Shown here piece after piece: positions 1 to 64,000 of a stretch of DNA of 64,000 nt. Numbering within the stretch: position 1 is the first letter of the stretch; the number at the start of each line of letters is the position of its first letter. The translations under genes and the position numbers were made by a program. Under the pieces are notes generated by a model. That model was given only the letters and a program-made list of their open reading frames with translations, had not been told where the DNA came from and searched no databases. The DNA comes from an uncultured Bacteriovoracaceae bacterium (GTDB lineage: Bacteria > Bdellovibrionota > Bacteriovoracia > Bacteriovoracales > Bacteriovoracaceae): NCBI GenBank assembly GCA_937923325.1, contig CAKZUQ010000003.1:1-64000 (forward strand). Reading direction: 5' to 3'.

Positions 1-3000
1 TGGATTTAAATGTAATTTTTTATTTCCATTAAAGTCAAAGTCTCTTATGAATAAAACTTCTTTACCATCTGTAGAGATAAGTCCAATAACTTCTTTTTTG
101 TAGTTTGTTATAACAGGGTAGAAGTCAGTGTTTTTAATAAAACCCAAGGGAATGTCATTAACTTTAATTAATCTAGCGTACTCATTATTTATAAGAACTT
201 CGTTTTCATTAATGTATTTAAAACTTTGCCCTTTAGTATTTATGCCAGCAACAAGACCTTTTGTTGGATGATTTAAAAAGCTATATTCATCCAGTCCCTT
301 AGTCATTCCACATAAATACTCTTCACACTTAATTAGCACATCGGCCAATGCTTTCTTATCAAATTGATTAGATATAACAAAGTTATTATAGCTATATTTT
401 TTATTCATATTTGGAAAATCTTTTCCTTGAAAAGTATAATTTCCAATCAATTGATTAAGTTCGTTGTATTTATACTTTTGAGTTATTAAACTTTTATCAT
501 TTTTGTACTCTAAACTTTTAAATAAATTAGTCTGAGCTAAATAACTAATTTTTAACTTTAAACCATTAGAGTACTCAATCAAAGAGATGTTGTTATTTGT
601 ATCATAATGAATTTTATAAATGTGCGGTTTAATTTCTGAAAGTTTTCCATTTGCATAGCTGTACTTTAAACTATCAACAAATCTATTCGTCTCGATTGAT
701 TCTTCAACGGGCTGATCATATTTATCATATGTTATCGCTTTAGAATAGTTACCATTATTAACTGTACTTAAGAGGCCATTTACATAATTGTAAGTTTGAA
801 TATAGCTATATTGTTCATTTTCTATTTTTTCCAATTTAAGATTTCCGTTATTATAATTGAACTCAAATTCTGCTAGTCCGATATTTCCAGATTTTAATCG
901 CTTAAATCGATCAAATTTTAGCTCTTTGTCTTTAAAACTAATGGTATTTTCTTTATAATTAACTTTTCGACTTAAAATTTCATCTTTAAAAGAAAATTCA
1001 AAAATTTCATCATAAGCATCATAAAACCAACTTACTTCATCATTCACAGCTTTAAGATTATTAGGCCCACTCCATTTTATAATATTTTCTTCTGAATTAT
1101 TTTTTGAAAAGACTACATTGGAAGGACTTTTACATTCTTTTGAAAGGAAAATATCATTTCTAAAAACATTCACACATCCTTTTGAATAAATATTACTTAT
1201 TGTATTAGTTTCACCTGAATCAACATATGTTGTCTTTGTTACTCTTCCAAAACCATCATAAGTACTCATAGAGAAGTCACTTTTATCTATATTGTTGTGA
1301 GATGAGTATTTCTTAATGACCTTAGTATCAACAATATTACTTTGAAAAACTGTAAAAGGTCTTCCATCTCTAGTTGTTTCTAGTTTTATAGGATGACCAA
1401 ACCCATTAAGCTCCACCTTATATTCTTGTCCCAAAGACTCAATATTATAAGACACTTTTCCCTCATAAAAATTGAAGTTACTTTTTCTAAACTGTGTCGA
1501 ACCATTTTTTATAATTCTTACAATTTGATTTTCAGCATCTCTCAAATACTCTGTAACAGCACCGTTTTCTTCGGATTTCAAGACAAGCTCTAGTAGCTTA
1601 GATCTACTGTATTTCACATGCCTACCATTTGAGAAAACTTCTATAGGGGAGATAACATTATTCAAATATAGAAGATTAGTAAGTACTCCAAATTGATTTT
1701 CAACACTTACTATTCTCCCATACTCATCATACTGATAAAGTGTTTTATTACCTTTTGACTCTTCTTCCAGTAGGTTACCTACATGATCATAAACAAAGCT
1801 CTTGGTAATACTTTTATTCGAAGTTTCTTTAGTTGTTTTAACTTTTTGAACATAAGAACCTTCAATTTCTTTATAATCACGTTTAACTTTATATGACTCT
1901 TCATTAGTTATTTCATTATCAATTTTACTACTTGTTTTGAATGTAACAATCTCTTCGACAGGTATATCATCTTGAAGTTTATAATCAGAAGTCTTACTTC
2001 TTCTTAAGTATATTTCACCATCAAATTTACTTATTAGTTTTTCAGAAGTGTATAGAAAAATTCTATTTTCACTTAGGCTTAAAGCATCTTTTTTAGATAT
2101 TAATTCGTAGCCTTTATTCTCTGAGCTTACTTTACTATAAATAAGTTCTCCTTGAAGTCTGGCCCTAGAATTAAATAAGAATACATTTAAGTTGTTATCT
2201 TTTAGAAATCTTCTTTCAATTAATTTAGCAGCAGATGTTGAAGCACTTCTTATTTCTTCCTTCGTATTCGAAAAGCCAATAAAAACACCAATAATATCAT
2301 CGTACATGATGCCGTCATAGACATAACTCGTTTCTCTATGCACAAAGTTATTTTCATCTATCTTTTTAATATTCTTAACAATCTGTGTGTTGAATGAAGA
2401 CTTATAGTCTATTTCGTATCGACCATTAAAATGTGAATAGTAGCTAGTTAGTAACTTTACTTTTGAAGCTGAAGAGTTCAAGGTACTAGCTTTTTTTGAG
2501 ACTTCAACAGTACCAAAGGGAAGTGTGAACATCTCTTTTAAGTTGATAAACTCATAGTATCCATTTTTACTTGTTATTTTTAAATCTTCAGAATCTGAGA
2601 ATTCATTCATATTAACAATCAAACTATTACTAATACTCTTAAGAGGTTTTCTTAAAACACTCGAATTAGAAAAATAAACAACTTCATTACCTGTTATTAA
2701 TTCTGGCTTTCCATCGTTATTTATATCTAGTTGAACAGCACTTCCGTTACATGAGGGACCTTTTTCAATTCTCCACTTTCTAACTCCACTTAAAACATTT
2801 GTTTGAAGTTTATCGTTTATATTAAATTTTGATAGTTTTGATCTATCAATGTCGATTTTAAGAATTTGAGATTCAAAGTTCTTAATATAAGCTTCATTCT
2901 TTAATGCTTTTAGAAAATCTGTATATCTACTTTTATCTTTTCTTTCTTTTGGAATATTTCGACACCATAAGATATCATTATGCTCACCTCTTACAGATAA

Positions 3001-4413
3001 TACATATGGAGTTCTAACACTAATTAAGGGTTTATAATAGTGGACTTCACCACATGCTGTTGTTGATTTCTTTGCTTTAACTAATTTAAAATCTAAAATA
3101 TTTTGCCTTATATTACTTAAACTTTCATCCTCTTCATAAGTAAACCTGTCTCCATCTACTTTTGCCCAGTGAATACTATATTTCACACTCTTAAAGGCCT
3201 TTCTTCTCATTTTTCTTTCTATGTCGTATCTTTTGTCTATTGGCCTAGCTTTACATGAACTTGAAGAGTCTCCACTTACTTCATACTTAATATCCTCTTG
3301 GATTTTTTTCAGTTTTGCATTAACGCCAGAAAGATCGACAACAATTTTATCTGGTCTAAAATCATTATTTAAATCTATTAGAAGCTCTATTTGGCTATCA
3401 TATTTAGTATTCTTAATTTGCTCTGCTTTAAGAGTATTTCTTTTAAAAATATGAGAGTAATCTTTTTTATAGCTATAATCACTTTTTTCTTCATTGCCTT
3501 TAACTTTTTCGTACGCACCTTTAAAGAGGTGTTTTTGTGAATTTTTATTTTTTACAGTTATTAAATATTCACTATCATATTCAAACTCAATAAGTTTCGA
3601 TTCTTCTCTATTTTTAATTTCAATGTTCTTTACCCCTTTAAAAGGATTATAAAAATAATGATTGTTACTTGTTATCTGTCCTTTTTCTCTATAAGAAATA
3701 TTTAATGTCCAATCATTAAAGGAATTTGTAATTTGAGATAAAGAATAATTTTTCCAATTATATTTAAGATAGTTCTTATGCTCATCAAATTTCAATATTA
3801 GTTTACCGGCTTTATTAAAAATTTGATGTTTTCCAGTATTATTTAATTGAACAAAATAATTATTAAATCTCAATATTTCTTTTGGAAAGCCAGAAATCAT
3901 AGGCTTATAACAACTCACAATCTCTGATTCTTTAATCTGCTTTATAGCAAACTCTTTTGCATCTACATATCTATTACTACATTCAGAAACGATATAGCTT
4001 CCATCTGCGGATAAAGTAATTTTTTCAAGTTCTTCTTTGCTAAATTGTAGTTCAGGCAAGGCTATATTCCACCCTATACCATATCCTAAATTAAACTGTT
4101 GCCTATGATTATAATTAAAGCTTAATACTTTATTATTTAGTAGGTTTGGAGGTAGCTCAATTGAAAAGTTTGACTTCAGTGATCCTCTATTTGTATTAAC
4201 TTCTAAGTTTGGTCTAAAAATATCTTTTTGTAGTAACTGTGAATCTGAGTCTAAATGAGATAGGTTACCCATCTTTGGTGATTCAAGAAAATCACTTCCA
4301 TTAAAACTCGGTGTATCCCAACTGTCTTCACGGTCCATATTTTCTAATGCTTCTGAATTTTGAGCAAATGTCCCAAAAGAAATTAAAGATATCAATATAA
4401 GTAATTTATTCAT
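1..4413 (-). CDS. Giant secreted RHS/SpvB-like protein, 3' end off window
   Basis: The frame is open without a stop from an ATG at 4413 to base 1, giving at least 1471 codons, so the C-terminus lies outside the window. It starts with a signal peptide (MNKLLILISLISFGTFAQ). A region near residues 50-120 ending in GYGIGWNIALP resembles the SpvB/TcdB N-terminal domain. Two aspartate-rich loops (LNNDFRPD near 348, INNDGKPE near 564) look like FG-GAP/VCBS calcium loops. From about residue 880, RHS/YD repeats appear, for example YQYDEYGRIV near 894 and YDKYDQPVEE near 1231. The last visible stretch (LISTDGKEV...FDFNGN) resembles the RHS core motif that precedes a variable C-terminal tip. The start overlaps the stop of the upstream lipoprotein gene by 8 bases, so the two are probably co-translated. 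It is likely an exported surface or toxin-delivery protein; the tip that would decide this is not visible. Confidence 0.85.
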   Translation of the reverse strand, partial: MNKLLILISLISFGTFAQNSEALENMDREDSWDTPSFNGSDFLESPKMGNLSHLDSDSQLLQKDIFRPNLEVNTNRGSLKSNFSIELPPNLLNNKVLSFNYNHRQQFNLGYGIGWNIALPELQFSKEELEKITLSADGSYIVSECSNRYVDAKEFAIKQIKESEIVSCYKPMISGFPKEILRFNNYFVQLNNTGKHQIFNKAGKLILKFDEHKNYLKYNWKNYSLSQITNSFNDWTLNISYREKGQITSNNHYFYNPFKGVKNIEIKNREESKLIEFEYDSEYLITVKNKNSQKHLFKGAYEKVKGNEEKSDYSYKKDYSHIFKRNTLKAEQIKNTKYDSQIELLIDLNNDFRPDKIVVDLSGVNAKLKKIQEDIKYEVSGDSSSSCKARPIDKRYDIERKMRRKAFKSVKYSIHWAKVDGDRFTYEEDESLSNIRQNILDFKLVKAKKSTTACGEVHYYKPLISVRTPYVLSVRGEHNDILWCRNIPKERKDKSRYTDFLKALKNEAYIKNFESQILKIDIDRSKLSKFNINDKLQTNVLSGVRKWRIEKGPSCNGSAVQLDINNDGKPELITGNEVVYFSNSSVLRKPLKSISNSLIVNMNEFSDSEDLKITSKNGYYEFINLKEMFTLPFGTVEVSKKASTLNSSASKVKLLTSYYSHFNGRYEIDYKSSFNTQIVKNIKKIDENNFVHRETSYVYDGIMYDDIIGVFIGFSNTKEEIRSASTSAAKLIERRFLKDNNLNVFLFNSRARLQGELIYSKVSSENKGYELISKKDALSLSENRIFLYTSEKLISKFDGEIYLRRSKTSDYKLQDDIPVEEIVTFKTSSKIDNEITNEESYKVKRDYKEIEGSYVQKVKTTKETSNKSITKSFVYDHVGNLLEEESKGNKTLYQYDEYGRIVSVENQFGVLTNLLYLNNVISPIEVFSNGRHVKYSRSKLLELVLKSEENGAVTEYLRDAENQIVRIIKNGSTQFRKSNFNFYEGKVSYNIESLGQEYKVELNGFGHPIKLETTRDGRPFTVFQSNIVDTKVIKKYSSHNNIDKSDFSMSTYDGFGRVTKTTYVDSGETNTISNIYSKGCVNVFRNDIFLSKECKSPSNVVFSKNNSEENIIKWSGPNNLKAVNDEVSWFYDAYDEIFEFSFKDEILSRKVNYKENTISFKDKELKFDRFKRLKSGNIGLAEFEFNYNNGNLKLEKIENEQYSYIQTYNYVNGLLSTVNNGNYSKAITYDKYDQPVEESIETNRFVDSLKYSYANGKLSEIKPHIYKIHYDTNNNISLIEYSNGLKLKISYLAQTNLFKSLEYKNDKSLITQKYKYNELNQLIGNYTFQGKDFPNMNKKYSYNNFVISNQFDKKALADVLIKCEEYLCGMTKGLDEYSFLNHPTKGLVAGINTKGQSFKYINENEVLINNEYARLIKVNDIPLGFIKNTDFYPVITNYKKEVIGLISTDGKEVLFIRDFDFNGNKKLHLNP

Positions 4414-6793
4414 TAAAACTACCATCGATACCATCCATTCCTCTATATTCTAATTCATCTCCAAGGCCACATTCTCCCGCTTCTCCACCTTCTCCACCTT
4501 TTCCTGGCATAGAGATTAAGTTTTTAAATAGATGACTATATTCTTCACTATTAGGACCGACTAAACTAAAGCTACTCGCATTTCCTCCATTTCCGGCGTC
4601 TCCGCCCTTACCTCTATAGAAGTCATATACTTTTCTGCTTATATCTTTTGAAGTTTTAAATTTCTTATCTCCTGACATTTTTTCTTTTTTTCTTTTATGA
4701 ACTAAAGATCCTGTCACCAGAGAAATACTTTCAATACATGTACTTTCCTCAAGGCCTACAACCATTGTTTTAGTATACTTACGATAATTTTTATCAAATC
4801 CAATAGACTTTATATCTAGATACTCAGTATATTCTTTTAATCTCGTAGATTGTCCTTCAGCTCCATCTGAGCCATCTCCACCAGAAGTATTAATAAGTGG
4901 TATTATATTTATTTTAAATCCATATCCACTATGTATTTCGACCTTGCCTGCATCTTTACCGTCTGTAGACCTTGGCTGTGGCCTAAGCTGAGTCCCTTCT
5001 GTATGCAGTACTGTCCACTGCCTCCATTTTCTTCTATCTTGATTCTTTATAATTCTCTCTTTTGAAAGGGATTTATATTCTGGTAGAGTATAACCTAACT
5101 GTGTTTCATCCAAAGTCTTCATGTCTCCATTCATTCCTCTTGAATCTATCCATAGTCCGTCAATACTTTTTAAATCAAATAAAATATCTGTTCCTCTAGT
5201 TAAAAATATTGCCAACGGAGACATATCTAGACCTGCTCCAAAAATTTGAATTTTACTAAATTTTTTAATCCCCTTTGGTGCAGAATGTACTCCTGGGTAT
5301 AATTTTTTAGTTGGACACTTATCTACAGCTCCCATACATAATGATACTTTATATATCCCGGTACCTATTTCTTCGTATTCATCACTTATAGATTGATATA
5401 AGTCTTTAGATTCCACAATTGGGTTATAAAAGTTTCTTAAAGGAAATTTTTTATCATAGAAATATTCTAATGCTGAATGTAAGGAGCTTATTAACTTTTT
5501 GTATATACTAGATGCAAGTTCATCATAATTTTTCACCTCTCCATTTTTCATTGTATATAGCTCTAAAGAATGCTTTAGTACTATTACATTATAGTAATCT
5601 TTCATAAATTTTTGAGATGCGCTCTTGTAACTTTTTATCCCACTAAACATTTCTCTTTCTTTGTGAAAAGCTTCACTTACTTCAGGATTTTCCTCGCTCT
5701 CAAAATCAAAGATAGGCTGACTCTTTTTCAAAATGTTTATTCTATTTATTAAAATCTTTATATAAGGATGAATTTTTAATCTTTTAATATAACTAAATTG
5801 ATTCGTGAGTAATATTTTGTTTAAGTTTGATTTTATTGATTTCGTCACTTCGAAGTGAATATCATTTATATCGTTTCTAAAAACATTTCTCTTTGTAACG
5901 ATTTGTTCTAAATCAAAAAGAGACAGATAGTTTGATATGATATCTAGATAATCTGCTGGGTTCAGTTTCTTTTCTTTTACAAGCTTATTGGCCCACCTTA
6001 TATTTTGTTTTGCAGAGTAAACAACATTTTTGTGTTTATTTGTATCTAGCTTATTTTCATTTAATATAAATTCTTTTAAAAGAGTATTATATGCTTGATG
6101 CTCAGCAAGTGTAGACCAACTACTTATTCTTAATTCAGGAAAAACATTTTTAAAAATTTTGTAACTAGATCCTGGTAATATTCTTGTTAAAACTGCATAC
6201 TTTTTAAATGCCTTTGATATCGTATCTGTTTCTTCTGCTTTAATTAATCTATCTCTAAAAAATTTAACTGTTTCAGAGATATCTTGTGCATCCTTAAATT
6301 TTGATTCGTATTTTATTAATGTAGAGCTTAAATACTCAATCAAAACCTGTTCTAATGATTCAGTAATTTCCTCTCCAGATCCAGAGATATCAAAAAATAT
6401 TTCATTTAAAGCAAATAGAGAGTTTTTATTAATACTATCTTTTTGTATTCCTAATACTGCATATATTTTTGTTTCACTATCACCTGAGTAGCTTGCTAAA
6501 AGTTCAGCTATTTTTTTTGCCTCTCCGTCTTTTAGTAACTGCTTTGGATCTTTAAGCTTCTCTTTTAAGCTTTCAATAGCTTTATTAAAAGACTCTTCAT
6601 CTTGAGACATATAAGCTATAAGTTCTTTTACACTTAGATCTGAAATTTGTTCATCTGTAAGATTTAGCTCTTCCTTTTTACTCTCTATAATAACTGGTAC
6701 TTCTTTTATAACTATTTTTTCTTTAGGCTCTTCATTTGATGAACAAGCTGTAAGAGTCATTAATAGTAAAAGACTTAAGATTCTTTGGTTCAC
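4406..6793 (-). CDS. Large lipoprotein with glycine-rich C-terminal tracts
   Basis: This 795-residue protein is unknown to me. I chose the GTG at 6793 because it follows GGAAAA and gives a compact signal peptide, MNQRILSLLLLMTLTAC, with an LTAC lipobox; the ATG 14 codons upstream would bury that signal. The middle is rich in Lys, Glu, Ser and Leu and looks helical, with no motif I can name. The last 150 or so residues hold three glycine-rich tracts (GGDGSDGAEGQ, GKGGDAGNGG, GKGGEGGEAGE) of a loose collagen-like kind. It should be anchored in the outer or inner membrane. It overlaps the RHS-like gene by 8 bases, which suggests a partner, carrier or protective role for that protein, but this is inference from position only. 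Confidence 0.8.
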   Translation of the reverse strand: MNQRILSLLLLMTLTACSSNEEPKEKIVIKEVPVIIESKKEELNLTDEQISDLSVKELIAYMSQDEESFNKAIESLKEKLKDPKQLLKDGEAKKIAELLASYSGDSETKIYAVLGIQKDSINKNSLFALNEIFFDISGSGEEITESLEQVLIEYLSSTLIKYESKFKDAQDISETVKFFRDRLIKAEETDTISKAFKKYAVLTRILPGSSYKIFKNVFPELRISSWSTLAEHQAYNTLLKEFILNENKLDTNKHKNVVYSAKQNIRWANKLVKEKKLNPADYLDIISNYLSLFDLEQIVTKRNVFRNDINDIHFEVTKSIKSNLNKILLTNQFSYIKRLKIHPYIKILINRINILKKSQPIFDFESEENPEVSEAFHKEREMFSGIKSYKSASQKFMKDYYNVIVLKHSLELYTMKNGEVKNYDELASSIYKKLISSLHSALEYFYDKKFPLRNFYNPIVESKDLYQSISDEYEEIGTGIYKVSLCMGAVDKCPTKKLYPGVHSAPKGIKKFSKIQIFGAGLDMSPLAIFLTRGTDILFDLKSIDGLWIDSRGMNGDMKTLDETQLGYTLPEYKSLSKERIIKNQDRRKWRQWTVLHTEGTQLRPQPRSTDGKDAGKVEIHSGYGFKINIIPLINTSGGDGSDGAEGQSTRLKEYTEYLDIKSIGFDKNYRKYTKTMVVGLEESTCIESISLVTGSLVHKRKKEKMSGDKKFKTSKDISRKVYDFYRGKGGDAGNGGNASSFSLVGPNSEEYSHLFKNLISMPGKGGEGGEAGECGLGDELEYRGMDGIDGSFNE

Positions 6794-6875
6794 TGTATTT
6801 TCCTTTGAAATAAACTGTTCAAATACATGTAACAATCTATAACTTACGCTGGTGAATCAAGTTCTAAACAAGAAA

Positions 6876-6922
6876 CACTTAGTTGCATGTATCTATATAT
6901 AAATTATTAAGCAACTAAGGTG
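6876..6922. repeat. Imperfect hairpin, 11-12 bp stem
   Basis: CACTTAGTTGC at 6876-6886 pairs with GCAACTAAGGTG at 6911-6922, leaving one bulged base and a 24-base loop. It lies upstream of the glycine-rich lipoprotein start, so it could be an operator or a leader hairpin. There is no T-tract, so it is not a classic terminator. Confidence 0.4.
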
Positions 6923-6976
6923 CCAACTTATGAAAATATAAGTGTATGATTTTACTTTATGGTTGCCTAAGTTTTA

Positions 6977-7009
6977 TTCGGAAAACAAATATTTTGTACC
7001 TTTTCCGAA
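6977..7009. repeat. Perfect 9-bp inverted repeat
   Basis: TTCGGAAAA at 6977-6985 and TTTTCCGAA at 7001-7009 are exact inverted copies with a 15-base spacer. The site lies between the GNAT stop and the lipoprotein start. Poor T-tracts argue against a strong terminator; a protein-binding site is as likely. Confidence 0.45.
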
Positions 7010-7101
7010 CAAAAAAATGATATTTAGAATAATATTTAATCACTTATTAGGTATTCAGCTCATATGTTAAAGTTAATGATATGGCTGTTATTAAAAAAAA
7101 T

Positions 7102-7695
7102 TTATAGATCTCTAATCCAATACGATAATGACTTATTATCTTCTTTGACCTTATCTATATCTTTCCAACTTAAGACGCATTTAACACCATCAAGCTTTTT
7201 ATAATTTAACTTATTAAGGATCAGTGAAATGTCACTATAATTATCTGGTTTCAAGTAATGATTCCCTCTCTCCACAGTACAAACTAGAATATGTGTGAGA
7301 CTAGGTATGATTTTTTTCTCATGAGTTACACAAATTTCTTCAAACTTTCTAGAAAGTCCACTTTCTTGATATGACTTTAAAACTAAAGCTTCTCCGCCAT
7401 ACAGAATATTCTTTATCTCAAATCTCTTTTGTTCTATGGGTGCATAGATTTCTTCTAGTTCATCTTCTAAAGGTAAACATGTACAAACTCCAACGATATC
7501 ATTTTCAGAGTAGGCTAGAACAATACAGCTTCTTTGAGAATTTATATAACGCTTAAGATATTCTTTTTCATATTCTATATTTCCATCATATAGATAAGGA
7601 TACTCTCGAAACATATCTATTCTAAACCTAGCAACAATATCTAAGACATCTTTTACTTCAGCCCTATATAGGTTTGAAATTTTATTCTCTTCAAT
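7102..7695 (-). CDS. GNAT-family acetyltransferase with probable ATT start
   Basis: The protein looks like a GNAT acyl-CoA N-acyltransferase of the kind with an F-R-E-Y-P-Y-L-Y-D-G segment near the N-terminus. The first ATG (7614) would remove strand 1 and most of helix 1. The open frame continues upstream to a stop at 7710-7708 and encodes a good GNAT N-terminus (ISNLYRAEVKDVLDIVARF). That extension has no ATG, GTG or TTG in frame; the best initiator is ATT at 7695, six bases after AAGGA, which lies in the last codons of the histidine kinase gene. This gives 197 residues. The substrate cannot be told. It is the third gene of the binding protein-kinase operon, so the acetyltransferase may be an output or a passenger. 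If ATT is wrong, the fallback is 7614 (170 residues). Confidence 0.65.
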   Translation of the reverse strand: MEENKISNLYRAEVKDVLDIVARFRIDMFREYPYLYDGNIEYEKEYLKRYINSQRSCIVLAYSENDIVGVCTCLPLEDELEEIYAPIEQKRFEIKNILYGGEALVLKSYQESGLSRKFEEICVTHEKKIIPSLTHILVCTVERGNHYLKPDNYSDISLILNKLNYKKLDGVKCVLSWKDIDKVKEDNKSLSYWIRDL

Positions 7696-7697
7696 AC

Positions 7698-9719
7698 TTA
7701 ATCCTTCTTAAACTTAGCTCTTTTTCCAATAATCTTTTTTATCCAATTTGGCTTTTTAAACTCAGAAGGAGCATAGCCTGTTGTTAAATAAATATTTTCA
7801 AATCCAGCATCATATATTTTTTTGGATTCAACTTCACCCTTCACACCATCAGATAAATTAGAGTCGATATTAACGATAGAGTTCTTTGAATATATATCTG
7901 AATTAGCTAAAAATTCATCAACGGTGAAATAACAATCCAACTCAATATCTGATGCCTTCGCTTCCATCTTCCATGACATATGGATAAGTTGATCATCATC
8001 AATTAGTACATGTTTACTTTTTTTTGAATTATTGATGAGATTAATAGGTATAAAACCAATCATACCTTTATCTATCAAGCCGATGGATTCCTTTTGACAT
8101 TTTTCTTTAATATGGGCTTCTTCATATCTAGATGTTACTAGATATTTTTTATCAGCAGCCACAGTGTCCATTAATGTTAATCCATTTAAATCATGTCCTA
8201 AAAATTCATAATCAAATAGGTAAGTGGTATCTTCACTTTTATTATCTTTATACCAAGATAGAAACTTTTCTGGATCAGAGAACATACTAATATTATCAAT
8301 AGAAAAATTTAAAGACTCTAGTCTACCTTTCCATACTTGATGAATACTAAAGTCATCATCAACAATAACAACATCTAAACTAGGGTCTAGGTTTATTTCT
8401 TTTACGAAGTCCTTAGATTCTAGAGCCTTTGGTAAACTTATTATAAAGGAAGTACCAGCACCAAGCTCACTTTTACATGTAATACTTCCATCCCAAGATT
8501 CGATTACTGACTTCGCGTGATGAAGGCCTAAACCAGTACCTTCTGCTTTATCAATAGATACACCTTCATCAAATATCTTTTCAATATTTTCTTTAGTTAT
8601 TCCTTTTCCATTATCAGTTATTATTATTTGATTTATACTTTCAGTATTTTGAAGTCTAACTTCTACATGACCTTCATCTTTGTTATTGGCCTCTATGGAA
8701 TTATTAATTAGGTTTGAAATAATTCGTTTTAATTCAAAAGAGCTTATATTTGAAAACAATCCATATTCACGAATACTAAAAGGAAAGTCGATTATAATGT
8801 TATTTAAGTTTCTGTACTCAGTCCTTTTTTCTGAAATGATTTGAGAAAGTACTGAAGATAGTAGGCTAGACTCTACAGCATTATTATTTTCTAGTGTTTC
8901 ACTCTTACCAGCTAAGTTATTAGCAATATCATGGATACGATTAATGGCAGATCGAATCAATTGCTTCTGAGAAGGCTCAACAGCATCCAAAGATTTAACG
9001 GACATATCTAATGCAGACAAAGGTGAACGTATATCATGAGCTAGCTGCCTATTAACATTAAATTCAATTTCTTTGATTCTAGACTTTAGCTTTTCATTCT
9101 CCATCAGTTCTATTTGTTTTCGATATTTTATAGTTTTTTGAAAAATGATATTGTACTCGACAATATCAGTTTCTATTTCATTTTGTTTTTCAATATTTGA
9201 AATCAGTAAATTTAGCTCTTTTGACATTGGTTTTTTTACAAAGAAATTAATTCCCAAGATTGTTATTATAAAGTTTAAAAACAGTACAAGAACAATAAGA
9301 TAAATGATTTCTAAGTTTCGATTCCCAGAATAACTAGTTTTATAGTATATATATCCAACTTTCCTTTCTTTAAAGAACAAGGGTTGATATATTTTGATTT
9401 CTTCCTCATTTCTACATTCTATTATTTTTTCTATACTTTCACATTCAGGTAATAAGCTAATTTTCTCTTTAAATGAAACGCTATTCAAATTCTTATTTTC
9501 GGCATGCTGATACAAATACATATCTCTAGAAATTATATTATTGGATATTTGGCTTACAATAATTGACTCTAATATATTCTTTTTATTAATTACAATATTC
9601 TTATGAAATTGTTTCTCATAAAAATTAAAGCTATACAAAAATGTAACAAATAAAACTATCGAAAAAAATATAAATATTTTCAACAAGTAGAAATTAAAAA
9701 TATTAGAAATTGTTCTCAT
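7698..9719 (-). CDS. Hybrid sensor histidine kinase with two receiver-like domains
   Basis: This 673-residue membrane kinase has one transmembrane segment near residues 12-30, a short periplasmic region, and a second segment near 135-160. The HisKA phospho-acceptor is His228 in QLAHDIRSPLS. The ATPase domain shows the N-box (ISNLINNSIEANN), DNGKG at 369-373 and GTGLGLHHA at 394-402. Two receiver-like domains follow: one with the acidic cluster DDD at 454-456, candidate phospho-Asp503 and Lys551; a second with DDD at 574-576, candidate Asp619 and a KKP lysine near 656. Both are divergent and may be partly degenerate. Its start overlaps the binding-protein stop by 4 bases, so the two form one sensing unit. 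There is no DNA-binding output, so it probably signals by phosphotransfer. Confidence 0.9.
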   Translation of the reverse strand: MRTISNIFNFYLLKIFIFFSIVLFVTFLYSFNFYEKQFHKNIVINKKNILESIIVSQISNNIISRDMYLYQHAENKNLNSVSFKEKISLLPECESIEKIIECRNEEEIKIYQPLFFKERKVGYIYYKTSYSGNRNLEIIYLIVLVLFLNFIITILGINFFVKKPMSKELNLLISNIEKQNEIETDIVEYNIIFQKTIKYRKQIELMENEKLKSRIKEIEFNVNRQLAHDIRSPLSALDMSVKSLDAVEPSQKQLIRSAINRIHDIANNLAGKSETLENNNAVESSLLSSVLSQIISEKRTEYRNLNNIIIDFPFSIREYGLFSNISSFELKRIISNLINNSIEANNKDEGHVEVRLQNTESINQIIITDNGKGITKENIEKIFDEGVSIDKAEGTGLGLHHAKSVIESWDGSITCKSELGAGTSFIISLPKALESKDFVKEINLDPSLDVVIVDDDFSIHQVWKGRLESLNFSIDNISMFSDPEKFLSWYKDNKSEDTTYLFDYEFLGHDLNGLTLMDTVAADKKYLVTSRYEEAHIKEKCQKESIGLIDKGMIGFIPINLINNSKKSKHVLIDDDQLIHMSWKMEAKASDIELDCYFTVDEFLANSDIYSKNSIVNIDSNLSDGVKGEVESKKIYDAGFENIYLTTGYAPSEFKKPNWIKKIIGKRAKFKKD

Positions 9720-10798
9720 ATACTTAAATACTTTTCATTTGAGATTTTTATTACAAAATTTCGAGTAAACTTAATCTTAAGTTTTTTATAAATTTCAACT
9801 CCAGTAATACCCTTAAATGATGTATTCAGAAGTTTCATATAGTTTGTAGTCCCAACCTCATTTTGAGATTTCAGAATATAGTTAACGAGATCAAAAGAAC
9901 TAGCACTGATGACCATCGGAGAAACTTTAAATCTCTTTTTATATCTTACTTTGAATAACCTAAACTCTCTATTGCTATCACACAAGCAACCATGACGACT
10001 AAAGTAGGCGTCTACGTTCTTATCTTCTAAATATTTCAAATATGCTGGTAATGCTGATGAACCGAAGTACTTTGTACCAAGTATTAATATTTTTTTATTT
10101 TTCTTTTTCACTATTGATGTAACTTTGGCTGCTAATGACGATCTTGTTAATAAAATTAATGTATCGACACTTTCAGATAACAAATATTTATTTAGTATTT
10201 CAAATTGTGGTTCGCCCTCAAGAATATCTATATTCTTAAATTTTATCCCTTTAGTTTTTAAATTTCTGACATATTCATTTCGATATAATGTCATTGAACC
10301 TCTGTCAACAGCGGTCACAATCAAGACATTACGAATTCTTTTATGTTCTTTTTTTAACTTGAAAAACAAAGGTTTAAGTAAATAGTCTGGTTTAGGCTGA
10401 AGAGTATGGATATATGGATTACTATTTATAATTTCAGACTGATCCCCGTAAATACTAAATATTGGAATTTTACCCTTCTTAGCTTCTTCAGAAATTGTTA
10501 TTAAATCATTTCCAGTGCTAAACCCAAGAATATAATCACATTTCTCTTTTCTCATATTTCTATAGCTTTCTAAGGCTGCTAATGGAGTTTTATCATAATA
10601 GAATTTTTTGATTTCAAAATCAACAGATTCATCTTCAGACAAAGCCATCTCTGCTCCATTTACAAATGCTTCACCGTACTTAGGGAACATTTTCACAGTT
10701 GTTCCAGTTAAACAAATTGATTTCGCAGATAAATCCTGATGAAAAAAAATGAATCCACAAATAAATAAAATAATCTTTGTTGATCTATACATATTCAC
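9716..10798 (-). CDS. Periplasmic ligand-binding protein of the ABC substrate-binding type
   Basis: The protein has 360 residues with a signal peptide that likely ends at LSA/KS near residue 26. The rest reads as a type-1 periplasmic binding fold of the branched-chain amino acid/Peripla_BP_6 kind, with alternating strands and helices and the early GEAFVNGAEMALSE segment. No ABC permease or ATPase lies beside it. Instead its stop overlaps the start of the hybrid histidine kinase gene (ATGA), so it probably serves as a ligand sensor that reports to the kinase, as binding proteins do for LuxQ- or TorS-like kinases. The ligand is not predictable; amino acids or small organic molecules are usual for this fold. 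Confidence 0.85.
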   Translation of the reverse strand: MNMYRSTKIILFICGFIFFHQDLSAKSICLTGTTVKMFPKYGEAFVNGAEMALSEDESVDFEIKKFYYDKTPLAALESYRNMRKEKCDYILGFSTGNDLITISEEAKKGKIPIFSIYGDQSEIINSNPYIHTLQPKPDYLLKPLFFKLKKEHKRIRNVLIVTAVDRGSMTLYRNEYVRNLKTKGIKFKNIDILEGEPQFEILNKYLLSESVDTLILLTRSSLAAKVTSIVKKKNKKILILGTKYFGSSALPAYLKYLEDKNVDAYFSRHGCLCDSNREFRLFKVRYKKRFKVSPMVISASSFDLVNYILKSQNEVGTTNYMKLLNTSFKGITGVEIYKKLKIKFTRNFVIKISNEKYLSI

Positions 10799-10812
10799 CT
10801 CAAATTAAGAAA

Positions 10813-11547
10813 TTAAGAACATGGAGTCCAACCACCGTCAATTGCGATAGATTGACCATTTATATAAGATGCTGAATACGACGATAAAAATTTCGCCAAC
10901 GCCCCTAACTCAGAGGGCTTTCCAAATCGATCTGCAGGTATTTCCGAAATTAGTTTAGCCTCAACTTCCTTAGTGGTGACACCTTTCATGCTTGCGACAG
11001 AATCAATAACGTTACCAAGCCTTTGTGTTTTGGTGTAACCCGGTAATATATTATTAACGGTTATCCCCTTACCTCCGAGTTCTTTTGAAATCGTTTTTGA
11101 CCAATTTAGCATTGCTCCTCGAATCGTATTAGAAACAATCATACCAGGAAGAGGTATCACAGCAGTGACCGAAACAATATTTATTATCCTTCCAAACTTT
11201 TGTTCAACCATATTTTTAGTTACAGCTTGTGTGACCAAATGAGATGTAATTAAGTGTGACTGCAGTTCACTCATAAACTCAGTTGCAGAGACATCAGAAA
11301 ATCCTTTTGAAGCCGGACCACCAGAGTTATTTATTAAAATATCAATTTTCTTTTTAGTAATTGACGCTACTAAAGCCTCCACATCTTTAATTACTTTAAA
11401 ATCTGTAGAAATAAAACTGACTCGCTTCTTTAATTCAGATGATATACTTCTTGATGCAACAATAACATTATAGCTGTCATCTTTTAAGAACTCATCAACA
11501 CATGCCTTTCCGAGACCTTTAGACCCGCCCAAAATCAAAACATTCAT
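10813..11547 (-). CDS. SDR-family protein with altered catalytic residues
   Basis: This is a Rossmann-fold short-chain dehydrogenase/reductase of 244 residues, related to FabG-like reductases. The dinucleotide-binding motif GGSKGLG is at residues 7-13 and NNSGG at 73-77. The catalytic Ser126 is present, but the expected Tyr (+13) and Lys (+17) are Ser139 and Arg143 in MIVSNTIRGA. This matches my memory of a beta-ketoacyl-reductase-like SDR subgroup that lacks the usual tetrad, so it is probably a family trait and not a mutation. The gene starts within the stop of the HExxH protein gene (TAATG), so both are translated together. The substrate is unknown. Confidence 0.9.
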   Translation of the reverse strand: MNVLILGGSKGLGKACVDEFLKDDSYNVIVASRSISSELKKRVSFISTDFKVIKDVEALVASITKKKIDILINNSGGPASKGFSDVSATEFMSELQSHLITSHLVTQAVTKNMVEQKFGRIINIVSVTAVIPLPGMIVSNTIRGAMLNWSKTISKELGGKGITVNNILPGYTKTQRLGNVIDSVASMKGVTTKEVEAKLISEIPADRFGKPSELGALAKFLSSYSASYINGQSIAIDGGWTPCS

Positions 11548-12521
11548 TAAACATACCTCTTCAAACTAAACAGTTCTTCATTTTTATTATTTATTCTATT
11601 ATAAAACTCTCTGATATTTTCTTTTAACATTAATCTATTTTTAACTTTGCATTCAGATAGAAAAGATTTTTTTTCAATTTCCTGTATTGTTTCAGACAAA
11701 TCTTCAAGTGATGCCTTGATACTCTCAATCACATTATTTCTCTTCAAAAAAGAAAACAATATAATTGATGAAATTGAATCAAATGAATCACTTTCTCTAG
11801 TAAGTGGATAGCAATACATTCTTTCAGCTAAAATATATAAGAATGTAATATGATTTTCTTCACAATGATTATTCTCAAGACAATATAACATTGACAAGAC
11901 ATCTACCCGCAACTCTTCTAATGCAGCAGAAAATGAAGTAGATTTTTCATATAAATATTCAGGGATTGGATAGCAACCTTTACGATGAAAATGTTCATGT
12001 AAAGTCACCCAATTAGCAACTATCCCACTCTTGCACCCTTCATATTCAACAAGATCTCTAAAGATTTCACTATGATAACAATGAGGTAATACCTTTTTAG
12101 TAAATTTATTATGTCGTTCAATGAATCTGTTTAAAAAATAAAATACAGAATCATCTCCGGATACCTTGTTACCTTTAAATGACTCTGGAAACAATGCAAC
12201 AATTGACTTGTCATCAAACCCTCTTGAGTGAGAGCCAAGAAGAACTGTTTTAATATTTTTTTGTTTAGGAATACTTGTAATCGTTGGTTCAATACTTTCG
12301 TACTTAAAAACATCCGCCCCCAATGTTTTACTGTAAGGAACATCAAAAAAACCCAAGACAATACCAGATTTATCATCATTGATTTGTTTAAAGATATCAG
12401 AGTAATTACTTTCATAAAAAGCATTCAAGAATTTCAATTTTTGTGTCGGATTAATCTCTTCAATTAAAGATTTACGTACATCAAAAAAAATATTTTCAAA
12501 ACTAGCAAGAGTATGATTCAT
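11547..12521 (-). CDS. Putative zinc-dependent protein with HExxH motif
   Basis: This is a cytoplasmic-looking protein of 324 residues without a signal peptide. It carries HEHFH at residues 175-179, fitting an HExxH zinc site, and 20 or so residues later LEELRVD (Glu202, Glu203, Asp206), which could give the third ligand, as in M49-like peptidases with their EECRA motif. It may belong to a DUF family that travels with SDR genes, but I cannot name it with confidence. It forms a TAATG-coupled pair with the downstream SDR gene. Peptidase, hydrolase or non-catalytic metal-binding roles all remain open. Confidence 0.75.
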   Translation of the reverse strand: MNHTLASFENIFFDVRKSLIEEINPTQKLKFLNAFYESNYSDIFKQINDDKSGIVLGFFDVPYSKTLGADVFKYESIEPTITSIPKQKNIKTVLLGSHSRGFDDKSIVALFPESFKGNKVSGDDSVFYFLNRFIERHNKFTKKVLPHCYHSEIFRDLVEYEGCKSGIVANWVTLHEHFHRKGCYPIPEYLYEKSTSFSAALEELRVDVLSMLYCLENNHCEENHITFLYILAERMYCYPLTRESDSFDSISSIILFSFLKRNNVIESIKASLEDLSETIQEIEKKSFLSECKVKNRLMLKENIREFYNRINNKNEELFSLKRYV

Positions 12522-12639
12522 ATAAATTAAGAATGCAACTATTGCGCCAAGATCTACTCAACGGCTAATAAGTTTCGACCTTGATTTTGTCTATTTTTTC
12601 AACAAAGCACTAATAAACAGACAGAAGCGTAAGCATCGA

Positions 12640-13440
12640 TTAACTGATTATGTCAGTAACATAACTCACAAATTCCTCAACTTCCTCAATATGTGGATAA
12701 TGAGCTGAACCATAAAACAACTTAGACCGAGTACCTGCTGATGCAGCTCCACCCATAAGTTCATCAAAGAGTCCTATCGCATGATAAATATCTTCTTTAA
12801 GTAATATGTATCTATTTTTTTCAGGGTTTGAATGAATACTCTCTCTAACCCTAAAGAAGGTATCTTGATTGTTAGGGTAGTTCTTCATATGTTCATTATA
12901 TGTGGCCATAGCTTTTAAGTTGCACCAATACCTATTGTACTTAGTTTTATAGTTACTATTCTCCGATCTTATTTTTTCTGTCAGTTCCCATGAAGCTTCT
13001 CCATACTGCTTAATTTTGTTTAAATAGTATTCATAACGCTTTTCATCCTTTAAAGACTGAAGTTCAAAAATCAAATTATTCATAGTAGGTACTGTTAAAT
13101 TCAAGGAAATTCCACAAAGAAGTATTTTTTTGGAGTATGAATAATTCTCTTTATAATCGTATACTAAAATAGCTCCATAGCTATGCCCAATTATAAGATC
13201 AAACTTATTGGCCTGAACAATCTCATTTAGATCCTCTAAATTCTGTTTATGATTTTTGGGACCAGTTTTAGTTTTCCCACAACCATTTTGATTATAAAAA
13301 AACATATTAAATGGCAGATCTATTTTTTTATAAAATTCATAAGTTCCATGATAACTTCCACCAGGTCCTCCATGAATAAAAAGGATATTTTTTGTTTTCC
13401 CTAACTCAATTTTCTGTAATTCAATCAATTCAAACCTCAA
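12640..13440 (-). CDS. Alpha/beta hydrolase, proline iminopeptidase-like
   Basis: The 266-residue protein has the S33 peptidase/alpha-beta hydrolase hallmarks: the oxyanion motif HGGPG at residues 23-27, the nucleophile elbow GHSYG with Ser87, and a C-terminal His in GSAHYPHIEE. A lid-like helical insert lies between residues 120 and 200. HGGPG is typical of proline iminopeptidases, which release N-terminal residues from peptides; other hydrolases of the family share it, so the exact substrate is uncertain. There is no signal peptide, so it should act in the cytoplasm. The gene stands alone, 118 bases from the next minus-strand gene and divergent from the plus-strand secreted pair. Confidence 0.85.
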   Translation of the reverse strand: MRFELIELQKIELGKTKNILFIHGGPGGSYHGTYEFYKKIDLPFNMFFYNQNGCGKTKTGPKNHKQNLEDLNEIVQANKFDLIIGHSYGAILVYDYKENYSYSKKILLCGISLNLTVPTMNNLIFELQSLKDEKRYEYYLNKIKQYGEASWELTEKIRSENSNYKTKYNRYWCNLKAMATYNEHMKNYPNNQDTFFRVRESIHSNPEKNRYILLKEDIYHAIGLFDELMGGAASAGTRSKLFYGSAHYPHIEEVEEFVSYVTDIIS

Positions 13441-13600
13441 GTGCCATGCTAGTTAATTAATACTCAATTACCTGAGTACTAAAATCTAACATTATATTCT
13501 AACTTTTATCATTATCGGAATGAACACCAATAACTTAATGATTTAAGAAATTCTAAATAAAACCGATATAGATATTAAGTATAGGATTATAGGAAATCAT

Positions 13601-14221
13601 ATGAAATTTTGGATTTTATTTACATTAATATGTACTGCAAATATATCTATAGCAGCTACTTGTAGTGCTACTGAGAACTCTAGTACAAATTCACTTAGCA
13701 ACCTTATTGCTTTTGCAAATGATAGTTTAGCTGCTACAGATGAATTAGACACTACTTTCAAATTATCTGACATAGATATCAAAAGGATTTGCTTTAAAAC
13801 AGACCTAGCTAAAAACGCTGAAAAAAACCCTTACGAAGTCTTTAAAGTAGAACTAGAAAAAGCACTAAAAAAGAGACAAGTAACATTTAACAATATTGAA
13901 GTCTATATATCTAAAAATCTAAGCAAGATACAATGCTCTACGAGAGATACTATAAAAGTTCGTAACTCAAGTTCAATATTTAAACATGCAATCAATTCAA
14001 AAAATTATGCTTTAGTTGAAGAAGCTATTCTTATAAGAGTTAATGGCAAGACTGTATGTAATCCAAATATTGATTTCATGCAATCTGAGTTGATTGATGG
14101 AAAAAAAGAAACCTTAATAAATTTTATAGATAATGTTCTAAGTGATAATGAACTAAATGGAATATATCACTTTGAATCGATAGAGAATATTCGTTCAATG
14201 ATTTATAGTTGTAACAATTGA
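13601..14221 (+). CDS. Secreted protein of unknown function, 206 residues
   Basis: A signal peptide (MKFWILFTLICTANISIAA) is followed by a Cys-containing mature part. The start is preceded by AGGAAA at a good distance. I do not recognise a family. The segment SIFKHAINSKNYALVEEAI with a later ETLINFIDN loosely recalls degenerate ankyrin repeats, but this is weak. Its stop codon overlaps the TTG start of the next secreted protein (TTGA), so the two are made together and may act together in the periplasm or outside the cell. Confidence 0.75.
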   Translation: MKFWILFTLICTANISIAATCSATENSSTNSLSNLIAFANDSLAATDELDTTFKLSDIDIKRICFKTDLAKNAEKNPYEVFKVELEKALKKRQVTFNNIEVYISKNLSKIQCSTRDTIKVRNSSSIFKHAINSKNYALVEEAILIRVNGKTVCNPNIDFMQSELIDGKKETLINFIDNVLSDNELNGIYHFESIENIRSMIYSCNN

Positions 14222-16860
14222 AGTTAATTTCACTTATCCTATTTACAAGTACACTCTACGCTGAATGCTACAATCCAGTTTTAAAGAAATATTTTTCTAA
14301 TTCTATAGTTTCAGAACTAGCTCAGTGTAATGTTTCAACAATAAAAGATTCAAATTTATCGTCATTTTGTGACTGTCAAAAAAAAATAAAATCACCTAAA
14401 AGCTCTACTAAAGAAATCATTTCTTCACATAATAAAATTCTAGCAAATGCATTTGAGTCTAGATTTAACATAGCAATTGCTTCTATTGCAAATGACTTAG
14501 ATACAATTGAAGCCTTCAATATAAATTCCTCTGAAAAGAAAGCTTTAGCTGAAAGTTGTAATATCGAAAAACAACTTCAAAAAAGTGGTCCCAACGGAGA
14601 AATGTTAGAGAAGTGTTACAAGAATGAGAATACTTTTTCTTCCTTATTTGGTGGAGTTGAATCATTCTCAGGGAAGACGATAGCTCGCTTCGATAATATT
14701 TTCAAAATTAGGTCTCAAAAACATCGTAACGTTACAGGGTCTCAAGAAAGTTGCACACCTTTTTCTAGCCCCAAGCCTTTTGTCGATCGATGTGAATCGA
14801 AATATGAAGCTAGTTGTGAAATCCCAGACAAACTTACTAATGAGGTTCACAATAGAAAGCTACTCAAAGACTTAAAAAGCTTGATTAAATTTGCCAGAAA
14901 AACAGGAACAACAGTGTTTGACAAGAGCATGACACTTGCCGATCAGCTAACTGACACAATATTTTCACATGAAAAAAACCTAGATGCGAGAATATCTAAA
15001 CTTGAGGAGCTTAACAAAGACCCTATTTTTGGAAAGATTCTTAATTCCAAAGACACAATACCTCTACTAAACTCAACATCCGAAAAAGATGATGAATTAT
15101 CATTGTTTCATTTTCAATCCTCACTAAAAAATAGCAATATCGAAAATATTAAAAAAAAGTGTAACACTTCATTTAAGGAAGCTATTGCATTTCTTTGTAA
15201 AGAGGTTCCCTCTTCAAAGACATCTAATTTAAACTTACCCATACCAGAACTTCGACATGAACTTTCTAATATAAAGAATAGTAGTTACTCTTTTTTAGCA
15301 TCAAAGTATTATTGTAAAAGACAAGATAAAAACGATCAGAATGTTAATCCTTTTAAAAGTCTAGAGGACGTTTTACACCCACAAGATCGCGTATCGAGGT
15401 CACCTGAAGAGCTTGCTGGTAACACATACTCAAATCAAACGAAAAAATCTAGAGATTACCTTTGTTCTAATTTTTATGGACGAGTTAATAAAAAAGCGAA
15501 GAAACTTGGACTAAAGCAAGAGAACCTTACTGATCCAGATGATCAATTTAAACTTTATAGCTTCCAGTTAAAAGAATATAGTAAAATTTTAGAGGAACAA
15601 TGCCCTAATGGTAAGTTTTCTGAGAAGTGTTCTTATCTTGTTGAATTAGTGAGTATAACAGAGAAAAATCGTGAAATAGCTATAAATAACCAAAAAACAA
15701 AGGCTAAAGATATTCAAGAAGCAAAAGATAAAGGTATCAAATATGTAAACAAAGGTTATCTTGTAGAAAATACAAGTTTAGCAGAATCTATTTTAACTAG
15801 AAAATTGACTACTCCAACTAAAAAGAAAAGTAGCGAGAAGAAATCTGAAGAAACTAAGTCTAATGAAAAAGACGAAGATCAAACTTCTAAAGAAGTAAAA
15901 CAAAGCCCTAAGGTAACTTTCAGTTCTAGCTCAAGTAGCTCTATTAATAACTCTATAGAACCAATTCAAAATACAACTTTAGCATTTAGTAGTTCTCCTA
16001 CAAACCAAGTTGAGACTTCCTCAAGTAATTTAATTCTTAATTCATCAAATAGTCCAAGTCAAAAATACTGGGAAGAGAGATCTAAAAGAATAGATGAAGA
16101 CATTAAAAAAGCTCAAGAATATTTAAATAATTTAACTGAACCTGAAAAGAAGGCAAGAGAAGAACGTATCAAAGAAGCTAAGTTTGATCAGGCTACTAGA
16201 ACTTTAACTAAGGCGTTAAAACCGACTGACTATATTCAGGAACAAAGACACATCAATCAACATACCCTTCAAGATGAGGGTCGAATTCCTACGTCTACAA
16301 AAATTAAAAACCCTACAACTCATGACTTAAGAAAGCTAGAAAACAAAATTTTGAATGAGACTATTAATAGTGGGGTTATCAATACAAATGATAGAGTTGA
16401 ACTCAGTAAATTTGAACCGACTCAGTCTGGACTTATTAACAAACACAAACTTGTAGATAAAGACGGAAATGTATTATCAATAACAGAAGTAAAAATAAAA
16501 GGATCAATTGAAGAAGACTTTACTAAAGTTTTAGAAAAAGATGATGAGAAAAATCTTACAAAAGATAGAAAGATGATTTTAGCTAACCCTTCTCAAGATT
16601 CTCATTTTAAGAACTTGGCTAAGGCTCTATCTAAAAAAGAAACTTTCCTAATATCTAGATATGACAATGAAGATATTAAATTAATTGTAAAATATAATCA
16701 CAAACAAAAGAAATATTCAGTTGAACCATATGCAGACAGAGAAAGACTAAAAATCTATGAACAAGATTACTTAGAGTTTCAAAAGAATATATCAAACGCT
16801 ATATCTGACAAAACTTTTAATACTCTTATGAAGAAATACAAAACGAAAGAGCTTGAATAA
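14218..16860 (+). CDS. Large secreted Cys- and Ser-rich protein, unknown
   Basis: This 880-residue protein starts with TTG at 14218, overlapping the previous stop by 4 bases, which implies translational coupling. The signal peptide is MKLISLILFTSTLYA. The N-terminal half has many cysteines and likely disulphides. Residues about 535-610 are low complexity, first Lys/Glu-rich and then with runs of serine, and look disordered. The C-terminal third (after KYWEERSKRIDE near 620) is charged and helical, then more ordered (KLVDKDGNVLSITEVK). I recognise no catalytic motif. It is accessory in character and could be a secreted factor acting with its 206-residue partner. Confidence 0.75.
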   Translation: MKLISLILFTSTLYAECYNPVLKKYFSNSIVSELAQCNVSTIKDSNLSSFCDCQKKIKSPKSSTKEIISSHNKILANAFESRFNIAIASIANDLDTIEAFNINSSEKKALAESCNIEKQLQKSGPNGEMLEKCYKNENTFSSLFGGVESFSGKTIARFDNIFKIRSQKHRNVTGSQESCTPFSSPKPFVDRCESKYEASCEIPDKLTNEVHNRKLLKDLKSLIKFARKTGTTVFDKSMTLADQLTDTIFSHEKNLDARISKLEELNKDPIFGKILNSKDTIPLLNSTSEKDDELSLFHFQSSLKNSNIENIKKKCNTSFKEAIAFLCKEVPSSKTSNLNLPIPELRHELSNIKNSSYSFLASKYYCKRQDKNDQNVNPFKSLEDVLHPQDRVSRSPEELAGNTYSNQTKKSRDYLCSNFYGRVNKKAKKLGLKQENLTDPDDQFKLYSFQLKEYSKILEEQCPNGKFSEKCSYLVELVSITEKNREIAINNQKTKAKDIQEAKDKGIKYVNKGYLVENTSLAESILTRKLTTPTKKKSSEKKSEETKSNEKDEDQTSKEVKQSPKVTFSSSSSSSINNSIEPIQNTTLAFSSSPTNQVETSSSNLILNSSNSPSQKYWEERSKRIDEDIKKAQEYLNNLTEPEKKAREERIKEAKFDQATRTLTKALKPTDYIQEQRHINQHTLQDEGRIPTSTKIKNPTTHDLRKLENKILNETINSGVINTNDRVELSKFEPTQSGLINKHKLVDKDGNVLSITEVKIKGSIEEDFTKVLEKDDEKNLTKDRKMILANPSQDSHFKNLAKALSKKETFLISRYDNEDIKLIVKYNHKQKKYSVEPYADRERLKIYEQDYLEFQKNISNAISDKTFNTLMKKYKTKELE

Positions 16861-16863
16861 ACT

Positions 16864-17688
16864 CTATTTTTTGCGTCCAACGATGTTTTCTATATTTCTT
16901 GCGATTAGATTTACTTTATTTAGCTCATCACCCTTACGTATTTGAAACTTTCTATGTTTTCCACATTTCAAATCTTCAACATATAAGTGAAGACCATGCA
17001 GTGGCCCAAATACTTTTGATGATAAATATAGACCAAATGGAAAGCTGATTAGTATCAAAATAACACTTATCAATATATATAAGGTTAAAAAAGTTGTAGT
17101 GATACCCTTTGAATTTAATATCACAGGCGAGATATAAGTTATCAAAAATGTATAAGATAAAGTGCCTAGTATTAGTGAACTACCAAAAACAAAAAATGAT
17201 ACTTTTCTTGCGTACTTAATCTGCGCTTTTGGCTCAATTAAATTAAACTTCCTCATATCTTGTTTTGAAAATATTACTTGTTTTCCAAAGAACACAACAA
17301 AATTTATACCGATGACACCCACAAATATATAAATATCAGCTGTATTAAATGAGCTTGAAAAAGCAGGAATAAAATCTATTGTAAATCCCTTTACAATTTT
17401 ATCAATTGTATTTGAACAAATACCAGCAATAAAAAAACTTAAAAATGTCTTTAAGTATTTTGCTTCTTTTGATAAAGAAGTTATCAAGGCAACAAAGATT
17501 AAAAATAAAAACGAACTATAAGTACCTAAAAAAATGATCTTTATATGTGAAGGCATGCTCTCAAACATATTCAAGAACATTCCTTTATTTATAATGTACT
17601 GTCCTTTTTGAACAAACACTTTTTTTAAGACCTGATCAAAAGTTATCAGGCCGATTAAAAGTGAAAAGAAGGCAGCAAAAGTTTTCAT
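16864..17688 (-). CDS. Signal peptidase II (LspA) fused to a HAMP-like region
   Basis: Residues 1-135 are a full LspA: DQVLK (Asp18, Lys22) in the first membrane helix, NKGMF at 34-38, NTID with Asp96, VKGFTIDFIP, and FNTAD with Asp118. Asp96 and Asp118 match the catalytic pair that cleaves prolipoproteins within the membrane. LspA is normally about 160 residues; this one has 274. The extra part adds two membrane helices (near 165-190 and 200-222) and a HAMP-like linker (SKVFGPLHGLHLYVEDL, then RKGDE near 251-255). HAMP regions usually pass signals across membranes, so activity might be regulated. The start overlaps the stop of the 701-residue putative lipoprotein gene (TAATG), pointing to a dedicated enzyme-substrate pair. 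It ends 3 bases from the convergent 880-residue gene. Confidence 0.8.
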   Translation of the reverse strand: MKTFAAFFSLLIGLITFDQVLKKVFVQKGQYIINKGMFLNMFESMPSHIKIIFLGTYSSFLFLIFVALITSLSKEAKYLKTFLSFFIAGICSNTIDKIVKGFTIDFIPAFSSSFNTADIYIFVGVIGINFVVFFGKQVIFSKQDMRKFNLIEPKAQIKYARKVSFFVFGSSLILGTLSYTFLITYISPVILNSKGITTTFLTLYILISVILILISFPFGLYLSSKVFGPLHGLHLYVEDLKCGKHRKFQIRKGDELNKVNLIARNIENIVGRKK

Positions 17689-19793
17689 TAGTTCATAAAT
17701 ACCGGATCAGCTGGCAATGACTCGTCTTCATATACTTTGTTGTTATGAAGAATTCTATATTTCTTTGAGTTAGATATGCTCTCTCTATAAGGTAAAGATC
17801 TTTCTAGAAAGTGAAATGGCCTTGCTTTAAAGTATATATCAACTAAAATTCTAAAATTAGCTTTTTTATCATCTTCAGTTTTTCCAAAGATTAACTGATG
17901 TAAAATTTCTTCTTCTGTGTATTCTTTTTGACTTTCATTATATAAAAATGCACTTCTTAAAGTTGTATTATTACCATATTGGTCATATTCAGTTATCAAG
18001 CTATTTGAAGTAATACATGTATTAATAGCAAGTACTCCCTGATCCTTTAGACTTGATAATTCTCCATCCTCAATTGTCCCGTTTATGTTTTTATCTATCC
18101 ATATCTTAAGTGTTTTATATTCTGCACTCCATGGACCAATATATCTATCCTTCACTTCCTGCCTAATAATCTCTAATTGCTCTTCTGATGGAGTTCCTTC
18201 ATAGTACAACTGTTGAACTGGTGTTTTACATGCTAGTTCTTTACCCACAAAGTCTTGAAGGGCGGTAAACCCATTATCATACTTTTTCTCAGGCGCATTA
18301 GGGTTCTTAAACTCAGAACCAAATAAATGAACGCTAGTAACTTCACCTTCACTTGGTGGCAAGATTAAGAATCCATCATCTGCTACTCTTTGCCACATAT
18401 AATCTTTTGGAGATATTATTCCAGTCGTTGAAGTATCTGCTAATTCTATTGATTGAACTTTTTGAATTCTTCCTCCAAGCCAAGCACTTCTGTGTGAGTA
18501 ACTATTTTCTGAACTTGTATTTACTAATGACTCATCATTTTCTGTTATTGATGCGTTAGCTAGATTAAAAAACACCCCCCAAAATTCACTTGTTGTTCTT
18601 AGGTATGGCCTTCCCAAATCTAATACTATCGGTGTATATCTTGCTGAGATAACTCTAGAGTTTCCAACGTCACAATTCATTCTTTGTAAAACTTGAGGTA
18701 TTCCTTCATAGGCCTTATAAGTTGCTGTATAGCTTTTATTTTTTACTGTACGTTCACTGGATAAATATCCCGATATTTTTTGTCTTTTCCTGAAAATACT
18801 TTTTAAGTTGAAGATATCTTTTAATCTTCTTTCAACATCTTTATTTCTTCCAACGCTTGCAACATCTGAATACATAATTTCAATGTCATTATTTGTCGAT
18901 AGAATTTCTGTTCTTAAGTCGGCCAAATAAATTTTTCCAATCGGAAATTCCTCACTTGGATTTGCTGTTGCATATTCTGCAATATCAGATACCGCTCTAA
19001 GACCAGAGCCAGTCTTATGCATATTGTATGCATTCCATGCAGAAAATGGATTACCACTAGCAAAAGACGTATAGTTTCTATAATTTGATTTAACTTTAGT
19101 ATCTACAGTTACAATAGAGAAATACTGCATTTTACCTTCTAAAAATTCTGACTTTGCAGTCACTGTATCAACCTTATATGTCTTATTTGATGTTTCAAGA
19201 TAACCTTTACCTGAATGATCCTCTCTTAAGATTGATCTTACATAGGCCATATAAGAGATTTTATCGTGCTTATCTCCAGTTGAAAGAGAATATTCCACAG
19301 GAACAATTAGTGGTAAATTTTCACCTTCGTTAATCTTTTTAAGCCTTTCAACTGCTAATCTTTGAACGTATTTCTTTTCAATTTCATAGGCTGAGTGCAT
19401 ATCACTATATTCTGTGGCGTCATCATCTTGAATAATACTTGTAAGTGCTTTTGCTCTTATATCAAGATCAACTCCTTCTTCAAATTGATTACACCTAGAA
19501 ACCCACTGAAAGTTTTCGGAGTCTTCTTTATAAACATTAATAGGTAAGTAAGAGTCACCTAAATCAAAGTTTGAATCAGATCCATTCCAAAGCATTTCAT
19601 ATAAATCATCATTATCTTCAACCAAATCTGTTAAATTATCTAATTTTTGTGTTGAAAATGCTGTCGCTTCCAATGCTTCTTGTTCTGATTGAGAAGCTCT
19701 GTATAGATGCGCATTTTGCCCACACTGTGTATATATAAGAGTAGTTGAACCAAGTGTTGAGGCCAATAAAAAGATTCTAAGTGCATTTTTCAT
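17688..19793 (-). CDS. Putative lipoprotein with an EF-hand loop
   Basis: The 701-residue protein has a signal sequence (MKNALRIFLLASTLGSTTLIYTQC) ending at a cysteine, but the residues before it (Y-T-Q) do not fit the usual lipobox with a small residue at -1. Residues 567-578 (DKNINGTIEDGE) match all positions of a 12-residue EF-hand calcium loop. The rest looks like a soluble extracytoplasmic protein with no family I can name. It is co-transcribed with the LspA-HAMP gene, whose start overlaps this stop, so it may be the private substrate of that enzyme. A tandem 22-bp repeat lies directly upstream. AGGAAAA precedes the ATG. Confidence 0.75.
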   Translation of the reverse strand: MKNALRIFLLASTLGSTTLIYTQCGQNAHLYRASQSEQEALEATAFSTQKLDNLTDLVEDNDDLYEMLWNGSDSNFDLGDSYLPINVYKEDSENFQWVSRCNQFEEGVDLDIRAKALTSIIQDDDATEYSDMHSAYEIEKKYVQRLAVERLKKINEGENLPLIVPVEYSLSTGDKHDKISYMAYVRSILREDHSGKGYLETSNKTYKVDTVTAKSEFLEGKMQYFSIVTVDTKVKSNYRNYTSFASGNPFSAWNAYNMHKTGSGLRAVSDIAEYATANPSEEFPIGKIYLADLRTEILSTNNDIEIMYSDVASVGRNKDVERRLKDIFNLKSIFRKRQKISGYLSSERTVKNKSYTATYKAYEGIPQVLQRMNCDVGNSRVISARYTPIVLDLGRPYLRTTSEFWGVFFNLANASITENDESLVNTSSENSYSHRSAWLGGRIQKVQSIELADTSTTGIISPKDYMWQRVADDGFLILPPSEGEVTSVHLFGSEFKNPNAPEKKYDNGFTALQDFVGKELACKTPVQQLYYEGTPSEEQLEIIRQEVKDRYIGPWSAEYKTLKIWIDKNINGTIEDGELSSLKDQGVLAINTCITSNSLITEYDQYGNNTTLRSAFLYNESQKEYTEEEILHQLIFGKTEDDKKANFRILVDIYFKARPFHFLERSLPYRESISNSKKYRILHNNKVYEDESLPADPVFMN

Positions 19794-19802
19794 GAATTTT
19801 CC

Positions 19803-19854
19803 TATATTTTATTAATTTAAGAACTATATTTTATTAATTTAAGAACTATATTTT
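19803..19854. repeat. Tandem 22-bp direct repeat in a 5' leader
   Basis: Two exact copies (19803-19824 and 19825-19846) are followed by an 8-base partial third copy. The repeat begins 9 bases upstream of the start codon of the 701-residue gene on the minus strand, so it lies in its leader or promoter. Each copy contains AT-rich, -10-like sequence. It is a local duplication, not a CRISPR array. Confidence 0.8.
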
Positions 19855-19873
19855 CAATACCTCTATTTATTAA

Positions 19874-19889
19874 AAATATTATAATATTT
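19874..19889. repeat. 16-bp AT-only perfect palindrome
   Basis: AAATATTATAATATTT reads the same on both strands. It lies between the ftsZ terminator and the tandem repeat upstream of the 701-residue gene. It may be an operator or part of a promoter, but AT-only palindromes also arise by chance in DNA this AT-rich. Confidence 0.3.
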
Positions 19890-19984
19890 ACTGATTTTTA
19901 CATCAATAGATACCAAACTTTCCCAATCTATTTTTCAAATAAATTATATTGTTTTTCTTTAACTTTTTTAAACAAAAAAAAAAA

Positions 19985-20002
19985 CCTATTCAATTGAATA
20001 GG
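19985..20002 (-). terminator. Rho-independent terminator after ftsZ
   Basis: CCTATTCAATTGAATAGG is a perfect palindrome that can form a 7-8 bp stem. On the minus strand it is followed by a long T-run and preceded by an A-run, starting 27 bases after the ftsZ stop. It closes the dcw operon. The flanking runs make it potentially bidirectional. Confidence 0.9.
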
Positions 20003-20028
20003 CCTTTTTTTTAGAATGTTCTTTTTTA

Positions 20029-21486
20029 TTAGTTTCTAGTTATGTTTTCTGCTCTATTAGATTCTTTGTTTAAGAATGAAGGAGTATCAAATTCATCTTC
20101 ATCAAAGTTCATAAAGCCTAACTTTTCAGCAATTGTCTTTGCTCTACCAGCTTCTTTTTTTACAGGAGCTTCGTCTCTAATAATAGTTGGCTCATCTGTG
20201 TACTCAGAACTAGTGTTTTGCATATTCTGATATTGACTAGCAGCACTTTGGATACTTTGAGCTAAATTTAGCTTTGGTGCTATAGTTGTTCTTTCTTCAA
20301 TTTTTTCCTGTGCAACTGCTAACTCTTGCTCTGTTACTTCATTTTTAGAATCTTGATTTAAGAAAGTATCTAATCTTGAAGTGTCAGAGTTTACACTTGC
20401 ACCTAAATCACTTGAAACTTGAGTTTGAACAGGTACTGCTGCTTGTGCTTGAACAGGTGCTACGTTTACAGTTGTTTCAATATTGTTTGATTTCATAGTG
20501 TTTGAACTAACAAATTCAGTAGCTCCACCAAGCCCAGTAGCAATGACTGTTACTTTTATCTCATTATCGTCAAAGTTTTCATCGATAACTGTACCAAAAA
20601 TAATTTCAGCATCTTCATCAGCAGCTTCCATTATTAATGTCATTGCTTCATTTGCCTCATGCATAGATAGAGAGTTATTCCCAGTGATGTTAACGATAAT
20701 TCCAGTAGCTCCATCAATTGTTATATCTTCTAATAGAGGAGAACTAATAGCTTCTGTTGCAGCTTTTACTGATCTATTTTCACCAGTTGCAATTCCAGTT
20801 CCCATTAAAGCTAGACCTTTATTGGCCATTACAGTACTAACGTCTGCAAAATCGGCATTTATAAATCCAGTGTTATTAATTAAATCCGAAATACCTTGAA
20901 CAGCATGTAATAAAACTTCATCTGCTTTTCTAAAAGTATCGATTAAAGAAAGAGTTTCACCTGCTAATTGAAGTAACTTTTGATTTGGAATAGTTATTAA
21001 TGAATCTACCGATTCTTCTAAAGCCTCAATACCAAAGTCAGCTTGCTTTCTTCTTTTTTTACCCTCAAACATAAATGGCTTTGTTACGACACCAACAGTT
21101 AATGCTCCAAGCTCTTTAGAGAGTTTTGCAATAACTGGAGCAGCTCCGGTTCCTGTTCCACCACCCATTCCGGCAGTTACAAAAACCATATCAGCACCAT
21201 CAATAATTTCACTTAATCTTTCATAGTCATCTAAAGCAGCTTTTCTTCCAACTTCTGGATTAGCCCCTGCTCCAAGACCTTTAGTAAGGTCGTTTCCTAA
21301 TTGTATTTTTGTAGGAGCTAAGTTTGCAGCTAAAGCTTGTGAGTCAGTATTTGCTACAATAAACTCAACACCAGCAAGACCAGATCTTATCATTGTATTA
21401 ACAGCGTTACATCCGCCACCACCAACACCGATGACTTTTATTTTTGCTCCTAAAACTTCTTCACTATTATTTGCAACTTCAAACAT
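20029..21486 (-). CDS. ftsZ: Cell division GTPase FtsZ
   Basis: The tubulin-like GTPase forms the Z-ring that recruits the division machinery. I start it at 21486 ([10 protein letters not shown], 485 residues) because GGAGGAATTT lies just upstream; the longer frame from 21522 would run into ftsA. The nucleotide signature [10 protein letters not shown] is at about residues 108-117, with the N-terminal [14 protein letters not shown] loop. After about residue 330 comes a variable Gln/Val/Ala-rich linker. The C-terminus has [10 protein letters not shown], a form of the conserved tail peptide (usually DIPAFLR-like) that binds FtsA, followed by a dozen extra residues. It is the last gene of the cluster, 13 bases after ftsA, and is followed by a terminator. 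Confidence 0.98.
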
Positions 21487-21499
21487 AAATTCCTCCGAA

Positions 21500-22744
21500 T
21501 TAAAAAATCTCTTTAAATACACTCTTTAAAGAGTTGCTAAATCTTCCAAACGCATCGTTCTCAGATTTACTTTTATCTTTATTTCTTTTTATCTTACTCA
21601 TATCAACATCTTTAGTACTCTCAAGCATTAAACCTAATACTGTTGAAAACTTCGGATTTTGCATTACATTAGTCATTCCACCAAATGGGGCAGGGTAACC
21701 AATTTTGCATGGTTTTTCTAAAACGTATTCACCTAAAGTTTGTAGTCCTTTAATTAAAGATCCACCACCAGTAACTACATAACCTCCAGAAATAATATCA
21801 CCCAAATTCTTCTCTGTAATTATTGAAGAAACAATATTAAATAGTTCTTCACTTCTTGCTCCTAGAACTTCTGCAACTCGACCTAATCTAACTTCTCTAG
21901 GTTTTGTTCCAGAGAGTCCCTGGACTGAAATATGAGCTGATTGGTTTATTTCTTCTGGTAATACTGAACCGTGATTTATTTTTATTCTTTCTGCTTCACT
22001 ATGTGGAATTTTTAAAGCAACTGCTAAATCATTTGTAAAATGATTTCCTCCAACTGGTATTATTTGAGAGTGAATCAAAGAGTTGTCTTTCCAAACAGCA
22101 ATATCAGTAGTTCCACCACCGATGTCAACTAAAACAACGCCTAACTCTTTTTCTTCATTTGTTAGAACAGATCTCGATGAAGCAATTGGTTGTAATATTA
22201 TATTTTCTGGATGAATACCTGCAGCTTCTACACACTTCATTAAATTTTGAATTAGAGGTGTTTTTCCCGTTACAATATGAACATGTGCTTCTAATCTAGA
22301 TCCACACATCCCAACAGGATTTTTTATTCCCGAAGTGTTATCAACTCTAAATTCCTGAGGGATAACATGTAAAACTTCTCTATCAGAAGGAATTAAGACA
22401 GCTTTAGCAGCCTCTATAACTCTATCTAAATCTGACTTTGATATTTCTTTACCTTTAACAGCAACTACTCCAGAGCTGTTAAAACAATATATATGATTTC
22501 CTGCAATTCCAATCGTAGCATTACCGATATCATTTACACCGGCCATTTGCTTAGCATCTTCAATAGAGCAACTTATAGATCTAACAGTTTTATCAATATT
22601 TACGACTGAACCTTTTTTAAGGCCATAACTTGGATGTGAGCCTACACCAATGATTTCAAGACCATCTGACGTTTTCTCACCAATGATTGTACAAACCTTT
22701 GTGGTTCCTACATCAAGAGCTACTACTAATTGTTTTTCATTCAT
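21500..22744 (-). CDS. ftsA: Cell division protein FtsA
   Basis: This actin-like ATPase of 414 residues tethers FtsZ filaments to the inner membrane. It shows the phosphate-1 motif [13 protein letters not shown] near the start, [12 protein letters not shown] in the middle, and VVTGGGS near residue 323. It ends in [12 protein letters not shown], a good amphipathic membrane-targeting helix. AAAGGAATCTC stands before the ATG. A perfect TATAAT in the gap upstream may give ftsA-ftsZ extra expression. It lies between ftsQ and ftsZ as in most dcw clusters. Confidence 0.97.
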
Positions 22745-22828
22745 TTTGAGATTCCTTTCTCACCATACTTTTTCTTAATACAGTCACAGATTCTTTCTGT
22801 TTCTTTAAGGCAAAATTTACCGCACCTT

Positions 22829-22834
22829 ATTATA
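22829..22834 (-). promoter_or_regulatory. Possible -10 element for ftsA-ftsZ
   Basis: On the minus strand the 105-base gap between ftsQ and ftsA holds an exact TATAAT at 22834-22829. The matching -35 is poor (TTCTGA-like at 16 bases), so the promoter call is tentative. Internal promoters before ftsA/ftsZ are common in dcw clusters. Confidence 0.35.
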
Positions 22835-22849
22835 ATGCTAAGGGGCAAT

Positions 22850-23575
22850 TCAGAACTTGACAACAACTTTCTTCGTATTTGTCAGATTTATTACAGTCGG
22901 TATTCTCTTTTTCTTCTTCATAAAAGTTATGATTTCTTTAAGTTTTCCGACTTTTTCACTCCAGTAATTCTTTCCCAAAAAGGCACTACTGGGTCTATTT
23001 TGCACCGATAGAATAATAGTTAACTCATTGTTTTCATTAATAATCACCTCAGATATTTTTTTTCTAAAGGCATAATCCATATCAGATATCAGCCTTGTTA
23101 TATCTTCGTGCAATTTACTGTCCAACCCTTTGACTGGTATCGCCAAATGTGGAATTTTTCCCTTTAAAATCTTTTCAGACCTAAGCAAAACTTCATATGT
23201 TGGATCTAATAATTTTCCATTATCTGCTAATACCGCAGTATAAAACTCATCACCGTTTTCTTTATAAATTTGAACCTTCATTAATGGTGCAGGACAGTTA
23301 TAATTGAACTTTATACTATCTCTAAGAGGGTCAAAAGATATCTTATATTCCGACAAAAAGTACTTTTCATCTAATTTGTTTTTAACAATTAGTTCTTTCA
23401 CTGATTTTAGTGATTTTGATTTCTCAAACTCTTTAACTAGTTCAAGAGTTAGTTTTCCAGCAGCATTAGAAGGACATTCACCAAAATAAGTCCTGTAGTC
23501 GACCTTCTTTGAAAGTCTTTTTGATGCCAATGAAGTGATGCTAAAAAGTACTAAAATCGTAATAAATTTATTCAT
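22850..23575 (-). CDS. ftsQ: FtsQ/DivIB-like division protein
   Basis: The 241-residue protein sits between murB and ftsA, the usual ftsQ place. It has a hydrophobic N-terminus (MNKFITILVLFSITSLA) that could be a membrane anchor or signal peptide, and a periplasmic remainder. The C-terminal part (KVGKLKEIITFM and IPTVINLTNTKKVVVKF) fits the end of the FtsQ beta domain, where a line of the form I-D-L-x-x-x-x-x-V-x-V is common. The N-terminal POTRA region is very divergent. FtsQ links FtsL and FtsB to the rest of the divisome. The assignment relies on synteny together with this C-terminal match. Confidence 0.75.
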   Translation of the reverse strand: MNKFITILVLFSITSLASKRLSKKVDYRTYFGECPSNAAGKLTLELVKEFEKSKSLKSVKELIVKNKLDEKYFLSEYKISFDPLRDSIKFNYNCPAPLMKVQIYKENGDEFYTAVLADNGKLLDPTYEVLLRSEKILKGKIPHLAIPVKGLDSKLHEDITRLISDMDYAFRKKISEVIINENNELTIILSVQNRPSSAFLGKNYWSEKVGKLKEIITFMKKKKRIPTVINLTNTKKVVVKF

Positions 23576-23584
23576 AGAATAATG

Positions 23585-24457
23585 TTAGTCAATTTTTACT
23601 TCTAATTCAAATTTTTGCCCGTAAAAGGTTTCTAACTGGTAGTTTATATATTCGATGAGTTCTTTGAAGTCCTCATAACTGGCATTAGTGTTTTCTATAA
23701 AGTTTGCATGGACTGAGCTTATTTTTAACCCTTTGTAACAAAATCCCTTTAAACCAAGTAAATCTATTGCTTGGCCAGCACTGATTCTATTCGAATTTTT
23801 AAAGACACATCCACAATTTGCTGTTCCCCAAGGTTGATCAACTTTTCTTTTATTTAGATATTCTAAGATTTCTTCTTTTACGTTTTCTCTTTGTCCTTTA
23901 TGGATCAAAGTTGCTGCTATAACAATGTCTCCTTTTTTTAGGAAGTTATTGTTTCTGTAACTAAACATTCCTTCAAAGTTAACAATTGATTCAATAGATA
24001 ACTCTTTTCTTAAAACCGTTACTGACTTAACAATATCTTTTATTTCACCAATTCTTGTTCCTGCGTTCATGGCAATTGCGCCGCCTAAAGTAGCAGGTAT
24101 TCCTGTTAATACTTGCCAGCCATCTAAATTGAATTTCCTAGCAGCTGAAGATAATTGATTTAAACTAATAGAAGCACTTAATGTGTACTCTTCTTTATAC
24201 TCATTTAAATTATCAATATTTGGTAGTTTGAGTTTAATGTACACACTACCTTCACTCAAAATTTGATTTGCACCTAGGCCTAATAATGTGTATTTAACCT
24301 TTTTTGCTTTAAATTCCTTTATAAGAAACTTCAACGACTCGATTGACTTAACAATATAAAGATCAGCTTTTACTTTAATTTTTATAGTAGAGTAGTTTGT
24401 TAAATCTGTATTTATTTTATAGTCAATATCTTTATACTGAGTATTAAGGCTAGACAC
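23585..24457 (-). CDS. murB: UDP-N-acetylenolpyruvoylglucosamine reductase MurB
   Basis: MurB reduces UDP-GlcNAc-enolpyruvate to UDP-MurNAc with NADPH and bound FAD in the cytoplasm. The 290-residue protein shows the FAD-binding segment (YTLLGLGANQILSEG), GIPATLGGAIAMNAG, and GCVFKNSNRISAGQAIDLLGLKG (split here by my reading into GCVFKNS, which holds the catalytic Ser, and SAGQAIDLLG). HANFIENTNA near the C-terminus supplies further active-site residues. The start overlaps the murC stop by 8 bases. Confidence 0.96.
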   Translation of the reverse strand: MSSLNTQYKDIDYKINTDLTNYSTIKIKVKADLYIVKSIESLKFLIKEFKAKKVKYTLLGLGANQILSEGSVYIKLKLPNIDNLNEYKEEYTLSASISLNQLSSAARKFNLDGWQVLTGIPATLGGAIAMNAGTRIGEIKDIVKSVTVLRKELSIESIVNFEGMFSYRNNNFLKKGDIVIAATLIHKGQRENVKEEILEYLNKRKVDQPWGTANCGCVFKNSNRISAGQAIDLLGLKGFCYKGLKISSVHANFIENTNASYEDFKELIEYINYQLETFYGQKFELEVKID

Positions 24458-25808
24458 CTTCTACTCCAAGATAATTTCTAAAACTTGCACTTATAGGTCC
24501 AGCACCTAAACATAATAAAACTTCTTTTGATTTGTTAATAGATTCAACAATTGGCTTGATCTCAACTAGACTAGAAATGTATTTTTTATTTTCAACTTTA
24601 ATTTCTTTAAATAGTTTTTTAGAATTTATATCTTTAATAGGAAGTTCACTTGCAGCATAAATTGGAAATAAGTTTAATTCATCACTTGCACCAAAGCAGT
24701 CACAAAATTCATTCCAAAAATTTCTTGTTCTTGTATATCTATGAGGCTCAAAGAAAACTCTTAGCTGATATCCAGGATAGTCTGACTTTACAGCATTTAT
24801 TAGTTTATCAATTTCAGTAGGGTGATGAGCATAATCATCTATAATTATTCTAGACTCATCTTTATAAAGTAAATCATATCTTCTTTTTATTCCATCAATT
24901 GAATCTATAATCTTTTCAATTCTTATAAGGTTTATATCCTTTTCTATTAAGTACACAATTCCAGCAACAAGGTTACTTATATTGTAGTCACCAGTAATGT
25001 TTGTCTTTAAAGTATGATTCTCATTTTTAAACGTTAAAGAGAATTCAGTTTGTCCAAATTGCATTTTAATTATCTTAAATTTATAATCACAATCTTTTGA
25101 TTGCCCAAATGAAATATATTCACTTGTCTCTTTTATCAACTCTTTTACATTTTGGTCGTCGAAGTTTAATATTAAAATTTTTGAATTTTCTGTTGCATAC
25201 TTTTTAAACGCATTCTTTAATTTTTCAAAGCTCCCATAAAAATCAACATGATCATCATCTATATTTGTAATTATAGAATACTCTGAGTTTAAATAATGAA
25301 ATGATGAATCCGATTCATCAGCTTCAATTACGAAATGATTCTTACCATAATTAGAATTACTCTTAGTATTTTTTAGTACCCCTCCAACTATAAAACTTGG
25401 ATTTTCATTTAATTTAATAAGCATTTCAGATAGGTAACAAGATGTTGTTGTTTTACCATGAGATCCAGCAACAGAGACAGAATTTTTATCATTAGATATT
25501 AAGGCTAGCATTTGTGCTCTTTTGAGAATCGGTACACCCAGTGCTTTAGCCTTTTTAAGTTCCGGATTATCTTCTTTGACAGCTGAGGTTATTACAACAC
25601 AATCAATAGATTCACTTATATTTTTTTCATCATGCCCAATATTGATATTTACATCAAAAGACTTTAATCTTTTTGTGTTTTCGTTCTCATTCAAATCAGA
25701 TCCACTTATATTTTTTTCCATTTTGGCCAATACAAATGCGATAGCACTCATGCCTATGCCACCAATTCCAACAAAGTGAATATGATTATATTTATTTAAG
25801 ATATTCAT
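24450..25808 (-). CDS. murC: UDP-N-acetylmuramate-L-alanine ligase MurC
   Basis: MurC adds L-Ala to UDP-MurNAc with ATP. The 452-residue protein has the N-terminal GIGGIGMSAIA fold, the ATP loop AGSHGKTTTS, an intact NIDDDHVDFYG with the catalytic His, GIKRRYDLL, and DDYAHHPTEI near residue 325. All Mur-ligase hallmarks are present, in contrast to MurD in the same operon. Its start overlaps the murG stop by 17 bases. Confidence 0.97.
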   Translation of the reverse strand: MNILNKYNHIHFVGIGGIGMSAIAFVLAKMEKNISGSDLNENENTKRLKSFDVNINIGHDEKNISESIDCVVITSAVKEDNPELKKAKALGVPILKRAQMLALISNDKNSVSVAGSHGKTTTSCYLSEMLIKLNENPSFIVGGVLKNTKSNSNYGKNHFVIEADESDSSFHYLNSEYSIITNIDDDHVDFYGSFEKLKNAFKKYATENSKILILNFDDQNVKELIKETSEYISFGQSKDCDYKFKIIKMQFGQTEFSLTFKNENHTLKTNITGDYNISNLVAGIVYLIEKDINLIRIEKIIDSIDGIKRRYDLLYKDESRIIIDDYAHHPTEIDKLINAVKSDYPGYQLRVFFEPHRYTRTRNFWNEFCDCFGASDELNLFPIYAASELPIKDINSKKLFKEIKVENKKYISSLVEIKPIVESINKSKEVLLCLGAGPISASFRNYLGVEGV

Positions 25809-26814
25809 AAATTGATTCTTTTATTTTATTTGCTGCTGACATCTCTTCTATTTTTTCAGAAATTTCAAACCTTTTATCTGCAACAATTACTTCTACTGAT
25901 TTAATTATATCCCTAGCTACTTCTTCATTATTTTTTGTTGAGTCTATTATTTCAACATGAAACAATTTTTCTGATTTAATTGATTTTGCATTTAAAAGTT
26001 GATGATTATCTGTAGCGTATTTAAATGGAACTAAGACAGAAGGTCTTTTAACAATTTCCAATTCAGAAATTGTTGATGCTCCACTTCTTGCAATAATTAT
26101 ATTCGACCAATTATATAACTTTTGCATATTTTCGATATATTCAATTTGTTCATAATTTTCATTAATAAATTTTGATTTATTACCAAGTCCAACTTGATGT
26201 TTAATTTCATATTTTTTATTTTCAGATAAAAGATGTGCTGCTTTTTCAAGTTGCTTCGCACCTAAACTTCCACCAAACACAAGAATATTTATTTTTTCTT
26301 TTAGTATATTTTTTGAAAACTTTATATTTGATCTAATTGGGTTCTTTGAAAATATAACTTTTTTTGAATTTGTTATCCCAATTGTATTTTTAAAGCTTAT
26401 AAACACTAGGTTCGAAATTTTAGACAATATTCTGTTTGTAAGACCAGCAGCTGCATTTTGTTCGACTATAAAAACAGGAATAAATATTATTTTTGCAACT
26501 AATAAAGAAGGCCCACAAATATATCCTCCAGTTCCTATTACAAACTCTGGTCTTTCTTTTAAATATGAAACAAATATTTTAAAGAACACTACTAAATTTA
26601 TTAATACATTCTTTAATAATACTATGGGATTTTTCGACCTTAAGGGCTTTCCGTTTAAATGACTTACTTTTTGATTTTTAAATAGTTTGTAGTCTAATTT
26701 TCTAGTTCCTGATATAAACTCTACTTTATAATCATCGTTAAATGTATCGGCCAAACTTAATGCTGCATTTATATGACCACCAGTTCCACCAGCACATATC
26801 ACTATTTTTTTCAT
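25792..26814 (-). CDS. murG: Lipid II-forming GlcNAc transferase MurG
   Basis: MurG transfers GlcNAc to lipid I on the cytoplasmic face of the inner membrane to give lipid II. The 340-residue GT28 protein has the N-terminal loop AGGTGGHINAAL, the second domain loop VFGGSLGAKQ, and the acceptor/donor site IARSGASTISEL, followed by FKYATDNHQ. The start and the ftsW stop share a base (TAATG-type overlap). Confidence 0.97.
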   Translation of the reverse strand: MKKIVICAGGTGGHINAALSLADTFNDDYKVEFISGTRKLDYKLFKNQKVSHLNGKPLRSKNPIVLLKNVLINLVVFFKIFVSYLKERPEFVIGTGGYICGPSLLVAKIIFIPVFIVEQNAAAGLTNRILSKISNLVFISFKNTIGITNSKKVIFSKNPIRSNIKFSKNILKEKINILVFGGSLGAKQLEKAAHLLSENKKYEIKHQVGLGNKSKFINENYEQIEYIENMQKLYNWSNIIIARSGASTISELEIVKRPSVLVPFKYATDNHQLLNAKSIKSEKLFHVEIIDSTKNNEEVARDIIKSVEVIVADKRFEISEKIEEMSAANKIKESIYEYLK

Positions 26815-27908
26815 TAATCTCTACTTATAATTTGTGATTTATCTGTAAGCGCACAAAACATCAATCCCATTGCAATTAAATTGGCCATCAAAGATGATCC
26901 TCCATAGGATATAAACGGAAGGTTTAATCCTTTCGTCGGCAATAATCCTAAAACTACCGCCATGTTCAAGAATGCTTGAAAACCAATCGCAAAAACAATT
27001 GATGCTACAATAATTTTATTTATTTTTCCTCTATTTGCTAAAGCTAATTTAAACCCTAAATATAAAAAGGCTGCAAATAGTAAAATGACACCAATAACTC
27101 CAACTAATCCTATTTCTTCACCTAAAACACTGAAGATAAAATCATTATATGCCTCAGGAAGATAAAAAAGTTTTTCGTTACTATTTCCAATTCCTTGACC
27201 AAAGATATGACCATTCGCAAATGCTAAGTAAGACTGAATTATTTGAAATCCACTATTTTGTGGATCGGCCCATGGATCTAAGAATGTTAATAGTCTTTTT
27301 ACTCTATATGGAGCTGCAATTAAAATTGCAAATAATGAACTTGCTCCCACAACAACTGCTGAATAAAAATATTTTCTTGGAAAATCACTTAAAAAGCAAA
27401 CAAATGCAATAAGTATTGCACTGATACTAAATGTACCAAAGTCTGGCTGTACTATTAATAAGCCTAATGGAAGTACTAAATGAAGAGAGTATAGAATTTT
27501 GTCATTTTTTGTGTAGTTCTTTAAATTTGTAAAATAATAAACAGCACTAAGTAGAACAGTGTATTTTACAAATTCTCCAGGTTGTAAACCAAATCCTCCG
27601 ATATTCAACCAACGATTCGATCCCTTTATACTTACTCCCAAAGGCGTCAAAGTCAAAAAGAGTAATGTATTAGCTAGAATATTTAATTGATAGGCCTTTT
27701 CATACCAAAAGCTAAATTTTGTTTTAGATAGAACAAATGCAAATCCACCTCCTATAAATAAGAAAAGGAGTTGCTTAAATAAGAAGTGAGTAGAGCTTCC
27801 AATCACTTCTTTTGCGTAAATATAACTTGATGAATAAACCATGATGATCCCAACAAAGATAATCATGGATAGATCTATTAATAGATACTGTTTTAATTTA
27901 CTAGTCAT
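26814..27908 (-). CDS. ftsW: Peptidoglycan polymerase FtsW
   Basis: This SEDS-family glycosyltransferase of 364 residues polymerises lipid II at the septum together with FtsI. It has about ten hydrophobic helices, the GGFGLQPGEFVK segment, FLDPWADPQNSGFQ, and the signature LPFISYGGSSL near the C-terminus. The acidic residue expected for catalysis lies in QPGEF or QPDFGT. It follows murD after a 43-base gap. Confidence 0.96.
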   Translation of the reverse strand: MTSKLKQYLLIDLSMIIFVGIIMVYSSSYIYAKEVIGSSTHFLFKQLLFLFIGGGFAFVLSKTKFSFWYEKAYQLNILANTLLFLTLTPLGVSIKGSNRWLNIGGFGLQPGEFVKYTVLLSAVYYFTNLKNYTKNDKILYSLHLVLPLGLLIVQPDFGTFSISAILIAFVCFLSDFPRKYFYSAVVVGASSLFAILIAAPYRVKRLLTFLDPWADPQNSGFQIIQSYLAFANGHIFGQGIGNSNEKLFYLPEAYNDFIFSVLGEEIGLVGVIGVILLFAAFLYLGFKLALANRGKINKIIVASIVFAIGFQAFLNMAVVLGLLPTKGLNLPFISYGGSSLMANLIAMGLMFCALTDKSQIISRD

Positions 27909-27951
27909 AAGTAAATTCTAACAGAACGAGGTACATAACAGCAAATCTTAA

Positions 27952-29331
27952 TTATAGTTGAAAGATCAACTTCTTGTAATAACTACCTTTTTCGTCATAA
28001 TCTCTAAAGATATCAGTCGAATCATTTCCAGGACAAAGAATTATAGTATCTCCTGTTCTTGATTTTTGAAATGCTAAAAGAATAGACTCATCAAATGATC
28101 CAACCAAAAATGTTTGAGTTGCATCTCCAATTGCTCTATTCATGTTCTCTTTACACTCACCAACTAAAACCATAAGTCTTACTTTATCTTTAAGAGCGTC
28201 AGCATAACCTTCATACATTTGTTCAGAATCTTTACCTCCTGCAATCAGAATCACAGGCCCTTTTAGATTTGAAAGAGTTTCAACCATTTGATCCATAGTC
28301 TCAGACTTAGCATCATTATAAAATTTAACTCCGTTTCTCTCAATAACAAATTCCATTCTATTAGGAATTCCTGGAAACTTGATAATTGATTCTTGAATTG
28401 ATTTATCTGAAACCTTTAATGCCTTACATGCTGTAATAGCAGCTAATAGGTTTTCTCTATTGTTTTGTCCAACAATTCTCATGTCATTCACTTTAAACTC
28501 AGAGTGATAGTTTATATTTGAATGGATTCTTCTTTCGTGAAAGTGAGTTCCTTGAATTTCTGATATAACTCCCATCTTTACAAAAGATCTTCTTGAGTAC
28601 CAAAAAGTTTGAGCAGGGGTATTTCTTAACATTGAGTTACTAGATAGTTTATCAAAATTAATTATTAAATGATCAGCAGCAGTTAAGTTTTTTAAAACTT
28701 TTAGAGATGTCTCTATATATTCTCCAGCAGTATTAAATCTACTATCAGCTAATTTTTCATCAATATTTGGGTATACAGCTAAAACAGGGTGAAAATCATC
28801 TACTGTCTGTAATTGCTTTGGTGATACTTCAACGACAACATAGTCTACAAAGTCTCTATCTTCTAACATTAAGAAGTTACTAAATGGATCAGCGTTAGTT
28901 CCACCAACAAAAACATTCTTTTTATCCAGTTTTAAAGCAAAGCCAATCATGTGAGCAATAGTTGTTCTACCTAGACTTCCACATACAGCGATAACTGGTT
29001 TTTTACAGTTTTTATAAGCAAATCCAAACTCAGAATGTACTTCTCTTCCTGCTTCTCTAGCTTTTTGTAGTTGAGGCATTTGAGGATCGACAGCACTACT
29101 ATAAACAATTACATCTGCTGATAAAAAATCATCTTCTCTATGTTCACCCAAAGTCATTTGCGGCATAGGTTTAATTTTCTTTAACCTTTTAACGGCCTTA
29201 TTAAGATCAAAGATTGGTTTAATATCTGTAACCTTAATTTCTGCACCAAAATGATTGAAAAGATTTATTAGAGCAAATCCAGTTTTACCTAAACCTACAA
29301 CTAAAACTTTTTTACCTTTATACTGTTCCAT
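27952..29331 (-). CDS. murD: UDP-MurNAc-L-Ala:D-Glu ligase MurD, divergent active site
   Basis: The gene is in the murD place and the 459-residue product is a MurD orthologue by overall pattern: VVGLGKTGFAL at the start, FYNDAKSETMDQM near 337 (Lys342) and DIFRDYDEKG near the end. MurD adds D-Glu to UDP-MurNAc-L-Ala. Several key positions differ. The ATP loop, normally G-x-x-G-K-S/T, is GSLGRTT with Arg122 in place of the phosphate-binding Lys. The N-x-T-x-DH-L-D motif is NIDEKLAD (189-196) with no His. PHR is PNR (323-325), and LSPACASFD is LCPGNDSTD. The frame is intact and long, so it is not a decayed gene. MurC, MurE and MurF beside it are normal. Confidence 0.88.
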   Translation of the reverse strand: MEQYKGKKVLVVGLGKTGFALINLFNHFGAEIKVTDIKPIFDLNKAVKRLKKIKPMPQMTLGEHREDDFLSADVIVYSSAVDPQMPQLQKAREAGREVHSEFGFAYKNCKKPVIAVCGSLGRTTIAHMIGFALKLDKKNVFVGGTNADPFSNFLMLEDRDFVDYVVVEVSPKQLQTVDDFHPVLAVYPNIDEKLADSRFNTAGEYIETSLKVLKNLTAADHLIINFDKLSSNSMLRNTPAQTFWYSRRSFVKMGVISEIQGTHFHERRIHSNINYHSEFKVNDMRIVGQNNRENLLAAITACKALKVSDKSIQESIIKFPGIPNRMEFVIERNGVKFYNDAKSETMDQMVETLSNLKGPVILIAGGKDSEQMYEGYADALKDKVRLMVLVGECKENMNRAIGDATQTFLVGSFDESILLAFQKSRTGDTIILCPGNDSTDIFRDYDEKGSYYKKLIFQL

Positions 29332-29349
29332 ATTTATATATTCCTTTTA

Positions 29350-30426
29350 TTATCTTAATTTTAATGTTGCTAAAGAAAGTATCGCCAATATTATACTTAT
29401 AATCCAAAAACGTACTATTACTTTTGGTTCTGGCCATCCTTTAAGTTCAAAATGATGATGAATAGGGGCCATCTTAAATATTCTTTTCTTCCTCAATTTA
29501 TATGAGCCTACCTGTAAAATAACCGAAACGGCTTCCAATACAAATATTCCACCAATAAACACAAATAATACTTCATTTTTAGTAAGTACGGCCACAGTTC
29601 CTAACATACCACCTAGTGACAGTGAACCAACATCGCCCATAAAGACCTGCGCTGGGTATGAGTTATACCACAAAAACCCAACAGTTGCACCAACAGTACT
29701 TAGAGTTAGGACTGTTAATTCAGAACTCCCATTAACAAATGGTACAAAAAGGTATTGTGAAATTGCATAGTGCCCAGCAACATAAGCCAATATACCAAGA
29801 GTCGCACTACTTGTTATAACAGGACCAGAAACTAATCCATCCAGACCATCTGTTAAGTTAACAGCATTACTAGAACCAACAATCACCACAGCACAAAAGA
29901 AATGATAAAAGAATCCTAAATCAATTATTGGTCCCTTAACAAATGGAATATAAATTTGAGTATCTACAATATCGAAGTGAACCATTAGATAAGAAGCGAT
30001 AAATGCTGTCGTGAATTGCCAAACAAGCTTTCCTTTAGCAGATACTCCATCTGAATTTTTTCTAACAACCTTTAGATAATCGTCTCTAAATCCTAAAAAG
30101 AAATACGAAATCATTACAAATAACGCAATCAGGACAGGATAAGAGTTAAAGTTTCCAGTTATCAGCATGGATATTAAAACGGAACCTATTATGAAAACTC
30201 CACCTAAAGTAGGTGTTCCTTTTTTCTTTAAATGACTCTCAGGGCCATCTTCTCTAATTGATTGCCCAAACTGTTTAAGCTTCATATATGAAATGAATCT
30301 TTTTCCCCAAAAAATAGAAACAATCGTAGCGATCACAAAGGCCATGAAACTTCTAAAAGTAATATACTTAAAGACATTGAATAAAGCGAAATCCTCGCTT
30401 AAAGGAAATAGTAAATGATATAACAT
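29350..30426 (-). CDS. mraY: Phospho-MurNAc-pentapeptide transferase MraY
   Basis: MraY moves phospho-MurNAc-pentapeptide onto undecaprenyl phosphate to form lipid I in the inner membrane. The 358-residue polytopic protein carries KKGTPTLGGVFI, FLGFRDDYLKV with the Asp pair, AVNLTDGLDGLVSGP, and the HHHFELKGWPE histidine motif near the C-terminus. All are hallmarks of the family. It lies between murF and murD. Confidence 0.97.
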   Translation of the reverse strand: MLYHLLFPLSEDFALFNVFKYITFRSFMAFVIATIVSIFWGKRFISYMKLKQFGQSIREDGPESHLKKKGTPTLGGVFIIGSVLISMLITGNFNSYPVLIALFVMISYFFLGFRDDYLKVVRKNSDGVSAKGKLVWQFTTAFIASYLMVHFDIVDTQIYIPFVKGPIIDLGFFYHFFCAVVIVGSSNAVNLTDGLDGLVSGPVITSSATLGILAYVAGHYAISQYLFVPFVNGSSELTVLTLSTVGATVGFLWYNSYPAQVFMGDVGSLSLGGMLGTVAVLTKNEVLFVFIGGIFVLEAVSVILQVGSYKLRKKRIFKMAPIHHHFELKGWPEPKVIVRFWIISIILAILSLATLKLR

Positions 30427-30451
30427 TAATTTACCTTAATATTTATTAATA

Positions 30452-31798
30452 TTAAGTTATATCTAGTATTCGCTCAAGTTGTAAAGAGCGACTTCCTTTT
30501 ATGAAAACATGAGTGAAGTTTTTGAGATTATTTTTATACTCATCTATAGAGTTTAATATAGTAAGAGTACCTTTAAAGCCTTCTTTAAAACCTTTTGAAT
30601 ATTTACCTACAAACGTAATATCCGAAACTCCCAGATCATTACATCTTAAGGCCGTCTCATAATGTAGCTTTTCCGTTAGATCTCCAAGCTCGTTCATATC
30701 ACCAATAATATAAAGCGGTTTCGCGTCCTTTGGTAAAGAGCTTTTAAATCCTTCTAAAGAAGCTATCATAGAACTAGGGTTTGCGTTGTAGGCGTCTAAG
30801 AATATTTTAGTGTTTTGTAGTTGTCTCCACTCTGAACGATTGACAGTAGGGGAGAAACTTTCACAAGCCTTAAGTAAGTCTTCTTCACGCTCTCCACAAA
30901 TCTGGAGCGATAAGATAAAAGCAACACCAAGGTTAAAAAAATTATGTTGCCCAGTAATATTCCCATTACTAATGCTGAAAATTTTTGAATCATAACTAAT
31001 TGTTAATAAATTTTTATTAAAAGTAAAATTTATATCTGAAGACTCATATCCAAAGCTTCTAGTTTGATTTGATTTTTTTAAAGATTTCAAATATTCATCA
31101 TCATCATTTATAAAGTATTTTCCATCATGAGAAAGAATATGTTGATAAGGGTATGACTCTTCTTCAAAGACTCCTTGTAACCCATCAAAGAACTCCAAGT
31201 GAGTATGACCTATATTTGTTGTAACAGCTAAGTTTGGATTCGCTGCTTTACATAGAACTTCTATTTCTCCGGGATGATTACTACCTAACTCTACGATTGC
31301 AATTTTCGTTTCATCGTTAGCTTGTAATAAAGTTAATGGTACGCCAATATGATTATTATTATTTTTTTGAGTGGAAATACATTCATCACTTATTGAACTT
31401 AGTAAATGAAATAACATTTCTCTAGTCGTTGTCTTTCCATTTGATCCAGAAATTCCAATTACATGGCCACCTTTAGTTTTAATTTTATCAGAAATTAGCC
31501 TAGAAAATTCTTGCAAAAATAAAACCGAATCTTTTACTTTAATCCAAAAATTATTATCTTTATACTTCTTTACAAGTTCTTCATTATTATCTTTATCTTC
31601 ATAAATAAAGCATTTCGAATTATTTTGAAGAACTTGCTCTAGAAAATTTAATGCATTAAACTTTTCTCCAGTAATGGCCAAAAATGATTTTGACTCATCA
31701 CATTTTCTGGAATCCATTTCTAAATTTAACACAAAATCGTTCTCTATATTTGAGTCAATATATGTTGAAAATGTTTTAACTTCACTATATTTATTCAT
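30452..31798 (-). CDS. murF: UDP-MurNAc-tripeptide:D-Ala-D-Ala ligase MurF
   Basis: MurF adds D-Ala-D-Ala to complete the pentapeptide precursor. The 448-residue protein has ISGSNGKTTTREML, the VELGSNHPGEI segment, TNIGHTHLEFFDG, and DAYNANPSSM near residue 345, all standard. It overlaps murE by 8 bases. No ddl gene for D-Ala-D-Ala synthesis is in the cluster, so that must be encoded elsewhere. Confidence 0.96.
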   Translation of the reverse strand: MNKYSEVKTFSTYIDSNIENDFVLNLEMDSRKCDESKSFLAITGEKFNALNFLEQVLQNNSKCFIYEDKDNNEELVKKYKDNNFWIKVKDSVLFLQEFSRLISDKIKTKGGHVIGISGSNGKTTTREMLFHLLSSISDECISTQKNNNNHIGVPLTLLQANDETKIAIVELGSNHPGEIEVLCKAANPNLAVTTNIGHTHLEFFDGLQGVFEEESYPYQHILSHDGKYFINDDDEYLKSLKKSNQTRSFGYESSDINFTFNKNLLTISYDSKIFSISNGNITGQHNFFNLGVAFILSLQICGEREEDLLKACESFSPTVNRSEWRQLQNTKIFLDAYNANPSSMIASLEGFKSSLPKDAKPLYIIGDMNELGDLTEKLHYETALRCNDLGVSDITFVGKYSKGFKEGFKGTLTILNSIDEYKNNLKNFTHVFIKGSRSLQLERILDIT

Positions 31799-33095
31799 TT
31801 ATTATTCTCTCTACTAATTCAATATCAGAGTAATGTATTTTCTCTCCCATAATATCCATGTAAGGCTCATGACCTTTACCCAAAATTAGAACTATAGATT
31901 TCTTATTCTTACATGCTGATCTTATTGCATCCTCTCTATTTTTAATTACTTTATAATTATCATAATCTGATAATCCATCAGTAATGTCTTTTAAAATTTC
32001 TTCTGGATTTTCAAACCTCGGATTATCCGTAGTAATAATAACTTCATCACTATTTGAGCATGCTGCAATCCCCATGAGTGGTCTTTTAGTCTTATCTCTA
32101 TTTCCACCACATCCAAATAAAGTTATCACTTTTTTATTATAGGATCTTTTTATTTCCTTACATATATTTTCAATTGCATCAGGAGTATGTGCGTAATCGA
32201 CAATAAACATTGATTCTTCAAATTTGAATACGTTAAATCTTCCAGGTGCTGGACTCAAAAACTCATAATCTTCTAATCTTTTTATTTTTAATTGTTCTAA
32301 ACAACATACAGCAAGATCTAAATTCTTTTTATTATAACTAACTTTTAAAAACTCTTTTTCTGCTTGGATATCCAAATTACTTTTTATAAATTGATCTGAT
32401 TCTTTATGCTGATTTGAATCTAAGTGATGAAAAAACATCTTTCCATTTTCTTTTAAGGAGTCTCTAAGACCAAGCTTCGCTTTATAATAACTTTCCATCG
32501 TTTTATGATAATCTAAGTGGTCTTGGCTAAAACTTGTCCAGGCTGCTGTATCGATTTCTAAATTTAAAAATCTTTTCTGTTCAATAGCATGGCTACTGGC
32601 CTCAAAAACAATCACATCTGCTTTATATTTATTTATATACTTTCTAAGGTCAATATAATTTGGAGTTGTAAGGCCAAAGTCATCTTCTTTTTTATCATTA
32701 TACCAAACACCTAATGTACCAATTGATAAAACTGATATTTTTTGTTTAACGCATATTTGTCTAATGAAGTCGACGGTTGTCGTTTTTCCATTTGTTCCGG
32801 TTATTGCTACAAGCTTTGAGCTTTTAATCTCTCCATATATTTTGTTGCAAAGCTTCTCTTGAATTTTCGCCCATTCTTTAAAATCAACAAAGCTTATATT
32901 CTTTTCCTCTTCATACTTTATTGAAGTGCAAACAAAGAGATGAAAAAAATCTGTATTCTCAATGTTTTTTAAAAAGTTTTTATATGAGTTTGGATCCGAG
33001 TCATTTAGTTTATAAAACAATATTGACTCACTATTGCATTCTTGTACCTTCCAGTGGATATCTTTAAACTCTAAACTCTCAACTAGTTTATTCAT
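31791..33095 (-). CDS. murE: UDP-MurNAc-tripeptide synthetase MurE, meso-DAP type
   Basis: MurE adds the third residue of the stem peptide. The 434-residue protein is shorter than the usual 480-500, mostly in the N-terminal substrate domain. It has ITGTNGKTTTVDF, TTPNYIDLRKY, SFSQDHLDYH with the catalytic His, and TTDNPRFENPEEI. The DNPR motif marks enzymes that take meso-diaminopimelate and not lysine, as expected for a Gram-negative wall. It overlaps ftsI by 8 bases. Confidence 0.96.
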   Translation of the reverse strand: MNKLVESLEFKDIHWKVQECNSESILFYKLNDSDPNSYKNFLKNIENTDFFHLFVCTSIKYEEEKNISFVDFKEWAKIQEKLCNKIYGEIKSSKLVAITGTNGKTTTVDFIRQICVKQKISVLSIGTLGVWYNDKKEDDFGLTTPNYIDLRKYINKYKADVIVFEASSHAIEQKRFLNLEIDTAAWTSFSQDHLDYHKTMESYYKAKLGLRDSLKENGKMFFHHLDSNQHKESDQFIKSNLDIQAEKEFLKVSYNKKNLDLAVCCLEQLKIKRLEDYEFLSPAPGRFNVFKFEESMFIVDYAHTPDAIENICKEIKRSYNKKVITLFGCGGNRDKTKRPLMGIAACSNSDEVIITTDNPRFENPEEILKDITDGLSDYDNYKVIKNREDAIRSACKNKKSIVLILGKGHEPYMDIMGEKIHYSDIELVERIINE

Positions 33096-34986
33096 AATCA
33101 GGAGCTTTAAACTCTATATCTACTTTTGTATTTTTACTTACTTTAGTTCCAGCAATAGGAGATTGAGAATATACAACTCCAAAACCTTTAGAGTTATAGT
33201 CTAACTTCAACTTATCTAAAACTTTAAAAGCCGAAGACTTATCTAGTCCTGACAAGTCTGGCATAATTCCTTTAATTGTTTTTTTAATTGCACTAGATTT
33301 GTAAGAGATCCTATCCATACTGGCAGTAGAGCCTTTAGTTTCCTTGGCCAGTATATTATATTCTTTTTTCTTATAAAGAATTGAACTAACTATTTTTTTA
33401 AATATTGGAGCTGCAACTTGGTTTCCATAATATCCTTTTTGAGGATCTTCAACATATACAAATGCAACAAAGTTTTTTTCAACACCAACAGGAAAACCAA
33501 TAAACCCAGAAGTATATCCTTTATACTTTCCCGTTTCATCAATTCTTTGTGCAGTACTTGTTTTACCAGCAATAGTAAAATACTTTACCTTCGCATTCTC
33601 TCCAGTACCATCTTCAACAGCAGCTATTAACATTTTTTGAATTTGAGATATTGTTTCATCTTTTAATATCTTTTTTCCATTGTTTTCATGTTTTGCACTT
33701 TTTAAAAATGTAGGCCTAACGTAATATCCTCCATTAGCAAAAGGAGCATAACTTGCAAGCATTTGTAATCCAGTAGTTGCAACACCTTGTCCGAAACTAA
33801 TATTACTAAGTCTTAGTGGTGATATATTGTCCTTTTGTTCTAAAATACCTCGAGATTCACCTTTTATTTCTACTTTTAATCTTTCTCCAATATGAAATTT
33901 TTTTAGATCTTTTTTTAGAACTGGATATGTCAGATCAAAAGCAATTTTAGTTGTACCAATATTTGATGATTTTTTTAAAATTTCTTCTACAGATAACCAT
34001 TCAAAGTTATGGCCACTATCTGATTCTTTTATAAAATGATTTTGAACTCTATACTTTCCTCTTTCACAAAAATAATTCGTATCCGGTCTAACCACATTAT
34101 GCTCTAAAGCAGATGCTATAGTTAATGTTTTAAACACAGATCCAGGTTCAAAAGGATCAGTAACAAAAGACAGTTTCCTATTCTTAGCTTTAGATTGAGA
34201 TATGTGATTTGGATCGTAAGTAGGGTAGTTTGCTATAGCAATTACTTCTCCAGTATTTGCATCCATAACTCCTGCACCACCTCTTAGGGCCTTATGCTTA
34301 ATGACACCTTCTTTTAAGAATCTCTCTAGGTTACTTTGTATATCTTTATCTATTGATAGAACTATATCTTTTGCAGTATTTGAAATAACATTATCTTCAA
34401 ATTTTACTGGCCTTCCTTTAGCATCTCTATAATATTTTTTTATTTCAGGCTTTCCTGTTAACTCTGCATTAAAATAGTTCTCTATTCCACTTAAACCACT
34501 ATTATCGATTCCAACAAAACCAATAAGTTGAGATGCCATTTCATTATTTGGATACATCCTTCCGAATTGTTCTTCGACTCTAATTCCTTTTAGTGACTTT
34601 ATTTTTTTATATTCTTTCTTTGTAAGGTTTATGTTTCTAGCAATCCACGTAAATTTATTTTTTCTTTTAGTTATATTTGTTTTGATTTTTACATACTTAC
34701 TTTTAATCGCATTAACTTTTATTTTTTTTAATGATTTAAGCGTTTGATCTATTTTTTTTGAAAACGTGAATACATTGTATCTTTTAACATTTACGGCCAA
34801 AGGATTGTTATTTCTATCTAGAATTTGACCTCTTTTAGGATAGACTTTTTTAGTTCTAATAACTTGGCTATCAGAATAAGATATAAGCTTTGACCTATTT
34901 ACTACTTGAACGTAAAAAGCTTTTACGGCAACAGCTGTAAAAAGTAGTACCATTATTGAAAATACGACAGTTATTTTATTTTTCAT
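33088..34986 (-). CDS. ftsI: Septal transpeptidase FtsI (PBP3) with PASTA domain
   Basis: This class B penicillin-binding protein of 632 residues cross-links septal peptidoglycan with FtsW. There is one N-terminal membrane helix, a dimerisation domain, then the transpeptidase motifs EPGSVFK (catalytic Ser), KSSN and AGKTSTAQ. The last 65 or so residues form a PASTA domain (IMPDLSGLDKSSAFKVLDKL, then QSPIAGTKV). A PASTA domain on FtsI is unlike Escherichia coli but occurs in delta-proteobacterial lineages. It follows ftsL by 6 bases. Confidence 0.96.
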   Translation of the reverse strand: MKNKITVVFSIMVLLFTAVAVKAFYVQVVNRSKLISYSDSQVIRTKKVYPKRGQILDRNNNPLAVNVKRYNVFTFSKKIDQTLKSLKKIKVNAIKSKYVKIKTNITKRKNKFTWIARNINLTKKEYKKIKSLKGIRVEEQFGRMYPNNEMASQLIGFVGIDNSGLSGIENYFNAELTGKPEIKKYYRDAKGRPVKFEDNVISNTAKDIVLSIDKDIQSNLERFLKEGVIKHKALRGGAGVMDANTGEVIAIANYPTYDPNHISQSKAKNRKLSFVTDPFEPGSVFKTLTIASALEHNVVRPDTNYFCERGKYRVQNHFIKESDSGHNFEWLSVEEILKKSSNIGTTKIAFDLTYPVLKKDLKKFHIGERLKVEIKGESRGILEQKDNISPLRLSNISFGQGVATTGLQMLASYAPFANGGYYVRPTFLKSAKHENNGKKILKDETISQIQKMLIAAVEDGTGENAKVKYFTIAGKTSTAQRIDETGKYKGYTSGFIGFPVGVEKNFVAFVYVEDPQKGYYGNQVAAPIFKKIVSSILYKKKEYNILAKETKGSTASMDRISYKSSAIKKTIKGIMPDLSGLDKSSAFKVLDKLKLDYNSKGFGVVYSQSPIAGTKVSKNTKVDIEFKAPDYE

Positions 34987-34992
34987 TTTTAC

Positions 34993-35310
34993 CTATGGAA
35001 TCACTATAATATGCTTGTCATTAGGTTGCTTTAAGTTATATTTTTTTGCAAAACCTTCAAGTTTTTTTACTGATAGTAACTTTGCTCTGTAAGCTTTTAA
35101 TTCTTTATTTTCAATTTTTTGTATTTTTAGCTTTTTTGAGATTTCAGTATATTTATAGTCTTGCTCAACACCTTTCATTCTAATCAATACAAATAAAATA
35201 CCAATTACAGATAATACTAATATTAAAGGAAAGGTTTGAGATGTGAGAATATATTTAGATATGAAAGTGGAGATTGCACTTTCTTTTTTCTTTGGTCTTC
35301 TTTTGGCCAT
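34993..35310 (-). CDS. ftsL: Cell division protein FtsL
   Basis: The 105-residue bitopic protein has a basic cytoplasmic tail, one membrane helix (FPLILVLSVIGILFVLI, about 31-47) and a periplasmic coiled coil (EISKKLKIQKIENKELKAY). FtsL proteins are poorly conserved; the call rests on this architecture and on its place between rsmH and ftsI. GGAGGGTAATA stands before the ATG. Confidence 0.85.
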   Translation of the reverse strand: MAKRRPKKKESAISTFISKYILTSQTFPLILVLSVIGILFVLIRMKGVEQDYKYTEISKKLKIQKIENKELKAYRAKLLSVKKLEGFAKKYNLKQPNDKHIIVIP

Positions 35311-35328
35311 TATTACCCTCCGTGGTAA

Positions 35329-36246
35329 TTAGAGCTTTTGAATAACTCTTAGCTTTGCACTTCTTGAGCGTCTATTTTCTTCAATTTCCTCTTCAGTAGG
35401 TATTAGAGGTCTCTTTGTTAATATTTTAGCAGAAGTTTTATCGGTTTGAAAAATCTCTTTAAATTTATGTTTAACGATTCGATCTTCTAATGAGTGAAAA
35501 CTGATAATAGCAAGAGTACCATTGGGTTTTAGAATACTAAACCACTTCTCTAAACTATTTTCTAAAACCTCTAACTCTCTATTAACTGCTATTCTTAAGG
35601 CCTGAAATGTTCTTGTCGCAGGATGAGTTCCCTTATGCCTTTGAGATTTAGGATAGGCATGAAAACAAATATCTTCTAACTCTTTTGTTGTTTCTAGTCT
35701 TTTTTCTTTTCTAAACTCAATAATATTTGCAGCTATTCTTCTAGAAAGTCTCTCCTCACCATATGTATAAAGAATATTTGCAATCTCTTCTTCAGAATAA
35801 TTGTTTAATATATCTGCTGCCGTTTCTTCTTCTTCATCTTTATAATTCATTCTCATATCAAGCATTGCATCTTCTCTAAAAGAAAAGCCTCTATCAAACT
35901 TATCGAATTGATGAGAAGACACTCCAAGATCGGCCATGATTCCGTCAAACTTTAAACCTTTTTCAATGGCCCAATCTGCAAAGGATTCAAAATTCATTGC
36001 AAGTAAGTTTACTCTTGATTCTAGATTATTCTCTTTTAATACTTTTGCACCATTTTCTAATGCATCAGGATCTTGATCAACACTATAAACTGTCGCCTTA
36101 TCATTTTTTAAAGCAAGTCCCATTGAATGGCCACCGGCTCCAAAAGTCATATCTGCAAATACCGGCTCCTCTGCTGAATCCATATATAAAAAGTCTATGC
36201 ATTCATTAAATTGTACAGAGTAATGTTTTTTATAATCAAAGCTCAT
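35329..36246 (-). CDS. rsmH: 16S rRNA m4C1402 methyltransferase RsmH
   Basis: RsmH (MraW) methylates N4 of C1402 in the 16S rRNA decoding centre using SAM. The 305-residue protein has the family start YSVQFNECIDFL, the SAM loop MTFGAGGHSMG, the ADLGVSSHQFD motif, GFSFREDAMLDMRM and FHSLEDRIVK. It is usually second in dcw clusters, after mraZ. Here mraZ is absent and mtnP ends right at the rsmH start (shared base). Confidence 0.97.
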   Translation of the reverse strand: MSFDYKKHYSVQFNECIDFLYMDSAEEPVFADMTFGAGGHSMGLALKNDKATVYSVDQDPDALENGAKVLKENNLESRVNLLAMNFESFADWAIEKGLKFDGIMADLGVSSHQFDKFDRGFSFREDAMLDMRMNYKDEEEETAADILNNYSEEEIANILYTYGEERLSRRIAANIIEFRKEKRLETTKELEDICFHAYPKSQRHKGTHPATRTFQALRIAVNRELEVLENSLEKWFSILKPNGTLAIISFHSLEDRIVKHKFKEIFQTDKTSAKILTKRPLIPTEEEIEENRRSRSAKLRVIQKL

Positions 36247-37085
36247 TATTGTAAAAGTGTGTTGATGATCGATTGAGATTCATTAGAAATGATATCTTTA
36301 TTTGTGATTACGGCATATTTATTTTCACTTTCAAATGAAACAGTATTTGAAGCTAGATCAGGAATCATAACTTTTAATAGCTCTTGAACTTTTTTATAAT
36401 TTGATCCCATGACTCTTATTATTTCATCAACAGTGCAGTGTTCTTCTTTCCAGCAATCATAGTCTGTAACCATCGCTACCGTAGCATATGCAATAGCTGC
36501 CTCTTTTGCCAAGTACGATTCAGGAACATTTGTCATTCCAATAACATCAGCTCCAAAGCTTCTATAGATTTGAGATTCTGCTTTTGATGAAAATTGTGGT
36601 CCCTCTATACAGATATATGTTCCATGAGTTGCATAATTTATAGATGTTTTTTTAATAGACTCTTCTAATTTTTCTCTTAATTTTTCTTCAACTGGATTGG
36701 CCACAGATACATGCCCAACTATCCCTTCATCAAAAAAAGTTCTTTTTCTTTGTCCTTTAGTCCAATCAATAAATTGATTAACTAAAACGAAGTCACCAGG
36801 TGCATGCTCTTCTTTCAAAGAACCTACAGCAGAGATAGATATTATATTTTTAACACCTATTTTTTTTAATCCAAATATATTCGCTCTATAGTTTATCTTC
36901 GATGGAGAAATAGAATGTCCCTCTCCATGTCTAGATAAAAAATAAAATTGATGACCATCAAGATCTACCTCTAGAATAGGTCCACTCATATCACCAAAAG
37001 GTGTATCAATAGTAAATTCATTTACTATCTTTAGTCCCTCTAGTTTATAAATACCACTTCCACCAATGATGGCCAATTTACTCAT
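36246..37085 (-). CDS. mtnP: Methylthioadenosine/purine nucleoside phosphorylase
   Basis: The protein belongs to the MTAP/PNP family that splits 5'-methylthioadenosine (or a related nucleoside) with phosphate. I start it at 37085 (MSKLAIIGGSG, 279 residues), the standard family beginning; the longer frame from 37115 overlaps the upstream gene. Motifs seen: RHGEGHSISPSKINYRAN, the SAVGSL segment, CIEGPQFSSKAES, IGMTNVPE and VTDYDCW. It could also act on inosine or adenosine. It lies between the dksA-like gene and rsmH, with no obvious link to cell wall synthesis. Confidence 0.92.
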   Translation of the reverse strand: MSKLAIIGGSGIYKLEGLKIVNEFTIDTPFGDMSGPILEVDLDGHQFYFLSRHGEGHSISPSKINYRANIFGLKKIGVKNIISISAVGSLKEEHAPGDFVLVNQFIDWTKGQRKRTFFDEGIVGHVSVANPVEEKLREKLEESIKKTSINYATHGTYICIEGPQFSSKAESQIYRSFGADVIGMTNVPESYLAKEAAIAYATVAMVTDYDCWKEEHCTVDEIIRVMGSNYKKVQELLKVMIPDLASNTVSFESENKYAVITNKDIISNESQSIINTLLQ

Positions 37086-37086
37086 T

Positions 37087-37503
37087 TTATACTCTTGATG
37101 ATTTGAAAGTTTCATTTAAAGACTTAGATTGTCTCGCAATGAAGTTTCCAGATTCAGCTCTTTCAGACTCATCCTTACAACTAATACATAGTTGAGCTGT
37201 TGGCCTAGCACGAAGTCTTTCAAACTTAATATTCGCATCACATTCTTCGCATAGACCGTATTCACCAGCATTTAATTTAATAAGTGCTTTTTCTAATTTT
37301 TTTGCATAGAAGAGGTCTCTGTTTCTAAATCTTAGCATTCTTGATCTTTCAAATTCAGCGTTTGCTACATCTGATTCATCTTTTTGTTGGTCAGTTTTAA
37401 TTTCAAGCTTATCAGAATCTAATGCACTACTTGCAAGAATTCTTTCTTTTTCTAAAATCATTTTGTCTTTTAGAATCTGAATTTGTTTCTTCTTTAAAGT
37501 CAT
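37087..37503 (-). CDS. DksA/TraR-type zinc-finger transcription factor
   Basis: The 138-residue protein (start chosen at 37503 after AAAGGAGAGAG) has a helical coiled-coil N-terminal half and a C4 zinc finger: CEEC and CISC spaced as in DksA, with RLRARPTAQL between. DksA proteins enter the RNA polymerase secondary channel and modulate transcription with ppGpp. The coiled-coil tip residues cannot be judged by eye, so I leave the name at family level. It lies between mglA and mtnP. Confidence 0.9.
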   Translation of the reverse strand: MTLKKKQIQILKDKMILEKERILASSALDSDKLEIKTDQQKDESDVANAEFERSRMLRFRNRDLFYAKKLEKALIKLNAGEYGLCEECDANIKFERLRARPTAQLCISCKDESERAESGNFIARQSKSLNETFKSSRV

Positions 37504-37516
37504 CTCTCTCTCCTTT

Positions 37517-38110
37517 TTAATCTTCCAGGCCACCTTTAATATTTAGTAATACAAGCTTACTAATCATTTTAAGAGTCTCAAATACACCCTCTCCTGTGGT
37601 TGCAATTGACTCAAATGACGGAAAATCATGATTGTTTAATTTCTTCTCTAAATCTTGAACTGATGTTGTGTTTGGTAAATCTCTCTTATTCCACTGCATA
37701 ACAATGGGTAATTTATTAAAATCATATCCTTGATCTTCTAAATTTTTCTTTAATCCTTGAAGACTCTCTAAATTTGCTTCCATTTTTTCTACCTGAGAAT
37801 CTGCAACAAAAACAACTCCATCCACACCCCTTAGAATTAGTTTTCTACTGGCTTCGTAGAATACCTGTCCTGGAACTGTGTACAAGTGAAATCTTGTTTT
37901 AAATCCTCTGATGACACCTAAGTCTAAAGGTAAGAAATCAAAGAAAAGCGTTCTTTCATTCTCAGTATTTAATGTGACCATTTGGCCTTTATTCTTTTGA
38001 GCTGTTCTTTGGTAAACGTGCTGTATATTCGTTGTTTTTCCACCAAGCCCTGGCCCATAATAAACAATTTTGCAGTTAATTTCTTTAGAATGATAATTTA
38101 CAAAAGACAT
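37517..38110 (-). CDS. mglA: Ras-like polarity GTPase MglA
   Basis: The 197-residue small GTPase matches Myxococcus MglA closely from my memory of it: MSFVNYHSKEINCKIVYYG, P-loop GPGLGGKTTN, switch region TENERTLFFDFLPLDLG, then HLYTVPGQVFYEASRKLIL and the NKRDLPN guanine motif. MglA sets the leading pole in gliding bacteria and controls prey entry in Bdellovibrio. Its start overlaps the stop of the upstream roadblock gene, its likely GTPase-activating partner. Confidence 0.95.
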   Translation of the reverse strand: MSFVNYHSKEINCKIVYYGPGLGGKTTNIQHVYQRTAQKNKGQMVTLNTENERTLFFDFLPLDLGVIRGFKTRFHLYTVPGQVFYEASRKLILRGVDGVVFVADSQVEKMEANLESLQGLKKNLEDQGYDFNKLPIVMQWNKRDLPNTTSVQDLEKKLNNHDFPSFESIATTGEGVFETLKMISKLVLLNIKGGLED

Positions 38111-38586
38111 TAAGCGCCTCCATATTCAAAGAGTCTATCCATTTCTGCATCTGTGATATTTTGAAAAAGATAATCTTTTGCTGAATCTTCTTTAATAGGT
38201 GCCGTTTCAAGGTACTTAACAATAGAAGCTTTTAAGTTTCTTATTTCCATTTTTAGCTTAGCTGGGTTTATAACCCCATCATATAAAGAACAGATTATAT
38301 AATTTTTAAAATTAATTTTAAATGCCAATAAGTAAACACCTTCATCTGACTTATCAAAGCCTAGTCTAAAGTCTAAGACATCACTTTTTGATATATCTAA
38401 AGTTGAGTTTAAAGCACTCGCAGCCTGCCAAACACCTGCAGCTAGAGCACCAATAGATTCAGCTCTAAACTTCTTTTGAAGATTAGAGTAGAGGACAATA
38501 CCATCCTCCCTAACAATTGAGACACTACTTTCAACTGTTAACTTATTATCTTGAAAATACTTATTTAGTATCTTTGTTATATTCAT
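38110..38586 (-). CDS. mglB: Roadblock/LC7 protein, MglB-like
   Basis: The 158-residue protein has a Roadblock/LC7 core (SVSIVREDGIVLYSN, ESIGALAAGVWQAASAL, DEGVYLLAFKINF). It ends with ITDAEMDRLFE, which resembles the C-terminal helix of Myxococcus MglB (ISDDDIDNLF). MglB acts as the GTPase-activating partner of MglA. The gene sits directly before mglA with a one-base overlap, in the mglB-mglA order. The name is given on that double evidence; the sequence is otherwise divergent. Confidence 0.85.
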   Translation of the reverse strand: MNITKILNKYFQDNKLTVESSVSIVREDGIVLYSNLQKKFRAESIGALAAGVWQAASALNSTLDISKSDVLDFRLGFDKSDEGVYLLAFKINFKNYIICSLYDGVINPAKLKMEIRNLKASIVKYLETAPIKEDSAKDYLFQNITDAEMDRLFEYGGA

Positions 38587-39182
38587 TCTAAAGTCTTTCT
38601 ATTTTCTAAGGCCTTAGCAATCGTTAGTGGATCTAAAAACTCTAGGCTTCCACCAATAGGTATACCAAAACCAATTCTCTCTACGTGTACATGTTCACCA
38701 AGCAATTGCTTAATATATGAACACGTTGCATCTCCCTCTACAGATGGGTTTATAGCTAAAATAATGGACTTTGTATCTAGTTTTTTTATTCTTTCTATTA
38801 GCTTATCTATTCTAAGCTCTTTAGGTCCAATTCCAGCGAGAGGATTTAACACGCCCCCCAATATATGGAACTGTCCATGAAAGTCATCACTTTTCTCAAT
38901 GGCCATTAAGTCATTTATGTTCTCTACAACACAAATAACACCAGACTCTGTTCTATTAAAGTTAGAACAGATTTTACATATGTCTTGTTCGCTAAAAACT
39001 CCACATTCCGTACAATGATTTAAGTTCTTTAAATCTTCAATTGCATCAGAAAAAACCTCTAAGTCAGCTATGTTCCACTTTGTCATGGCCATAACTTGTC
39101 TTAGAGCTGTTTTTGATCCTACGCCTGGTAGTTTTGAGAAACTCTCAACGCAAGATTGGATATTATTAGGAAGTTCTATCAC
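38583..39182 (-). CDS. recR: Recombination mediator RecR
   Basis: RecR works with RecF/RecO to load RecA at gaps. The 199-residue protein has the helix-hairpin-helix KLPGVGSKTALRQVM, a C4 zinc finger (CTEC ... CKIC), and a Toprim domain (VVENINDLMAIE ... NPSVEGDATCSYI). It starts at the ybaB stop and overlaps the mglB-like gene by 4 bases. The order dnaX-ybaB-recR is found in many bacteria. Confidence 0.97.
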   Translation of the reverse strand: MIELPNNIQSCVESFSKLPGVGSKTALRQVMAMTKWNIADLEVFSDAIEDLKNLNHCTECGVFSEQDICKICSNFNRTESGVICVVENINDLMAIEKSDDFHGQFHILGGVLNPLAGIGPKELRIDKLIERIKKLDTKSIILAINPSVEGDATCSYIKQLLGEHVHVERIGFGIPIGGSLEFLDPLTIAKALENRKTLE

Positions 39183-39493
39183 TAAAACATTCCAGGGATA
39201 TTAAGCCCACCTGTTACTTTACTCATTGCATTTGAAACCATATCAGAAGATTCTTTAATCCCTTGATTTACAGCAGTCATAACTAACTCTTCTAGCATTT
39301 CTACATCATTAGGATCAACACAATCTGGATTTATTTTTATTTCAAGTAGTTCTTGTTTACCGTTAACTTTTACCTTAACCATTCCACCACCAGATGATGA
39401 TTCGATTTCTTTAGTTTCAAGTTCTTTTTGAAGCATTCCAATTTTAGCTTGCATTTGTTGAGCTTGTTTCATTAAGTTATTCATATTTGCCAT
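39182..39493 (-). CDS. Nucleoid-associated protein YbaB/EbfC
   Basis: The 103-residue protein has the family start (MNNLMKQAQQMQAKIG), a SSGGGMVKVKVNGKQELLEIKI core and a C-terminal helix. YbaB/EbfC proteins are small dimers that bind DNA without strong specificity. It lies 11 bases after dnaX and touches recR, the usual arrangement. Confidence 0.95.
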   Translation of the reverse strand: MANMNNLMKQAQQMQAKIGMLQKELETKEIESSSGGGMVKVKVNGKQELLEIKINPDCVDPNDVEMLEELVMTAVNQGIKESSDMVSNAMSKVTGGLNIPGMF

Positions 39494-39504
39494 TTCATCT
39501 CTCC

Positions 39505-41178
39505 TTAATCGTTTAAAATAATTTCTTCTATTTCACTTCCAAATAATGTTTGCGCTTCTTGTACATATTTATTTGTCTTTATTTTATCTATTTTACTTTC
39601 TCTAATCTCTTCATCTTTTAAAATTTTAATTTCGGCCTTTGATTTAAAGTCAGCGTTATCTTCTTTTACAGCTACTAGATTTAAATCTATTTTTCTATCA
39701 TTCTCATAAAACTTTTGAATGATGGCCTTAAGTTTAGCTTTAATATCTGGACCGTTAAGATAATCATAAAATATTTTATCTTTTGGGTTAAAACCGATTT
39801 GAATATTTACAAATTCATTTGTTTCAACAATATCTTTTAAGATATTTCCATGTTCTAAGTTACTACCAATCGCCTTATGCATTTTAAAAATATAGGCCAA
39901 TAAATTGTCCCAATTCTTCTCTTTTGGTATCTCTTCTTCAATTATTACTTCTTCTTTAGTATTTTCCTTAACGGCCTGAGCAGCTTCTTCTACTGTAGGC
40001 TCGATAGCTTTTGGCTCTATAGGGGCAACTTCTTTTACATTATTTTGAACTAATTCATTTTTTTTTTTAGAAGTAAGCTTTGTGCCCTTTATTCCTAAAA
40101 CTTCAGATCTTAGTGAAACTTTAATAAGCGTAAATAAGATCATTCTTTCAGGATTTAAGTTTTCAAATGCCCATTTAAAATCTTTAAGTAAAACCTCATA
40201 AATCCAAAGTATTTCTGAAACAGATAACTTTTCAATAACAGTATCTTCAATTAAGTCAAAACTTGTTTCACCATCTAAATTGATGTCTTCTATAATATCA
40301 AAGATTGTATCTAAGATTTGTTTTGAAAACTTTTTTATATCTATATTCTCATTTAAAACATGATTAAAGTTTTTAATAAGCTTTGCTTTATCACACTCAA
40401 AAAGAGCTTCTAATATATCTTTTAAAGAGCTTGTTTTCGCTAGTCCTAAAGAAAGTAACAGAGAGTCCTCAGTGATCTTATTATCTACTGATAAGCTAAG
40501 TACTTGATCTAATAAAGAGAGAGTATCTCTAACAGATCCTTGTCCAAATTTAGAAATTTGGTTGATAACATTATCGTTTTCAAATTCTATATTTTCAGAT
40601 TTTGCTATATTTTTTATATGTGATGATAGAGTTTTAACGTCTACATGTTTAAAATCAAAGCGCTGACATCTAGATAGCACTGTTCCTAATAACTTTTGAG
40701 GGTCAGTTGTAGCGAAAATAAATATAACATGTTCAGGTGGCTCTTCTAATGTCTTAAGTAATGCATTAAAAGCACTTACTGAAAGCATATGAACCTCATC
40801 AATCACATATACTTTTTTATCTCCAGTAGTAGGTAAGTACTGAACATTTTCAATTAGTTCTCTTATATTATCTACACCAGTATTAGATGCACCATCGATT
40901 TCGATATAATCTAAAGATGAAGAATTATCTACTGATAGACAGTTTTCACATACTAGACATGGACTAGCGTGTTCATCTAGGTTGTTACATCTTATAGATT
41001 TAGCAAAGATTCTTGCTACAGTTGTTTTTCCAACACCACGCGTTCCTGTGAAAAGGTAAGCGTGAGCTATCTTATTTTTTACAATAGAATTCTTAAGGGT
41101 CGCAGTTATATGATCTTGACCTATAAGTTCTTGAAATTTCTTTGGACGCCATTTTCTAGCTAATACTTGATATGTCAT
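39505..41178 (-). CDS. dnaX: DNA polymerase III subunits tau/gamma, DnaX
   Basis: DnaX is the clamp-loader ATPase. The 557-residue protein has FTGTRGVGKTTVAR (Walker A), a zinc module (CLVCENC), VIDEVHMLS (Walker B), TLEEPPEHVIF and LSRCQRFDF. Domain III ends near residue 365. The K-K-K-N codons at 371-374 are encoded by an uninterrupted A11 tract; a -1 shift there gives Lys then TGA at once, making a gamma-like product of about 374 residues. The full frame is tau. The gene follows the SRP RNA and leads the ybaB-recR operon. Confidence 0.97.
   Translation of the reverse strand: MTYQVLARKWRPKKFQELIGQDHITATLKNSIVKNKIAHAYLFTGTRGVGKTTVARIFAKSIRCNNLDEHASPCLVCENCLSVDNSSSLDYIEIDGASNTGVDNIRELIENVQYLPTTGDKKVYVIDEVHMLSVSAFNALLKTLEEPPEHVIFIFATTDPQKLLGTVLSRCQRFDFKHVDVKTLSSHIKNIAKSENIEFENDNVINQISKFGQGSVRDTLSLLDQVLSLSVDNKITEDSLLLSLGLAKTSSLKDILEALFECDKAKLIKNFNHVLNENIDIKKFSKQILDTIFDIIEDINLDGETSFDLIEDTVIEKLSVSEILWIYEVLLKDFKWAFENLNPERMILFTLIKVSLRSEVLGIKGTKLTSKKKNELVQNNVKEVAPIEPKAIEPTVEEAAQAVKENTKEEVIIEEEIPKEKNWDNLLAYIFKMHKAIGSNLEHGNILKDIVETNEFVNIQIGFNPKDKIFYDYLNGPDIKAKLKAIIQKFYENDRKIDLNLVAVKEDNADFKSKAEIKILKDEEIRESKIDKIKTNKYVQEAQTLFGSEIEEIILND
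40055..40068 (-). promoter_or_regulatory. A11 slippery tract followed by out-of-frame TGA in dnaX
   Basis: On the coding strand, eleven A residues (40068-40058) are followed directly by TGA (40057-40055) in the -1 frame. It sits just after domain III of DnaX. It fits programmed ribosomal frameshifting, as in Escherichia coli dnaX, or transcriptional slippage, as in Thermus dnaX. Confidence 0.7.
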
Positions 41179-41272
41179 CTTCTCTCTTTGTTTATAAGCG
41201 CAAACTATAAAAAGAGAGGTCTTTAGTCAATGAAATGTAAGGTAATGATTGAACTATGAGAAAAATAAAAGT

Positions 41273-41360
41273 GGCAGCATTACACAAAGCATTAACCAAT
41301 CCCGTTGCTTCGTTCCCGACCTGGCGGAGTAACTAGCAATGCAATCGCAATACTACCGCC
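41273..41360 (-). ncRNA. ffs: Small signal recognition particle RNA (4.5S)
   Basis: The minus strand holds the conserved SRP RNA apical part: CCGCCAGGTCGGGAACGAAG then CAACGGG, matching the Ffh-binding loop. The flanks pair into one long rod: GGCGGTAGTATTGCG at the 5' end against ACACAATGCTGCC-like sequence at the 3' end. It is a typical small bacterial SRP RNA of about 90 bases. A T-rich stretch follows the 3' end. It lies just upstream of dnaX, a common arrangement. The RNA targets membrane proteins with Ffh. Confidence 0.92.
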
Positions 41361-41365
41361 TAGGA

Positions 41366-41394
41366 TATTAATAAATCCTTTAGGCCTATGTCAA
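41366..41394 (-). promoter_or_regulatory. Strong sigma-70 promoter of the SRP RNA
   Basis: On the minus strand a perfect -35 TTGACA (41394-41389) is followed after exactly 17 bases by -10 TTAATA (41371-41366). The predicted start, G at 41360, is the first base of the SRP RNA rod. The agreement between promoter and RNA end supports both. Confidence 0.85.
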
Positions 41395-41473
41395 AGTTTT
41401 ATTTCTTAATTAAGATTTCTATATGTATTGATTATTTTTTCATAAGGAATGACTATGAAATAACTTGTATAAA

Positions 41474-41563
41474 TGGCGGAGAACAAGAGATTCGAACTCT
41501 CGAATGAGTTACCCCATTACACGCTTTCCAAGCGTGCGCCTTAAGCCACTCGGCCAATTCTCC
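41474..41563 (-). tRNA. tRNA-Ser (GGA)
   Basis: The minus strand folds as a class II tRNA of 90 bases with a long variable arm. The acceptor GGAGAAT pairs with GTTCTCC, followed by G and an encoded CCA. The anticodon stem-loop CGCTTGGAAAGCG shows anticodon GGA, and the T-arm has GTTCGAATC. It lies between tadA and the SRP RNA. Confidence 0.97.
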
Positions 41564-41605
41564 GCGAAGGATAAAACCTTATCAGAATTAAATTTTAATG
41601 TAAAT

Positions 41606-42085
41606 TTACACTTTATGAAGTTTTCTTTTTTCTTTAAAGAAGTTTGATAAAATTTGTCCAGTTTCAAAGTGCATAAAGCCTCCATATACATTAAATGAAT
41701 GATTTAGCCTTTTATCTTTATGAAGTTCATAACCTAAGCTCAATGCACCACCTTTTTTATCATATGCACCAAAATAAACTTCTTTTACTCTCGATTGTAA
41801 AATAGCGTTCATACACATCAAGCATGGTTCAAGTGTTGTTATTAAAATACAATCATCCATTCTCCAATCATCGAAATGATTAGAAGCGCTCTTTAAAGCT
41901 CTTATTTCTGCGTGTCCAGTAACATCATTTATTTTCTCTTTTAGGTTTGATGCTCTTGCTACAATTTTTTTTTCTTTATCAATTATTATTGCACCAATAG
42001 GAACCTCATCATTCCACCAGGCCTCTTTCGCTTCTATAACTGCATCGGCCATTAATTTATTAACTTCTTTTATTGATAAAATCAT
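41606..42085 (-). CDS. tadA: tRNA adenosine(34) deaminase TadA
   Basis: TadA converts A34 to inosine in tRNA-Arg(ACG). The 159-residue protein has the zinc-deaminase signatures GHAEIRAL (His ligand and catalytic Glu) and PCLMCMNAI (two Cys ligands), plus the N-terminal EVPIGAIII. It overlaps the upstream membrane-protein gene by 4 bases. A tRNA-Arg(ACG) gene lies about 850 bases upstream on the same strand. Confidence 0.95.
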   Translation of the reverse strand: MILSIKEVNKLMADAVIEAKEAWWNDEVPIGAIIIDKEKKIVARASNLKEKINDVTGHAEIRALKSASNHFDDWRMDDCILITTLEPCLMCMNAILQSRVKEVYFGAYDKKGGALSLGYELHKDKRLNHSFNVYGGFMHFETGQILSNFFKEKRKLHKV

Positions 42086-42840
42086 TTAAATTTACTTCTT
42101 AGTTTAATATTTTTATTACGAGACCATATTTTTTTTACTGCATTAAAGTCAGAACTTTCTTTATGTATTTTTAGGCCATATCTATTTGGTCGCCCCTTAA
42201 TTACACTCTTAAAACTTTTTATTGAAAATATTAATTCATAGCTATTATCATCATAATCTAGAAGTATGCTACCTTCTTTATCTAATGATATTAGTTCGAA
42301 TACTTCTATTGAAGCTTCTGCCCGTCTGAAGTCAGTAAGACGAGCTTCATAAATTTGATCATCTATTTTAACCTTAATTTTTAAATCGGCCCTAAATTTA
42401 TAATCATACTCCCACCATTGAACTCGAGGGTAGTAAATAGGGGAAGACATCACATAACTATTAATTGAAAAAAGAGTAAAGCTAAACAATGTTAAAAATA
42501 TTGCAAATTGATTGTATTCGACAAAAGAAAAATTTATTAAATTTTTTATTATTATTAATAGAATTATAAAGGAGAAGCCCCATAAACCATAATTAAGTTT
42601 ACTTAAAGATTTTATATATGCCCTAAAAATCATTATGATAAATAAAATCTCAATAATTCCAAAAAAGCTAATCAAAGTTCCAGACATATACCTTTCAAGA
42701 CCACATAGAACCACTAATCCCAACATGAGAATAAAGCTTAAAATTTTAATGCTTTTAAGTTCTTCCGCAATATCTTGATTTTTTAATTTATTTAGTACTA
42801 AGTCATTCTTCAATAGTATTCCTTTAATATATTTTAGCAT
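42082..42840 (-). CDS. Membrane protein with a possible PilZ-like C-terminal domain
   Basis: The 252-residue protein has about four membrane helices between residues 30 and 130, followed by a soluble domain. That domain (YKFRADLKIKVKID, TDFRRAEASIEV, then RYGLKIH) resembles a degenerate PilZ fold, but the c-di-GMP-binding arginines and the D-x-S-x-x-G motif are not clean. It overlaps tadA by 4 bases. Function unknown. Confidence 0.65.
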   Translation of the reverse strand: MLKYIKGILLKNDLVLNKLKNQDIAEELKSIKILSFILMLGLVVLCGLERYMSGTLISFFGIIEILFIIMIFRAYIKSLSKLNYGLWGFSFIILLIIIKNLINFSFVEYNQFAIFLTLFSFTLFSINSYVMSSPIYYPRVQWWEYDYKFRADLKIKVKIDDQIYEARLTDFRRAEASIEVFELISLDKEGSILLDYDDNSYELIFSIKSFKSVIKGRPNRYGLKIHKESSDFNAVKKIWSRNKNIKLRSKFK

Positions 42841-42937
42841 CTTTATGAATTTTTGAAAGATTGAAGTTAATGAAAATTTTCTAAGGAACTAAGATGAATA
42901 GATTTAAGCTTTTTAATTTTAGATTATATAGAATAAA

Positions 42938-43014
42938 TGGCACACCCTGAGAGATTCGAACTCCCGATCTTCTGATCCGTAGTCAGACGCCTTATCCAGC
43001 TGGGCCAAGGGTGC
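42938..43014 (-). tRNA. tRNA-Arg (ACG)
   Basis: The minus strand gives a 77-base tRNA: acceptor GCACCCT pairing with AGGGTGT, discriminator G, encoded CCA; anticodon arm CTGACTACGGATCAG with anticodon ACG; T-arm GTTCGAATC. A34 of this tRNA is the usual target of TadA, encoded nearby. Confidence 0.97.
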
Positions 43015-43065
43015 ACTTTTTATTAATATAAATTAAGTTATATAAGCTAAAAATTCAAGGCTTAT

Positions 43066-43875
43066 TTACTCTTTTGCTTGAAGAGAAGATTTATAAAAAG
43101 CCCAAGTTATTCCAAACCCAATTCCAAAGCCTTCTTTAGCAGTATGCAATGGACTTCTCTGATTTGTTGTACCATTATAAAAGTTTTTTTGAATTGCAAC
43201 ATAGTAATTTGAATAATTATTCGGAATATATGATAAACCCAAGTCAAGATGGCTTTCAATATATCCAGCTTTGGCATCATATAATTCTCTTTGTGCAGTT
43301 ACGTCTTTAGGAGAAACTTCATAAAAATAATCCATAATCTTTTCACTTCCAAAAACAGAACCTAACCTGCTAAACAAAGTCAGATTTTTACTAAAAAGCT
43401 CTCTTTTTTCATAATAAAGCATTACATGACCGGCAAAGCCTCTAAAAGTAATAGAGGGAAAATCAGACGAAAATATTGTTCTCATCTGAAATCTAAGGTC
43501 TAAGTTTGTTAAAGTATTTTTGTGAAGATGAATCTCAAAACTTGGACCAATTTCAACAAGTAAATCTAAATCACTCATACCTTTTCTTGCTTCATTATCT
43601 TCAGATCGAGCAGGGAAAGCTCCGGCCATACTAAAGTCTAATTTATACCAATAGTTTTGAGAAATATCTTTTTTAAGCCCTTCTTGGTCGGCTGAAAAGT
43701 ATTCTCCTCTATATATTACAAGCGGTAAGGCAATAGAACTATAATCAGATTGCTTGGATCCGGGATAATGTGGAGAATCAAAGCCAATGTATCCAACCCC
43801 TAACTCATATAAAGGTTTTGCTTCTATTGTAACGATTGAAAATAATAAAAATATTAGTAAAATAGATTTAGTCAT
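43066..43875 (-). CDS. MipA/OmpV-family outer membrane protein
   Basis: The 269-residue protein has a signal peptide (MTKSILLIFLLFSIVTIEA) and then ELGVGYIGFDSPHYPGSKQ, the typical N-terminal line of the MipA/OmpV family. Alternating hydrophobic/polar strands and a final aromatic-rich strand (GFGIGFGITWAFYK) fit an outer membrane beta-barrel. Members are linked to murein-enzyme scaffolding or to porin-like roles; which one applies here cannot be told. It overlaps the upstream RRM gene by 8 bases. Confidence 0.9.
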   Translation of the reverse strand: MTKSILLIFLLFSIVTIEAKPLYELGVGYIGFDSPHYPGSKQSDYSSIALPLVIYRGEYFSADQEGLKKDISQNYWYKLDFSMAGAFPARSEDNEARKGMSDLDLLVEIGPSFEIHLHKNTLTNLDLRFQMRTIFSSDFPSITFRGFAGHVMLYYEKRELFSKNLTLFSRLGSVFGSEKIMDYFYEVSPKDVTAQRELYDAKAGYIESHLDLGLSYIPNNYSNYYVAIQKNFYNGTTNQRSPLHTAKEGFGIGFGITWAFYKSSLQAKE

Positions 43876-44314
43876 TTGTCTTTTTAAAGTCTAATAATAT
43901 GTTTAACCCTCTTTTTTTATCTCTTCTTCGAGGTGTTCTTTTTTCTTCTTGTTCTATTTGTTTTACTTCTTTTTTAAATTCAGGAGCTTTCCATTTAGGA
44001 TTTTCTAACTCTTTAGCAACGCTTACCTTAAGAGTTCTACCATCAAGTTGCTTAGCATTTAGTGACTTAATTGCTTTAAACGCATCTGATTTGTTGGTCA
44101 TTTGAACAAATCCAAACCCTTTACTCTTATTTGTAGCTGGATCTACATTAATCTTTACATAATTCACATTTCCAAACTCTTGGAACAGCTCTTTTATTTC
44201 ATATTGTGTTTTAGAGTAAATTAAATTTCCGACATAAACTGTTAAGCCATTGGAATCAGGTCTATAATAACCAACTTTAAGCTCTTTTCTTTCATTTTCT
44301 TCATTTCTTTTCAT
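43868..44314 (-). CDS. RRM-domain RNA-binding protein
   Basis: The 148-residue protein contains one RNA recognition motif with RNP2 VYVGNL and RNP1 KGFGFVQM, at about residues 25-100. The tail is highly charged and basic (RRRDKKRG). Small RRM proteins occur in some bacteria, mainly cyanobacteria and some proteobacterial groups, and may regulate mRNA. It overlaps the MipA-like gene, an unlikely functional partner. Confidence 0.93.
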   Translation of the reverse strand: MKRNEENERKELKVGYYRPDSNGLTVYVGNLIYSKTQYEIKELFQEFGNVNYVKINVDPATNKSKGFGFVQMTNKSDAFKAIKSLNAKQLDGRTLKVSVAKELENPKWKAPEFKKEVKQIEQEEKRTPRRRDKKRGLNILLDFKKTND

Positions 44315-44407
44315 AATGCGCCTTCTTTATCAATAAATTAAATTTTTTTGCAAGCTAGCACGCTTTAATACGAAAAGAAATGTTATTTAATTAACTCAGT
44401 AATCCTT

Positions 44408-45148
44408 TCAGTTTAAGTCAATTTTGATCCAAGGCTTCTTCACTTCTAAGCTTTCAGACTCTAGCTTAGATAACTCCTTAAATAGGATATTTTTTACGTT
44501 AAAAATACCGGCTTTAAGTTTAATTATATTCATTTCAATCTTATTATTCCTAAAATAAACTCTTCCATAACCTTTAATATTTTTTTTACTATATCTAAGA
44601 TTTATTGAAAATTTATTCTCTTTGTTACTTAACCAAAAATTTGTAATCGTGAGTCTTTTTTCGTCAATTTTTTTATGACTAATTTTTGAAAATTCAAGGA
44701 CCCCTTTTTTATTAAGACATGAATCAAAAATCTTGCTCTTTAAATCTTCATCAAAGTTAGAGATATCGCACTCTAATTTGAATCCTTTTATGTCTAGATC
44801 TTGATCCCGACTTACACCTATAAAATTTGGTATTTCTAAAGAGATATTTTCTTTATCTGTTTTTAGAGCAACATAATTCCAATTTATTTTTTTTAATTCA
44901 TGAATAAAATCGGGGAGGAACTCTAATGATACCTCTTCGTTCTCAGTTATAAGTAGTAGTGAGTTTGCTTGTCTCTCAATAGTAAACTCTGAGTTTTTAA
45001 GATCATAGTCTTCGTATAAAAATGCTTCAACCTCTCCTTTACCTATAGAGTTTTCATACAACCCAGAAAAGCCTTTGATATTAATGAACGGAATAGGTTC
45101 AGCAATTAGATTTAATGACAAGCTTAGAGCTAAAATTATAAACTTCAT
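44408..45148 (-). CDS. Secreted protein of unknown function
   Basis: The 246-residue protein has a signal peptide (MKFIILALSLSLNLIA) and a beta-rich mature region with no motif I recognise. It is probably periplasmic or at the outer membrane. Its Shine-Dalgarno AAGGAA is within a hairpin that touches the start codon (45149-45173), so translation may be regulated by RNA structure. It stands alone, with gaps on both sides. Confidence 0.8.
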   Translation of the reverse strand: MKFIILALSLSLNLIAEPIPFINIKGFSGLYENSIGKGEVEAFLYEDYDLKNSEFTIERQANSLLLITENEEVSLEFLPDFIHELKKINWNYVALKTDKENISLEIPNFIGVSRDQDLDIKGFKLECDISNFDEDLKSKIFDSCLNKKGVLEFSKISHKKIDEKRLTITNFWLSNKENKFSINLRYSKKNIKGYGRVYFRNNKIEMNIIKLKAGIFNVKNILFKELSKLESESLEVKKPWIKIDLN

Positions 45149-45173
45149 GATATGTTCCTTTTAAGGACATATC
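45149..45173 (-). promoter_or_regulatory. Hairpin hiding the Shine-Dalgarno of the secreted protein gene
   Basis: On the minus strand GATATGT pairs with ACATATC (7 bp), then after one bulged A, CCT pairs with AGG. The AAGGAA ribosome-binding site is inside the 3' arm and the ATG follows directly. Such a structure can act as a thermosensor or as a target for an activating RNA or protein. Confidence 0.6.
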
Positions 45174-45192
45174 GGTTTTACTTAAAAAAAAA

Positions 45193-45225
45193 GGAATAAA
45201 AAGCCCTTATAGAGCTTTTTATTCC
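45193..45225 (-). terminator. Rho-independent terminator after the ferritin-like gene
   Basis: GGAATAAAAAGC and GCTTTTTATTCC form a perfect 12-bp stem with a 9-base loop. On the minus strand it is followed by a T9 run. It lies 73 bases after the stop of the DUF2383-like gene. Confidence 0.9.
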
Positions 45226-45298
45226 GGTTCAAATCAGTTTTATCAAGTAACAGGAAAGATTTTTTATGCCTACTTAGGCACAATGAAAGAACTTATTT

Positions 45299-45760
45299 CT
45301 AATGCATTTTAATCATCGCATTTAGACTATTAATATGTTTCTTTTGCATAGGAACAAACCTTTTATTAATCTGATCCTTTTGAAAAGCAGTCAGCTTATC
45401 GCTTTCTAATAATTTTTTATAGCTCTTGAGTCCATGCTCTTCACCTTCTTTTAAGGCTTTCAGTGCGGTAGTGTTGCCAAAAAGTTTTGATGTACCAATA
45501 AAAGCTTCTACAGCCTTTCCCCAAACACCTGAATTTTTATCTGGAAGAATACCTTCAACTCTTGCTTGATGTTTCCAAAAATCTATCGCCTCCATATGTT
45601 CGGCTTTGAACTCCTTAAGTCTCTTTTTTTCAGCATCAGATTCAATCTTTTCAAAAATTTGATCATATGATTCTTTAGCTGACATTTCACCTCTTAGAAT
45701 TTCGTTAAGTTGTCCATTATTTGTATTTTTCATATTCATTGTATCCATTGATTCAATCAT
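45299..45760 (-). CDS. Ferritin-like four-helix protein, DUF2383 type
   Basis: The 153-residue all-helical protein fits the PA2169/DUF2383 ferritin-like family: LNEILRGEMSAKESYDQIFEKI, then FKAEHMEAIDFWKHQ and KEGEEHGLKSYKKLL, with Glu and His spaced as in di-iron or ferritin-like bundles. Its role is unclear; members are often stress induced. The start is preceded by AAAGGAGAAAATA. A promoter (45857-45885) and a terminator (45193-45225) frame it as a single-gene unit. Confidence 0.8.
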   Translation of the reverse strand: MIESMDTMNMKNTNNGQLNEILRGEMSAKESYDQIFEKIESDAEKKRLKEFKAEHMEAIDFWKHQARVEGILPDKNSGVWGKAVEAFIGTSKLFGNTTALKALKEGEEHGLKSYKKLLESDKLTAFQKDQINKRFVPMQKKHINSLNAMIKMH

Positions 45761-45856
45761 TATTTTCTCCTTTATTAATTATTGGTTTGCGCTTAATCTT
45801 TCATTAATTTTATCTAAAACATTTGAAGTAAAATTAATGATTTTTAAAAAGGTGCT

Positions 45857-45885
45857 ATTATAACTTAATCTCAAGTTACTTTGAA
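45857..45885 (-). promoter_or_regulatory. Promoter of the ferritin-like gene
   Basis: On the minus strand, -10 TATAAT (45862-45857) is exact, with TTCAAA (45885-45880) as a fair -35 at 17 bases. It starts directly after the CsbD-like stop and would give a leader of about 90 bases. Confidence 0.6.
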
Positions 45886-45975
45886 CTAATCTGATTTATC
45901 GCTCGTTAGTTTTCCCCAACCTTGTTGGGCAATTCCTTTTACTTTTTCTAAGTCGCCTTTGTTTTTTTCTTTCAC
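45886..45975 (-). CDS. CsbD-like microprotein, 29 residues
   Basis: A GTG start at 45975, six bases after a perfect AAGGAG, opens a 29-residue frame containing GDLEKVKGIAQQGWGKLTSDK. This matches the N-terminal half of CsbD/YjbJ-family proteins (GNWKQFKGKVKEQWGKLTDDD in YjbJ, from memory). The second half of the domain is missing; I found no continuation in another frame. It is either a real mini-CsbD or the remnant of a full gene. CsbD proteins are abundant stress proteins of unclear mechanism, and a ferritin-like stress gene follows. Confidence 0.65.
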   Translation of the reverse strand: MKEKNKGDLEKVKGIAQQGWGKLTSDKSD

Positions 45976-46281
45976 ATCAATCTCCTTGTTGTTAAAACTT
46001 ATTAAATAATCTAAATTTTTCGATTGATAAAAGCATCTATAATCAATTTAGTTTTTGTTAACTTTTCTACACAATCTTTATATTGTTTCGCTAACATATT
46101 GATACAAAAATTTTGGTTTGTTATGAGTAACTAGTTTTCTCGATGAATAAAGTGATCGACAAACACAAATATTTGTTCATTTAAATTTTTCTTAAATTCA
46201 ATTAGAGTTTCAAGGAGTTCGAGCCACAAATTAAACAATGTCTCAGTATATTAAATAACAAGATATAATATTAAAGTTTTA
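45976..46281. other. Intergenic region with no recognised gene
   Basis: These 306 AT-rich bases separate the ABC-transporter operon (ending at 46282) from the CsbD-like gene. They should contain the CsbD-like gene's promoter. I see no RNA gene, terminator or convincing small frame; AACAAATATTTGTT-like near-palindromes occur but are not distinctive. Confidence 0.6.
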
Positions 46282-47580
46282 CTAATTTAAAATTCTTTTT
46301 TTTACAAGTCTTATATTTCTGACATCAAAATCAAAGCCTATCTCATACTGTTCGTAAAGCTCTTTGGTTCTTACTTTCCCTAAAGATCTATATGCAAAAT
46401 ATAAACCTGCGACTTGTGCATATGGACTATTTGAAGTTAATAAGTCTACAATATAGTTCTCACTTACTTTTTGTTTAACAAAAAATGATCCAGAGTACTC
46501 TACAAAATCTATATTTAGATCTTTTTTTAATACCAAATTGGCCATATGATTTATCATTAATCGTACCTGAGCATCAGTTTTTTTCTCTGAATGAAAATCG
46601 ATAAAGTCCATAGCTTTTTCTTTTTCATCAATTAACTTCAAGGAAGTATCGAAGCTGACCTTCTTTCCAAATAGCTCTAAGGTACTTTGATAATTAGCCT
46701 TTGATACATTTTGTAAAAAACCAAGCATATCTTTTTGTTCAAAACTATCATTCATCCAATCAAGTGCCAGCACGCTATTTATTCTTTGTTTATAAGTTAA
46801 ATCTAAATTTTGAGCTTCTGATTTCATTAAAAAAAATATAAGAATTAGAGGTGTACAAACAACAAAACTAATTACTCCAAATACTGAATATCTTTTTTTA
46901 TTATTAAATATTTTAAATGTTCTATTAAAAACAATAAATGTCGAAAAAGATAAAGCAAAACATAAACCATATCCAAAAAAATAATATGGAATGGTGTAAC
47001 TTTCTAAGAGATATACTAAAAGAAAAATCCCTCCAAGATATTTATACTGAACCTTATTATTCCCAGGTTTAGTAGCTCTTTTCCTTTGTAACTCTTCCAA
47101 GTTATTACTGAATAAAAAAATAGAATAAAATATATATATAATAACTAAAAAGGCAATATAACCTATAAAGTAATCATATGCTAAGCCCTCAAAATCTATT
47201 AACTCTAAAAGAGGACTCATAAACTTTGAATCTTCAAAACCCATCATTAATATTAATGCCAGTACTATATAGTTAAATATTAATAATATTAATTTCATTG
47301 ATTGAGAAAAGAAAAAGAATTTTATTAAATCAACTCTATTAAAATGTTGATTTATTAAGTATTTAACATTCTTTGTAAAGCTACTATTCATTGCTAATGA
47401 CAACATGGGTAAAAAGCATATACACAATAACAGAACAGTGTTTATAAAATTTACAAATCCGCTTTTATCTTGAATGTTAGATAGATACGAAAATAACAAA
47501 CAAGAAACAATACTTGCGAGAACAAGTTTAATATAATTATTAAAAAAACCTTTATGAAAAATATTATGTAGAGTCTTCAT
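46282..47580 (-). CDS. ABC transporter membrane subunit
   Basis: The 432-residue protein has six hydrophobic helices before residue 260 (for example YIKLVLASIVSCLLFSYL and YFLGYGLCFALSFSTFIVF-like segments), followed by a soluble C-terminal part of about 170 residues (DLTYKQRINSVLALDWMND onward). Its stop follows an ABC ATPase gene that it overlaps by 4 bases, so it should be the permease of an ABC-2-like exporter. The soluble tail is unusual for such a permease. The substrate is unknown. Confidence 0.75.
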   Translation of the reverse strand: MKTLHNIFHKGFFNNYIKLVLASIVSCLLFSYLSNIQDKSGFVNFINTVLLLCICFLPMLSLAMNSSFTKNVKYLINQHFNRVDLIKFFFFSQSMKLILLIFNYIVLALILMMGFEDSKFMSPLLELIDFEGLAYDYFIGYIAFLVIIYIFYSIFLFSNNLEELQRKRATKPGNNKVQYKYLGGIFLLVYLLESYTIPYYFFGYGLCFALSFSTFIVFNRTFKIFNNKKRYSVFGVISFVVCTPLILIFFLMKSEAQNLDLTYKQRINSVLALDWMNDSFEQKDMLGFLQNVSKANYQSTLELFGKKVSFDTSLKLIDEKEKAMDFIDFHSEKKTDAQVRLMINHMANLVLKKDLNIDFVEYSGSFFVKQKVSENYIVDLLTSNSPYAQVAGLYFAYRSLGKVRTKELYEQYEIGFDFDVRNIRLVKKRILN

Positions 47581-48455
47581 TTATTATTCTCCATATTTTT
47601 TTCTTGGCTAAAGTAATAAATAAATACATCTTCTAAAGTAGATTTTCTTCGATCCAACAGCTGGTCTGAAACTTTGAAGCTCTCATATGTTTCAATTGGA
47701 ATTATATAAGATATTGATTTATCAGAGTTAACTCCCGCCCAAACACATTCTTTGTTATCAAAGACAACATCTTTACAGTCTATTGTTTTTCTAATTTTTC
47801 TAAATAGCTTAGGAATATCTTCAACACTCTTATTGAGTTCAATTTTTTTATCTCTAATTACCACTAACTTATCTGTATAAAATTCTAACTCATTTATTAT
47901 ATTTGTAGTTATTACTACTGTGTTTCCTTCTTTTACATATTTTTGAAGAATGTCTAGAAAATATTTTCTACCATATATATCAATAACGGAGGTAATCTCA
48001 TCTAGCAACAATACTTTTGCTCGACTCGCTAAACCTATCATCAAGGCTACTTGCATTTTTTGGCCTCTAGATAAATTCAAAAAATTATTATTTAAATCAA
48101 TTTTCCTATTTTTAACCATCTCATCAAAAAAATCTTGATCCCACTTTGAAATACCTTCTTTGAGACTATTTATGTATTCCATAATTGTAATTGGAAATGA
48201 ATAATTTAATTTTTCATGAACAAAGAATATATCGTGCTTATGTCTAAAGCTTAACCTTGAGAGACTTTCATCTTTATATGTTACTTTACCGCTATCCGGT
48301 AGTTCAAAGCCAGATAAAATGTTTAATAATGTAGACTTACCACTTCCATTAATACCTAATAGGGTAGTTAACTTGCCTTCCTCAATTTCTAGATCGACAT
48401 CTTTTAAAACAATATTTGAAGAAAAACTCTTTGTTAGATTTTTTATCTTTAGCAT
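47577..48455 (-). CDS. ABC transporter ATP-binding subunit
   Basis: The 292-residue ATPase has Walker A GINGSGKST, the signature LSRGQ (in place of LSGGQ), Walker B KVLLLDEIT and the H-loop region replaced by TTNIINELEF, where the usual switch His is Asn. The C-terminal 80 residues form an extra domain. It energises the membrane subunit encoded next. The fold is of the ABC-2/CcmA exporter type. Confidence 0.93.
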   Translation of the reverse strand: MLKIKNLTKSFSSNIVLKDVDLEIEEGKLTTLLGINGSGKSTLLNILSGFELPDSGKVTYKDESLSRLSFRHKHDIFFVHEKLNYSFPITIMEYINSLKEGISKWDQDFFDEMVKNRKIDLNNNFLNLSRGQKMQVALMIGLASRAKVLLLDEITSVIDIYGRKYFLDILQKYVKEGNTVVITTNIINELEFYTDKLVVIRDKKIELNKSVEDIPKLFRKIRKTIDCKDVVFDNKECVWAGVNSDKSISYIIPIETYESFKVSDQLLDRRKSTLEDVFIYYFSQEKNMENNK

Positions 48456-48620
48456 ACCAACCTTTTCGGCTTAGTTAATTTAAAAAGTTAATAGTTCAAG
48501 TATTTTTATTCCCTAACGATTATTTTTTTCTCTAAAACTACTAAAATACAGTTTAATAGAATTTAATTTTGAAAAAGGCGGTTGTTTTAACGACAAAAAC
48601 AAACAGATACTTTAAAACAA

Positions 48621-48648
48621 AAAAGTCCCAGGAAAACCTAGGACTTTT
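48621..48648 (-). terminator. Terminator after the serS-tRNA-Ser unit
   Basis: On the minus strand AAAAGTCCTAGG pairs with CCTGGGACTTTT around a short loop, followed by TTTTTTGTTTT. It begins 4 bases after the 3' end of tRNA-Ser(GCT) and so ends the serS/tRNA transcript. Confidence 0.88.
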
Positions 48649-48651
48649 ATA

Positions 48652-48740
48652 TGGCGGAAACGGCGAGATTCGAACTCGCGGAACGCAGAACGTTCGGACC
48701 CTTAGCAAGGGCCTGGTTTCAGCCACTCACCCACGTTTCC
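48652..48740 (-). tRNA. tRNA-Ser (GCT)
   Basis: Class II tRNA on the minus strand, 89 bases. The acceptor GGAAACG pairs with CGTTTCC, followed by G and CCA. The anticodon loop in CCCTTGCTAAGGG shows GCT, read for AGC/AGU serine codons. A long variable arm is present. It lies between tRNA-Ser(TGA) and a terminator. Confidence 0.97.
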
Positions 48741-48790
48741 ATTACTGTATTTTTGCTGAATATTGAATATCAAAGATTAAGAATTTCAAA

Positions 48791-48880
48791 TGGCGGAAGT
48801 GATAGGATTCGAACCTACGGAACGCGCAAACGCTCAACAGTTTTCAAAACTGCCTCCTTCAACCACTCGGACACACTTCC
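48791..48880 (-). tRNA. tRNA-Ser (TGA)
   Basis: Class II tRNA on the minus strand, 90 bases, with acceptor GGAAGTG pairing to CACTTCC, then G and CCA. The anticodon arm CAGTTTTGAAAACTG shows TGA. It follows serS by 53 bases and precedes tRNA-Ser(GCT). Confidence 0.97.
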
Positions 48881-48933
48881 ACTTGAAAAACTTATAAGAA
48901 AATATAAACTTAAATATCTAATTTTGCAATATT

Positions 48934-50208
48934 TTATTTACGAGAAATTTTTTCTATTCCACCCATATACGGCCTTAAAACCTCAGGTATTACAATAGAA
49001 CCATCTTCAGTCTGATAATTTTCCATTATTGCAACCAAAGTCCTTCCCACAGCTAGTCCTGATCCATTTAGCGTATGTGCGAATTGAGGTTTCTCTCCAT
49101 CTTTCTTAAATCTTATATTTGCTCTTCTTGCTTGAAAGTCCCAACAATCTGAACATGACGATATTTCTCTATAAGTATTTTGTGTCGGTACCCATACTTC
49201 TAGATCAAATGTCTTTTTGGATCCAAAACCAATATCTCCGTTACATAATCTAACAGTTCTATAAGGTAGGCCTAAATTCTCTAATATTTGCTCTGCACTT
49301 TTCACCATCTTATTTAAAGTTTCATCAGATTCAGATGGGTGAGTAATATTAACCATTTCAACTTTATTGAACTGGTGCATTCTAATTAGTCCTTTAGTAT
49401 CCCTTCCATGTGATCCTGCTTCACTTCTAAAGCATGGAGTATGTGATACATAACTCTTAGGAAGCTCAGAATCTGATATTATTTCACCCCTTAAAAGATT
49501 TGTGACAGGTACTTCTGATGTTGGAATTAAATACCAATCTTTTCCTTCTAACTTAAATAAATCTTCTGAAAACTTTGGTAACTGTCCAGTTCCATGCAAC
49601 GAATCAGCATTAACTATAAATGGAGGTATAATTTCTTCATAATCATTATCTAAATGAAAATCAATCATATAGTTTGCAATTGCTCTTTCTAGCCTTGCCA
49701 ATTTATCTTTATAAACAACAAATCTTGCTCCTGTAAGCTTTGCTCCAGTTTCAAAGTCTAACATATTTAAGTTTTCACCTAGGTCTGCATGATCTTTAAT
49801 TTCGAAACTAAATTCTCTAGGCTCTCCCCATTTATTTACCTCAACATTATCTTTTTCATCATTTCCTAGGGGAGTATCTTCTGCTAATAAGTTTGGAATT
49901 GTTGATAAATTATATTCTAAAGAGATCTTAACTTCAGATAACTCTTTATTACTACCTTCCATTGAAGATTTTAGAGTTGATACTTGCGACATTATATCAC
50001 TTGCATCTTCTCCATTTCTTTTTTTCATCCCTACTTCTTTAGATAGAGATTTTATCTTTGATTGAGTTGTTTCAACTTCTAATATTAATTCTTTTCTTCT
50101 AGAATTTTGTTTTAAGATAGTCTCTACTATTGTCGTATCAAATTTCCTTAAATTTAAATTAGCTTTAAATTCTTCAACATTACTTTCTATTAGTTTTATA
50201 TCATGCAT
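48934..50208 (-). CDS. serS: Seryl-tRNA synthetase
   Basis: SerRS charges serine onto tRNA-Ser. The 424-residue class II enzyme has the long N-terminal coiled coil that grips the tRNA variable arm (about residues 25-105), motif 2 (HTPCFRSEAGSHGRDTKG), EISSCSDCWDFQARR, and motif 3 (LNGSGLAVGRTLVAIMENYQ). The two tRNA-Ser genes downstream on the same strand form a unit with it, ended by one terminator. The large TPR gene lies 13 bases upstream. Confidence 0.98.
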   Translation of the reverse strand: MHDIKLIESNVEEFKANLNLRKFDTTIVETILKQNSRRKELILEVETTQSKIKSLSKEVGMKKRNGEDASDIMSQVSTLKSSMEGSNKELSEVKISLEYNLSTIPNLLAEDTPLGNDEKDNVEVNKWGEPREFSFEIKDHADLGENLNMLDFETGAKLTGARFVVYKDKLARLERAIANYMIDFHLDNDYEEIIPPFIVNADSLHGTGQLPKFSEDLFKLEGKDWYLIPTSEVPVTNLLRGEIISDSELPKSYVSHTPCFRSEAGSHGRDTKGLIRMHQFNKVEMVNITHPSESDETLNKMVKSAEQILENLGLPYRTVRLCNGDIGFGSKKTFDLEVWVPTQNTYREISSCSDCWDFQARRANIRFKKDGEKPQFAHTLNGSGLAVGRTLVAIMENYQTEDGSIVIPEVLRPYMGGIEKISRK

Positions 50209-50221
50209 ACATCAATTCCCT

Positions 50222-53200
50222 TTATTGCATTAATCTTAAATATGTATTGATTTCATCTTTATATCTTGTGTTTGGAGAAAGCTCAAGAAAGATATTATAA
50301 GACTCAATAGCTAATGAACCTTGTCCAATTTTCCTGTAAGCATCGCCTAAAAGTTTATGTATATTCGCATTATTAGGGTCAACAGACCTTGCTTTTATTA
50401 AAAGATCAATTGCAATATCGAATTGACTCCTCTTTAGATTAATAGCACTCAATCCCACTAGAGTGTCAACATCCTTATCATCAATTTTTTGTGCTTTTTT
50501 ATACATTCCTTCGGCATCATTGTATTTTTTTTCTTTACTATAAATATCACCAAGTAAGACATACCCATCTAAGTTTTGAGGATTCGCCTTTACTTCAGCT
50601 TTAGCAAGCTCAATAGCTTTTTCATTATTATCTGTTAAAAGATATAGTTTACTCATAAAGTATTGAAGTCTCGGATAGGATTTTAGTCTTGTTTTTACTT
50701 TTTTAAATTCAATTAACGCCTCTTTGTATCTCTCTTCATTTAAATATGTTTTTCCTAGCAATATTCTTTTTTCTAAATTTCCAGGTTCAATTTCAAGAAG
50801 CTTTTTTAGATTAGCAATTAATAACTCAATATCATTATCTAAAATAGCCGAATCTATAAGAAATTTATAGAGAGCCGAATCTTTTGTTGGTAGTTTTTCT
50901 AATTCGATTTTTACTTGCTCATATTTTTTTTGTTGTCCACTTTTATAATAATAAATACCAATAGCACTTAATAATTGAGAGTTGTTAGGATAATCTTGAA
51001 GAATGTCATACAAATATCCAACAGCATAGGTTATTCCTTCTGCTTCATACAAGATGTTTGAATAAGCTACTCTATATTTCAACTCTACGGGGTTAAGATC
51101 TATTAATTTACTTAGAAATACTTTTGCTTTTTGATATTTTTTATATCTACTCAAAATTTTAACAAGTTCATAGTTCATGTTTTCATCTAATGGATTTTTT
51201 CTAATTGCTAACTGTAGCCAGTTTATCGAATTATAAAAATCTCCTTTATAAACATAATACTTTGCAGTTGCAGTATAATATCTATAATCATTAACAAGAT
51301 TTGACGTTGATATTATTGATAATAGCTTTTTCACATCACTAAACTTATATGATTCAGTATAGGCGTCTATAAGTGTAAATGTTACTTCAGGGTCTGTTAC
51401 ATTTCTTTTTTGTAAACTCTCTAAAGAGTCTATGGCCTCACTATAAAGTCCATTATTAATTTGTAATTCGGCAAGATGGACTTTCGCTGGAATATAGTTT
51501 TCTGCAATTCTTGTAGCTTCCAAAGCATCTTTAAAGGCAATTTTAATATTTTTATTTTTGATATTTTTCTTTGACCTATTAATTAATGAGATTGCTTTAC
51601 TTTCAGATATTAATACGTCTGAGATTGGATCACCCGACAATTCAAGAGATGCCAGTCTTGATCTTAACTCAGATGACTCGTTATAATGAAGAGCTTCTTT
51701 AAAATACTTGTTAGCCTTCTCATAATCTTGATTGTAAGCTTTTAGGATTCCTTGATATTCAAGGTACTTTGAGTAGTATACCTTTGATCTTTCAGCTTCA
51801 AGTTCGTTCACTTTTCTCATTACTTTAGGAATAACTTCAAACTTGTTTTCATCAATTAAAATCTTAATACTCTTTAGTATTAAATTCACAGAATATTTAT
51901 TTTTTTTATATGTTTCAGTTAAAAAGGAATGATATTTTTCGGTCTCTCCAATAAAGTTATAATAATTTACTAATGCTAAACTGACTCGATAATTTTTTTG
52001 CTGTTGTTTTTCTAATTTCTTGGCAACATTATTTGCTTTTTTTATATCATCATTTATTCGTAAGGTATCTAGATATAAAGCAAATAGTTCAATAGTTGGT
52101 TTATTTTTTTTAATTGCATTAAACTTTTCTATTGTTTTTTGTGCAGCTAGCGGCTTTCCAGCATATAGATAAAAAGATGCTATTGATTCAGCATACTTTG
52201 GATTAGACAAAGCTTTGGCCTTATTAATCTGAACAAGTTTAAATATTTTAGCACTATCTTCTATTGGTGTATTGGAATTAACCAACAACTCTGAATAAGT
52301 ACGAATTAGATATGATATCGCTACATTTTCTCTAAATTGGTGTTCTGTTGATAATTTAAAGTACTTTGCAGCTTTAATCTTATTTATATATGTTGGCTCT
52401 TCTAGAAGTGTTAATCCTTTGCTTAAATACTCTTTAGCTTTTTGCTTATCTTCAACTTCAAATTGTTGTGGAAATTTTATTACAGGGTTAACAATTTCTA
52501 TCTTTTTTGTTTTTGTTATCTTTTCGTCTTCTTCATCAAAAAGTAAAAACACACCAATCAAAGCGAATATAATATATATTAGCTTTTTATTTTTTTTGGT
52601 TTTTTCTTTTTCTTCAAATTTCGTATTTTCATTTTTTTCTTTAGATTTTTTACTATTTGCAATTTCTTTTTTTCTTTTTTCGTCTTCTTTTTTCTCTTTT
52701 TCCAAACTCAATTCAGTTTCAACTAATTCATCTTCAAGCTCTTTTTTTAGCGAACTTAAATCAATCATTTGAGTCGAATCATTGTTTAAGTCAACTTCTG
52801 GCTCTTTACTTTTTTCTTCTTCTTGCTTTTTTTGTTCTTCTTTTATCTTCTCTTTTTTTAATTCTTCAAGATATCTCTTAGTATCTAGTGTAACTTTTGT
52901 CTTATCATCTTCAAGTTCATTACTTTGTTTTTTCACAATAGTATTTATTATTGTTTTTTCTTCAACTTCTTTAATTTCTTTTTTAACAGGATCAGGCTTT
53001 AACTCTTTTTTTTCAAATTTGAATTCCTCTGGAAACGCTTCTTTTTCCTTTGCTTCTGTTTGTTCGACTTCAAAATTTATTGAATCCAATGTTCTTATAA
53101 ATGTAGCGTCGTCAGATCCAAATTCGTTATATGTTGATAACTCTTTCCACTCCTCATCTGGAAAATATTGAACTAGGGATGTTTGATTTATTTTTTTACT

Positions 53201-53281
53201 TTCAATTAAGTTTCTTACATCAGATTCACTTAATGGGCCTAGTATTTTCTCTTCATTTATTTTAACTCTATATTTTTTCAT
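50222..53281 (-). CDS. Membrane TPR-repeat protein with GYF-like N-terminus
   Basis: The 1019-residue protein begins with a GYF_2-like domain (KILGPLSESDVRNLIES, residues 1-55). Next comes a Lys/Glu-rich disordered region to about 230, one membrane helix (LIYIIFALIGVFLLF), and then about 750 residues of helical TPR-like repeats (for example AKEYLSKGLTLL and LVGLSAINLKRSQFDIAIDLL). The N-terminus should be cytoplasmic and the repeats outside. TPR arrays bind partner proteins; similar large proteins take part in gliding or envelope complexes, but the role here is unknown. It lies between the small membrane-protein genes and serS. Confidence 0.85.
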   Translation of the reverse strand: MKKYRVKINEEKILGPLSESDVRNLIESKKINQTSLVQYFPDEEWKELSTYNEFGSDDATFIRTLDSINFEVEQTEAKEKEAFPEEFKFEKKELKPDPVKKEIKEVEEKTIINTIVKKQSNELEDDKTKVTLDTKRYLEELKKEKIKEEQKKQEEEKSKEPEVDLNNDSTQMIDLSSLKKELEDELVETELSLEKEKKEDEKRKKEIANSKKSKEKNENTKFEEKEKTKKNKKLIYIIFALIGVFLLFDEEDEKITKTKKIEIVNPVIKFPQQFEVEDKQKAKEYLSKGLTLLEEPTYINKIKAAKYFKLSTEHQFRENVAISYLIRTYSELLVNSNTPIEDSAKIFKLVQINKAKALSNPKYAESIASFYLYAGKPLAAQKTIEKFNAIKKNKPTIELFALYLDTLRINDDIKKANNVAKKLEKQQQKNYRVSLALVNYYNFIGETEKYHSFLTETYKKNKYSVNLILKSIKILIDENKFEVIPKVMRKVNELEAERSKVYYSKYLEYQGILKAYNQDYEKANKYFKEALHYNESSELRSRLASLELSGDPISDVLISESKAISLINRSKKNIKNKNIKIAFKDALEATRIAENYIPAKVHLAELQINNGLYSEAIDSLESLQKRNVTDPEVTFTLIDAYTESYKFSDVKKLLSIISTSNLVNDYRYYTATAKYYVYKGDFYNSINWLQLAIRKNPLDENMNYELVKILSRYKKYQKAKVFLSKLIDLNPVELKYRVAYSNILYEAEGITYAVGYLYDILQDYPNNSQLLSAIGIYYYKSGQQKKYEQVKIELEKLPTKDSALYKFLIDSAILDNDIELLIANLKKLLEIEPGNLEKRILLGKTYLNEERYKEALIEFKKVKTRLKSYPRLQYFMSKLYLLTDNNEKAIELAKAEVKANPQNLDGYVLLGDIYSKEKKYNDAEGMYKKAQKIDDKDVDTLVGLSAINLKRSQFDIAIDLLIKARSVDPNNANIHKLLGDAYRKIGQGSLAIESYNIFLELSPNTRYKDEINTYLRLMQ

Positions 53282-53294
53282 ATTTTATCTTATT

Positions 53295-53513
53295 CTAATA
53301 GTTACGGTTTCCGTCATGGTTACCAATTTCAAGTCTTCTGGCCAAATTGCTTATAATTATTATTCCAATTATACTTCCATACACTCCCATTCCTTTTTTA
53401 TATGAGAGCAGTATTAATATTTGAATTATCAACGAGTTACATAAATATCTTTGTTTCTTATTTAAATAATTTCTAAGGATCAAGAATATAAAAACTGAAA
53501 AGCTATAAATCAT
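53295..53513 (-). CDS. Small membrane protein, unknown
   Basis: The 72-residue frame codes for two hydrophobic segments and a basic tail (NLARRLEIGNHDG). It overlaps the upstream gene by 11 bases and is the last of four overlapping small membrane-protein genes, 13 bases before the TPR gene. No family is recognised. Overlapping ends support real genes. Confidence 0.55.
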   Translation of the reverse strand: MIYSFSVFIFLILRNYLNKKQRYLCNSLIIQILILLSYKKGMGVYGSIIGIIIISNLARRLEIGNHDGNRNY

Positions 53514-53820
53514 TCTTTTTCCTTAGATTCAAAATCATAAAGCCAGTAGCCATTATTAATACTAATGGTTCACTTAAAGGAAAACTTTCATTCATACAAT
53601 AATCCACAGTATAAATAATTAATGCACAAAATATATACTTTAGAAGTTTTTTTTTGTTCAGGCTTGGAATTACTATTGGTCCCAAAAGTTTTAGTCTTCT
53701 TTCAATATTCATGATTGACATGCTACTAACTATAAAAACTATAACAACCGGAATAACTTTATTTAATTCAAATGATATTAAAGATAAAATCAAAAATATT
53801 GTATTTATAACGTACATCAT
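53503..53820 (-). CDS. Small membrane protein, unknown
   Basis: The 105-residue protein has about four hydrophobic helices and short charged loops (NIERRLKLLG, SLNKKKLLKY). It overlaps the previous gene by 4 bases and the next by 11. No family recognised; it probably forms part of a membrane complex with its neighbours. Confidence 0.6.
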   Translation of the reverse strand: MMYVINTIFLILSLISFELNKVIPVVIVFIVSSMSIMNIERRLKLLGPIVIPSLNKKKLLKYIFCALIIYTVDYCMNESFPLSEPLVLIMATGFMILNLRKKNDL

Positions 53821-54425
53821 TTCAAATATATCCCAACGATAAAGACGATTAGAGATAGTTGCATCAACCTTGTTGTGTAAAAATCCAAAGATTTATAACT
53901 CAACTCCATTATTTTCTTAGATTTCTTATAAATCAACATTTCAAAGATGCTAAACGATACAAAAACTGCAAAGACATTTACTAATTGATGATTGAATAAA
54001 GTTAACAAAATAATTAGGCTGTATATATTTTTATAAATAAGAATTTTTGATGCCTTATAACGATATAGCATTGCTAACGCTATATTAAATATAATTACAA
54101 ATCCTATTTTTGAATAATGAGTATTAACATAATTCATTGATATATAACTCAATAATATTAATGATGTCACACAAGTTGACTTTCTTAATTCTATAGAGTT
54201 TCTTGAACCTTTAATTAGTATGAATAGTATAAATCCTAGAACAATAAATATTTCATTTGTTTTTAGTAGATAATTTGAATATATAGCTATAGATATACCA
54301 ATAGTAATAAGTAATTCTTTAATACTGTATTCTTCTTCTCTTATCGCTATAATGCTTTTTACTTGTATTAAAACTAAAGCTATCGATAGTATCGTTAATA
54401 TAAGGAGCATCACATAATCATTCAT
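53817..54425 (-). CDS. Polytopic membrane protein, unknown
   Basis: The 202-residue protein has about seven hydrophobic helices and almost no soluble part. I see no known motif. Its size and very hydrophobic nature recall small subunits of ion-translocating complexes, but no residue pattern supports that. It overlaps the genes on both sides. Confidence 0.65.
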   Translation of the reverse strand: MNDYVMLLILTILSIALVLIQVKSIIAIREEEYSIKELLITIGISIAIYSNYLLKTNEIFIVLGFILFILIKGSRNSIELRKSTCVTSLILLSYISMNYVNTHYSKIGFVIIFNIALAMLYRYKASKILIYKNIYSLIILLTLFNHQLVNVFAVFVSFSIFEMLIYKKSKKIMELSYKSLDFYTTRLMQLSLIVFIVGIYLK

Positions 54426-54678
54426 ATTTATATCTCAACTGCAGATAGGATATGACAAAGATTGAAAGTAAGAGTTTAAAATATGAGCTTGTATTTGCTG
54501 AATATATAATAATACAAAATATTGAAATAACTTCTATTTGATTTAAAACTTTACTTCTCTTTATTGATAAAGTTTCTGCAAAAGTTTTTTTTCTTCTTAC
54601 CTTTTTTGAAAAGAAACTTAATACAAGTCCAAGACATATCAAGACAATGAATAAAATGTGATATAAGTTAACTTCCAT
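54418..54678 (-). CDS. Small membrane protein, unknown
   Basis: The 86-residue protein has one N-terminal helix, a basic loop (KKVRRKKTFAETLSIKR) and one or two further helices. It is the first gene of the four-gene set and is divergent from mfd. A hairpin with AGGA in its loop lies directly upstream (54684-54708), and the exact TATAAT on the minus strand near 54723 may be its -10. Confidence 0.6.
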   Translation of the reverse strand: MEVNLYHILFIVLICLGLVLSFFSKKVRRKKTFAETLSIKRSKVLNQIEVISIFCIIIYSANTSSYFKLLLSIFVISYLQLRYKYE

Positions 54679-54683
54679 GTTTT

Positions 54684-54708
54684 CTCTTATTTTAATTCCT
54701 AATAAGAG
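54684..54708 (-). promoter_or_regulatory. 8-bp hairpin before the small membrane operon
   Basis: CTCTTATT and AATAAGAG are perfect inverted copies with the 9-base loop AGGAATTAA on the minus strand. The AGGA would be exposed in the loop, and the ATG follows 5 bases after the hairpin. It may tune initiation or be an operator shared with divergent mfd. Confidence 0.4.
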
Positions 54709-54750
54709 TAACTAATTAATTATACATTGAAAACTTAAGTAGAGAATATT

Positions 54751-57700
54751 ATGTCTGATCCATTTAATCTGATTAATTTTTTAAATTCACACTCTAATGA
54801 ATCTCATGAAATTACTGGTATCTCATCTGATTCCTTTCTATTTATTTACGATCATTTTAAAAATGACTCTGACGATAATGAAATTTTAATATTTGATAGC
54901 TCCGATCAAGCATACTTAGCTTTCGAAAAAAGTAATAATGAAGATCATATCTACTTTCCGGGTCTTGGTAGTAACCCTTACTCTTCAATTACACCATCTG
55001 AAAATTTATTAAATCAGCGTTTTCTCGCTTTAAACACACTTGTTAAGTCCAAATCGCCCAAGCGAGTTTATACTAGTTTCGAAGCCCTGCATTTAAAGCT
55101 ACCTCCTAAATCTTATTTTTCCAAAGATAACTTTAAAGTATCTGTATCTGACATTATTGCTCCAGATGACCTTAAGCTTAAACTCATTGAGCTTGGTTTT
55201 CAGTACACTCCTTCTATCGAAGAAGAGGGTACATTCACCAATAAAGGTGAAATATTCGATATATTTCCTTACGATCATACTCCAATTCGTATTCATTATT
55301 TTGATGATATGATTGAGGAGATCTTCGCTATAGATGAAGAAACACTGAAAACGAAAAGAGAAATGTCCTTCAACGAAATTTCAATTCTTGGTTCTGCCTT
55401 AGAAATCATCAACTCTAAAAGCGTTTTAAATTTAAGAAATAATTTATACCGTCCAGATAGAAGATTTAAAGAAAAGACAACTTATAGAAATGAAATCTTT
55501 CATAAATTAAATAATGGTTATTTCTTCGATCGCTATCCTATTTATATATCATCATTTTTTACTGAGTCATCTACTCTTTTGGACTATCTACCAAACTCTA
55601 AAATCATCAGTTTTAATCACTTAGAAAATATTAATTCTTTTTCAACTTATCTTGAACAATTAAAGGAAGACTTCGATATTGAAGTAGAAGATGAACATAA
55701 TCCATATGTTTCTCCATCCCTAGACTCAATTTACTGTTCAAACCAAAAGCTTGAGAAACTATCTATCATTTCAAATTTTGATAGTAATTCTAATATACAA
55801 TCTAAGTTAAACTTTTCTGAAAAATCTGTTCAGTCTTTTGTACGTGAAAATTATACTGAGCATATTAAGGATAAAATCGAATTTAATAGAATTCTTTTTA
55901 AAGTGATAAAAGATAGACTCAGTGGTAGTGGAAATTTACTTCTTGCTTATAAAACCGAAAACTCTAAGATTGAATTAGACTATCTTATGGATTTACATGA
56001 ATTAAACCAGACTCTGGGAAGTCGAATTCAGTATATAAATCTAAATATTGATTCTGGTTTTTATAATAGTGATTCTAATATTGTTGTTTTGTCGGAAGCA
56101 GATATTTTTTCTAGAAAAATTGTAAAATCAGTTTCCAAAAAACGTTCTAGCTCTTCTGATGTTTTTGCTGATCAAATATCAACATTAAAAATTGGTGATT
56201 ATGTTATTCATAAAAATTTTGGTGTAGGAAAATATCTTGGTATTGAAAATTTAAGTAATGACACTACTGAGAATGATTTTTTAGCTATTGAATACGATAA
56301 CCAAGATAAAGTTTACGTTCCACTTTATAAGATGGATCTTGTCCAAAAGCATGCAGAAGCTACAAATACTGTTAAGATTGCTAATCTTAACTCTAAAAAG
56401 TTTGAACATACAAAAACAAAAGCAAAAAGTAGTGTCAAGAAGTTGGCCTTTGATCTCTTAAAACTTCAGGCAAAAAGAAACTCACAAACTGGCTTTGCTT
56501 TTTCTGCCCCTGATAAAATATTTACTGATTTTGAACAAGCTTTCCCTTATCAAGAAACTCCTGATCAACTTCATGCTATTGAAGATGTCTTATCTGACAT
56601 GCAAAGTAGTAAACCAATGGATCGACTTGTTTGTGGTGATGTTGGATTTGGAAAAACTGAAGTTGCCATGCGAGCTTCATTTAAGGCTGTTTTAGATAAT
56701 AAGCAAGTTGCTGTTCTCGTTCCTACAACTGTTTTAGCTTATCAGCACTATAATACATTTATAAAGCGATTTAAAAACTTTCCTGTTAACATTGAGTTCA
56801 TATCTAGATTTAAGACTGCAAAAGAGGTAACTAAAATCTTATCTGATATTGATGATGGTAAAATCGATATCTTAATTGGTACCCATAAATTACTTTCTGA
56901 TAAAATTAAATATAAAGATTTAGGCTTAGTTGTCGTTGATGAAGAACAAAGATTTGGTGTTACTCATAAAGAGAAATTAAAAGTTTTAAAATCAAGTGTT
57001 GATAGCTTAATCCTGACAGCGACTCCAATACCTAGAACTCTTCAGTTATCTTTTCTAGGAATTAAAGATTTATCCATCATTAAGAGTGCTCCTCCTAGAA
57101 GGCAGTCTATTAAGAGTTACGTAATTAAAGAAGATCCTAATACAATTCGCTCAGCTATAAGAAAAGAACTTTCGAGGGGAGGTCAACTTTTTATAGTTCA
57201 TAATCGTGTTCATGATATTGAAAATTATGCGGCTTACATTCAAAAATTAACCCCCGAAGCAAAAATTATAATTGCTCACGGTCAACTTGCTGAAAAAGAA
57301 TTAGAAAAGCGTATAAAGTCATTTTATGAACAAAAATTTGATATTTTAATTTCTACAACTATTATCGAATCCGGCATTGATATACCGTCTGCAAACACCT
57401 TAATTATTGATAGGGCGGATAGATATGGCCTATCACAGCTTCATCAATTAAGAGGTCGAATTGGAAGAAGTGATAAAAAGGCTTACGCTTATTTTATAAC
57501 TCCACATGATAGAGATCTTTCTGATATAGCTAAAAAGAGGCTAAAGGCCCTTCAAACATATGCTGATCTTGGTTCTGGTTTTTCATTAGCTACAAATGAT
57601 TTAGAGATTCGTGGTTCTGGTGACATTTTAGGCGCTGAGCAGTCTGGTCACATAGAGGAAATAGGTCTTGAGCTTTATATGGAGCTATTAAAAGATGCCA

Positions 57701-58188
57701 TTCATGAACTAAAAGGTGAAAAACCTGAAATCAACAATGATATCGAAATACTTACTCCATTCGATGCTTCATTACCTAAATCTTATATTCATGATGCTGG
57801 ATCTAGACTAAAATTTTATAAGCGCTTATCTAATACTAAAACACTAGAGACACTAGATAATATTATTGATGAAATCAGTGACTTATATGGGAAAATTCCT
57901 AAATCTGTTGAAAACTTAAGTATTATTCTAAAAGTAAAAATTATTTTAGGTAACTTACCAATTAAGTCAATTAAGGTTGGAACTCAAAAAGTAACAATCA
58001 AATTTGATGAAAGCTCATTAGAAAATAAACCTGAAATAAGAGATCAAATCGTTCAACTTTTCATGTCTAGGCCAAAGATCTACAAGTTAAGTCCTAATTT
58101 TTCCGTTCAATGTAGTTTTAAGGAAAAAGTTGATCTAAAAACATTTTTTGAATTCGCAGAATATATTGCATTGCAAATAGATGCATGA
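54751..58188 (+). CDS. mfd: Transcription-repair coupling factor Mfd
   Basis: Mfd removes stalled RNA polymerase and recruits UvrA. The 1145-residue protein has the N-terminal UvrB-like modules (GLGSNPYSSITPS), the RNA polymerase-interacting domain (GDYVIHKNFGVGKYLG near 485), then translocase motifs: CGDVGFGKTEVAMRASF (Walker A), DEEQRFGVTHKE, TATPIPRTLQLSF, STTIIESGIDIP and QLHQLRGRIGRSD. The C-terminal TRCF domain is present. It starts the plus-strand run. Confidence 0.98.
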   Translation: MSDPFNLINFLNSHSNESHEITGISSDSFLFIYDHFKNDSDDNEILIFDSSDQAYLAFEKSNNEDHIYFPGLGSNPYSSITPSENLLNQRFLALNTLVKSKSPKRVYTSFEALHLKLPPKSYFSKDNFKVSVSDIIAPDDLKLKLIELGFQYTPSIEEEGTFTNKGEIFDIFPYDHTPIRIHYFDDMIEEIFAIDEETLKTKREMSFNEISILGSALEIINSKSVLNLRNNLYRPDRRFKEKTTYRNEIFHKLNNGYFFDRYPIYISSFFTESSTLLDYLPNSKIISFNHLENINSFSTYLEQLKEDFDIEVEDEHNPYVSPSLDSIYCSNQKLEKLSIISNFDSNSNIQSKLNFSEKSVQSFVRENYTEHIKDKIEFNRILFKVIKDRLSGSGNLLLAYKTENSKIELDYLMDLHELNQTLGSRIQYINLNIDSGFYNSDSNIVVLSEADIFSRKIVKSVSKKRSSSSDVFADQISTLKIGDYVIHKNFGVGKYLGIENLSNDTTENDFLAIEYDNQDKVYVPLYKMDLVQKHAEATNTVKIANLNSKKFEHTKTKAKSSVKKLAFDLLKLQAKRNSQTGFAFSAPDKIFTDFEQAFPYQETPDQLHAIEDVLSDMQSSKPMDRLVCGDVGFGKTEVAMRASFKAVLDNKQVAVLVPTTVLAYQHYNTFIKRFKNFPVNIEFISRFKTAKEVTKILSDIDDGKIDILIGTHKLLSDKIKYKDLGLVVVDEEQRFGVTHKEKLKVLKSSVDSLILTATPIPRTLQLSFLGIKDLSIIKSAPPRRQSIKSYVIKEDPNTIRSAIRKELSRGGQLFIVHNRVHDIENYAAYIQKLTPEAKIIIAHGQLAEKELEKRIKSFYEQKFDILISTTIIESGIDIPSANTLIIDRADRYGLSQLHQLRGRIGRSDKKAYAYFITPHDRDLSDIAKKRLKALQTYADLGSGFSLATNDLEIRGSGDILGAEQSGHIEEIGLELYMELLKDAIHELKGEKPEINNDIEILTPFDASLPKSYIHDAGSRLKFYKRLSNTKTLETLDNIIDEISDLYGKIPKSVENLSIILKVKIILGNLPIKSIKVGTQKVTIKFDESSLENKPEIRDQIVQLFMSRPKIYKLSPNFSVQCSFKEKVDLKTFFEFAEYIALQIDA

Positions 58189-58252
58189 TGGTGTTTTTAT
58201 TAGATATGTCATATAATTTACTAAGATAACAAAACTTAATAAAAGGTGAATT

Positions 58253-59074
58253 ATGAAATTATTTTTAGTCTTTCTAATAACAGCAAGTTCTTTTGTTTTT
58301 GCTCAAAATAAAAATGAAGAAAACCCTATTGTGGCATCTGTAGGAAAGTATAAGATTAGAAAATCTACACTTATGAAATATCACGCACAAAATTTAAAAT
58401 TTGTAAGATCAAATAAATCTATAACTTTAGAATCTTCTTTAACGGATCTTATTAATAGAACAATTGGAATCCAAAAAGGTAAGGCCAATAAACTTCATAA
58501 GACGCCAATAGTTATAAAAAAATTGAATGACATTATTTATCATGCTCAAATTTCAAAAGATTTAGAACCTAAGTTTAAAAAAATTGGAAAAGTTTCTGAT
58601 AGTGAAGTTATGTCTTATTGCAAAGAGAATCCAGAATATAGAACGTCTCAGATTCTATATAGGTTAAGAACACAACCTTCTCAAGATGATGTTGCAAAGG
58701 CACTAGATCAGTCTTTATCTGTTTATAATGAAGTATTTAAAAAACCAGAAAATTTTTCTAAAGTAGCTAAAAAATATTCACAAACTGAAAATTCAAAAAT
58801 TGGTGGAGATTTAGGTTTTCAACCAAAAACTAGACTATCAAAAGAGTTTTATGAAGCAATTAAAGGTAAGTCTAAAGGCTATATAACGAAGCCTTTTAGA
58901 ACTCAATATGGTATCCATATTGTTAAAGTTACTGATATAAAAGATTGTAAAGATATCGACAAAAACTTATATAAAAAGATTGTTTATGATATTAAAAGAG
59001 ACAAGATTATTGAAAATTACTTCACTGAGTTAAGAAAAACTGAAAAGATTAAAATCTATAAAGACAAAATGTAA
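58253..59074 (+). CDS. PpiC-type (parvulin) peptidyl-prolyl isomerase, periplasmic
   Basis: The 273-residue protein has a signal peptide ending near VFAQ, a helical chaperone-like N-terminal region, and a parvulin domain at about 125-235 (QILYRLRTQPSQ, KKYSQTENSKIGGDLGF, KPFRTQYGIHIVKV). It should fold periplasmic or outer membrane proteins. AAAGGTGAATT precedes the ATG. The SurA-like gene follows after 4 bases. Confidence 0.92.
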   Translation: MKLFLVFLITASSFVFAQNKNEENPIVASVGKYKIRKSTLMKYHAQNLKFVRSNKSITLESSLTDLINRTIGIQKGKANKLHKTPIVIKKLNDIIYHAQISKDLEPKFKKIGKVSDSEVMSYCKENPEYRTSQILYRLRTQPSQDDVAKALDQSLSVYNEVFKKPENFSKVAKKYSQTENSKIGGDLGFQPKTRLSKEFYEAIKGKSKGYITKPFRTQYGIHIVKVTDIKDCKDIDKNLYKKIVYDIKRDKIIENYFTELRKTEKIKIYKDKM

Positions 59075-59078
59075 AACT

Positions 59079-59990
59079 ATGAAAAAAACAATATCCTGCG
59101 CACTTATACTTTTATCACTATCTACATCTGCTAAACTTTTAGATAAAGTTGCAGGTGTAATTAATGATAAAGTTTATACTCTTTCAGAAATGAAAGAAAT
59201 TAAAAAAACGCTTCCTGCAAGAAAAGAAATTGCTGGCTTCGTTTATACTAAAAAGAAATACTCACTAGAAGATATTTTCACACACCTTAGAAATAAATTT
59301 ATTATTAAGCAAAATCTTGCAGAGCAGGGTATTGTAATAACAGATGAAAGAGTAGAAGAGCAAATTGAGCAAACTAAAAAAAGATTAGGAATTACTCAAT
59401 CAATCTTAGCTCAAAGTTTAAAAGATAGAGGTTTAAACTTTGAACAATACTTTGAATTAACTAGAGAAATCACAGAATACAATGTTTTTAATAGAAACAT
59501 AATTTCTCCACTTGTTAACATTACAGAACAAGAGATGAAAAATCTTTTTTACAAAAGAAGCGATAAGAAAAATACTTTAAATTTTAGTTATAATATTGTG
59601 GATTACTCTATTCCAAAATCATCACTTTCTAAATCTGATTTAAAAAGAATAAAAGATGACTTATTAAAATACAAAGATAATGGTGTATTACCTGGTAAGT
59701 TGAGAGCTTTAGAAACGAATGATATTGGAAATGTTTCTGATGAAGACCTTCCTTCTGACATTTCAAAAAGTCTTAGGGCTTCTTTAGAAGGTACATTTAC
59801 AGATCCTATACTAAAAGGGAATGCTTACCACTTATTCTATGTTAAAAAGAAAGAGTTATCTGAGAGTTCTGAGTATTTACAAGTTAAGAATAGAATATAC
59901 GGTGAACTTTTCATGAAAAGATCTGCTCAAATTACAAAATCATGGTTTAGTAGGGAAGCCTTAAATTTTTATATTCTTAAAAATATCTAA
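59079..59990 (+). CDS. SurA N-terminal-domain chaperone
   Basis: The 303-residue protein has a short signal peptide and then KVAGVINDKVYTLSEM, typical of SurA_N proteins, followed by helices with TDERVEEQIEQTKKRLGI. A late region resembles a poorly kept parvulin domain (LRALETNDIGNVSDEDLP, GNAYHLFYVKKKE). It probably guards outer membrane proteins in transit with the PpiC neighbour. The next gene starts at its stop. Confidence 0.85.
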   Translation: MKKTISCALILLSLSTSAKLLDKVAGVINDKVYTLSEMKEIKKTLPARKEIAGFVYTKKKYSLEDIFTHLRNKFIIKQNLAEQGIVITDERVEEQIEQTKKRLGITQSILAQSLKDRGLNFEQYFELTREITEYNVFNRNIISPLVNITEQEMKNLFYKRSDKKNTLNFSYNIVDYSIPKSSLSKSDLKRIKDDLLKYKDNGVLPGKLRALETNDIGNVSDEDLPSDISKSLRASLEGTFTDPILKGNAYHLFYVKKKELSESSEYLQVKNRIYGELFMKRSAQITKSWFSREALNFYILKNI

Positions 59991-60880
59991 TGATTTTAGT
60001 TACTCAAGGGCATGAAAAATCTATTTCTTTAGAAGTTTTTTTAAAGAGTTTTTTATGCCTTTCGACTCATAAACAAAAATCTATAATTCTTTATTGTTAT
60101 AAAAATTCACTTATTAAAACTTTAGACAGTTTAAAGATCAATTACGAAATAAAATTTGATCAATTATATATTATAAATTCCATTTTATCACTTAAGTTTG
60201 TTACTATTTCTGGTAGTGAGACTTTAAATTGCATAAAAATGGCCTTAAATGACATTTGTAAAGAAGATATATTATTAACTCTTCCTAGCTCTAAAGATCA
60301 ATTTAAAGGCTTTAGTGGACACACTGAATACTTCAGAAATTATTTTAAAACTCCCTGTCTTCCAATGTCTTTTCTCTCTGAAAATCTAAATGTTTCTTTA
60401 CTTACTGATCATATAGCCCTTAAAGATGTCTCTTTAAAAATTAACACTTCAGATATTTTAAATAAGCTTAAAATTTTAATTGAAGGCTATTCTTTACATA
60501 AAAAAATTAATAGAATCATATTTTCAGGGATCAATCCTCATAGTGGAGAGAATGGTCTTATGGGTAATGAAGAAATACAAATTGAAGAAGCCATTTCAAA
60601 ACTAAAAACTGACTATCTAAATATTGAATTTCTAGGTCCACTTCCTGCTGACACTTTAATTTTTAATGATATCAAATCCGATGATTTAGTTATTTTTTCT
60701 TCTCACGATCAAGGCCTTGGAATATTTAAACAACAGAGTGGTTTACTAGGGATTAATATTACTTATGGCCTCCCATTTTTAAGAGTAAGTCCGGACCATG
60801 GAACAGCTTTTGACTTATATCTAAAAAATAGTGCAAACTATTATGGATGTTTATATTTATTAGAAACTTTTACATCCTAG
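59990..60880 (+). CDS. pdxA: PdxA-like 4-hydroxythreonine-4-phosphate dehydrogenase
   Basis: PdxA makes a pyridoxal 5'-phosphate precursor. The 296-residue protein keeps the core: SGHTEYF (metal His), INPHSGENGLMGNEEI, LGPLPADTLIF, SSHDQGLGIFK (metal His) and SPDHGTAFDL (metal His). It is shorter than the Escherichia coli enzyme, and the N-terminal GDPAGIGPE motif is replaced by GHEKSISLEV, so nucleotide or substrate binding may differ. It overlaps the SurA-like stop by one base. Confidence 0.88.
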   Translation: MILVTQGHEKSISLEVFLKSFLCLSTHKQKSIILYCYKNSLIKTLDSLKINYEIKFDQLYIINSILSLKFVTISGSETLNCIKMALNDICKEDILLTLPSSKDQFKGFSGHTEYFRNYFKTPCLPMSFLSENLNVSLLTDHIALKDVSLKINTSDILNKLKILIEGYSLHKKINRIIFSGINPHSGENGLMGNEEIQIEEAISKLKTDYLNIEFLGPLPADTLIFNDIKSDDLVIFSSHDQGLGIFKQQSGLLGINITYGLPFLRVSPDHGTAFDLYLKNSANYYGCLYLLETFTS

Positions 60881-60888
60881 GAAAAATT

Positions 60889-61302
60889 ATGTCTAAAGTT
60901 ATTTTATTATTATCATTAAGTTTATTTTTTTTAAGCTGTAATGAGATCTCACCGCAAGGGACTAGAAATACCCTTCCTGGTCTATGTGATGATAGATCTG
61001 ATAAGTGTCTTGCCCAAACTAAATGGACTATCTATTTTAAAAATAATACTTCAAATCTTCCAAATAATATTGGTCTAAGACTTTTTGGTGAAGTTTACTT
61101 TGATGAATGTGATACAACCAGTACATCTGCATTTGAGTTAAAAAGTACAAATCCTTTAAATCTTTCTGCGGATAATTTTTTCTCAATATCTGAGAGCTCT
61201 GTAGATATTGAAATTTTCAATTGTGATAACAATAGCACTTATTACAAAAACCCTAATGCTACATACAGCTCATCTTTAAACTCTATTACAATTGCTCTTT
61301 AG
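60889..61302 (+). CDS. Small lipoprotein, unknown
   Basis: I start at 60889 (MSKVILLLSLSLFFLSC, 137 residues) because TAGGAAAAATT precedes it and it gives a clean signal peptide with lipobox FLSC; the longer frame from 60847 overlaps pdxA. The mature part is beta-rich with several Cys. No family recognised. It ends the plus-strand operon. Confidence 0.75.
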   Translation: MSKVILLLSLSLFFLSCNEISPQGTRNTLPGLCDDRSDKCLAQTKWTIYFKNNTSNLPNNIGLRLFGEVYFDECDTTSTSAFELKSTNPLNLSADNFFSISESSVDIEIFNCDNNSTYYKNPNATYSSSLNSITIAL

Positions 61303-61342
61303 CCAACTACTAAATTTTTAAACTTAAATTTTGATCAAAAAA

Positions 61343-61362
61343 AACCCCGTATTCACGGGGTT
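61343..61362 (-). terminator. Bidirectional terminator between the lipoprotein gene and atpE
   Basis: AACCCCGT and ACGGGGTT form an 8-bp GC-rich stem with loop ATTC. The minus strand continues with T8, a strong terminator for the atp genes; the plus strand continues with a weaker T-rich stretch for the mfd operon. Confidence 0.92.
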
Positions 61363-61411
61363 ATTGCTTTTTATTTTAAATATAACTAATTCATTATTGA
61401 ATTAGTTGAAA

Positions 61412-61648
61412 TTATAAAACGATTTTACCAGATAATCCAAATGAGATTACGAAAGCTAAAATTACTAATGACTCGATAAGTGCAAGACCTAAAATCATTG
61501 GTGTAAAGATGTCACCTTTAGCTGCTGGGTTTCTTGCAATTCCTTCAAGAGCAGTTGCTGCTGTCTTACCTTGAGCCATAGTTCCACCAAGAACTGCGAT
61601 TGCGATTGTGATTGCTGATGATAATGCTAACATTGAATTTGCGTCCAT
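61412..61648 (-). CDS. atpE: ATP synthase subunit c
   Basis: The 78-residue hairpin protein forms the rotor ring of the F-type ATP synthase. The polar loop is [11 protein letters not shown], and the ion-binding Glu is in LALIESLVI. Helix 1 has MAQGKTA, with Gln at the place where Na+-type rings carry Gln32; a Ser follows the Glu, but the Tyr of Na+ rings is Leu here, so the coupling ion is uncertain. AAAGGAGTTTAAA precedes the ATG. Confidence 0.97.
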
Positions 61649-61685
61649 TTTAAACTCCTTTAAAGTTTTTATATATTAAAATTAA

Positions 61686-62450
61686 TTAATGCGCGTGATC
61701 CCCATGATCGTGAGTCTCTACTGCCATTCCTAAATAAATCATTGATAAAATTGTAAATACAAATGCTTGCATGAAGCATACAAAAAGTCCTAATACATAA
61801 AAAGGTATTGGCACTAGGTATGGTACTAATTCTGTAAAGATCGCTAATACTGTGTGATCTCCCATCATGTTACCTCTAATTCTTAGACCTAAAGTTATTG
61901 GTCTCATCGCATGAGAAATAACCTCTAAAACAAAAATTAATGGTGCCATAAAAAGAATAGGACCCATTAAATGTTTCATATGACCTGCAAATCCTTGAAC
62001 TCTTATTCCATGGTAGTTGTAGTATATAAATACTAAGATACCTAAACCAAACCCTGTATTAAAGTTTTCAGTTGGTGGTAAGAATCCAGGAATAAGTCCA
62101 ATTAAGTTACTCATAAAGATTAAAAGAAAATAAACCATGAAAAATCCGAAGTATTCTCTTCCTTCTTTTTCACCCATTGTATTTCTTCCAAGATTTAAAA
62201 TAAATTGTCCAAAATATTCATAAGCATTTCTAAAAGAAAATCCTTTATCTGGAATTAAGCTTTTTTCAATATTTCTTGTTTTCATTTTGTATATTAGACC
62301 AAAAAGTAAAAATACAACTGATACTAATACTAAAGTTACAGTATGCTCTGGCATATGTAGAGAGTGTGACAGTCCAGACAACCAAGTAAATCCACCACTT
62401 GCAAATACACTTGAGCTAAAAAGCACTGCAGTTAATGCTAAAATCTTCAT
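61686..62450 (-). CDS. atpB: ATP synthase subunit a
   Basis: The 254-residue membrane protein forms the stator half-channels. The essential Arg is in LGLRIRGNMMGDH, and the C-terminal helix has LQAF-like MQAFVFTILSMIYLGMAVE. The N-terminus looks like a signal or first helix. It shares its start with the upstream atpI stop. The remaining atp genes are not in the window, so the operon is split. Confidence 0.96.
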   Translation of the reverse strand: MKILALTAVLFSSSVFASGGFTWLSGLSHSLHMPEHTVTLVLVSVVFLLFGLIYKMKTRNIEKSLIPDKGFSFRNAYEYFGQFILNLGRNTMGEKEGREYFGFFMVYFLLIFMSNLIGLIPGFLPPTENFNTGFGLGILVFIYYNYHGIRVQGFAGHMKHLMGPILFMAPLIFVLEVISHAMRPITLGLRIRGNMMGDHTVLAIFTELVPYLVPIPFYVLGLFVCFMQAFVFTILSMIYLGMAVETHDHGDHAH

Positions 62451-62821
62451 TATTTTTCCTTAATTTTTTTACTATATCTTTTAATACTTAATGTAAGGAT
62501 TATCAATTGAAATATGTAATTTCCTATAATTATTAGCTTCTGACCCTTAAAATTTTCAAATCCGTAATAAATTCCCCAGATTAATGCCACAAATTTGAAG
62601 ATGAAAAAGCCAAATATTTTCACATTATCTCTACTCTCTGCATCATCCAAAACAGCACCCTTAACCACAAATATTAAACAAAGTTGATTTATGATAAAAG
62701 CTAAAAATACTATAGATAAAGTTAATTCATTATTTTTTCCAAAATAATAAAATGAGGCCACAATATGGAGTAAGGTAAGAATAGCGTACCTTTTAAAACT
62801 AATTTGATTTTTTAATTGCAT
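62450..62821 (-). CDS. atpI: ATP synthase protein I-like (AtpI/UncI)
   Basis: The 123-residue protein has four hydrophobic helices with a charged middle loop, as in the ATP synthase I family, which helps assemble the c-ring or supplies Mg2+/Ca2+. The assignment leans on its position directly before atpB and after the AtpZ-like gene. Confidence 0.7.
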   Translation of the reverse strand: MQLKNQISFKRYAILTLLHIVASFYYFGKNNELTLSIVFLAFIINQLCLIFVVKGAVLDDAESRDNVKIFGFFIFKFVALIWGIYYGFENFKGQKLIIIGNYIFQLIILTLSIKRYSKKIKEK

Positions 62822-62996
62822 ATCTAATCATCCAAAAGAAATTTATAAAAATTATCAATAATATTAAAATCATTGAAAGGGAACTGGAAATATAACCTTT
62901 TTCTTCCAATAGCATCGAAAAGTACGCACATCCTAAAATATTTGAAGGTAAAGCGACCGCTAAAGCTACGACTTTTGCTATACTTACTTTATTCAT
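62799..62996 (-). CDS. atpZ: AtpZ-like small membrane protein
   Basis: The 65-residue protein with two helices (residues 8-28 and 36-56) resembles AtpZ/AtpI-type accessory subunits encoded ahead of atpI-atpB. It overlaps atpI by 23 bases and the TPR lipoprotein gene by 4. Sequence conservation in this family is low, so position carries much of the weight. Confidence 0.65.
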   Translation of the reverse strand: MNKVSIAKVVALAVALPSNILGCAYFSMLLEEKGYISSSLSMILILLIIFINFFWMIRYAIKKSN

Positions 62997-63769
62997 CTCT
63001 TTCTTGCTACTCTTCTTTCATATATTGATTTCAGTCGCTTTTTTAAAACATCTTGATTTGGATAGTCTCCTAAAAGTGAGTAATAAATATTATAGGCCTT
63101 TTTAAGTTCTTCATTGCTTTCATAGGCATTTGCTATTAAATATTTTGTATTTATGACCTTATTTTTTGTTTTTTCTCTTTTTAAATATTCAAACCAATAA
63201 TCTATGGCCTTAGACCAGTTAGATTTATAATAATTTATCAAGGCCAAATAATTATATGAGTCATGTTTCTCTTTTTTTAAAATCAGTGATTTAAACTCTT
63301 TTTTAGCTAATTCAAATTTCTTTAAATAAAAATATGACATTCCTATCTTAAAGCTATAATCATCACTTTTTTCTAATTTTGGTCTAAACATTAATAGCTT
63401 TTCATAGGATTCAATGGCCTTATTATAGTTTTTTAAACTATCAAAATTTATATTTGCAATCTTTTCAATTGATTTAACATGCCAAAGAGGATCTGATGAA
63501 ATTTCAATAACTTTATTATAAAATTTTAATGCTTCATTAGATTTGTTTAAAAAAATAGAATTAATCTCAGCAAGCTGAAAATAAACTTTCGTTTTTATAT
63601 TAAGTGCGGGTTTTTTTAATAAAATTTTTTTATAAAGCGTACTTGCTTCTTCAAATTTATGTTTATCTGTAAGCTCTTGAGCTTTTAGAATATCTTCATA
63701 AAGGCCAGAAGTGAATCCACAACTGACCATTATTAAGACTAAAAATAATTTAGCTATTGCTTTGTTCAT
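62993..63769 (-). CDS. TPR lipoprotein
   Basis: I start at 63769 (MNKAIAKLFLVLIMVSC, 258 residues), giving a short signal peptide with lipobox MVSC; ATGs at 63778 and 63793 are possible. The mature part is made of TPR-like helices (FEEASTLYKKILLKKP, NEALKFYNKVIEIS, YNKAIESYEKLLMF). It is likely a periplasmic scaffold. It overlaps the gyrA end by about 20 bases and precedes the atp genes. Confidence 0.8.
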   Translation of the reverse strand: MNKAIAKLFLVLIMVSCGFTSGLYEDILKAQELTDKHKFEEASTLYKKILLKKPALNIKTKVYFQLAEINSIFLNKSNEALKFYNKVIEISSDPLWHVKSIEKIANINFDSLKNYNKAIESYEKLLMFRPKLEKSDDYSFKIGMSYFYLKKFELAKKEFKSLILKKEKHDSYNYLALINYYKSNWSKAIDYWFEYLKREKTKNKVINTKYLIANAYESNEELKKAYNIYYSLLGDYPNQDVLKKRLKSIYERRVARKR

Positions 63770-64000
63770 TTGTTTCATCAGAATCTTCAGCATCTACAAT
63801 TTTTTCAACTGACACAACATTTTCTCCCTCTTTAAGTTTAATAAGTCTAACACCTTGAGTGTTTCTTCCTAAAAGAGAAATTCCTGAAATTTTTGTTCTA
63901 ATAACTTGTCCATTATTTGTAATAATCATTAAGTCATCTCTATCTGTAACTGGTTTAATTTGACAAAGTTCTCCAGTTTTTTCAGTTAACTTCATTGCGA
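63750..64000 (-). CDS. gyrA: DNA gyrase subunit A, C-terminal fragment at window edge
   Basis: The frame is open to the right edge and ends at 63750. The visible 83 residues are the last blade of the GyrA C-terminal wrapping domain: TEKTGELCQIKPV, LMIITNNGQVIRTKISGIS and GRNTQGVRLIKL, followed by an acidic tail (DAEDSDETNEQ). The breakage-reunion domain lies outside the window. GyrA introduces negative supercoils with GyrB. Confidence 0.93.
   Translation of the reverse strand, partial: AMKLTEKTGELCQIKPVTDRDDLMIITNNGQVIRTKISGISLLGRNTQGVRLIKLKEGENVVSVEKIVDAEDSDETNEQSNS

What the first reader, a model, noticed from the sequence alone, without database searches (positions are those of the whole stretch)
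16864..19793. LspA-HAMP fusion paired with a lipoprotein that has an odd lipobox
Seen: a complete LspA catalytic set (Asp18, Asn34, Asp96, Asp118) is fused to two extra membrane helices and a HAMP-like region, giving 274 residues where about 160 is usual. Its start codon overlaps the stop of a 701-residue exported protein whose signal ends Y-T-Q-C, with Gln at -1 where Gly, Ala or Ser is normal, and which has a perfect EF-hand loop. Known: LspA cleaves before the lipobox Cys; HAMP regions relay signals. Inference: a dedicated and perhaps regulated signal peptidase for one unusual substrate.
Basis: partly seen in the sequence, partly recalled or inferred. Interest (0 to 1): 0.75.

Follow-up and report, generated by a model that had tools for sequence, protein, structure and literature searches.

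The report
Second signal peptidase for unusual lipoproteins
A spare copy of the enzyme that trims bacterial lipoproteins carries an extra membrane-and-HAMP-like tail and travels with proteins whose trimming signal breaks the usual rule, which suggests that these bacteria run a second, separate lipoprotein-processing line.

Summary
In detail: a 274-aa LspA with its catalytic residues intact carries two extra helices and a HAMP-like end, and its ATG overlaps the stop codon of a 701-aa exported protein with signal Y-T-Q-C. The fusion is a widespread LspA paralogue of Bdellovibrionota. In relatives it adjoins unrelated proteins that share only a signal ending [YF]-x-[QNH]-C. That motif occurs in 32 of 247 genes within 6 kb of the fusion, 0 of 137 further away and 0 of 1,493 in random regions. 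One three-gene cassette has the odd motif in 27 of 27 copies linked to the fusion; 20 of 29 unlinked copies have ordinary lipoboxes. Next to a catalytic Asp the linked enzymes have T/S/A where substrates have mostly Gln or His at -1 (42 of 44), and Val where they have Asn (6 of 6). Best reading: an orthogonal signal peptidase II with its own lipobox code, of which the window pair is one instance. Pairing with the 701-aa family is not conserved; HAMP regulation is untested. Against: few independent events, three draft genomes with the odd motif but no detected fusion, no biochemistry.

The parts
16864..17688 (-). LspA-HAMP fusion gene, 274 aa
17278..17688 (-). LspA part, about residues 1-137, four membrane helices, fold of solved LspA
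17374..17382 (-). Thr103-Ile104-Asp105: catalytic Asp105 and, two before it, Thr in place of the usual Val
17335..17337 (-). catalytic Asp118
16867..17253 (-). two extra membrane helices and HAMP-like end, residues 146-274
17688..19793 (-). 701-aa exported protein, presumed lipoprotein substrate, family PF26745 (precomputed label)
19722..19733 (-). odd lipobox Tyr-Thr-Gln-Cys, residues 21-24
18060..18095 (-). EF-hand-type loop, residues 567-578
19974..20002 (.). palindrome with T-runs between ftsZ and the pair, terminator-like
   Evidence: read, listed, whose number of such sites is not above shuffles

Best explanation
LspA-HAMP is a second signal peptidase II that matures a separate class of lipoproteins whose lipobox reads aromatic-polar-polar-Cys. 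Shown by sequence: an intact LspA active site, special neighbours, and covariation of one active-site residue with the -1 residue. Inferred: the precursors are exported and lipidated on Cys like other lipoproteins; the housekeeping LspA handles Gln, His or Asn at -1 poorly; LspA-HAMP cleaves before the Cys, and Thr, Ser or Ala in place of Val beside the catalytic Asp makes room for larger -1 residues. The HAMP-like end probably holds the enzyme as a dimer or couples it to a partner. In the window the co-translated 701-aa calcium-binding-type protein is the substrate.
For: Motif only near the fusion: 32 of 247 genes within 6 kb, 0 of 137 further off in the same sources (43 of these 137 are from the window), 0 of 738 and 0 of 755 genes in random regions of genomes without and with it. 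The 701-aa, Lipo1 and Lipo2 families align with each other only over 24-33 signal positions. Cassette copies linked to the fusion: 27 of 27 odd; unlinked: 9 odd, 20 ordinary (Fisher 1.4e-8). TatP orthologues: 34 of 58 genomes with the fusion, 1 of 71 without. -1 residue in cis: T/S/A enzymes Q 22, H 20, N 2; V enzymes N 6. The 25 ordinary standalone LspA in the tree all have Val there.
Against: Cassette copies are related: the odd/ordinary split needs only 2 changes on the TatP tree, and T/S/A among fusions 3 changes, so the Fisher values overstate independence. G001, G002 and G093 have an odd lipobox but no detected fusion. In Bdellovibrionia-like genomes with the fusion the domain proteins are odd in 12 and ordinary in 9 of 21 readable cases, and the fusion had no odd neighbour among three genes on either side in 10 of 10 loci. 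4 of 20 loci show no odd protein near the fusion. No lipidation or cleavage has been measured.
Confidence: 0.72

Rival explanations
1. The housekeeping LspA matures the odd lipoboxes too; LspA-HAMP is an extra copy kept for dosage or as a spare enzyme against LspA-targeting antibiotics, and the linkage is historical.
For: Few independent events; odd lipoboxes in G001, G002 and G093 without a detected fusion; a lipoprotein with lipobox FLNC is reported from Chryseobacterium (PMC10920655, passages); antibiotic producers carry extra lspA genes (PMC8689077, passages).
Against: Unlinked copies of the same cassette mostly have ordinary lipoboxes; second copies inside genomes with the fusion are ordinary in 7 cases and odd in 1; active-site residue and -1 residue covary.
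Confidence: 0.15
2. The odd motif is not a lipobox: the hydrophobic stretch is an uncleaved anchor or is cut by signal peptidase I, and the Cys serves a disulfide or another modification.
For: Both -3 and -1 break the lipobox consensus; no biochemical data.
Against: Cys sits right at the end of the hydrophobic stretch in unrelated proteins and is followed by a low-complexity linker in many; homologous cassette proteins have an ordinary lipobox at the same place; the neighbour is a signal peptidase II.
Confidence: 0.08
3. LspA-HAMP is above all a regulated or signalling protein: the HAMP-like end senses the membrane or a partner and switches the peptidase or reports on it.
For: HAMP-like fold and relatives; stand-alone membrane-HAMP-like proteins match the C-terminal part in many of the same genomes; fusions with further domains exist.
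Against: Only about six residues lie between the two extra helices and no output domain follows in the window protein; this rival does not explain the odd lipobox. It can be true together with the best explanation.
Confidence: 0.2

Closest known systems
Signal peptidase II LspA (P. aeruginosa 5DIR; S. aureus 6RYO, 6RYP)
   Same: Family, fold and catalytic residues
   Different: C-terminal helices and HAMP-like end; Val to Thr beside the catalytic Asp; linked to odd lipoboxes
Extra LspA copies of Myxococcus xanthus (PMC8689077, passages)
   Same: LspA paralogues beside a housekeeping function
   Different: Two of them belong to an antibiotic cluster; that passage names no different lipobox
Single proteins with atypical lipoboxes: CIM-1 FLNC (PMC10920655) and Ycf48 CVSC (PMC8038367), passages
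   Same: Departure from [LVI][ASTVI][GAS]C; CIM-1 also has Asn at -1
   Different: The passages seen name no dedicated peptidase; here whole unrelated families share the motif
HAMP regions of sensor kinases and chemoreceptors (WalK 9a5d, NarQ 5jef/5jeq, MCPB 9a69)
   Same: Membrane helix, helix, connector, helix
   Different: No Pfam HAMP hit in the fusion; nothing follows the end in the window protein
Sortase and exosortase systems (recalled)
   Same: Works like them in logic: an enzyme gene next to substrates that share only a short sorting signal
   Different: Unrelated enzymes and chemistry; not a member

Membership tests
Signal peptidase II (LspA, Peptidase_A8) | Pfam PF01252 over cut-off | tested here: met
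   52.3 bits, cut-off 25; 24 of 24 alignment members match
Signal peptidase II (LspA, Peptidase_A8) | Catalytic dyad and conserved residues | tested here: met
   Asp105 and Asp118 present; 12 of 14 residues listed in PMC6952399 kept
Signal peptidase II (LspA, Peptidase_A8) | Fold of solved LspA | tested here: met
Signal peptidase II (LspA, Peptidase_A8) | Cleaves before lipidated Cys | not testable with these tools
   no biochemistry
HAMP domain | Match to a HAMP profile | tested here: not met
   no Pfam HAMP hit at E<=5 in 24 members; weak link through relatives. Filed as HAMP-like only
HAMP domain | Membrane helix, helix, connector, helix | tested here: inconclusive
Canonical lipobox [LVI][ASTVI][GAS]C | -3 and -1 residues | tested here: not met
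   Tyr at -3 and Gln at -1
Lipoprotein | Positively charged start, hydrophobic stretch, Cys at its end | tested here: met
Lipoprotein | Lipidated N-terminal Cys | not testable with these tools
   needs mass spectrometry
FrpC-type self-processing module (701-aa protein) | Fold | tested here: inconclusive
   Foldseek 6sjx E 1.2e-7, prob 1.00, TM by target 0.71, but rmsd 7.2; aligned range not shown
FrpC-type self-processing module (701-aa protein) | Asp-Pro bond that is cleaved (recalled) | not tested
   a conserved YTP stands at 386-388; that it is the equivalent place is only a guess

The most novel reading that the evidence does not exclude
A two-track lipoprotein system with a readable code: an orthogonal signal peptidase II in which one active-site residue sets the -1 residue of its private lipobox (Val with Asn; Thr, Ser or Ala with Gln or His), so that a bacterium can mark a small group of envelope proteins for separate, possibly HAMP-controlled maturation.
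Probability: 0.45. Interest if true: 0.88.

Novelty: new variant of a known kind. Interest (0 to 1): 0.8.

Why it matters
LspA is commonly treated as one general enzyme that reads one lipobox. A paralogue with its own lipobox code would mean that consensus-based predictors miss sets of lipoproteins, would offer a natural experiment on the specificity of an antibiotic target, and would raise the question why these bacteria mature some CxxCH and calcium-binding-type envelope proteins on a separate line.

Tried and rejected
Exclusive partnership of the fusion with the 701-aa protein: rejected. In 368 genomes the long 701-aa family was found in 14 genomes (15 matches with E<=1.9e-104, two in G002), never near the fusion by the coordinates given (in G004 the contigs are too short to tell), and G001, G002 and G008 show no full-length fusion. 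That the closest relatives keep the pair is only suggested: P0003 and P0006 both name a longest contig of 4,995 bases.

A genome-wide odd lipobox in these bacteria: rejected. Lipoprotein-like signals have Q, N or H at -1 in 1 of 45 (random regions, genomes without the fusion) and 0 of 31 (with it), against 31 of 46 in 19 fusion loci. With any residue allowed at -3 a later script found 2 odd and 44 ordinary against 0 and 44.

A degenerate DNA pattern for the broader motif gave about 3 hits per Mb by chance. The third protein search (A4) listed 14 proteins and did not settle what lies beside P0007-P0013. Answered paper searches that listed no LspA-HAMP fusion or dedicated peptidase for odd lipoboxes: (open-licence PubMed Central; listings, plus passages of five papers). 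Promoter-like sites near the pair are no more than in shuffles.

Rows dropped: the second cassette of G075 (L275, unclear N-terminus) and G037 (adjacent FNQC protein not recognised as Lipo1 or Lipo2) from the cassette count; one fragment (L170) from the LspA tree; identical sequences counted once; genes under 80 aa. In one search four proteins whose signal the script could not read are left out and four with VVGC were read by eye. My notes say 35 of 36 for TatP; recounted it is 34 of 35. A first count of linked cassettes (17, used for a Fisher value) was completed to 27 with ten loci read only in short flanks.

Full report
WHAT IS THERE. On the minus strand a 701-aa gene (17688-19793) and a 274-aa gene (16864-17688) share one base in TAATG. 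A terminator-like palindrome with T-runs lies between ftsZ and the pair, so the pair may be its own transcription unit (inference). The 274-aa protein is an LspA by Pfam and by fold, with both catalytic Asp residues and 12 of the 14 conserved residues listed for S. aureus LspA. Residues 146-274 add two helices and a HAMP-like end. No Pfam HAMP model matches it; the profile of this part finds stand-alone membrane-HAMP-like proteins and a HAMP-GGDEF protein, some of which match Pfam HAMP models, and the model aligns with WalK, MCPB and NarQ at modest Z. The 701-aa protein has a signal ending YTQC, the precomputed family label PF26745 and an EF-hand loop. Foldseek matches its model (mean pLDDT 77.5) to the calcium-bound self-processing module of FrpC; the aligned range is not shown, so that the EF-hand loop belongs to this part is an inference.

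THE FUSION IS A PARALOGUE OF THE PHYLUM. No genome is held for the window; its relatives place it with Bdellovibrionota (inference). In eight such genomes PF01252 gives one to three copies each. In G003 one copy lies between ileS-like and lgt-like genes by my reading, and another is the fusion. In 368 genomes of the phylum of G003 the fusion profile gives long matches in many genomes; the list of matches was cut. On a tree of 103 LspA domains the 25 ordinary standalone LspA form one clade (SH-aLRT 98) apart from the fusions.

WHAT LIES NEXT TO IT. In that block the fusion often closes an operon: Lipo1 (about 240 aa), a Tat-type protein of about 490 aa (TatP), Lipo2 (430-575 aa with CxxCH), LspA-HAMP, with gaps of -25 to +21 bases where measured. 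Lipo1 and Lipo2 signals end in FNHC, YTQC, YNQC, FTHC and the like. Over 20 sources (19 loci and the window) the motif [YF]x[QNH]C after a hydrophobic stretch occurs in 32 of 247 genes within 6 kb of the fusion and in 0 of 137 further away, 43 of which are from the window; 16 of 20 have at least one, L095, L098, L101 and L103 none. In 80 random regions of the same block it occurs in 0 of 738 genes (40 genomes without the fusion) and 0 of 755 (genomes with it), while ordinary lipoboxes are common. Profile comparison of the 701-aa family, Lipo1 and Lipo2 aligns 24-33 signal positions and nothing else; a few Lipo1 proteins, as in G133, also carry a Lipo2-like domain. Other neighbours with Q, N or H at -1 are a DUF4331-type protein with LQNC in L106 and proteins with YQNC in L145, L152, L155 and L156.

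THE SAME CASSETTE WITHOUT THE FUSION. TatP at E<=3.8e-157 occurs in 35 of 129 genomes, and 34 of these have the fusion; the contig of the exception, G133, ends inside an odd Lipo2 (Fisher for 34 of 58 against 1 of 71: 2.1e-14). I read at least one lipoprotein signal in 56 cassettes. Linked (fusion within 6 kb): 27 of 27 odd, namely 15 loci, G120, G126, and ten read in short flanks: G017, G022, G023, G027, G057, G062, G071, G115, G123, G128. Not linked: 29, of which 7 in genomes with the fusion elsewhere are odd (G039, G041, G042, G044, G088 second copy, G110, G124), 2 without a detected fusion are odd (G133, G093), and 20 are ordinary (TVSC, ISC, TGC and the like): 13 in genomes without the fusion, 7 in genomes with it. 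Fisher 1.4e-8. This overstates the case: the tree of 38 TatP proteins needs only 2 changes, so most of it is one historical event; the window, G120 and G288 are further cases.

ENZYME AND SUBSTRATE COVARY. The LspA residue two before a catalytic Asp is Val in the 25 ordinary standalone LspA; three aberrant short ones have T or A. In 94 different full-length fusions it is V 56, T 25, S 9, A 2, I 1, F 1. Of the 36 with T, S or A, odd lipoboxes were read in the same genome or locus in 33; in the other three (G046, G108, G125) the substrate ends were not fetched. In cis T/S/A enzymes go with Q 22, H 20 and N 2 at -1, V enzymes with N 6 (Fisher 1.8e-6; related sequences). The window group (window, P0002, P0003; Thr; YTQC or FTQC in P0004-P0006) branches apart from the other T/S/A fusions with modest support, which suggests a second instance. 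Val116 of S. [quoted passage not shown]

RESULTS AGAINST. In ten Bdellovibrionia-like loci no odd protein is seen among three genes on either side of the fusion. Proteins with the domain of the 701-aa family there are odd ([YF]QNC) in 12 and ordinary in 9 of 21 readable cases with the fusion; without it two are odd (G001, G002) and two ordinary (G002 second copy, G008). G093 is odd without a detected fusion. These are draft assemblies, so absence is not proven. Of 60 best-match loci with about 1.5-kb flanks, some of them not full fusions, 28 show an odd protein. One fusion (L154, G066) has lost catalytic residues.

MECHANISM. Shown by sequence: intact peptidase, special neighbours, covariation. 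Inferred: lipidation by the common Lgt, cleavage by LspA-HAMP, poor use by the housekeeping LspA, and a role of the HAMP-like end in dimerisation or coupling. What the 701-aa protein does is open; a calcium-binding-type domain suggests an envelope or surface role.

NOVELTY. Seven answered searches of an open-licence library listed no LspA-HAMP fusion and no dedicated peptidase for odd lipoboxes. Atypical lipoboxes of single proteins are known, as are extra lspA genes in Myxococcus. I file it as a new variant of signal peptidase II.

Noticed in passing
L101 8630-10594; L168, L172, L174 (genomes G123-G126): LspA-HAMP continues in one ORF of 650-663 aa; in the related L183 the part after the HAMP-like end resembles the CxxCH protein encoded next to the fusion in other loci.
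   Followed up: partly
L106 8921-10378 (G288): LspA-HAMP followed by an AhpC/TSA domain in one 485-aa ORF, next to a DUF4331-type protein with LQNC.
   Followed up: partly
L154 1495-2400 (G066): A fusion relative that has lost catalytic Asp positions, possibly a pseudoenzyme.
   Followed up: no
L186, L193, L205, L223, L231, L246, L259, L266: Stand-alone membrane-HAMP-like proteins of 185-205 aa, related to the fusion's C-terminal part; possible partners.
   Followed up: partly
window, about 19804-19853: A repeated stretch of about 22 bases just upstream of the 701-aa gene, seen by eye.
   Followed up: no
window 13601-14221 (+) and 14218-16860 (+): Two overlapping genes for exported-looking proteins of 206 and 880 aa, convergent to the pair, without a Pfam match over its cut-off.
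   Followed up: no
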